Assembly: GCA_002737625.1 (NCBI GenBank)
Contig: NSIB01000015.1
Coordinates: forward strand, 1 to 32,719
From: Flavobacteriales bacterium
Lineage (GTDB): Bacteria > Bacteroidota > Bacteroidia > NS11-12g > UBA955
Direction: 5' to 3'
DNA length: 32,719 bases
Below are positions 1-32,719 of the stretch, piece by piece. The notes under the pieces are model-generated. The model was not told the origin of the DNA. It searched no databases and saw nothing but the letters and a program-made list of their open reading frames with translations. Position 1 is the first letter of the stretch, and each line of letters starts with the position of its first letter. Both the position numbers and the translations under genes were made by a program.

Positions 1-701
1 ATCTGACCACACATTTGCATCAACTCATTGAGTTGTTTTTCCAGGAGCCATTTTTCTCCGTCGGGGCCCCGGCCGTAGGCCGGGGGATCCAACAAAATCC
101 CATGGTACGTCTTCCCACGCCTCACCTCGCGCTGCACAAACTTAAACGCGTCCTCTACCACCCATCGAATCCCGTCCAATCCGCTCTCCTCCATATTTTC
201 ACGACTCCATGAAACCACCTGTTTTACACTGTCCACGTGTGTGACATCAGCACCCGCAGCACAAGCCGCCAAAGAAGCCCCTCCCGTATACGCAAACAAA
301 TTCAATACCCTTGGCTTCTCTTCCTTCGGAAACGTTTTTACCTTTTCGTATATCCAATCCCAATTCGCCGCCTGCTCCGGAAACAATCCCACGTGCTTAA
401 ACGACGTTAATCCCAATCGGAATTTCAACGACAATCCTCCCTGCTGATACTGAATCCACCAACGATCGGCCATGCCCGGCTTTAAATACCACTGGCCCTT
501 CTCCGCATCTGCCCCCGCCGCTTTTGCAAAGCTGGCGTGAGCCAACTTCTGCCATTCCTGCTCATCCAAACTCTTATCCCAAATGGCCTGGGGTTCGGGA
601 CGACGTAATATCCATTTGCCAAATCGCTCCAACTTCTCAAATCCACCCGCATCGATCAACTCGTAATCTTTCCAGGCGGTTGGACAAATCCGCTGACTCA
701 T
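1..701 (-). CDS. Class I SAM-dependent methyltransferase, RlmI/RlmK-like (COG1092), C-terminus off window
   Basis: This partial minus-strand gene is absent from the ORF track because its stop lies beyond base 1. The frame is open for 233 codons from ATG 699-701. Seen: a SAM-binding motif NLFAYTGGASLAA near residue 135, an acidic residue on the next strand (VTHVDS), and the substrate/catalytic motif DPPAYGRGPDGEKW near residue 208. Family knowledge: these motifs mark 23S rRNA m5C/m7G methyltransferases of the RlmI/RlmK group; the DPPAYGRGP form is the one I associate with Bacteroidota homologues. The ATG overlaps the parC stop by 4 nt (ATGA), so translation is probably coupled to parC. The DPPAYGRGP codons form a perfect GC-rich hairpin (67-85). 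The exact rRNA target cannot be told from sequence. Confidence 0.88.
   Translation of the reverse strand, partial: MSQRICPTAWKDYELIDAGGFEKLERFGKWILRRPEPQAIWDKSLDEQEWQKLAHASFAKAAGADAEKGQWYLKPGMADRWWIQYQQGGLSLKFRLGLTSFKHVGLFPEQAANWDWIYEKVKTFPKEEKPRVLNLFAYTGGASLAACAAGADVTHVDSVKQVVSWSRENMEESGLDGIRWVVEDAFKFVQREVRRGKTYHGILLDPPAYGRGPDGEKWLLEKQLNELMQMCGQ
67..85. repeat. GC-rich perfect inverted repeat within methyltransferase gene
   Basis: The arms CCCCGGCC and GGCCGGGG are perfectly complementary 8-mers around a 3-nt loop (GTA). The hairpin lies exactly in the codons of the conserved DPPAYGRGP motif, so it arises from codon choice and not from an extra peptide. It resembles the intragenic hairpins in moeB and moeA. 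Confidence 0.7.
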
Positions 702-3454
702 AATAAATTCAATTGTGGTGATCCATCACCGCCCAAAATCACATTCCCATCATTGTTGGGTTTATCTGGCCCTTTATCAACAACCTTCGTTTCGATGTTT
801 GAATTGCCAGAATCCCCTCCGGTTTCAGGACCGTTTTCATCGATATCATTGACGTCCATTGCGTCAGTATCCCCTTCAGATTCAAACTCTTGTGGAGCAG
901 GTGTCAATTTTCGTGTAATCACCGGCGCCTCGCCCACTTTATCGCTCTTCAACACCACCTTCTTCACCTTGTCCTGACTCAAACGATTGCCCAACACCTT
1001 CCAGCCCTTCACATCCATAAACCCATCCAACACCAACATTTCAACCACCTTTTCCCCGTTCTTCTTCTCCGTTGTTAATTCTACTTGGGCACCCACCGAA
1101 GTACTCGCAACCAACAATTCAGAACCTTTTTCTTCGCCGATGAATGGGAATTTCTTACCCATCGTTAACGTTTCAATCAAGAAGCGTTTCACATAATGAA
1201 ACTTGGATTTACCCTCGATATAAATCACCTGAATCACCTGACCTGCAAAATGTTTTTGAATAAAATAGACCGTATCTGGCTCAAAACGGTTGATCAATTC
1301 ATAGTTCGACAATTCGTAATGACCGTCTTTGTAAATAACCAAAACCTTATCATCGCCTTCAAATTCGCCCAAGAACTGACCCTTTGCATCGCCGTTCAAT
1401 CTACCCGTCATATCGTCCCACCAAATCTTCACTCCGCCCAAAGTTGATCCGCCCTTTTCCTTCAAATCCACCCGTTTAATCGGATATTTTGTAATTTGAT
1501 TTCCCCGAGCGCTCTTTCCTTTGATCGCCAAATTTGAAAAATCATATTCGATGCTCTTAATCCTCGCATTGGCCATCGCACTCATATGCAACGTAACACG
1601 CTCCGCCTCTCCATTGGGGTTGGCAGAGAAATACAATATCGTGGACTTGGGATGATCGCTCGAGAACACATATTCCTTCTCACGAATCAATCCCGTAGCA
1701 TTGAAACGTTTTGCCATGACTTTCTTGGCTTCTCCGTCCCAATAAATTACATTATAAGTAGTTCGTTCATCGTTTTTGCGCCATACATCTATGTGGATCA
1801 GATCCTTACCATAGAAATATTTATCCGTCACCTTGGCGATGCTGTATTTCCCATCTTCCCTAAACGCAATGATATCGTCAATGTCTGAGCAATCACAAAT
1901 AAACGTTTCTTTCTTTAACGATGTTCCGATGAAACCTTCCTTCAAATTGGCGTACAACTTCACATTGGCCACCGCAACAACATTGGCCTCAATGGTATCA
2001 AATGCGCGAATTTCTGTCTTCCTCTCTTTGCCCGTACCAAACTTCTTCAGCAAGCGCTTGTAATAATCCACCGCATAATCCACCAAATTTTCTAGGTGAT
2101 TATTCACCTCAACAATATCATCCTCCAGCCCTTTAATATACTCATCGGCCTTAAAACTATCAAACTTAGAAATCCGTTTAATTTTGATCTCCGTTAACCG
2201 AGCGATATCGTCCTGCACGATTTCCCTACGGAACAAACTCTTATAGGGCTCAAGTCCTTTTTCGATGGCCGCCAACACCGCTTCCCAAGTCTCACACTCT
2301 TCAATGTCGCGATAGATTCGCTTTTCGATAAAGATTTTTTCCAACGAGGAGAAATGCCATTTGTTCTCTAATTCACCCAACTCAATCTCCAGTTCCCTGC
2401 GCACCAAATCCAAAGTGTTTTGGGTTGAGGCTTTAAGAATGTCGTTCACCCCCATAAACTTCGGCTTATCCTCGTGAATCACACAAGCCAATGGCGAAAT
2501 ACTCACTTCGCAATCCGTAAACGCATACAAGGCATTGATAGCCAAGTCTGGACTGATCCCCGGCGCCAATTGTATCTCAATTTCAACATTCCTTGCCGTA
2601 TTGTCGATGACTTTCCTAACCTTAATCTTTCCGTTATCGCTCGCTTTGATAATGCTCTCAATGATCGATCCCGTGGTGGTTCCGAAAGGAATTTCCTTGA
2701 TCAACAACGTAGATTTATCCTTTTCCTCAATCTTGGAACGAACCCGAATCCGAGACCCCTTCCTGCCTTCGTTGTACATCGAAAAATCCGCGTACCCACC
2801 CGTAGGGAAGTCAGGCAACATATTCACTTTCCGTCCCCGCAAAATATCAATACTTGCCTCGCATAATTCAATAAAATTGTGAGGCATAATTTTCGTACTC
2901 AATCCCACCGCAATCCCTTCCACACCTTGCGCCAACAACAAGGGAAATTTCATCGGCAATGTAACCGGCTCACGCTTTCTACCGTCGTAACTCAACTGCC
3001 AATTCGTGGTCTTTTCATTAAACGCCACTTCCTTCGCAAACGCACTCAATCTCGCTTCAATATACCTAGGCGCAGCCGCACTATCCCCTGTCCTTATATC
3101 GCCCCAATTTCCTTGGGTATCAATCAACAACTCCTTTTGGCCCAAATTTACCAAGGCATCGCCAATCGCAGCATCACCATGGGGGTGATAGGCCATGGTC
3201 GACCCAATGATGTTCGCCACCTTGTTGTAACGACCGTCGTCCATCTCATACATCGCATGTAAAATCCTGCGCTGCACAGGCTTTAACCCGTCCTCCAAGG
3301 CTGGAATTGCACGCTCTAAAATTACATAACTCGCATACTCAACAAACCAATCCTTGTACATCCCACCCACGGCACGCACCTCGCCCAGATAACCCGTAAC
3401 GCCAGTCCCAGAAACTTCCTTCTGTGGTGATTCCAAATCTTCATCGTGCTCCAT
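698..3454 (-). CDS. parC: DNA topoisomerase IV subunit A
   Basis: 918-residue type IIA topoisomerase breakage-reunion subunit, which with ParE decatenates chromosomes. Seen: the N-terminal core begins at MYKDWFVEYASYVILERA (about residue 32), the quinolone-region motif YHPHGDAAIGD at about 89-99, and the catalytic tyrosine at about residue 131 in AAPRYIEARLS. The CAP-Y domain runs to about 480, followed by a coiled-coil gate and a divergent C-terminal beta-pinwheel lacking an obvious GyrA-box. The last 60 or so residues are an acidic, Gly/Asn-rich tail. I call ParC over GyrA from the lack of a GyrA-box and from the overall Bacteroidota ParC-like sequence. Its partner gene parE is about 26 kb away at 29346-31244. 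The stop overlaps the downstream methyltransferase start. No good TAnnTTTG box was seen before the ATG; TGTATTTTG about 30 nt upstream is a near-match only. Confidence 0.93.
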   Translation of the reverse strand: MEHDEDLESPQKEVSGTGVTGYLGEVRAVGGMYKDWFVEYASYVILERAIPALEDGLKPVQRRILHAMYEMDDGRYNKVANIIGSTMAYHPHGDAAIGDALVNLGQKELLIDTQGNWGDIRTGDSAAAPRYIEARLSAFAKEVAFNEKTTNWQLSYDGRKREPVTLPMKFPLLLAQGVEGIAVGLSTKIMPHNFIELCEASIDILRGRKVNMLPDFPTGGYADFSMYNEGRKGSRIRVRSKIEEKDKSTLLIKEIPFGTTTGSIIESIIKASDNGKIKVRKVIDNTARNVEIEIQLAPGISPDLAINALYAFTDCEVSISPLACVIHEDKPKFMGVNDILKASTQNTLDLVRRELEIELGELENKWHFSSLEKIFIEKRIYRDIEECETWEAVLAAIEKGLEPYKSLFRREIVQDDIARLTEIKIKRISKFDSFKADEYIKGLEDDIVEVNNHLENLVDYAVDYYKRLLKKFGTGKERKTEIRAFDTIEANVVAVANVKLYANLKEGFIGTSLKKETFICDCSDIDDIIAFREDGKYSIAKVTDKYFYGKDLIHIDVWRKNDERTTYNVIYWDGEAKKVMAKRFNATGLIREKEYVFSSDHPKSTILYFSANPNGEAERVTLHMSAMANARIKSIEYDFSNLAIKGKSARGNQITKYPIKRVDLKEKGGSTLGGVKIWWDDMTGRLNGDAKGQFLGEFEGDDKVLVIYKDGHYELSNYELINRFEPDTVYFIQKHFAGQVIQVIYIEGKSKFHYVKRFLIETLTMGKKFPFIGEEKGSELLVASTSVGAQVELTTEKKNGEKVVEMLVLDGFMDVKGWKVLGNRLSQDKVKKVVLKSDKVGEAPVITRKLTPAPQEFESEGDTDAMDVNDIDENGPETGGDSGNSNIETKVVDKGPDKPNNDGNVILGGDGSPQLNLL

Positions 3455-3598
3455 CTTGCGACTTCAAATCAAGCCAAAATACAGCAATAAAACCCAACAG
3501 TTTATTCACATTCAATCGTTTAAAACCCATTTTTGTCTCCTGAGAACTGATACCCATCGATATTAGAGATTCAATATGACAAAAAGTCAGTTTTTTTG

Positions 3599-3606
3599 TA
3601 TCTTTG
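3599..3606 (+). promoter_or_regulatory. Putative -7 promoter box of the sigma-54 activator/lptE/secG operon
   Basis: TATCTTTG matches the Bacteroidota housekeeping consensus TAnnTTTG and ends 18 nt before the ATG at 3625, predicting a leader of about 12-14 nt. No convincing TTTG at -33 is visible; a T-run precedes the box. Confidence 0.65.
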
Positions 3607-3624
3607 TAAATAGGAACGAAGCGC

Positions 3625-4881
3625 ATGGATATCCAACATATCAAACAGAGATTCAGTATTATTGGGCACTCACCATTATTAACAACGGCATTAGAAACGG
3701 CAATCAAAGTGGCTCCAACCGACATGAATGTACTGATTCTTGGAGAGAGTGGGGTAGGTAAAGAAAGCTTCAGTAAAATCATCCACCACCTGAGTGCAAG
3801 AAAACACGCACCCTTTATTGCTGTAAACTGCGGCGCAATCCCAGAAGGGACAATAGATTCCGAACTGTTTGGACACGAAAAAGGATCATTTACCGGGGCT
3901 ACGGACAAGCGAAAAGGATATTTTGAAACAGTGAGTGGCGGAACCATTTTCCTCGATGAAGTGGGTGAACTTCCCTTGAGTACGCAAGCGAGATTGTTGC
4001 GAATTTTGGAGAATGGAGAATTCATTAAAGTAGGAAGTTCTGTTGTTCAAAAAACCGACGTGCGTGTAGTAGCTGCCACCAACAGAGACTTGCTAGAAAG
4101 GGCGCGACAAGGTAAATTTAGGGAAGATTTGTATTATCGATTGGCTACCGTACCCATACGTGTTCCAAAATTGAGCGAGCGCAAAGAAGACATTTATCTG
4201 CTGTTTAGAAAATTTGCATCGGACTTCGCCGAGACCCACCATAGCCATTTGCTCGAGCTCACCGAAGCGGCGCAACAACTTCTGATCAGTTACCCTTGGC
4301 CCGGCAATGTACGTCAGCTAAAAAATGTGACAGAACAAATTTGTGTGCTCGAATCAGGCTCTAGTGTTGACGAACACACCATCGCAAAATATATTCCGCA
4401 CATTGAACAACCGCCCTTACCCGTGCTATTGGGGAAAATTGATGGCACAGAAGGAATGAGCGAAAGAGACATTTTTTACAAAGTACTTATCGATATGAAG
4501 CGCGATGTTAACGACCTTAAAAAGGTAGTTTTTGGACTCCTGGAAGGGAATCTCGATGCGCGTCAGTCCATGAGCAACACCATGCCTAACACCCCGGCAA
4601 CACCCCATGTTCCCGCAACCATTGTCAATCCTGTATATTCCGAATCCAATAACGCACCCAACCCCATCATCATTCATCATGAAGAGGAGGACGATGATGA
4701 TTTCCAGGACGCCGAAAGCTACCCATCTGCGCAAACGCTGAGTTTGGAAGCCCAAGAAATTGAGATGATCAAACGAGCTTTGGTAAAAAACCATGGCAAA
4801 CGCAAGAAAGCCGCCGATGAATTGGGCATTTCGGAGCGCACATTGTATCGAAAAATCAAACAATACGAATTGGAAGACTAA
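3625..4881 (+). CDS. Sigma-54 interaction (AAA+) transcriptional activator with Fis-type HTH, no sensor domain
   Basis: 418-residue enhancer-binding protein that would remodel RNA polymerase-sigma54 using ATP. Seen in order: AAA+ domain from about residue 12 to 240 with Walker A GESGVGKE (40-47), sigma54-contact loop GSFTGA (87-92, Ser instead of the usual Ala), Walker B GGTIFLDE (105-112), sensor motif VAATNRD, and YPWPGNVRQLKN (223-234). A linker of about 110 residues carries an acidic stretch EEEDDDD. A Fis-family HTH covers about 376-416 (KKAADELGISERTLYRKI). There is no response-regulator, GAF or PAS domain, so activity is probably set by expression or a partner. It is first in an operon with lptE 3 nt downstream. 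The same gene order is common in Bacteroidota. The 194-aa reverse ORF over its 5' end is a shadow. Confidence 0.93.
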   Translation: MDIQHIKQRFSIIGHSPLLTTALETAIKVAPTDMNVLILGESGVGKESFSKIIHHLSARKHAPFIAVNCGAIPEGTIDSELFGHEKGSFTGATDKRKGYFETVSGGTIFLDEVGELPLSTQARLLRILENGEFIKVGSSVVQKTDVRVVAATNRDLLERARQGKFREDLYYRLATVPIRVPKLSERKEDIYLLFRKFASDFAETHHSHLLELTEAAQQLLISYPWPGNVRQLKNVTEQICVLESGSSVDEHTIAKYIPHIEQPPLPVLLGKIDGTEGMSERDIFYKVLIDMKRDVNDLKKVVFGLLEGNLDARQSMSNTMPNTPATPHVPATIVNPVYSESNNAPNPIIIHHEEEDDDDFQDAESYPSAQTLSLEAQEIEMIKRALVKNHGKRKKAADELGISERTLYRKIKQYELED

Positions 4882-4884
4882 GTC

Positions 4885-5418
4885 ATGAAAGTCCTTGCAA
4901 ATCCATATAAGTCACTCCACTTTGTGCTGCTATTTCTGGCCGTAGCCGCAAGCGGGTGTAAACCGTTTTGGAAATTTTACGATTTTAAAGGGGCTAATAT
5001 CCCTGCCGACATCAATACGTTTTCAGTAACTTTTTTTAGCAACGAAGCTCAGCTCATCAATCCGCAACTGAGTATGAATTTCACTGAAAAACTTAAGTCG
5101 AAGTTTCAAACCGAAACAAGATTGGGGATGGTTTCTGCCAGTGGCGACTACCAATTTGCCGGTAGCATCACCGATTACAGCGTAATTCCTGCTTCTTTGA
5201 ATGCCGATATTGGGACCGCACAAAACCAATTCAATATCAAAGTTCGCGTGGAGTTCACTTGCGAAAAATATCCTGAAAAGAATTTTTCCCGGGACTATTC
5301 GTTCTTTAAACTGTTCGATGCAAGCGCATCGTTTCAAAGTGTGGAGGAAGGACTTTCCGCCGAAATCCAAACCCAAATTGTACAACAAATTTTTGCCGCA
5401 GTGGCATTGGACTGGTGA
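4885..5418 (+). CDS. lptE: LPS assembly lipoprotein LptE
   Basis: 177-residue outer-membrane lipoprotein predicted to plug LptD and help deliver lipopolysaccharide to the cell surface. Seen: a hydrophobic signal (about residues 9-21) ending in the lipobox AASGC with the acylated cysteine at about residue 25. The mature part has the LptE pattern: an early VTFFSNEA-type strand, a helix LSMNFTEKLKSKFQ, then SGDYQFAGSITDY and paired strands, and a C-terminal helix rich in Gln. The start lies 3 nt after the sigma-54 activator stop and the stop overlaps the next GTG start, so all are co-translated. LptE is poorly conserved in sequence; the call also rests on context between the regulator and secG. 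Confidence 0.85.
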   Translation: MKVLANPYKSLHFVLLFLAVAASGCKPFWKFYDFKGANIPADINTFSVTFFSNEAQLINPQLSMNFTEKLKSKFQTETRLGMVSASGDYQFAGSITDYSVIPASLNADIGTAQNQFNIKVRVEFTCEKYPEKNFSRDYSFFKLFDASASFQSVEEGLSAEIQTQIVQQIFAAVALDW

Positions 5419-6551
5419 ATCAACAAGAAATCAATCATATCATCCAACAACCCCAAGAAATCAATGCAGCTTCTGCAAGTGAGTTGATCGCCTTATGTGA
5501 AAAATACCATTGGTTTTCCGCACCCCATACCCTCTTGGCGCACTATTTTTCCCGTACCAACGACTTTAGAAAAGAGGAATGGCTCACCCGAGCCGCCAGC
5601 CGTATTCACAATCGCGAATGGTTGTATTATTTCATGCAACCCGCCATGTCCACTGAATCAATTCAAAAGAACGTAATCCCTATTTCAACAACACCGGAAA
5701 TTACCCAAGCGGAATCAACCAATACTGAATTCATTTCCCCAGAGTCACCCAATATAGTAGCAACCATTTCCAAAATGTTTATCCCAGAAACATCAGTCAC
5801 TGAATCAACTTCCATACCACCTAAATATCCCGAAACCCCGCTCAGAGAATTGCCTTTTAAAACACCGGAAATTCCCAATTTTACCGCGCTTTTCCAACCT
5901 GCGGAAGAATATGACATTGCCAAGGCAATGGGCACAACATTCAATTTTGAACCCGTTGAATTCAATCCGAGCCCAGATGAAATAGAATCCCCCCGCCCCA
6001 AACAACTTAAACCCTACAACCTGGAAGAGTTTATTTCTTTGGGATTGATAAATAACGAGGAAGCAGATACCCATGTTTCAGAAAGCAACGAGTCTGATGA
6101 AAGTCCCACTTCTGAAGCACTAGATTTCTATGATTGGCTGGAAAGCAAAAATACGAAATCCGTCTCCAGCAATTCAACAAACATCAATAGCACCAATGGC
6201 AGTGGTTCTTTGGAACAGTCAAAACAAGCCACCACAAACGAGAACGCCGTCCACGAGACAAATAAACCCCTACCAAATTTGGACAAATTTGGGCTCATCA
6301 ACCAATTCATAGAAAAGCAACCCAGCATCAGCCGTCCCAAACAGGAATTTTATTCCCCGGAGCGCGCCATGAAGAGAAGCGAAACCTTTTCACCCGCCAT
6401 TGTTACCGAGACATTGGCCAATATTTTCCGAACCCAAGGGCACTTTGAAAAGGCCATCATTTCCTATCAAAAACTGCAGTTGAAATTCCCAGAAAAAAGT
6501 GCTTACTTTGCATCCCTTATCGAACAAACTAAAAAAGAACAAAACCAATGA
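5415..6551 (+). CDS. TPR-containing protein of the lptE-secG cluster, function unknown
   Basis: 378 residues starting at a GTG that overlaps the lptE stop (GTGA). Seen: an N-terminal folded stretch of about 75 residues, a long low-complexity middle rich in Pro, Ser, Thr, Glu and Asn, a short island EALDFYDWLESK near residue 235, and a conserved-looking C-terminus beginning FYSPERAMKRSETFSPAIVT that contains one clear TPR unit (TLANIFRTQGHFEKAIISYQ). No signal peptide or membrane segment, so it is probably cytoplasmic. A protein of this plan commonly occupies this slot between lptE and secG in Bacteroidota, which suggests a role in envelope assembly or secretion, but I do not know its function. 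It ends in a 4-nt ATGA overlap with secG. Confidence 0.85.
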   Translation: MNQQEINHIIQQPQEINAASASELIALCEKYHWFSAPHTLLAHYFSRTNDFRKEEWLTRAASRIHNREWLYYFMQPAMSTESIQKNVIPISTTPEITQAESTNTEFISPESPNIVATISKMFIPETSVTESTSIPPKYPETPLRELPFKTPEIPNFTALFQPAEEYDIAKAMGTTFNFEPVEFNPSPDEIESPRPKQLKPYNLEEFISLGLINNEEADTHVSESNESDESPTSEALDFYDWLESKNTKSVSSNSTNINSTNGSGSLEQSKQATTNENAVHETNKPLPNLDKFGLINQFIEKQPSISRPKQEFYSPERAMKRSETFSPAIVTETLANIFRTQGHFEKAIISYQKLQLKFPEKSAYFASLIEQTKKEQNQ

Positions 6552-6847
6552 ATTGGATATTGATTATCGGAATTATTGCAGCCACATTATTGATGCTTAT
6601 CATTTTGGTCCAAAACCCAAAAGGCGGCGGATTGGCTTCAAATTTCTCTCAAGGAAATCAATTGTTTGGCGTTGAAAAAACTACCAACGTTGTCGAAAAA
6701 ATCACCTGGGGCGGTGCCCTATTATTGGTGGTAATTTCATTGGTTGCTGCCTCTTACAATAGCGAAAAGACCAAGTCTCAAAAAGGCAATGGAAAAGCGC
6801 GTACTGAGCAAGGCCCAGCTTTGCCAGATGTAAAAGCAGGTAAATAA
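6548..6847 (+). CDS. secG: Protein-export membrane protein SecG
   Basis: 99-residue accessory subunit of the SecYEG translocon in the inner membrane. Seen: first transmembrane helix at about residues 3-21, the SecG signature LVQNPKGGGLASNFSQGNQLFG (about 20-42, part of the cytoplasmic loop), second helix at about 54-69, and a charged Lys-rich tail. The start codon overlaps the upstream stop by ATGA. In many Bacteroidota this cluster continues into groES-groEL; here it does not, and the operon ends facing a convergent gene. Confidence 0.95.
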   Translation: MNWILIIGIIAATLLMLIILVQNPKGGGLASNFSQGNQLFGVEKTTNVVEKITWGGALLLVVISLVAASYNSEKTKSQKGNGKARTEQGPALPDVKAGK

Positions 6848-6866
6848 TACCTGATCCCCTTATTTA

Positions 6867-6891
6867 TTGCGATCGCAACGTGTTGTCGATC
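6867..6891. terminator. Possible hairpin end of the secG operon
   Basis: A perfect 12-bp palindrome TTGCGATCGCAA (6867-6878) overlaps a second fold, GATCGCAAC with GTTGTCGATC (6871-6891, one bulged base, 2-nt loop). It lies between two convergent genes and could act for both strands. No T-run follows, so classical intrinsic termination is uncertain. Confidence 0.35.
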
Positions 6892-7543
6892 ACTTCGCAG
6901 ACAAAGTAACCGTTTCTCGATCGGGCTTCGCATAGCTCAAACGGCTCAACCAGTTCACTCCAACGTATCCGTCTACCCCTATCGATCCTACCGATTTTGC
7001 CTTTACGAGATCCACACTTCCGTCGTTCGTAATCAACGCATCCTCTATTTCAACGTACACCACCTTTCCTATCACTATTAGTGTTCCATTGCATTCCACA
7101 CGATGGAACCCTTGCAACTCCAATCCAATTTTGATTGCACTCTCAGCCACAAACGGCGCTGTAACCCCATCTCTGTATTGCGTATCAAGACCAACAGCCT
7201 CAAACTCAGAGATTCCGCGCTCATATCTCGCTGAAGCCTGGTGAGCCTGCCGGTAAATTCCTTCCCCTACAGAATTCAAAGTATAACTGCCCGTGGCTTG
7301 AATATTCTGCCATGTATGTCGGTCTACACTATCCGGACGAATCACCATCCCCAAATAAGGCGGATTGGCACCCACATGAAAAATCGAATTAAAAACGGCC
7401 AAATTCTCTTCTCCTTCTGCACTTCGAGTACCCACCAAATTTAACGCTTTGATACCTGGCATCGAATTGATTAGCTGGGTTCGAAACCGCTGCTCCATTC
7501 CAGAAAAATCCTCTGTCCGATAAACGCTGTTTTTACTTTCCAT
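6890..7543 (-). CDS. Flavin-reductase-like, FMN-binding split-barrel protein
   Basis: 217 residues from ATG 7541-7543; the ORF track extends eight codons further to a GTG (7567) placed 3 nt after the upstream stop. I prefer the ATG because recognisable similarity begins just after it (MESKNSVYRTEDF). Seen: a split-barrel core with NLAVFNSIFHVGANPPYLGMVIRP, then TWQNIQATGSYTLN, the typical flavin reductase/FMN-binding pattern. The protein should bind FMN and may reduce it with NAD(P)H or bind a cofactor only. It follows the SDR-like gene by about 27 nt and is probably co-transcribed with it. Substrate unknown. In some marine Bacteroidota such a pair is found near photolyase genes (recollection), but none is seen here. 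Confidence 0.8.
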   Translation of the reverse strand: MESKNSVYRTEDFSGMEQRFRTQLINSMPGIKALNLVGTRSAEGEENLAVFNSIFHVGANPPYLGMVIRPDSVDRHTWQNIQATGSYTLNSVGEGIYRQAHQASARYERGISEFEAVGLDTQYRDGVTAPFVAESAIKIGLELQGFHRVECNGTLIVIGKVVYVEIEDALITNDGSVDLVKAKSVGSIGVDGYVGVNWLSRLSYAKPDRETVTLSAK

Positions 7544-7570
7544 TATTTTATGATTGATCGATGGCACAAA

Positions 7571-8254
7571 TTACGTGCGCAAACTCCCCATTCCTCCATC
7601 AACTGCCATCACTTGACCCGTAATCCAATCGCTGCCATCGCCAAGTAAAAACAAAACCACAGAGGCGATATCATTGGGTTCTCCAATACGCTGCAGGGGA
7701 TGTCTTTTGCCACTGGCTTCCACTTTTTCGGGGGTAGAGAGCAACCTCGACGCCAGATCGGTATTCACCAAGCTCGGTGCCACCGCATTCACACGTATCT
7801 GAGGTGCCCATTCGGCAGCCAAACTGCGCGTTAAACCTTCAATGGCTCCTTTGGCCATGGCGATGCTCGCATGGAACGACATTCCCGTTTGAACCGCCAC
7901 GGTACTAAACAAAACTACAGAGGCTTTTCCAGCCAACTTCATACCCGGCAAACACGCTTGTAGGGCTTTCACCGCACCCATCGCATTGAGCTCAAAATCG
8001 GCGCGAAACTCATCCAATTTCAGACCTCGAAAGGGCTTCAAATTGATACTTCCCGGAGCGTACACTACTCCGTGTATTTCTGATGGCAGACCCGGTGGCA
8101 CTTCATCTGAAACCGCATCCCATGCAATACCCACAGCACCTGCGGCTGCTTTACCGCTTCTAGACACCGACCAAACACTATGTCCTTGCGATACCAACCC
8201 GTCTACTACAACAGACCCAATGCCCCTACTTCCTCCGAAAACTATATAATTCAT
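7571..8254 (-). CDS. Short-chain dehydrogenase/reductase-like protein with altered catalytic residues
   Basis: 227 residues from ATG 8252-8254; the track start is a TTG five codons upstream. Seen: Rossmann nucleotide motif FGGSRGIG (6-13), an Asn at about 90 (ELNAMGAV), and a typical SDR C-terminus (IRVNAVAPSLVNTDLA, HPLQRIGEPNDIASVVLFLL, ITGQVMAVDGGMG). Odd: the YxxxK motif reads IAMAK (131-135), so the catalytic Tyr is Ile, and the catalytic Ser position appears to be Thr118 (FSTVAV). The Lys is kept. Family-wide loss of the Tyr in a Bacteroidota subgroup fits my memory of homologues. It may bind NAD(P) without ordinary dehydrogenase chemistry. Likely operonic with the flavin-reductase-like gene downstream. 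Confidence 0.85.
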   Translation of the reverse strand: MNYIVFGGSRGIGSVVVDGLVSQGHSVWSVSRSGKAAAGAVGIAWDAVSDEVPPGLPSEIHGVVYAPGSINLKPFRGLKLDEFRADFELNAMGAVKALQACLPGMKLAGKASVVLFSTVAVQTGMSFHASIAMAKGAIEGLTRSLAAEWAPQIRVNAVAPSLVNTDLASRLLSTPEKVEASGKRHPLQRIGEPNDIASVVLFLLGDGSDWITGQVMAVDGGMGSLRT

Positions 8255-8380
8255 ATAATGAAGAAACAAAGTTGCATCGGTTAGGTTTTGAATCTGAGGA
8301 AAACCTCAATATGAAAATCATCCCATTCCGATAAACAAACTAACTCCGTGGCGATTTTCACAAATAAAAAAATATTTTAA

Positions 8381-8415
8381 TTGTATATCGCTTTTGTATA
8401 TCTTTGTAATATATC
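8381..8415 (+). promoter_or_regulatory. Candidate antitoxin operator: three 9-bp direct repeats, 13-bp period
   Basis: TTGTATATC occurs at 8381-8389 and again exactly at 8394-8402; a third, degenerate copy TAATATATC (7 of 9 identical) is at 8407-8415. The period is 13 bp throughout. The repeats cover the promoter of the toxin-antitoxin pair. Ribbon-helix-helix antitoxins are known to bind arrays of short repeats and repress their own operon; that this is such an operator is inference. Confidence 0.55.
8399..8406 (+). promoter_or_regulatory. Putative -7 promoter box of the RHH-mazF operon
   Basis: TATCTTTG fits TAnnTTTG; a TTG at 8381-8383 could serve as the -33 element with a somewhat short 15-nt spacer. 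The box overlaps the second operator repeat. Confidence 0.6.
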
Positions 8416-8422
8416 TAATTTT

Positions 8423-8427
8423 GGAGG
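8423..8427 (+). promoter_or_regulatory. Shine-Dalgarno sequence GGAGG deciding the antitoxin start
   Basis: GGAGG sits 8 nt before ATG 8436. This fixes the antitoxin start 14 codons inside the track ORF (8394). A strong SD is unusual in this window, where most genes lack one, which is compatible with the pair being horizontally acquired. Confidence 0.7.
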
Positions 8428-8435
8428 ACCGAAAA

Positions 8436-8711
8436 ATGAAATCGTACAAAGAATTAAAGAAACCAGACATCGTTATGATATCCTTAAAATTACCTCGTTA
8501 CCTACTGTCGGAAATAGACCGTCTATCCGATGGCCTTGCGCTGTCGCGCAACAAATTCATCGTCGAAACCTTAGAATCGCGCAACAAAAGCCTCATAGAA
8601 AATCAAACCCGTATGCAATTGGTTGCCGAAGCCAAGGTCATTTACAACAGCTCCAAAGAAGCCTTGGAGGAGTTTGATGCCATGGAGGAGTTAACCGAGG
8701 ATGAATCATGA
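8436..8711 (+). CDS. Ribbon-helix-helix antitoxin (type II TA)
   Basis: 91 residues. Seen: an N-terminal strand then helices in the RHH pattern (VMISLKLPRYLLSEIDRLSD, then LSRNKFIVETLESR), followed by a charged helical tail ending in Glu/Asp residues that would wrap around and block the toxin. The start is set by the GGAGG at 8423-8427. The stop overlaps the mazF start by ATGA. The family DNA-binds as a dimer and usually represses its own promoter; the direct repeats at 8381-8415 are a plausible target. It is RHH-type, not the AbrB-fold MazE of E. coli. Confidence 0.88.
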   Translation: MKSYKELKKPDIVMISLKLPRYLLSEIDRLSDGLALSRNKFIVETLESRNKSLIENQTRMQLVAEAKVIYNSSKEALEEFDAMEELTEDES

Positions 8712-9055
8712 TTACCAAGCCGTTTGAAATCTATCTGGCCAACCTCAACCCGAAAAAGGGACATGAAGTGGGCAAAACCCGACCGGTGGTTGTTATTCAT
8801 AGTCAATTGATTGAAGGACTGCTGACCACATCCATCATTTGTCCGATCACCACCCAATTATCTTCCGCAACATTGCTACGCGTACACATTCCGTTTCAAG
8901 ATGCTGCAACAACCGGCCTCTCCGAGCCTAGTGATGTCATCGTGGATCAAATTCGAAGCATCGACAACCAGCGACTGATCAAAAAATTGGGAGAACTACC
9001 CAGCGTACAAGTGGAGCAACTTCAAAAAAGTTTGCAAACTATTTTAGCCGTTTAA
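8708..9055 (+). CDS. mazF: MazF/PemK-family mRNA interferase toxin
   Basis: 115 residues. Seen: the PemK/MazF core with FEIYLANLNPKKGHEVGKTRPVVVI at the N-terminus (the conserved Gly-His/Arg-Pro segment that forms the RNA-cleaving surface), ICPITTQ, and VIVDQIRSIDNQRL near the end. The family cleaves mRNA at short specific sequences during growth arrest; specificity cannot be read here. Length is typical. It is coupled to the antitoxin by a 4-nt overlap. Its stop lies only 5 nt from the stop of the convergent hutU, so there is no room for a separate terminator. Confidence 0.92.
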   Translation: MITKPFEIYLANLNPKKGHEVGKTRPVVVIHSQLIEGLLTTSIICPITTQLSSATLLRVHIPFQDAATTGLSEPSDVIVDQIRSIDNQRLIKKLGELPSVQVEQLQKSLQTILAV

Positions 9056-9060
9056 GCCAA

Positions 9061-10737
9061 TCACTCGCCGTGCAAACGAGCGTACAAATCCAAGCCATGT
9101 TGCTTTGCGGTTTCCTTTGCCAATTCATAGCCTGCATCGGCATGACGTACAACGCCCATTCCTGGATCATTGTGTAAAACGCGACGCAATCTGCGTTCTG
9201 CATCATCGGTACCATCCGCCACGATTACCATCCCGCTGTGAATGCTGTAACCCATACCTACTCCGCCACCGTGGTGTAAACTTACCCAGCTGGCGCCCCC
9301 GGCAACGTTCACAAAAGCATTCAGGATTGGCCAATCTGCAACCGCATCCGAACCATCCATCATCGCCTCCGTTTCGCGGTTCGGCGAAGCTACAGAACCT
9401 GTATCCAAATGGTCGCGACCGATAACAATCGGAGCCTTCACAGCACCAGTCCTCACCAATTCATTGAATGCCAATGCCGCTTTCTGTCGTTCCCCCTGCC
9501 CCAACCAACAAATTCGGGCCGGCAAACCTTGAAACTCAATCTTCTCCTGAGCCAATGTAATCCAACGCTTCAAACTTTCGTTCTCTGGAAACAACTCCAA
9601 AATCTTATCATCGGTCACCTTGATGTCATTAGGATCACCACTCAACGCCACCCATCGGAAAGGACCTTTGCCCTGACAGAACAATGGACGGATGTAAGCA
9701 GGCACAAACCCCGGGAAATCGAACGCATTCTTCAACCCTTTCTCCAAAGCACGGCCCCGTAAATTGTTGCCATAATCAAAAGTTACGCTGCCCATCTTCT
9801 GCAATTCGAGCATCAACTCAACGTGCTTCACGATGGTTTTATAACTCAATTCAGTATATTTCTCAGGATTATTCTTGCGCAAACGATCCGCCGCTTCCAC
9901 ATCCATATCCATCGGATAGTAACCAATCAATGGATCATGGGCACTCGTTTGATCCGTTAAAGTATCAGGCACAACACCCCTTTCAATCAAGCGTTCTAAC
10001 AATTCTACCGCATTACACAAAACCCCAATACTCAGGGCTTCACCGCGTTCTTTTGCAGCCAATGCCCGATCAATTCCTTGGTCGATATCGCGCGACATTA
10101 CATCCAAGTAGCGGGTTTCCAAACGCTTGCGTATACGCCATTCTTCTACTTCGGCCACCAACGCAACGCCTCCATTCATTGTGATAGCCAATGGCTGAGC
10201 GCCACCCATACCTCCCAATCCGGCAGTTACGTTCAAAGTACCTTTTAACGTACCACCAAAATGCTGATTTGCACATTCCGCATAAGTCTCATACGTCCCT
10301 TGAACGATGCCTTGAGAACCAATATAAATCCAACTTCCGGCCGTCATCTGACCGTACATCATCAACCCTTTCTCTTCCAACTCCCTAAAATGATCCCAAT
10401 TGGCCCAATTGGGCACCAACTGCGAATTGCTAATCAACACCCGAGGCGCATCCTTGTGCGTAGGCAAAATGGCAACCGCTTTTCCGCTTTGAACCATCAA
10501 TGTTTCATCGTCGTTTAGGTCCAACAAAGCCCGACAGATATCATCGAAAGCAGGCCAGTTCCGGGCTGCTTTGCCCAATCCTCCGTAGACAATCAAATCC
10601 TCCGGACGTTCCGCCACTTCGGGATCCAAGTTGTTGTGCAACATGCGATACGCCGCTTCTTGAACCCAACCTTTACAATGTAATTTACTGCCAGTGGGAG
10701 ATTTCAATACCCGAGATTTGCCTGTGAATTCGCTCAT
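9061..10737 (-). CDS. hutU: Urocanate hydratase
   Basis: 558 residues from ATG 10735-10737; the track start is a TTG five codons upstream. The enzyme converts urocanate to imidazolone-propionate in histidine degradation, using tightly bound NAD+. Seen: N-terminal region with [20 protein letters not shown], the NAD-binding glycine motif [12 protein letters not shown] at about 173-184, the active-site region [17 protein letters not shown], and the C-terminal [20 protein letters not shown]. Length matches the family (about 550). No hutH, hutI or hutG neighbours are in the window, so the rest of the pathway is elsewhere. It has its own putative promoter (10750-10777) and converges with mazF. Confidence 0.97.
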
Positions 10738-10749
10738 ATTTAGAAAGTA

Positions 10750-10777
10750 CAAAGTTAGTCAATAGTTGTTTGCCAAA
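10750..10777 (-). promoter_or_regulatory. Putative hutU promoter
   Basis: Reading on the minus strand, TTTG (10774-10777) is followed after 16 nt by TAACTTTG (10750-10757), matching the Bacteroidota TTTG/TAnnTTTG layout. The box ends 12 nt before the ATG, predicting a very short leader. Confidence 0.6.
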
Positions 10778-10858
10778 CTTCCCAACAAAACCCCGCAATA
10801 TTTCAACGACCAATGCGTGGTGGGCTCATTGGCGATGACGTCCTTTGTGTTGGCGTAA

Positions 10859-13800
10859 TTACATATTCCTCCGGTACTGTCCGCCTACAGAGAACAACGA
10901 CTCGGTAATCTGTCCCAAAGTACAGACCTTGCACGCCTCCATCAACTCAGCAAACAGATTTTCGTTGGCAATGGCCTTTTCCTGCATGCGCAACAACAAT
11001 ACCGCACTGCGATCGCCAAAGAACCGGTGCTGATTGGCCACCTTTTGAATCTGGAATTGCTTCTCCTCATCGGTACTGCGAATCACCTCACCAGGCAATA
11101 CCGTGGGCGACCCCTTAGAACTCAAGAAGGTATTCACCCCGATGATTGGAAACTCACCCGTATGCTTCAAGGTTTCGTAGTACAAACTCTCCTCCTGAAT
11201 TTTTCCGCGCTGATACATCGTCTCCATCGCGCCCAAAACGCCTCCGCGCTCCGTGATTCGATCAAACTCCAACAACACCGCCTGCTCCACCAAATCCGTT
11301 AACTCTTCAATGATAAAGCTGCCCTGCAGTGGGTTCTCGTTCTTCGCCAATCCCAACTCTCGGTTGATGATCAACTGAATCGCCATCGCCCTACGAACAC
11401 TCTCCTCTGTAGGCGTTGTAATGGCCTCGTCGTAGGCATTCGTGTGTAAGCTATTGCAGTTGTCGTAAATCGCATACAACGCCTGCAAAGTGGTTCTGAT
11501 ATCGTTAAAATCTATCTCTTGGGCGTGCAAACTACGTCCGCTCGTCTGGATATGATACTTCAACATCTGCGAACGCGCATTGCCACCGTACTTCAACTTC
11601 ATCGCCTTGGCCCAAATTCTGCGGGCTACCCTACCAATCACCGCGTATTCTGGGTCGATGCCGTTGCTAAAGAAGAAACTCAAGTTCGGCGCAAAATCAT
11701 CGATATTCATGCCGCGACTCAAATAATACTCCACATAGGTAAAGCCGTTACTCAACGTAAACGCCAACTGCGAAATAGGGTTCGCACCTGCCTCGGCAAT
11801 GTGATATCCGCTGATGCTCACACTGTAAAAATTCCTCACCTTATTGGCGATGAAATAATGCTGCACATCACCCATCAACCGCAACGCAAACTCCGTACTA
11901 AAAATACAGGTATTCTGCGCCTGATCCTCCTTCAAAATATCGGCTTGCACCGTTCCACGAACCTGACTCAAGGTCCATGCTTTGATCTCTTCGTATTTCG
12001 CCTTATCCAACACGTCCTCACCCGTTACACCCAACAACATCAAGCCCAAACCATCGTTTCCTTCTGGTAATGGCCCATTGTACTTCGGACGCTCCAAGCC
12101 TTTGGCCGCATACATCACATCGATTTTAGCATATACTTCTTTCTCCATCCCTTGCGATTTGATGTACAATTCACACTGCTGGTCAATCGCCGAATTCATG
12201 AAGAAACCCAACAACATAGGCGCCGGACCGTTGATGGTCATGCTCACCGACGTCTTAGGATCCGCCAAATTGAAGCCCGAATACAACTTTTTGGCATCGT
12301 CTAAACAGCAAATGCTCACACCAGCATTTCCGATTTTTCCATAGATATCCGGACGGGTGTGCGGATCGCGACCGTACAAGGTAACGCTATCAAATGCCGT
12401 GCTCAATCGCTTGGCAGGCATGCCCAAACTCACATAATGGAAGCGCTTATTGGTACGCTCCGGTCCGCCTTCCCCAGCAAACATGCGGGTAGGGTCTTCG
12501 CCTTCGCGCTTAAACGGATAAATTCCCGCCGTGTAGGGGAACTCTCCTGGTACATTTTCTTGCAACTGCCAATGTAACAAATCGCCCCAAGCTTCGTAGC
12601 GTGGCGTGCTGATTTTTGGCACCTGGGTATGACTCAAACTCTCTGTATGCGTGGCCATGCGCAATTCTTTGTCACGCACTTTAAACACATATTCTGGCGC
12701 TTTGTACAAAGCCTGAACACCGATCCAACCCTCTACCAACGCTTTGTTTTTTGGATTCAATTCCACTGACACTTTCGCCAATTCCGCTTCCAATTGCGAT
12801 AACAACTCCGCTGCAGCACCGCTTTCTTTCAATTGCTCAATCGATTCTGTTAAGGCATACATCCGCTGGGCGATTTTGCGCTGCTCGCGGGCCTGTTCAT
12901 CGTACTTGCGATTGTTCTCCGAAATCTCACTCAAATAGCGATTTCTGTGCGGCGGGATGATGAAGATTTTCTCGCTCATCTCTGTGCCCGACACATACTC
13001 ACTACCCAAGGCGGCTCCCGTTTTCTGGGCGATGGTGTCCATCAACGTGCGATACAAACTGTTCATACCGGGATCGTTAAACTGCGATGCGATGGTACCG
13101 AACACCGGCATTTGATCCACCTCGGTTTCAAACAATTTGTGATTCCGTTGGAACTGCTTACGCACGTCGCGCAACGCATCCAAAGCACCGCGTTTGTCAA
13201 ACTTATTCAAAGCCACCACGTCGGCATAATCGAGCATATCGATTTTCTCCAACTGCGTAGCCGCGCCATATTCGGGCGTCATTACATACAAAGCCACATC
13301 GCTGTGCTCGGTAATCATCGTATCACTTTGACCGATTCCACTCGTCTCTACCACAATCAAATCGTACCCGGCCACTTTCAAAATACTCACGGCATCGTCT
13401 ACATGTGAACTCAAAGTTAGATTGGCCTGACGGGTTGCCATAGAACGCATATAAACGCGGTCATGGTTGATGCTATTCATTCTGATGCGATCCCCCAACA
13501 AGGCACCACCTGTTTTTCTTTTCGATGGGTCGATGGAAATGATCGCCAACTTTTTCTCTGGGAAATCCGATAAAAACCTACGTACCAATTCATCCACCAA
13601 ACTGCTTTTTCCAGCACCACCGGTACCTGTAATTCCCAACACTGGTATTTTAATCGACTTGGCTTGATTGCGCAAATCTTCCAATACCACTTTATTTTGA
13701 TCTGGGTAATTTTCTGCCGCCGAAATCAATCGAGCGATGGCTCTTTTGGCTTCTACGGTGGCATCCAAAATTTTCTCTTCACCCGCCAACGATTCACCGG

Positions 13801-14236
13801 TGGCATAATCGGCTTGCATCACCAAATCATTGATCATGCCTTGCAAACCCATCGCCCGGCCATCGTCTGGAGAATAAATCCGAGTAATTCCGTATTTAAC
13901 TAAATCTTTGATTTCTTCAGGCAAAATCACACCGCCTCCACCACCAAAAATCTTGATATGTTCTGCGCCGCGAGCCTTCAGCAAATCGTACATGTATTTA
14001 AAGTATTCGTTATGACCACCTTGATAGCTAGTCATTGCAATCGCATTGGCATCTTCTTGAATGGCGGTTTCCACCACTTCCTGCACACTTCGATCGTGAC
14101 CCAAGTGAATCACTTCACAACCGGTTGATTGAATGATGCGTCGCATAACATTAATTGCGGCATCGTGACCATCGAACAAACTGGCAGCTGTAACTACCCT
14201 AACCTTGTTCTTCGGAACATACACTGTTGTATCCAT
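10859..14236 (-). CDS. icmF: Fused isobutyryl-CoA mutase (IcmF), adenosylcobalamin-dependent
   Basis: 1,125 residues from ATG 14234-14236 ([11 protein letters not shown]). The track extends 96 codons further upstream, but that part overlaps a divergent lipoprotein gene and has no family similarity. Seen in order: B12-binding domain (residues about 11-140) with [13 protein letters not shown] and the GGGGG stretch; a MeaI-type GTPase chaperone domain from about 198 with P-loop GTGGAGKS (204-211), VETSGIGQS and ALNKFDKRG; and the acyl-CoA mutase TIM barrel with [15 protein letters not shown], the isobutyryl-type motif in place of the Tyr-containing methylmalonyl-CoA mutase motif. It interconverts isobutyryl-CoA and n-butyryl-CoA, with built-in cofactor loading and repair. 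No cobalamin riboswitch fits the short leader. Confidence 0.95.
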
Positions 14237-14254
14237 TGATTTGGCGTTGAACAG

Positions 14255-14262
14255 CAAAGGTA
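14255..14262 (-). promoter_or_regulatory. Putative -7 promoter box of icmF
   Basis: On the minus strand TACCTTTG matches TAnnTTTG and ends 18 nt before the icmF ATG, supporting the internal start at 14236 over the longer track ORF. No clear -33 element is visible. Confidence 0.5.
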
Positions 14263-14358
14263 ATCTTTGTTTGTCAAACCCCCTATTCGCTCCATCTTCA
14301 AGAAAATCAACAACCTTTTGGGGGTAAAAATTCAATTGGGTGTTTAAGGCCTTGGATT

Positions 14359-14373
14359 CAACAACAACAACAA
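14359..14373 (+). repeat. (CAA)5 run abutting a start codon
   Basis: Five CAA units run directly into the ATG of the lipoprotein gene, the last A of the run being the A of ATG. CAA repeats are unstructured and can aid initiation where no Shine-Dalgarno exists; that role here is inference. Confidence 0.5.
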
Positions 14374-15083
14374 TGAAAACCCATTCCATTTTTAACCCTT
14401 TCACACAAAGCCTATTGTTATGGGCTTTTGTTTTGATGGGTTGCAATGGCAATGATACTATCCCCGTTAGCGGCATCGGTAAAATTACCAATTTAGTAAT
14501 ACAAGCCGAATCTGAAACCAACAATGTCCAAACAGCGGTTGACTTAACTCATCAAAAGATTGTTCTCGAGAATTTATCATTAAGTGCCGATTATTTTGTG
14601 GATGAAGTCCATTTTGATGTGCAACTCGGTGAGCACAAAGACAGTTCCACCGCAACGGATCCTTGGAAATTGAGTTGTAAAAATGGGAAAATATTATCAG
14701 ACGGATTTGGACAGAGTTTAGCAAAAGTGGATTTGAGTGCTGATGAAATAGCAAAGATCAAGGTAATTTTGCAGGATTATCACAGATTGCAGTCGCCTTT
14801 ATTGAGAAATCAGTTTGAGATCATTGAAAGGCTAAACGACAGTGCAGAAGATCGCATTCAACAAGCAATGGATGCGCTAAATGCAGGCAATTGCACGATG
14901 GATTCATTTCAAACAGAGATCCAATCTATTGAAAGTTGGTTTACACAGAATTTACAGAGGGAGCGGGTGATAACAAAAACCGCAATTCATTTATCGGTTA
15001 ACTACCGAAACACCTTGGAGGCAATAGAGCTATTGCTGTCCGAGAAACAATTTAAACAGTTCTACATCTGCCACAAGAGGTAG
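14373..15083 (+). CDS. Predicted lipoprotein of unknown function
   Basis: 236 residues from ATG 14373; the track start is a GTG 11 codons upstream. Seen: a signal peptide with a hydrophobic stretch about residues 13-22 and lipobox VLMGC, Cys at about residue 24. The mature part is mostly beta-prone at first ([31 protein letters not shown]) then alpha-helical and charged (about 130-236), with few cysteines. I recognise no family. It is divergent from icmF, about 137 nt apart, and convergent with the T9SS cargo gene, with no clear terminator between (only an 8-bp AGGGCCCT palindrome). Confidence 0.75.
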
Positions 15084-15142
15084 TCTAGTTTGTTTTCATA
15101 GGTTAGGTTTGTCTTGGGAGGGCCCTTTAGAGTTTATACCCC

Positions 15143-18100
15143 TTATCTGTTTGACCCAACAACAATCGACTGCTGATAAACGCCGGATCCGCCAGAGACC
15201 TTCAACATGTAAATGCCAGCGGTTAATCCAGACACATCCACGCTTGACTGATTCAACGACCCCGCAGGATTGATTGTCAACAATCCGCTCCTCACCAGCG
15301 CTCCCAAGGAATTATACAAATTCCAACTTGTAAAATTGGAGCCGTCACTCGCTTCAAGATGAAGTACATCACGCACTGGATTTGGATATACAGAAACACC
15401 ATTTTGTAGCGATCTTACATCGGCACGATTGAGTTGAAACTGCTTTTTCTTTGAACAAACACAACCCGATCCACGAACAGTAGATTGCAAAGTAATATTA
15501 TAAAATCCATCCTGTTGCAAATCATAACTCACACTCGCATTGACATCCTTCGATGTTTTCGCACCCACTCCGTTAATCAACCAAGAATAGTCAATCCCCG
15601 CCTGACCGCCAACCAAACTATTGTCATCCATCGGCTCCAAATTCACACCGAAATATGCATAGGCATAATCAGGCTTGGCAAAAAAGTCACAAGTGCGTGG
15701 CAACTCCTGTACGCTTACACCTTTGGTAATTGAATCAGCACATCCACCAGCCAAATAAGCGGTAAGAGTGATATTGTAATTGGTCGTCTGTTTTACGACA
15801 AAGGTCTTTTTGGGACTTTCCAATGTCGATGTAGTGTTATCACTAAAATCCCAATAATATGTCATCTTACCACTCAAAGTGATACTCTCATTGATAAACG
15901 TAACCTGATCGCCAGAACATGGGTTCAAATTACTAAATGCAGCTTTTGGCTGAAGAAAAACCTCCAACTCTTTATACATTAAAGATTTGCAACCATTGTC
16001 CAAATTCACAGAAAACACAACCTTTGTTTTACCCAATGCTGTCCACGCATGGGTAGGAGATTCCGCTTTAGATGTAACCCCATCGCCAAAATCCCACAAA
16101 TAACTTGGTACTCCACCCGCTACTGCAGGCGTTATATTTTTAAATACCGTTGCAGTCCGAGAACAAAGCTGCGTATTTGTAAAATTAACCTTTGGTGCCC
16201 CAAAAACAGTCACTTGATTCGTTACAGAATCCTTACAACCAAACTCCGATTTCACAACCAACTTAACCGACTTTTTGCCTGGACTATAGAATCGTGTTTT
16301 ACCATTGTTCTCATTTGAATTACTATCGGCTGAATTATAATACCAACTGCTACCCAAAGCACCCTTGGAAATCGTACTTTGATTTGAGAAAGTAAACCAT
16401 TCGTTATCACATCTGCCGGAATCCTTAGTAAACGCAGCCAAAGGCTTTTCAAATTGATAGACCTTTTGAACAGAATATGCTTCACAACCACCAATATCGG
16501 CTTTCAAGGTAACCGTGTAATTACCCGCTGCGGCATATGCAACATTGATAACTGTAGAATTGTTCAATGAATATCCTTTGCCATCGCCAAAATCCCAGTA
16601 CATCTTCGCCGATGTGGGTGTGGTTTGATTCGTCAGTTTGATATTGCTACCCAAACAAGCATTGTCTTTTGAAAAGTTCGCCTTAGGAATATCATTTACC
16701 GTCACTGTGACTTTCTTGGTAAAAACAAAACCATAAGGTGCCATAGTGGCGCGCAGGGTGATGACAAAAGTTCCAGATTTCTTGAAGATAAAATAGCCAT
16801 CAACTTGGGTTAATGTGTCATCTAGATTCCCGGTGCCAAAATCCCACCAGTTCTCCGCATAACCAGACTTATAGGTACTCTTATTGACGAAATCCACAGT
16901 ATCGCCATTACATATTTTTGCGGGGACCGAAAAATCCACATTTACACTTGGATTGATCAAAACCGAACGTTTTAGGATTGTATCACAACCATTGGTTATA
17001 TCTGAAATCTTTAGCAACAGGGTAATCATACTATCCTCCAAATTGGCATCGGTGGTTTTAAACTGCAACTCCAAACTATTGGAACCACTTGGAGCAGTCA
17101 ATGAAGCACCCGTAACCGACTTACCTGCCGATGTAACCGCAGTAACACTTGCATTCCATTTGGCCGCGCCAGAAGTGCCGTAATCAGAATTTTTATATGC
17201 ACGAGGCGGATCAATGTCATAAATTACGGGAACCGACAACACGGTCACGTCAAACGGCTTTACCTTGATATAAACCGGATTGTTGCCCACTTGCGTCTTC
17301 TTTGAGGAATTAAACACACCACCACCAGGAGCCGCCTTAACCGTTGTGCTAAAACGCATCGAATCGTTTGAAACCTTGTCGTCTGGAATGTCGATGTACA
17401 TCTTAACTGATGTTAAACCCGTGGCCGACAAATTCATGGGGACTTTAAAAGAAATTACCGCTGAATCTTTTGGCAAAATTTTGGTTGTTACCTTTTGACG
17501 TGTGGCTTTGCCATTTTGAGAATAGGCGACATAAAAATTATAGGCGGTATCTACATAATTGTTCTTTACGGTAAAACTCAAATCTCCGTTATACCCAGAA
17601 CAAACCTGACTTGCCAGAGTATACGTTGTTTTAACCGCAGCCAAATCCATAAAACTCTCAAAGGCACCGCGATCACAACGTCCAATATTTCTAGCAGCGC
17701 CAGTTACATCTGTAGGCAGACCAGAAACGGTTGGCACATTATTCTGGTTCTCAAAACAATTGGATTTGAAATCTAGCTTGGAAACCGAATTCCACTTTGG
17801 ATCTCCAAAATACTCATTGGGCCCATTGATTCCACTGTTTTTCCAATTGCCCCAACCGGTATAGCCATTCTGGCCCATTCCCCAATACTCATTAGAACCA
17901 AAAAATTTGATATAACATGTATTAAAATCGACTTGCGTAAACGTTGCACTAGAGAAAATATTTACAGGAAATCCATACGAATTTGCAGCGCCTTCCATGT
18001 CTAAAATATTTCCATTGAATGTAACTTCCGATTCATCCTCAATGTAATATCCAAAGCCAACATGCCCACTTGTGGTGGAAGGTCTTGCGTAAATCGTATT

Positions 18101-19612
18101 CTGCAGATACACGGATTTATTCCCACTAAACCAATTCACAGCATAAAAATTATAAGTAGTCGCCTCTCCAATATTGTTGGCAATCAAATTGGAACTCACA
18201 TACAAATTCTGAGGCGTCATGATGTACATACAGTAAATTTCCCCATTGCCCGAAGTATAATTATTGGTCACCCTATTTCGGTTGATTTGCCAATTCCCTC
18301 CATCATACAAATACAATCCAAAAACCTGATCCGCACCCAATAAAGAATCAATGACATTGTTTTCGATACGATTCCATGTCCAAACAGAATTAACACATGT
18401 CAAAAAGTTCATCCCATACAACCCATTCGCCTTGCCATTATTTCCCACTACAACTTTTCGAATGGTATTATTGCTCACATCCAAATCATTGGATGTCAAA
18501 AAATTCATCACATAGGTATACGAATTATCTGTGGCACAATTATAAACGGTATTTTTATTCACCACCATCACAGCACATTGGTCTACCTCCACCATATTTA
18601 AACTATTTAACGCCGCAATGCGCAAAATAGAATTACTTTCGATTTTAGTATTGTAGGTTCCATTACCAGTAATTCCATACAATTTCACACCCCAAAAGCG
18701 ATTGACATTGTTGGTAGTTGACGAGGCCGAGGCGCCTTTGTATGGCAAATCGTGAATCGAATTGCTAGAAACCAAATTAGAGCGACTGCTAGCAAAAGCA
18801 TCGCTCAGAAAAACCGCGTGCAACGCCGTATCGATGGCACAAGAGCTAGACGACAGCGACCTAGATATATCGTTCGATAGAACTTGTTCGCCGTTTACGT
18901 ATCGCAAATAGAAAGCGTATTTAAAGAAATTCTTAATCGTGTTGCCGGTAAAAGTGTTACCCGTACTTGTAGATTTATATACAGACGTCCCTTGTTGATC
19001 AATGATGCCATAAACCGCGCCGGGACTATTACTACCAGTAGATTGGAGCGTGCAATTCTGAATGGTATTGGAAACGCCATTGTTGCCGGTAGTTGTGGTC
19101 GACAAACTGCTCTGACTCGAAGCAAAAGCGATATACGCCGCACCCGCCTTGGTACTCGACGATATACCCGAAAGGTCAACCGTGCAGCCATTTAATAAAT
19201 TATTGTCCGCGCCGCCAGCAAATCGAACACCCAAAACTGAGCTCGCAGTTCCGGAATTTACAATACTCAAGTTTTTGATTTCGATAAAATCCGCACCATT
19301 GAACAACATCAATTCATAGGTCAAACTTCCTGAAATAGACTTACTGTTCCCATCAATCGCGATTTTTTTACTCGACGATGTTGGATTTGTCCCATTTTGA
19401 TCAAACTGAACAGCGGCTGTCACCGTTTGATTCGACATAACCGTTACCGACACATTGCCACTCACACCTGAGGTGGAAAGGGCTTTTGTAAAATCAGACC
19501 ATGCAGCAAAATTGGTTGCTCCAGTCGTGCCACCAATGGTATAAGAACCACTCAATTGCGCAAACAATCCATGCGAAATCAAACAAAAAACGAACAGTAA
19601 AAATTTTCTCAT
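15143..19612 (-). CDS. Large secreted parallel beta-helix/PKD protein with T9SS type A sorting domain
   Basis: 1,489 residues from ATG 19610-19612; the track start is a GTG eight codons earlier. Seen: signal peptide MRKFLLFVFCLISHGLFAQ; a right-handed beta-helix-like region to about residue 655 with many short Asn/Ser-rich turns (NNTIRKV, NRVTNNYTSGNG) and a closing DRGAFE motif; a CARDB-like Ig domain to about 790; then PKD-like units with WDFG or DFS cores near residues 924, 1006, 1177 and 1256; and a C-terminal Por sorting domain from about 1407 (VSVYPNPVRD, LTAGIYMLKV). Type IX secretion would export it and either anchor it to the surface or release it. No hydrolase catalytic domain is seen; adhesion or polysaccharide binding is a guess. 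Confidence 0.93.
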   Translation of the reverse strand: MRKFLLFVFCLISHGLFAQLSGSYTIGGTTGATNFAAWSDFTKALSTSGVSGNVSVTVMSNQTVTAAVQFDQNGTNPTSSSKKIAIDGNSKSISGSLTYELMLFNGADFIEIKNLSIVNSGTASSVLGVRFAGGADNNLLNGCTVDLSGISSSTKAGAAYIAFASSQSSLSTTTTGNNGVSNTIQNCTLQSTGSNSPGAVYGIIDQQGTSVYKSTSTGNTFTGNTIKNFFKYAFYLRYVNGEQVLSNDISRSLSSSSCAIDTALHAVFLSDAFASSRSNLVSSNSIHDLPYKGASASSTTNNVNRFWGVKLYGITGNGTYNTKIESNSILRIAALNSLNMVEVDQCAVMVVNKNTVYNCATDNSYTYVMNFLTSNDLDVSNNTIRKVVVGNNGKANGLYGMNFLTCVNSVWTWNRIENNVIDSLLGADQVFGLYLYDGGNWQINRNRVTNNYTSGNGEIYCMYIMTPQNLYVSSNLIANNIGEATTYNFYAVNWFSGNKSVYLQNTIYARPSTTSGHVGFGYYIEDESEVTFNGNILDMEGAANSYGFPVNIFSSATFTQVDFNTCYIKFFGSNEYWGMGQNGYTGWGNWKNSGINGPNEYFGDPKWNSVSKLDFKSNCFENQNNVPTVSGLPTDVTGAARNIGRCDRGAFESFMDLAAVKTTYTLASQVCSGYNGDLSFTVKNNYVDTAYNFYVAYSQNGKATRQKVTTKILPKDSAVISFKVPMNLSATGLTSVKMYIDIPDDKVSNDSMRFSTTVKAAPGGGVFNSSKKTQVGNNPVYIKVKPFDVTVLSVPVIYDIDPPRAYKNSDYGTSGAAKWNASVTAVTSAGKSVTGASLTAPSGSNSLELQFKTTDANLEDSMITLLLKISDITNGCDTILKRSVLINPSVNVDFSVPAKICNGDTVDFVNKSTYKSGYAENWWDFGTGNLDDTLTQVDGYFIFKKSGTFVITLRATMAPYGFVFTKKVTVTVNDIPKANFSKDNACLGSNIKLTNQTTPTSAKMYWDFGDGKGYSLNNSTVINVAYAAAGNYTVTLKADIGGCEAYSVQKVYQFEKPLAAFTKDSGRCDNEWFTFSNQSTISKGALGSSWYYNSADSNSNENNGKTRFYSPGKKSVKLVVKSEFGCKDSVTNQVTVFGAPKVNFTNTQLCSRTATVFKNITPAVAGGVPSYLWDFGDGVTSKAESPTHAWTALGKTKVVFSVNLDNGCKSLMYKELEVFLQPKAAFSNLNPCSGDQVTFINESITLSGKMTYYWDFSDNTTSTLESPKKTFVVKQTTNYNITLTAYLAGGCADSITKGVSVQELPRTCDFFAKPDYAYAYFGVNLEPMDDNSLVGGQAGIDYSWLINGVGAKTSKDVNASVSYDLQQDGFYNITLQSTVRGSGCVCSKKKQFQLNRADVRSLQNGVSVYPNPVRDVLHLEASDGSNFTSWNLYNSLGALVRSGLLTINPAGSLNQSSVDVSGLTAGIYMLKVSGGSGVYQQSIVVGSNR

Positions 19613-19618
19613 TCTAAA

Positions 19619-19626
19619 CAAAAATA
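19619..19626 (-). promoter_or_regulatory. Putative -7 box of the T9SS cargo gene, 6 nt from the ATG
   Basis: TATTTTTG on the minus strand matches TAnnTTTG and ends 6 nt before the ATG (19612). If used, the mRNA would be leaderless or almost so. Confidence 0.45.
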
Positions 19627-19707
19627 CATTGTTCACATAGCAATATAAGGAATTCTTTTAATTACAATAAGTAAATCCCAGATTTTTACTATTGGTTTGC
19701 AATTGGA

Positions 19708-20538
19708 ATGAGCAGCAACGATAGAAGCGAGCGAAGGGTTCATATTGAATTCGACTCCAAAAAATCGATTTATAATACATCGAATTTGTTTTTTATGGGC
19801 AGTTGTTTTGGTGAAGAGATTCACAAAAAAATGATAGAAATCGGACATGCCAGTTCGATTTCAAATCCCTTTGGAACAATATTTCACCCCATGCCGCTGT
19901 TGGAGAATTTAGAGCGGATTGTACTAAACAAACCTTGCATCGCCCAAGAAATCTTCACCCAAATTAACGTAGAATCCGAATCCCATCACCACCTTCAGTT
20001 CGCCTACAGATTTCATAACGCCGACAAAACTGCCCTCATAGATCATATCAATCAGGTCACCGGAGCGGCACACAAACAGCTAAATTCATCAAGTCATCTT
20101 TTTATCACCCTTGGCACCGCTTGGCATTATCAACATCTTCCCACCAATCAAATCGTTGGCAATTGCCACAAATTACCCCAAGCCCAATTCCAGAAATTCC
20201 TATCCTATCAGGCCGAAATCAAACAAGCCATTCACACCATGTGTAACCTGGTTAAAGCGCACTTGCCTAACCTACAATTAATTTTCACCATCAGCCCCGT
20301 AAAACACTTGCGCGACGGACTTGCGGAAAATTTAGCCTCAAAATCCACTCTGATTTCCGCCTTGCATGAGTGTTTGGCAGAAAATTCAAACACAGAAACA
20401 ATAGTCTATTTCCCTTCCTATGAATTCGTAACTGAAGAACTCAATGATTGGTCGTTTTTTCGGGACGACAAAATGCATCCTACGCCAGAGACAATTGATC
20501 TGGTTTTTGAGAAATTCTCTCAGGCGTATCGCAATTAA
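19708..20538 (+). CDS. GSCFA domain-containing protein
   Basis: 276 residues. Seen: the family signature near the N-terminus, FFMGSCFGEEIHKKM (about 29-43; GSCFG for the eponymous GSCFA), NPFGTIFHP, a conserved ITLGTAWHY in the middle, TISPVKHLRDG, and a C-terminal FRDDKMHPT. GSCFA proteins (PF08885) are related to SGNH-type hydrolases, with Ser in GSC and Asp/His in DDKMHP as likely catalytic residues. The substrate is unknown. It is shorter than the usual 310-330 residues. No signal peptide is seen, so it is probably cytoplasmic. It is divergent from the T9SS cargo gene and convergent with a lipoprotein gene whose stop is 13 nt away. Confidence 0.9.
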   Translation: MSSNDRSERRVHIEFDSKKSIYNTSNLFFMGSCFGEEIHKKMIEIGHASSISNPFGTIFHPMPLLENLERIVLNKPCIAQEIFTQINVESESHHHLQFAYRFHNADKTALIDHINQVTGAAHKQLNSSSHLFITLGTAWHYQHLPTNQIVGNCHKLPQAQFQKFLSYQAEIKQAIHTMCNLVKAHLPNLQLIFTISPVKHLRDGLAENLASKSTLISALHECLAENSNTETIVYFPSYEFVTEELNDWSFFRDDKMHPTPETIDLVFEKFSQAYRN

Positions 20539-20551
20539 TCGCGTGTGTCCC

Positions 20552-21175
20552 TTATTCCGGGACAAATTTGAATCTCTCGGCAATCACTTCCATCTTGGGA
20601 TGTAATGTCTGAAACCCCGGCTCTACACCCGTCAATTGCTTATCGATAAAGGCCGCATTCACAGCAGCCTCCGACAATTTCTTTTCCACTGAAGCATATT
20701 CCTTTTTAAAAATATTGAGTTTTTCCACATCCTCACCATCGCCATAAACCCCTTTTTTCAATTGCTTTTCCAACCCCTTTATTTCGTAAAACAACTCCTC
20801 GGCAATCAACACCGTATGGGTATAGTTCTCAGAAATCTCTCTGTAAACTCGATAAACAGCCTCGTATCGAATCGCATCTGATTTCTCCACCTCCGTTAAC
20901 TTGCTTCCATCCTCGAATTTTAAATTTTTTAGGAACCATTTCATATAATTCTGTCGGTCCTTAATTACATCTAACTTGAACCTGAATTTGGAAGTCACCG
21001 CTTTGTGTTTTGACCACATCGAATCAGACATCGCATTCATTTGACCCAATTTGGTATCCGAATTTCCATCCTCCGAACTACATGCGATGATAAAAACCAT
21101 GCTCAAACCCAAGCAAATGCGAAATAATTTTAGACCTTTGCAGTAAAGGAAACCAAAAGGATGTCTCAAATTCAT
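20552..21175 (-). CDS. Predicted lipoprotein, helical, unknown function
   Basis: 207 residues from ATG 21173-21175; the track start nine codons upstream lies further inside chrA. Seen: hydrophobic signal about 17-30 with lipobox FIIAC, Cys at about residue 32, then SSEDGNSD. The rest is almost all helix, strongly charged, with a likely coiled coil at about 130-190 (AEELFYEIKGLEKQLKKG, KKEYASVEKKL). I recognise no family. The 5' end overlaps the divergent chrA by 15 nt, and its putative promoter lies within chrA codons. The start is less certain because that promoter box ends 4 nt before the ATG. Confidence 0.72.
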   Translation of the reverse strand: MNLRHPFGFLYCKGLKLFRICLGLSMVFIIACSSEDGNSDTKLGQMNAMSDSMWSKHKAVTSKFRFKLDVIKDRQNYMKWFLKNLKFEDGSKLTEVEKSDAIRYEAVYRVYREISENYTHTVLIAEELFYEIKGLEKQLKKGVYGDGEDVEKLNIFKKEYASVEKKLSEAAVNAAFIDKQLTGVEPGFQTLHPKMEVIAERFKFVPE

Positions 21176-22408
21176 ACTACAAAGATAGCAAAGGCGAGAC
21201 AAATCAAATTCCTGCGGACCGTTTTTTGGTTGGGCCTAACCGCTTTTGGAGGGCCTCAAATGCACATTCCGCAGTTTAAACGAAGACTAGTAGACAAGCA
21301 CCGTTTCTTTACACTCGACACCTTAACCGAAGTCAATGCGTTTTGCAGCATTTTGCCTGGCCCTTCCACTACACAAACCATCACCATTTTAGGATGGAAA
21401 CAAGGAGGGCCGATGATGGCCTTTTTGTCTCTGCTCGCTTGGGCTTTGCCCGGCGCGAGCATCATGACAATCATCGCGCTATCGCCCACATTCCTTGGCG
21501 CAAACCACTTGTTATTCATGCAGCCAATGGTGGCAGCCTTTTTAGCATTTTCCGTTTTCACCATGGTAAAGTGGATCAAAAAATCCACACTCAATTACTC
21601 GATATTTTTGGGAATTGGAATTATAGGATTCCTGCTAAATAGCCCTATCGTATTTCCTTTAGGGGTTCTTACTGCAGGCCTAATAAGTGCCAAATTTAAC
21701 CGTTACGAATTACCAGAATTGCCCAAAAAAGAACCCAAGCCGATCGTTTGGAAAAACCTTACAGCCATCGGCATTATCTTCATCATTGTTGGAGCAATTG
21801 GATTTATGCTAGGTAGAAATGAAGAATTTCTGCAACTTTCGCATCCTATCGTCCTCTTTGAAAACACCTATCGCATCGGGGCTTTGAGTTTTGGCGGGGG
21901 AACCACCTTGGCAGCCATGAGTCACGAGCAATATGTTGTTTACCACCATCGACTTACACCTACAGAATTCAACAACGGTCTTGGATTGCTACAAGCCATG
22001 CCCGGCCCCAATTTTAACTTTATGGTATATGTGAATGCCATGGCGATGAAGTTTTATGGCTACAATGTATTCTATCAATTTTTAGGTTGCCTCATTGGAT
22101 TGATTGCGGTGTTCCTTCCCGGTACATTGCTGGTCTTTTTTGCCTATCCGATCTGGGATCGTTTACAAAGCAATCGAAAATTAAGATTTGCATTGGATGG
22201 GATTTTTGCCGCCGCCGTTGGATTCATTCTTACCGCCGCACTGGTCATCAATTCTTTTTTCTGGCAACATCTTAATCTAAAATATACCAACAGCCTGTTA
22301 GAAATTTTCGCATTTACCGCAACCCTGCTTTTGCTATCAGTAAAGAAAATCCCAACACCCTTTATCGTAATTCTAATGCTACTGGTGGGTTGGCTATTGC
22401 CAGTCTAA
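21161..22408 (+). CDS. chrA: Chromate transporter family protein (CHR, two-domain)
   Basis: 415-residue inner-membrane protein with two homologous chromate_transp domains. Seen: first domain begins FWLGLTAFGGPQMHIPQFKRRLV and has EVNAFCSILPGPSTTQTITILGW (about 55-80); second begins about 230 with IGALSFGGGTTLAAMSHE and has LLQAMPGPNFNFMVY (about 271-285). The FGGP/FGGG and PGP motifs are hallmarks of ChrA, which exports chromate in resistant bacteria; many homologues have unknown substrates. About ten to twelve hydrophobic segments. The next in-frame ATG lies downstream within the conserved core, so 21161 is kept. No chromate regulator (ChrB) or reductase is nearby, so the substrate is unproven. 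Confidence 0.93.
   Translation: MSQIHTTKIAKARQIKFLRTVFWLGLTAFGGPQMHIPQFKRRLVDKHRFFTLDTLTEVNAFCSILPGPSTTQTITILGWKQGGPMMAFLSLLAWALPGASIMTIIALSPTFLGANHLLFMQPMVAAFLAFSVFTMVKWIKKSTLNYSIFLGIGIIGFLLNSPIVFPLGVLTAGLISAKFNRYELPELPKKEPKPIVWKNLTAIGIIFIIVGAIGFMLGRNEEFLQLSHPIVLFENTYRIGALSFGGGTTLAAMSHEQYVVYHHRLTPTEFNNGLGLLQAMPGPNFNFMVYVNAMAMKFYGYNVFYQFLGCLIGLIAVFLPGTLLVFFAYPIWDRLQSNRKLRFALDGIFAAAVGFILTAALVINSFFWQHLNLKYTNSLLEIFAFTATLLLLSVKKIPTPFIVILMLLVGWLLPV
21180..21187 (-). promoter_or_regulatory. Putative -7 box of the lipoprotein gene, inside chrA
   Basis: TATCTTTG on the minus strand matches TAnnTTTG exactly and ends 4 nt before ATG 21175. It is embedded in the first codons of the opposite-strand chrA, so the two genes may interfere transcriptionally. 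Confidence 0.5.
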
Positions 22409-22428
22409 CACTACGGACATTTTTTAAT

Positions 22429-22436
22429 TATCTTTG
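22429..22436 (+). promoter_or_regulatory. Putative -7 box of the CarbDPP gene, 5 nt from the ATG
   Basis: TATCTTTG matches TAnnTTTG and ends 5 nt before ATG 22442, a start confirmed by the signal peptide. Predicts a leaderless or near-leaderless mRNA. Confidence 0.5.
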
Positions 22437-22441
22437 AAATT

Positions 22442-23116
22442 ATGAGAAAAACTTTACTCGCTGCTGTTTTGTTGGTGTTGTTTGGAAATATTTCCAAATT
22501 ACAGGCACAACCGGGCAAAGAAAGCAATCCATATATTTTATTTACGGGCTTGGTCCTTACATCAGATAGCCTTCAGGCCATTCCCTATGTTACCATCAAA
22601 ACCCGAAAGCGCGGAATGATTGGATATACCGATGTTTATGGGTATTTCGAAGTCGTCGTAAAAAAAGGTGATACAATTTACTTTACGCAAGTTGAACAGA
22701 TCCCTTCCTACAGCATCGTGCCAGACACTCTTACGGCAAGTAAATACTCCGTTGTGAAATTAATGGTTCAAGACACAATCAGCATGGATGCTATATTTAT
22801 TCATGCGATGCCACTCAAATCATTATTCAACAATGAATTTGTTCATAGCGCCATTCCCGATGATGCCTATGAAAGAGCAAGGAAGAATCTAGAAAACGAA
22901 GCGATGAAAGACGAATATCGACTGAGGCCGGCCGATGCCAATGCAAGTCAGCTGTATTTAGCCCAATCGCGTGTGAATAGAATGTATTATTACGGGCAAA
23001 CCCCACCACAAAATTATTTAAGTCCATCGGCTTGGATACAATTTTTTGATGCCTGGAAACGCGGCGATTACAAAAAGAAGCCCCAACGCAAAAGCCTCTA
23101 CATTACTCCGTATTGA
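22442..23116 (+). CDS. Secreted carboxypeptidase-regulatory-like domain protein
   Basis: 224 residues. Seen: signal peptide MRKTLLAAVLLVLFGNISKLQAQ, cleaved after about residue 22. Residues about 32-120 form a CarbDPP/Ig-like barrel (LFTGLVLTSDSLQAIPYVTIKTRKRG, TDVYGYFEVVVKKGDTIYFT), a fold that in TonB-dependent transporters precedes the plug but here stands alone. The C-terminal half is helical and charged, with PPQNYLSPSAWIQFFDAWKRGDYKKK resembling a recurring motif in small Bacteroidota periplasmic proteins. No enzyme motif is seen. Function unknown. It is convergent with moaCB, with a 10-nt gap between stops. Confidence 0.82.
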   Translation: MRKTLLAAVLLVLFGNISKLQAQPGKESNPYILFTGLVLTSDSLQAIPYVTIKTRKRGMIGYTDVYGYFEVVVKKGDTIYFTQVEQIPSYSIVPDTLTASKYSVVKLMVQDTISMDAIFIHAMPLKSLFNNEFVHSAIPDDAYERARKNLENEAMKDEYRLRPADANASQLYLAQSRVNRMYYYGQTPPQNYLSPSAWIQFFDAWKRGDYKKKPQRKSLYITPY

Positions 23117-23126
23117 GGTAATTCAA

Positions 23127-24044
23127 TCAATGCTTTTGTCCGTCTTTCACAGCAAAGACGTGCATAACCGATGGAAACAATGCGTCCATGGTCTCCATAG
23201 CGCCCTTGGTGGACCCCGGCATCGTAATTACCAAAGTTTCATTCACCATTCCAGCCACACCGCGCGACAGCATCGCAAAAGGCATTCTTTCCTGGCCATA
23301 CCTTCTCGCTGTCTCCATAATCCCATCAATTTCACGTGTTAACAAAGGCCGAATGGCTTCCGGCGTTACATCGCGATGCGATAACCCAGTCCCACCCACA
23401 AACAACATCAAATCCACTTCCGATCCATACGCATGAATGGCTTGCTGAATGGCCTCTAATTGATCCGGGAGCGTTACAATTGGCATTACTTGCATTCCCA
23501 TCGATACCAAACGAGCATGGACTTGAACACCCGCTTTGTCTTCGGCCAATCCTTGAGAAACCGAATCGCTGCAAACAACAACCATCACTTTTCTCTCGTG
23601 AATAATTTTCTCCAACGACATTTTCATCGCATCTGATTTCCCACCCTTCTTAGAAATCAAACGAATGTTAGAAATTTCAATTCCTTTATCGATGGGTTTT
23701 AGCATATCATAAAGCGTTAGCGCCACCACTGATGCCCCATGCATTGCCTCAACCTCAACCCCCGTTTTATATACCGTATGAACCTCCACAGAGATTCGGA
23801 TTTCTAATTCAGTCAATTCATAACTCACCTGAGTAAATTCCACCGGCAAGGGATGACAATCGGGAATCACATCACTGGTTTTTTTCACCGCAAACAACCC
23901 CGCCACACGTGCAAATTCCAACACATCGCCCTTGGGAACCGTTCGCTGAATCACCGCTTTCATGGTGGACTCCTTTGACACTTTCAACACGGCTTGGGCC
24001 ACCGCCTTCCGCAAACTATTGGATTTATGAGTTATTTGAATCAT
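23127..24044 (-). CDS. moaCB: Bifunctional MoaC-MoaB molybdenum cofactor protein
   Basis: 305-residue fusion. Residues about 1-143 are MoaC, which with MoaA makes cyclic pyranopterin monophosphate: seen KKTSDVIPDCHPL (54-66), EAMHGASVVALTLYDMLK with the catalytic-type Asp113, and ISKKGGKSD. The N-terminal extension of stand-alone MoaC is missing. Residues about 150-305 are MoaB/Mog-like, adenylating molybdopterin before Mo insertion: seen VVVCSDSVSQG, LFVGGTGLSHRDVTPEAI and MLSRGVAGMVNETLVITMPGS. It is the last gene of the Moco operon, overlapping moaE by ATGA. Such fusions are known from Bacteroidota. Both halves look intact. Confidence 0.94.
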   Translation of the reverse strand: MIQITHKSNSLRKAVAQAVLKVSKESTMKAVIQRTVPKGDVLEFARVAGLFAVKKTSDVIPDCHPLPVEFTQVSYELTELEIRISVEVHTVYKTGVEVEAMHGASVVALTLYDMLKPIDKGIEISNIRLISKKGGKSDAMKMSLEKIIHERKVMVVVCSDSVSQGLAEDKAGVQVHARLVSMGMQVMPIVTLPDQLEAIQQAIHAYGSEVDLMLFVGGTGLSHRDVTPEAIRPLLTREIDGIMETARRYGQERMPFAMLSRGVAGMVNETLVITMPGSTKGAMETMDALFPSVMHVFAVKDGQKH

Positions 24045-24487
24045 CCTCTATTTTCTTTCCATTGATACTGATCACCGGCAAAAATTTCCTTGCCCCAAAT
24101 CGGCAATTCCTTTTTGATGCGCTCCACCACTTCCTCGCAAGCGTCGATTGCCTCTTTTCGATGCACAGCCGAAGCAAACACAAACAAACAAATCTCCCCC
24201 GCCTTCACCACACCCAAACTATGAGTTATGTGCAAACAAGTTAATGGGTATTTTGCAAAAATCGCCTCGCGAATTTCATGCATTGTAGAAAGTGCCATTT
24301 CCTGATGCGCGGTATATTCAATGGCTGATACTTTAGCCGCTTCCACCGAATCCGCCCTCACCTGTCCCATAAAAATACTATGGGCACCAATGTTTGTCTT
24401 CTTCTGATGATGTGCGATATCCTCCCCAATTTTTACTGGCGATATGGGTCCTTCAACAAAGATATTTTTGGGTTTTTTATCAGACAT
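24041..24487 (-). CDS. moaE: Molybdopterin synthase catalytic subunit MoaE
   Basis: 148 residues. The large subunit of molybdopterin synthase, which inserts the dithiolene sulfurs carried on MoaD into cPMP. Seen: GAHSIFMGQVRADS, the substrate motif FASAVHRKEAIDACEEVVERIK, and the active-site region ELPIWGKEIF containing the conserved Lys. Length is typical. It lies 17 nt after moeB and overlaps moaCB by 4 nt. Confidence 0.96.
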   Translation of the reverse strand: MSDKKPKNIFVEGPISPVKIGEDIAHHQKKTNIGAHSIFMGQVRADSVEAAKVSAIEYTAHQEMALSTMHEIREAIFAKYPLTCLHITHSLGVVKAGEICLFVFASAVHRKEAIDACEEVVERIKKELPIWGKEIFAGDQYQWKENRG

Positions 24488-24504
24488 TTCTTAGGGTAAA
24501 GTTA

Positions 24505-25308
24505 CTACTTTCGATCAGAATTATTGACCAACTGAAATTTCACAATGCTGTGATCGATCGCATTGTACGTGAGCATTTGATTTGCCAAAAGTCCGTGTAA
24601 ACCCAAAATCCATTTCAAAACTTCCATCGCTTGGAACGACCCAATTATGCCTGCCAATGCACCCAAAACCCCAGCTTCGGCACAATTTTGAATTTCCCCC
24701 TCACCCGGTGGCTTGGAAAAAACATCTCTATAATTCAAAGAACGAAGCGCAGAGTGCTGCGAGAATTCTGGCGTTGTAATGTTGTGATTCTCAACCTCCG
24801 GAGTTGTCGTAACCGCATTAAACACCGCAACCTGACCTTCAAACTTTGCAATGGACCCATACACCCAAGGTTTGTTTGCCGAAGCACAAGCATCGTTGAT
24901 CAGATAACGAGCTGCAAAATTATCGGTACAATCCACTACGATATCCGCCAAAGCCAAGTAAGCAGTTGCGTTTTCCGCAGATAACATTTCCGTATAAACC
25001 TCCACAATTATTTGCGGATTTTGTTTTTGAATCCACTCCTTAGCCACCTCAACCTTAAACCGGCCAATATCGTTTTGAGTATACAGTATTTGTCGTTGCA
25101 AGTTACTCAAAGACACCCGATCTGCATCCACCAACAAGAAATTCCCCACCCCTGCAGCCGCTAGGTATTGAACCACCGGACAACCCAATCCGCCGAGGCC
25201 AACGATCGTTACACGGGCAGCGCGCAAAGCGCGCTGCCCGCCCATCCCAACCGCACGCAACGACAACTGACGTTGGTATCTATCCAAAAAATCGGGTTCC
25301 ATGTCCAT
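24505..25308 (-). CDS. moeB: MoeB/ThiF-family adenylyltransferase, zinc-less form
   Basis: 267 residues. It should activate the MoaD C-terminal glycine as an acyl-adenylate for sulfur transfer. Seen: nucleotide motif IVGLGGLGCPV (35-45), LVDADRVSLSNLQRQ (59-73), DCTDN (127-131), and the loop cysteine NCAEAGVLG (Cys209). Odd: both zinc-binding CxxC pairs of classical MoeB are missing; the first reads NYRD (192-195) and the C-terminus stops before the second. About 20 extra residues (NAVTTTPEVENHNITTPEFS) precede it. There is no rhodanese domain, so the sulfur donor is separate. A perfect 12-bp hairpin lies in its 5' region (25214-25240). Position next to moaD supports MoeB over ThiF. Confidence 0.9.
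   Translation of the reverse strand: MDMEPDFLDRYQRQLSLRAVGMGGQRALRAARVTIVGLGGLGCPVVQYLAAAGVGNFLLVDADRVSLSNLQRQILYTQNDIGRFKVEVAKEWIQKQNPQIIVEVYTEMLSAENATAYLALADIVVDCTDNFAARYLINDACASANKPWVYGSIAKFEGQVAVFNAVTTTPEVENHNITTPEFSQHSALRSLNYRDVFSKPPGEGEIQNCAEAGVLGALAGIIGSFQAMEVLKWILGLHGLLANQMLTYNAIDHSIVKFQLVNNSDRK
25214..25240. repeat. Perfect 12-bp inverted repeat within moeB
   Basis: Arms CGGGCAGCGCGC and GCGCGCTGCCCG flank a 3-nt loop AAA without mismatch. It lies in codons for GQRALRAAR, at a site where related proteins have the same number of residues, so no peptide appears inserted. Much more GC-rich than its surroundings. Confidence 0.8.
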
Positions 25309-25324
25309 CCTTCTAATCTCTACG

Positions 25325-25570
25325 TCAACCCCCAGAAAACGGTGGCATCAAAGCAACATTGTCGCCCGATCCAACCTCAAATTCCCCTTCAACAAATCGC
25401 TCGTTCACCGCAATCCGAAACGTTTTCCCCTCCAATGCAGGATATCGTGCCAACAGTAACTCCTTCAACTCGGTCACCGAAACAGCCTGCTGCGGAATCG
25501 CAAATCCCAACGCATCGCTCCCCGTGATATCCTTTAGTCCGCCATAACTCATCAATCGAATCTCCATCAT
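25325..25570 (-). CDS. moaD: Molybdopterin synthase sulfur carrier subunit MoaD
   Basis: 81-residue ubiquitin-like protein ending in the essential Gly-Gly (PPFSGG) that is adenylated by MoeB and thiocarboxylated. Seen: an N-terminal beta strand EIRLMSYGGLKDITG, a helix VTELKELLLARYP, the strand TFRIAVNERFV, and GDNVALMPPFSGG. The start overlaps the tauE stop by ATGA (a second ATG follows directly). moeB begins 16 nt downstream. Confidence 0.95.
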   Translation of the reverse strand: MMEIRLMSYGGLKDITGSDALGFAIPQQAVSVTELKELLLARYPALEGKTFRIAVNERFVEGEFEVGSGDNVALMPPFSGG

Positions 25571-26433
25571 CGCAAAAGTAATTTGATTGCTGCGATCAAC
25601 AGCACCACAGACAAAATCCCTTTCATTCCGCGATGGCTAAATTTCTTGGAACCGTACCAAGAACCCGCTACACCGCCCAAAATAACCGGGGCAATCAATG
25701 CCCCCACTATCATCGAAACCGACACCCAATAAATTCCCAAAATAGATCCCCCAGTAATTGCATCCTGAGCAACACTCGCCGACTTTTGCGCCGCAGATTC
25801 CCAAAGCGGATGTTGCTGAATAAAGCCGACAAAACCCGACATCGAATTGACAAAAATGAAAGCCGCACCCATCGCCGCCGTCTGTTTTTGTTGCGTCCAT
25901 CCCAAAAGCAAAAGCACCGGTGAAAGTAATATGCCACCGCCAATGCCTAAAAGGCCCGACACATATCCGATGCCACCGCCAATAATGGCGGCCGCCAATA
26001 AATACTCCCTCGAAAATCCCGATGCATCATCACTTAAAACGCGCAACGCATCATCATTTTTCAACGAGATCCGTCCGCGCAAATTGACATTCAAAAGCAC
26101 AACCGAGATCACCAAAAATACGCCCAACCCCAGTTGATATACATCGTCTTTTAATGGCGTAAACCCACCCAAATAAGCCATCGGAATGGACAGGGCCGCA
26201 ATGGGTAAAAAGAGCCGCCACAAAAAATGGCCCTGCCTGTAAAATTGAATAAAGGCAATGCCACTCACCACCAAATTTAAAATCAGCGCAACGGGCTTCA
26301 TGTGTTCTGGCGCCAAATGCCAAATCGACATCAAGGCGAGGTAACCGCTAGCGCCACCATGACCCACTGCGGAATAGAGAAAAGCAATTATAAAAAATAA
26401 CACAATCCATAATCCCGGTAGCCCCATCAACAT
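25567..26433 (-). CDS. TauE/SafE-family anion permease in the Moco operon
   Basis: 288-residue inner-membrane protein with about eight hydrophobic segments arranged as two repeats. Seen: N-repeat motif YSAVGHGGASGYLAL (about 20-34) and C-repeat SGLLGIGGGILLSPVLLLLGW (about 159-179), hallmarks of TauE/SafE (PF01925). The family exports sulfite, sulfoacetate or related anions; individual substrates are mostly unknown. It lies inside the operon, 27 nt after moeA and overlapping moaD by 4 nt, with no modABC in the window. I infer a link to molybdate, sulfur-anion handling or a molybdoenzyme substrate such as sulfite, but nothing in the sequence chooses among them. ATG 26431-33 is used; ATG 26425-27 is possible. 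Confidence 0.9.
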   Translation of the reverse strand: MLMGLPGLWIVLFFIIAFLYSAVGHGGASGYLALMSIWHLAPEHMKPVALILNLVVSGIAFIQFYRQGHFLWRLFLPIAALSIPMAYLGGFTPLKDDVYQLGLGVFLVISVVLLNVNLRGRISLKNDDALRVLSDDASGFSREYLLAAAIIGGGIGYVSGLLGIGGGILLSPVLLLLGWTQQKQTAAMGAAFIFVNSMSGFVGFIQQHPLWESAAQKSASVAQDAITGGSILGIYWVSVSMIVGALIAPVILGGVAGSWYGSKKFSHRGMKGILSVVLLIAAIKLLLR

Positions 26434-26460
26434 GCCTCGAAATTAATAGAGTTCCTATGT

Positions 26461-27693
26461 CTAGCCAAATAAATGGACAACTACTGATGCTCCGGCAGCA
26501 ATTTCGCTACTCTCTTCAGGGATTTCGATGAGGCAATTGGCCAAAGAAAACGAGCTCAAACGATACGATTCTTGGGCGCCTAGCAATCGAACAATCCCAT
26601 CGGAATATATCCCTTTCAAGAAATGTGTGAGGCCGGGATTTTTCTTATATCCATCTAGGAACGATGCGTGTTTCACCGGAAGCGAAAGTGGGCAACCACT
26701 GTACACCTCAATGGCTGTGAGCACATATTGATAGAAGCAGGTTAACACCGATGCTGGGTTTCCCGGCAAACCAAAAACGACCGTCTGCTTCGCTGTAACC
26801 AAATCCGTTTTTGCATCAAGGACACAATCCCTCACCCCAAAAAACAGAGGTTTTCCCGGCTTCTGTTTGATTTTATGAAAAATGGGCTGGGTACCCGCGG
26901 CCTCGGCCGCGGGTACCACAAAGTCGTAGTCGCCAACACTCACCCCACCCGTCAATACAATCATATCACTATCCAACATCGCCAAACGAATTGATTCCGT
27001 TAAACCCGGCAAATCGTCCTTCGCATACACAATTTTGGGTTGTGAAAATCGCAAGTGCAAAAATGCCGCTTGAATTAATTGCGAATTGGATTCATAGACC
27101 TGACCAAAACCCAAAGGCAAACCCGGTTGCTGCAGTTCGTCACCCGTAACTATTAATGTTACCCTTGGCTCCCTAACCACCGCAACTTTCTCCAAGCCCA
27201 AGCTTGCCAAAAAGCCAACACCGGCGGCAGTGAGGACTGTCCCTTTTTTCATCGCCAACGCCCCCTTGGAAATTTCACTTCCCTGCAATCTCACATTCCT
27301 ACCACAAATTAAATCGGGATCTAACACCCCCAAGACGCCATCACGAACTGAAGCCTTTTCCTGCATCAAAACCGTATCAAACCCCTCTGGAACAGGGGCG
27401 CCTGTAAAAATACGTACCGCTTGGTATGGCGCGGGTCTCGGCCCTGCCTCGGCCGCGCCAGCGGCCACCTCCCCCACAATTTCCATCTTCCTATTCTCCT
27501 GATACCCCAGCCACGAAAAAGCATACCCATCCATCGCCGATTGCGCAAACCCCGGCATGTCAATCGGTGAAAAAATATCCTCCGCCAAACACCTTCCCAA
27601 TCCTTCCATCAGTTTCACCTCCACCGCATCCAAACGCAAAACGCTATCCGCAATCAACCCCTTGGCCTCCGCCACCGAAATCATCTTTTTCAT
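26461..27693 (-). CDS. moeA: Molybdopterin molybdenumtransferase MoeA
   Basis: 410 residues from ATG 27691-27693; the track start is a TTG three codons earlier. MoeA inserts molybdate into adenylated molybdopterin. Seen: N-terminal ISVAEAKGLI, CLAEDIFSPIDMPGFAQSAMDGYA (the PxFxxSAMDGYA motif), VRIFTGAPVPEGFDTVLMQE, GDEL, the MPT-binding LTGGVSVGDYDFV, KPGKPLFFG and GLPGNPASVLTCFYQY, then the C-terminal domain. Length is normal (about 400). Two GC-rich inverted repeats lie inside, at 26890-26917 and 27427-27460, sharing a 12-mer in the same reading frame. It is 22 nt after moaA. Confidence 0.96.
   Translation of the reverse strand: MKKMISVAEAKGLIADSVLRLDAVEVKLMEGLGRCLAEDIFSPIDMPGFAQSAMDGYAFSWLGYQENRKMEIVGEVAAGAAEAGPRPAPYQAVRIFTGAPVPEGFDTVLMQEKASVRDGVLGVLDPDLICGRNVRLQGSEISKGALAMKKGTVLTAAGVGFLASLGLEKVAVVREPRVTLIVTGDELQQPGLPLGFGQVYESNSQLIQAAFLHLRFSQPKIVYAKDDLPGLTESIRLAMLDSDMIVLTGGVSVGDYDFVVPAAEAAGTQPIFHKIKQKPGKPLFFGVRDCVLDAKTDLVTAKQTVVFGLPGNPASVLTCFYQYVLTAIEVYSGCPLSLPVKHASFLDGYKKNPGLTHFLKGIYSDGIVRLLGAQESYRLSSFSLANCLIEIPEESSEIAAGASVVVHLFG
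26890..26917. repeat. Perfect 13-bp inverted repeat within moeA
   Basis: Arms GGTACCCGCGGCC and GGCCGCGGGTACC are perfect complements with a 2-nt loop (TC). It encodes VPAAEAAGT directly after the conserved SVGDYDFV motif. The 12-mer GCCTCGGCCGCG (26900-26911) recurs at 27446-27457. Confidence 0.85.
27427..27460. repeat. Second GC-rich inverted repeat within moeA
   Basis: Arms TGGCGCGG (27427-27434) and CCGCGCCA (27453-27460) flank an 18-nt GC-rich loop that holds two CTCGGCC-containing stretches. The right part carries the 12-mer GCCTCGGCCGCG shared with the first moeA repeat, in the same frame (AAEA in both). Confidence 0.65.
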
Positions 27694-27715
27694 AAAATTC
27701 AACGCAAGTTAATCC

Positions 27716-28702
27716 TTATCCGCCAATCGTAATCATACTCCGATTCACAATATCATCTGCCACCACCGACAGTAAATCCGTTCCAAACTGACCGCCCAAA
27801 GCCGCCGCCTTGGCCAATACATTCGCCTCAATCAATGGAACAATCGACTCGCCCCTGCGCAACGCACCCAACAAATCCGTCTCGCCCCGACTAAACAAAC
27901 AGTTCTTCATCTTCCCGTCCGCCGTTAACCGCAACCGATTGCAATCGCCACAAAACGGTGCACTCATAGTGCTGATCACCGCAAACGTCCCCATTCCGCC
28001 TTTCAACCGATACTGCTTCACCGTCTCATGGGGCACCCGCGCTATCTCTTCAATTTCATCACCGCACTCCGCCTTCACAACAGACAAAATTTGCTGCCAT
28101 GTTACCACGCGAGAATTGTCCCAATGATTCCCTTCAAACGGCATAAACTCAATAAATCGCACATGAACCCCGCCCGACACAGACCATCGAACAAAATCCG
28201 AAATCTCGTGATCATTCACCCCCCGCATCACCACCGCATTCACCTTTACCTCAAAACCCTCGGCCAATAACAAATCGATATTCGACCGAACCCGATCAAA
28301 TAAATCGCGCTTGGTCAACAAAATAAACGTATCCGCATTCAGGGTATCCAAACTCACATTCACCTGCTTCATTCCGGCCGACTTCATCGCATCAATAAAC
28401 AAATGAACCCGCGTGGCATTCGTGGTCATCGTTAACTTCACCCCCAACCCACTCAACCGCTCAATAATCTCCCCCGCGTCCTTTCTTACCAAGGGCTCAC
28501 CGCCGGTTAAACGGATTTTATTCACTCCACCCGCCACAAAAACCTTGGCGATTTCCACAATTTCATCCACCTGCATCAACCGATTGGCCGGCGTAAAATC
28601 GTATTCCTCCTCAGGCATACAATACGAACATCGCAAATTGCAATTGTCTGTGAGTGAAATTCGCAAATAATTGTGAATCCGCTGGTGAGTATCAACAAAC
28701 AT
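27716..28702 (-). CDS. moaA: GTP 3',8-cyclase MoaA (radical SAM)
   Basis: 328 residues from ATG 28700-28702; the track begins at a TTG eight codons upstream. MoaA performs the first step of Moco synthesis, rearranging GTP with two 4Fe-4S clusters. Seen: N-terminal radical-SAM motif CNLRCSYC (Cys21, 25, 28), RLTGGEPL, TMTTNAT, VNVSLDTL, RFIEFMPF, the C-terminal cluster cysteines in FCGDCNRLRLTADGKMKNC (about 251, 254, 268) and the terminal Gly-Gly (ITIGG) needed for activity. All key residues are present. It is 25 nt after the lipoprotein gene and is the first Moco gene. Confidence 0.97.
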   Translation of the reverse strand: MFVDTHQRIHNYLRISLTDNCNLRCSYCMPEEEYDFTPANRLMQVDEIVEIAKVFVAGGVNKIRLTGGEPLVRKDAGEIIERLSGLGVKLTMTTNATRVHLFIDAMKSAGMKQVNVSLDTLNADTFILLTKRDLFDRVRSNIDLLLAEGFEVKVNAVVMRGVNDHEISDFVRWSVSGGVHVRFIEFMPFEGNHWDNSRVVTWQQILSVVKAECGDEIEEIARVPHETVKQYRLKGGMGTFAVISTMSAPFCGDCNRLRLTADGKMKNCLFSRGETDLLGALRRGESIVPLIEANVLAKAAALGGQFGTDLLSVVADDIVNRSMITIGG

Positions 28703-28727
28703 GGCCTTCACATTTCCCCGTTCCAAA

Positions 28728-29273
28728 TCAATTGTGCGCGGAAGAACCCGCTTTCGCCGAATCGCCCTGAATGGCCTTTTTCAAGATATAATTCATCTGT
28801 GCCTCCGGCGTTGTTAGCCCCAAACTCAACATATCCAACATCACAATCGCTTGCTTACCCACCTCTTCCTTAGTGAATTCCGCGGCCAAGCGCTGATAAT
28901 ATTTCATCGCCTTATCAATCACACCACCCTGCTCGTAATAATGAGCCGCTACCACCAACATTTCCATCAACGGCTTTCCTTTGGGCTTGAATTGTTCGAT
29001 ATAAAACTCGCTGTACTCCGCCGCCTTGAAACCAAATCCTTGTCGTTCCGCCAACTTCGTACACACATAAACAAAATCACTACTATTTTTATATTCCGGA
29101 TGAGCCTTGGCAAATGTCATCAAAGCCACAACAGCCGAATCAGGCAATTTGTCCCATTGAACCTTTGGCACAATCAAGGCATCGTATCTGGCTACCTTTT
29201 CAAAATCACGATCAAACTTACTGGTACATCCCACCATCAAAAACAAACCCCAAATTAAACCTTGCCATTTCAT
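28728..29273 (-). CDS. TPR-like lipoprotein heading the Moco operon, function unknown
   Basis: 181 residues from ATG 29271-29273; the track ORF adds 44 codons of unrelated sequence overlapping parE. Seen: signal MKWQGLIWGLFLMVGC with lipobox Cys at about residue 16. The rest is helical, with TPR-like repeats (ALMTFAKAHPEYKN, AAHYYEQGGVIDKAMKYYQRLAAEF) and a polar tail. Localisation is probably periplasmic face of the inner or outer membrane. It is 25 nt upstream of moaA and on the same strand, and the promoter before it appears to be the only one for the cluster. Why a TPR lipoprotein would lead the operon is not known; it may be only fortuitously linked. Confidence 0.8.
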   Translation of the reverse strand: MKWQGLIWGLFLMVGCTSKFDRDFEKVARYDALIVPKVQWDKLPDSAVVALMTFAKAHPEYKNSSDFVYVCTKLAERQGFGFKAAEYSEFYIEQFKPKGKPLMEMLVVAAHYYEQGGVIDKAMKYYQRLAAEFTKEEVGKQAIVMLDMLSLGLTTPEAQMNYILKKAIQGDSAKAGSSAHN

Positions 29274-29277
29274 AAGG

Positions 29278-29285
29278 CAAAAATA
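29278..29285 (-). promoter_or_regulatory. Putative -7 box of the Moco operon, 4 nt from the ATG
   Basis: TATTTTTG on the minus strand matches TAnnTTTG and ends 4 nt before ATG 29273. The leader would be too short for a Moco riboswitch, and none was seen. Confidence 0.45.
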
Positions 29286-29332
29286 AGTGAATGTTGTGAA
29301 AAACTCGGGAATAGCCATTGAAATCCATTGAC

Positions 29333-29340
29333 TAATATTG
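29333..29340 (+). promoter_or_regulatory. Weak putative -7 box of parE
   Basis: TAATATTG has one mismatch to TAnnTTTG and ends 5 nt before ATG 29346. Upstream, CCATTGA is repeated at 29315 and 29325 (10-bp period), offering TTG elements, but at non-standard spacing. Confidence 0.3.
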
Positions 29341-29345
29341 TATTT

Positions 29346-31244
29346 ATGAGCGAAGTGGCGAGGTATACCGAAAACGAAATCAAAAGTCTGGATTGGAAAG
29401 AGCATATCAGGCTCCGTCCGGGAATGTACATCGGAAAACTGGGCGATGGTACCGCTGCCGATGACGGCATTTACGTACTTGTCAAAGAAATCGTTGATAA
29501 CTCAATCGATGAGCACGTCATGGGCAATGGAAAAAAAATCGAAATCGTGATCGACGATAAGCGGGTTACGATCCGAGATTGGGGAAGAGGGATTCCCTTG
29601 GGCAAAGTGATTGATTGCGTTTCCAAGATCAACACCGGAGGTAAATACGATTCCAAAGCCTTCCAAAAATCTGTTGGTTTGAATGGTGTAGGTACCAAAG
29701 CCGTAAATGCATTATCCCATTATTTTGTAGTACAGAGTTTCCGAGATGGCCGCAGCAAACGCGCCGAATTTGAAAAAGGTGAATTGATGATCGATGCGCC
29801 ACAATCAGATACCACTGAACCCAATGGCACACTGATAGTGTTTGAACCGGATGCAAGCATTTTTAAAAACTATCACTATATCAGTGAGTTTTTAAGGGAG
29901 CAAATCAAAAACTACACCTACCTAAATTCTGCACTTACCATCAAATTCAATGGTGAAAGCTATGCGTCACGACGTGGATTGTTAGATCTTCTGGATCATA
30001 AAGTCACCGAAGAAGCCGCTCTTTACCCGGTGATTCACGTCAAAAATGAAGACATCGAACTGGCCTTCACCCATACCGATTCCTACGGCGAAGAATATTA
30101 CTCCTTCGTTAACGGTCAATATACAACCCAAGGTGGAACGCACTTAGCGGCCTTTAGGGAAACCTTCGTGAAAACCATTCGGGAATTTTATAAGAAGGAA
30201 TTTGATGCCACAGACATTCGCGCTTCTATCACCGCCGCCATCAGCATTCGAATCATGGAACCCATATTCGAAAGCCAAACAAAAACAAAGCTTGGTAGCG
30301 CAGATATGGGACTCAATGGACCGAGTATTAGAACGGCAATGCTCGATTTCATCAAGAAAAACGTAGACGATTACCTGCATAAAAATCCCACAGTTGCAGA
30401 CGCATTGCTGAAAAAAATTCTGCAAAACGAACGCGAACGAAAAGACATGGCTGGGGTGCAAAAATTGGCCAAGGAACGTGCCAAAAGAGCCAACCTGCAC
30501 AACAAAAAGTTGCGGGATTGTAAAACCCATCTCACAGACGCAAAATCAGATGTTCGATTCGAAACTACCCTGTTTATCACGGAAGGAGACAGCGCGAGCG
30601 GATCCATAACCAAAAGCAGAAACCCCAATCTGCAAGCGGTTTTTAGCTTGCGAGGCAAACCCTTGAACTGCTACGGCCTAAAGAAGAAAATCGTATACGA
30701 GAACGAAGAATTCAACCTCCTGCAACACGCCTTAGACATCGAAGAAGGTTTAGAAAGTTTGCGATTCAACAAGATTGTAATTGCCACCGATGCCGACGTA
30801 GACGGGATGCACATTCGATTGCTCTTAATGACATTCTTCTTGCAATTCTTCCCCGATTTGGTGAGAAACGGTCACTTGTATATCCTTGGAACGCCCCTAT
30901 TTCGTGTACGAAACAAAAAGGAAACCATTTATTGCTATTCCGACGTAGAGCGAAAAAATGCGATTTCAAAACTCGGACACAAGCCAGAAATCACGCGATT
31001 CAAAGGATTGGGTGAAATCTCTCCCGATGAATTTGCTGGTTTTATTGGCCCCGATATTCGCATCGAACCAGTGATCTTGAGCCAGGAATCGAATATCGAA
31101 AAACTCCTGAATTACTACATGGGCAAAAACACCCCGGAGCGTCAAGAATTCATCATAGACAACCTCATCGTGGAAAAAGACGATGAACCCGAAATCCTAA
31201 ATACCGTTTTGGTTGCGGAGGAAAACGAAACTGTTGTAGATTAA
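29346..31244 (+). CDS. parE: DNA topoisomerase IV subunit B
   Basis: 632 residues from ATG 29346 ([15 protein letters not shown]); the track start is a TTG six codons upstream. This is the ATPase/TOPRIM partner of ParC. Seen: GHKL ATPase with [12 protein letters not shown] (24-35), EIVDNSIDE (48-56, catalytic-type Glu and Mg-binding Asn), DWGRGIPLG and [15 protein letters not shown]; transducer domain with [16 protein letters not shown] with [32 protein letters not shown]; and [12 protein letters not shown]. Length fits ParE rather than GyrB. It is divergent from the lipoprotein-Moco operon and followed after 11 nt by a membrane protein gene. Its partner parC is at the opposite end of the window. 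Confidence 0.96.
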
Positions 31245-31255
31245 CCCCATAAAGT

Positions 31256-32719
31256 ATGTGGAGACAACGATGGATCGGAGATCAAGGAGAAGGATTCCTC
31301 TGGCCCATCTACCTATTTGTTGTTTTCTACTTAGGGGCCGAAAGATGGCTACACACGGACAGTGCCTATACCCTTTTTAGAATTCTAAATCACCAAAGTC
31401 TTTTTTACGACCGATTCGCTTGCGAGCTATTGGTTTGGCCGGGTCAGCTCCTTTCCCATTTGGGCGCGCCAATCAGATGGGTCATGCAAAGCATCAACCT
31501 CATCCTCCCACTTATGGCTTGGGCGGGGTGGATTTTCTTTCACAAAAGCCCCCTGCGGTGGTTGTATTTTTTGGTGATTTTTAGCGGCGGAAGCGAAGTA
31601 TTTTTTATCGGTTATAGCGAAATCGGTCTCAGCACACTGGCCTTCATCACAACCATACATTGGATGGTAAGCCGGCCAAAAAATCAGTCCCTATTATTGT
31701 TCATGGGTATGGCAACTGTTTGGCTATCTCACCCCGCAGGCTGCCTTTATTTCCCGATCATTTCACTGTTGGGATGGAAAAATCTACCCCTAAAACAGAC
31801 CCTTACCCTGGCGCTATCCCTGGCCGCAGTATTCATCGCCAAACAACTCATCGTCCCAAGCAATCCCTACGATGCGCACCTCTATGGCACGTTAATGAAC
31901 GTCCAGAATTTTACGCAATTTGCCAACCTATTTAGCGTAAACTATCTACTTCATGCCTCCTGGTTTTTTATTCCCGCCGCAACCGCCATCGCCTGTTTTA
32001 TCGTCGGATTGCTAAAACCTTCGCGCATCGCCACTTCCATTTACTTTGCGATTTTTGTGGTCGATACCCTTGCCGCCGTTCTGATTTATTCCCAAGGCGA
32101 TGCCCACATCAACATGGAAAAATTCTTCTACCCTATTGCAGTCATCGGCATGCTGTCGATTGGCATTATTCAATGGACCTCGGAAAAACAAGCCCTCGCA
32201 TCAACGAATCAAATCGACCAACAACCGAGTCATGGAAACGGCATTCAAAACCGAACTCAAACCCGAACTCAGCAACTCATTAGCATCCCCTTGTGGTTTT
32301 TGGCCTTTTCGATGATGCTAGGCATACAGAAACACCTGCCAAACTACGCCGAAAGAAAACGACTCCTATTTGATTTGGTAAAAGTGCAGCCCCATGCAAA
32401 ACTGCTAATTCAACAACCCGCTGAAGAACAAGGGGCAAACACCAACAACAGCGTTGCGAAAATCACAAATGCGCTTTCTCAAAAAGGTTCGCTGTGGGGA
32501 TTGAGTTACGAAACAGCCATCGCCTCAAAATGGATCGCACTGAACGAAACCCGCACCGCAAAAATCATGTCGCCCGAGGAAATCAAAGATTGGCCAAAGA
32601 CCAACAGCCAAATCGCCGATAGCCTTTTCATTGGTGCACCCTTTGAGCAACCCCAACCCATCAATCGATTGAATCACCGGTATTTCAGATTTGCAAAAAA
32701 TCAGTACTTAACAACTGCA
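31256..32719 (+). CDS. Multi-spanning membrane protein, C-terminus off window, family unknown
   Basis: This frame is absent from the ORF track because it has no stop before the window end: from ATG 31256 it stays open for 488 codons. Seen: a cytoplasmic or short N-terminus MWRQRWIGDQGEG followed by about eight to ten hydrophobic segments up to residue about 360 (for example WPIYLFVVFYLGAE, LYFLVIFSGGSEVFFIGYSE, IGLSTLAFITTIHW), then a polar region of about 120 residues to the edge. I do not recognise the family; the layout resembles polytopic GT-C-like or glycan-related membrane proteins of Bacteroidota, but no signature residue is clear. It starts 11 nt after the parE stop and is probably co-transcribed. 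The small plus and minus ORFs listed here are shadows. Confidence 0.8.
   Translation, partial: MWRQRWIGDQGEGFLWPIYLFVVFYLGAERWLHTDSAYTLFRILNHQSLFYDRFACELLVWPGQLLSHLGAPIRWVMQSINLILPLMAWAGWIFFHKSPLRWLYFLVIFSGGSEVFFIGYSEIGLSTLAFITTIHWMVSRPKNQSLLLFMGMATVWLSHPAGCLYFPIISLLGWKNLPLKQTLTLALSLAAVFIAKQLIVPSNPYDAHLYGTLMNVQNFTQFANLFSVNYLLHASWFFIPAATAIACFIVGLLKPSRIATSIYFAIFVVDTLAAVLIYSQGDAHINMEKFFYPIAVIGMLSIGIIQWTSEKQALASTNQIDQQPSHGNGIQNRTQTRTQQLISIPLWFLAFSMMLGIQKHLPNYAERKRLLFDLVKVQPHAKLLIQQPAEEQGANTNNSVAKITNALSQKGSLWGLSYETAIASKWIALNETRTAKIMSPEEIKDWPKTNSQIADSLFIGAPFEQPQPINRLNHRYFRFAKNQYLTTA

Follow-up and report, generated by a model that had tools for sequence, protein, structure and literature searches.

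Long palindromes in protein-coding genes of a Bacteroidota clade are probably maintained by DNA-level arm-to-arm copying

Palindromes in moeA and elsewhere in the window

The molybdopterin molybdotransferase gene moeA analysed here contains two GC-rich inverted repeats that have an in-frame 12-mer in common, which raises the question of how palindromes arise and persist in DNA that must also encode a protein. The gene lies in a window (the whole stretch of DNA analysed) of 32,719 nucleotides, which is contig 7 of a 1.46-Mb draft genome (61 contigs, about 74% complete) whose closest named relatives are MAGs of uncultured Bacteroidota of the freshwater type (e.g. UBA2234 and Loc081215-6m_bin-1907). 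Beyond moeA the window holds two further GC-rich perfect inverted repeats in coding DNA, one of them in a moeB/thiF-type gene (Table 1).

Table 1. Coding palindromes, their host genes and the shared 12-mer in the 32,719-nt window.
Feature	Position	Strand	Details
GC-rich coding inverted repeat in ORF 3-701	67..85	-	CCCCGGCC-GTA-GGCCGGGG; 8-bp arms, GNA loop
moeB/thiF-type adenylyltransferase, 267 aa	24505..25308	-	PF00899; hosts the 25214-25240 palindrome
moeB/thiF coding palindrome	25214..25240	-	12-bp arms, 3-nt loop; residues 23-32 GGQRALRAAR
moeA, molybdopterin molybdotransferase, 413 aa	26461..27702	-	Pfam MoeA_N PF03453, MoCF_biosynth PF00994, MoeA_C PF03454; hosts palindromes 1 and 2
moeA palindrome 1, residues 262-271 VVPAAEAAGT	26890..26917	-	Arms 26890-26902 and 26905-26917, loop 26903-26904
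12-mer GCCTCGGCCGCG, copy 1	26900..26911	+	One of only two copies in the draft genome
moeA palindrome 2, residues 81-92	27427..27460	-	8-bp arms 27427-27434 and 27453-27460, 18-nt loop
12-mer GCCTCGGCCGCG, copy 2	27446..27457	+	One of only two copies in the draft genome

Palindrome 1 has the sequence GGTACCCGCGGCC-TC-GGCCGCGGGTACC, which confirms the perfect 13-bp arms and 2-nt loop ascribed to it in an earlier reading of the window made without database searches (the sequence-only reading). The second repeat described there is likewise present, is partial (an 8-bp stem with arms TGGCGCGG/CCGCGCCA around an 18-nt loop) and carries the identical 12-mer. At both sites the shared codons GCG GCC GAG GCx lie in one frame and encode AAEA. 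Copying between the sites or a coincidence of AAEA codons are both possible origins of the 12-mer.

Folding of palindrome 1 far exceeds that of dinucleotide shuffles (DNA z -6.2). Palindrome 2 has no such advantage over shuffled sequence (z -0.9), and is therefore unremarkable if taken alone; its pairing is nonetheless preserved in relatives of 55-60% identity, as GGGGGCGG/CCGCCCCC in L026 and GGGGCGG/CCGCCCC in L008 and L039, with 6 bp of pairing in L009 and no palindrome in L010, L011, L013 and L066. Four close relatives have an unchanged core GCGGCCGAGGCCGCG at site 1, with outer pairs that differ on both sides: GGTACC..GGTACC in the window (GTA..GGT ACC) is GGTCCC..GGGACC in L035 (GTC..GGG ACC), and L036 has 15-bp arms, GTTGTTCCC..GGGAACAAC (GTT GTT..GGA ACA AC), with a Q-to-T change. 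L033 and L034 display GTT..GGG, with one T-G mismatch. More distant relatives (62% identity) have no palindrome at this site. Palindrome 2 is the older of the two. The alignment is gap-free at site 1 in every relative, in agreement with the earlier claim that MoeA there keeps its expected length.

Genome-wide excess and distribution among relatives

Perfect inverted repeats with loops of up to 6 nt were counted in 1.09 Mb of the genome, with ORFs called mechanically, and compared with shuffles in which synonymous codons were permuted inside each gene. The strict count is of gene-interior repeats only, hairpins close to gene starts or ends being left out. With arms of at least 12 bp there are 15 gene-interior coding repeats in 1.0 Mb of coding DNA, against 0.40 expected from the shuffles, and with arms of at least 14 bp there are 8 against 0.00. 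Looser gene borders gave 20 repeats against 0.35 expected at arms of at least 12 bp, and the longest arm among the coding repeats is 24 bp. The genome-wide excess over a codon-shuffled control that the sequence-only reading had proposed looking for is thus present and strong at these lengths; at 8-bp arms an overall excess over the shuffles is not clear.

The palindromes are scattered through coding and intergenic DNA, and the genes that host coding hairpins are mixed in function, including MoeA, MoeB, a DnaE2-like polymerase, DprA, a glycosyltransferase, a SpoU methylase and a rhodanese. Beyond short GC-rich cores the different coding hairpins have almost no sequence in common. Among the intergenic hairpins, some have A/T tails and clearly belong to the terminator type. 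Intrinsic terminators do not account for the coding hairpins, which sit inside domains and lack T runs, gene-end hairpins having no part in the strict count. An assembly artefact was also rejected, as genomes assembled independently of one another contain these palindromes too, with arms that differ.

Two side observations concern placement. In a rhodanese-thioredoxin fusion (L094:6172-6208) a palindrome with 17-bp arms spans the CLSGGRS active-site loop. Long inverted repeats also tend to occur as neighbouring pairs, with 10 spacings below 200 bp against about 2 expected under uniform placing; examples are L119:6093-6246, L073:10264-10324, L101:1244-1316, L089:14956-15021 and L111:13093-13229.

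Repeats with arms of at least 12 bp were also found in two other genomes of the genus, G014 (3 against 0.10 expected in 0.30 Mb of coding DNA) and G013 (2 against 0.15 in 0.18 Mb), giving a density of 10-15 per Mb of coding DNA in these two and in the draft genome itself (G000). None was detected in G008 and G012, more distant members of the same genus, in G022 and G024 from the family, or in G032 and G034 from the order; 30 named loci of other Bacteroidota, which together with these genomes comprise 0.81 Mb of coding DNA, also contained none, and neither did 0.09 Mb of E. coli coding DNA (about 0.9 Mb in all controls). The feature therefore belongs to a subclade, and in the tree thirteen palindrome-clade genomes are grouped apart from G008 and G012. 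As distant relatives lack the palindromes of moeA and of other genes, simple conservation, the outcome that would have spoken against the sequence-only reading, was not seen.

Covariation and growth of the arms between species

Arm covariation was counted at six sites in relatives keeping at least 11 bp of pairing, each compared pairwise with one reference. All 29 two-sided changes were Watson-Crick, and there were 16 one-sided changes, these being pairwise counts that are not independent by descent, from relatives chosen for a kept arm. Control pairings slid by 1 to 4 columns gave 6-16 two-sided changes, of which 1-5 were Watson-Crick. An earlier slid-column test across all sequence pairs had produced only a modest peak because broken arms and flanking multi-base changes were included; the signal is sharp once restricted to kept arms. 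The 29 compensated changes altered the amino acid on both sides in 17 cases, on one side in 9 and on neither in 3. Per base, the arms diverge half as fast as their flanks (0.095 vs 0.207).

Arm length is graded between species. Around one shared centre the arms measure 8, 11, 13 and 16 bp in the glycosyltransferase gene (L112), 8, 16 and 18 bp at L101a, and 9, 13 and 15 bp in moeA. The moeB palindrome has arms of 12, 13, 14, 14, 15 and 17 bp in relatives from the genus, with outer pairs altered on both sides (GAT..ATC, TCC..GGA, CAC..GTG and CCC..GGG); it is missing in G008 and G012 (L207, L208) and broken or lost in L204 and L209. In DprA an 18-19-bp palindrome occurs in GGT/CAC, GGA/CTC and GAA/CTT forms, encoding G-H, G-L and E-L, respectively, and the pairing is always perfect. 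The palindrome at L111a is confined to the clade of G000 and G014 and, together with those of moeB and moeA site 1, illustrates gain and loss of coding palindromes between species. The arm lengths and the 29 Watson-Crick changes show arms becoming more complementary over time, the property that marks products of quasipalindrome template switching. Unrepaired single mismatches are present in the arms of L033, L034, L183 and L300. There is one apparent spacer inversion (n=1), GCCACGGC-GAA-GCCGTGGC in L158 against -TTC- in L157, from genomes that are sisters in the tree.

At the eight sites compared there was no gap in clade relatives, and no relative had an empty site differing by insertion, the proteins being rewritten without lengthening. 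The absence of indels at the sites, the outward extension of the arms in relatives and the compensated, mostly non-synonymous changes bear out the earlier view that the DNA has been rewritten rather than lengthened. As a separate observation, the G013 ortholog (L278) of L089:14999-15021 contains a 12-residue insertion beside an 11-bp-arm version of this hairpin, and this neighbouring repeat is the one place where a change in length was seen.

Loop preference

Among 30 long coding repeats (arms of at least 10 bp), 19 have a 3-nt loop, six other loop lengths sharing the remaining 11, and most of the 3-nt loops are C(GNA)G or the complement of this. Site 1 of moeA has a loop of another kind. In a comparison matched for closing pair and GC content, GNA/TNC loops made up 16 of 22 at arms of at least 8 bp against 25 of 170 at arms of 4-6 bp (p 4e-8). 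The GNA sequence was located 12 times on the mRNA strand and 14 times on its complement, a split that points to DNA and not to mRNA. GNA also lay on the G-rich strand by 19 to 7 (p 0.03), a bias too weak for use. Stability like that of d(GCGAAGC) is generally expected of the whole GNA loop class. For d(GCGAAGC) itself, a DNA mini-hairpin of extraordinary stability is known (Hirao et al. 1994, cited in PMC11292364).

Proposed arm-to-arm copying and its alternatives

The reading that best fits these sequence comparisons, to which we assign a probability of roughly 0.7, is that the coding palindromes are created and maintained through DNA-level arm-to-arm copying, by recurrent fold-back template switching, or quasipalindrome correction. 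A short quasipalindrome rich in GC, in most cases with a C(GNA)G triloop, would form a fold-back within one DNA strand while replication or repair is under way; the polymerase would then use one arm as template for the other before resuming its normal template. Such copying would leave the arms perfect and longer outward, with the spacer sometimes inverted and the length of the gene constant. Later mutations in one arm would be either copied into the other or erased, and selection on the protein would sort which copying products survive. The comparisons themselves show the excess, the pairing of the arms, their compensated changes and outward growth, the loop preference and the limits of the clade; replicative template switching as the copying agent, and a hairpin that is itself free of selection, are inferred. 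Quasipalindrome template switching is an established mutational route in E. coli (PMC7202029); in yeast genes template switching homogenises arms and inverts spacers (PMC8604942), and it has been shown to be able to maintain the stems of RNA genes (PMC8794818).

The hairpins could instead be mRNA structures under selection, for stability, translation pausing or attenuation, in which case the compensatory mutations would themselves have been selected. As RNA the stems fold strongly (z -6.2 and -5.2), the T-G mismatch class in moeA relatives would be a wobble pair in mRNA, and an excess of mRNA structure is known in bacterial genes (Katz and Burge, as cited in PMC4060949). We nevertheless judge this explanation unlikely. 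Of the compensated changes 26 of 29 are non-synonymous although synonymous routes were available, and only 3 are fully synonymous; the loops show no orientation bias towards the mRNA strand, and the host genes are functionally mixed. The hairpins, moreover, arise, lengthen and disappear at sites that differ from one species to another, and sister lineages have orthologs without them.

Homogenisation by hairpin cleavage and repair, for example by an SbcD/SbcC-like pair opening extruded hairpins, the gap being filled from the other arm, is improbable to a similar degree. An SbcD-like ORF (379-397 aa, about 50 bits; G014:C54:111985-113951) has counterparts in G001-G005, G007, G009-G011 and G013, which with G014 amounts to 11 of the 13 palindrome-clade genomes, and it mostly adjoins an ORF that carries an AAA_23 domain of the SbcC/Rad50 type and, where uncut, reaches up to about 840 aa, the exceptions being G013, where the genes are on contig fragments, and G005, where adjacency was not seen. 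The SbcD-like ORF was not found in the palindrome-free G008 and G012 or in nearly all other relatives, a distribution that favours the cleavage explanation. The co-occurrence, however, lies along one branch, and is confounded with every other clade-specific gene; in addition, the SbcD-like matches fall below the family cut-off, and the draft G000 and G006 yielded none.

The two remaining explanations are far weaker. A mobile or selfish palindromic element inserted in genes, comparable to the Rickettsia palindromic elements, would suit the number of palindromes, their spread over coding and intergenic DNA and the 12-mer common to the two moeA sites, but is already contradicted and retains hardly any probability: the hairpins form no sequence family beyond their short GC-rich cores, the 12-mer occurs only twice in the 1.46-Mb draft and has no dispersed family, no insertion-type empty site was seen, site length is constant, and the arms improve instead of decaying. 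The sequence-only reading had suggested a palindromic mobile or template-switch element; its template-switch half is well supported by the compensated changes and the absence of indels, and its mobile-element half is not supported. Chance arising from GC-rich alanine and glycine codons is equally remote, since, even if alanine-rich runs (AAEAA) favour GCGGCC-type sequence and the site 2 fold equals its shuffles, synonymous shuffles of the same genes yield 0.4 long repeats against 15 and the compensated changes are left unexplained; chance is contradicted for the class, and could partly account for moeA site 2 alone.

Candidate drivers

Template switching is general in bacteria, so arm-to-arm copying by this route does not alone explain the richness of this clade. 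It is conceivable, if doubtful, that a repair or replication activity of the clade actively drives arm-to-arm conversion at GNA-loop mini-hairpins, which would make the palindromes self-maintaining, protein-rewriting chromosomal units. Candidates for such a driver are the SbcD/SbcC-like pair and a DnaE2-like second DnaE-type polymerase (L101:633-3662, 1009 aa), which all 13 genomes of the palindrome clade possess and which was not found in G008 or G012. The DnaE2-like gene is itself host to two adjacent long coding palindromes. As the thirteen genomes stand apart from G008 and G012 on the tree they provide one evolutionary contrast, which many genes would fit.

Loss of exonuclease VII was rejected as a cause. 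The large subunit (XseA, PF02601) was not found in 12 of the 15 genus members (G000-G014) or in most of the order, and is present in several family members; most palindrome-free genomes lack it too, so its absence does not discriminate the trait.

Relation to known systems and significance

One close likeness is to the mitochondrial genes of Nematomorpha, which contain perfect coding palindromes for which arm conversion by template switching has been proposed (Mikhailov et al. 2019, PMC6649704). In both systems perfect inverted repeats occur in conserved coding genes, are gained and lost between species and leave protein length unchanged. The Nematomorpha palindromes, however, are mitochondrial with arms of up to 284 bp, whereas those described here are on a bacterial chromosome, have arms of 8-24 bp, and differ in having tiny loops, preferably C(GNA)G, and arm lengths that are graded across species at a single site. 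Quasipalindrome mutation in E. coli (PMC7202029) and yeast (PMC8604942) likewise perfects arms and brings non-synonymous changes into coding DNA; it also inverts spacers, of which one apparent case was seen here, and alters several bases at once. Those events are known as rare mutations or at strain level, while here standing palindromes persist and co-evolve among congeneric species, at a density in coding DNA of 10-15 per Mb.

An excess of small coding inverted repeats is known in prokaryotes, some genera being strongly enriched (PMC4060949 and work cited therein), and the over-representation of perfect coding repeats reported earlier was likewise attributed to template switching. That excess was small and concerned 6-9-bp repeats, in contrast to the present one, which is not clear at 8 bp and is 40-fold or greater at arms of at least 12 bp. 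Rickettsia palindromic elements also place in-frame palindromes within genes; they are an inserted repeat family that lengthens proteins and loses arm identity with time, whereas here there is no insertion at the compared sites, no family, and arm identity is restored. REP elements are extragenic, exist as many near-identical copies and are associated with a RAYT transposase, in contrast to the coding location and lack of a family seen here. In the open-access library searched, no account was found of bacteria whose long, perfect coding palindromes co-evolve from species to species, and a bacterial clade in which several species retain such palindromes would appear to represent a new form of a known process.

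Two-sided compensated changes are usually taken as proof of selected RNA structure. The changes described here sit in protein genes and occur mostly at the protein's expense, an argument for such a signature being within reach of mutation alone. Clustered amino-acid replacements in this clade could otherwise pass for positive selection. The clade could serve as a bacterial system for measuring how often template switching occurs and what it requires of strand, loop and enzymes, and through the contrast with the close relatives G008 and G012, what licenses such palindromes becomes a testable question.
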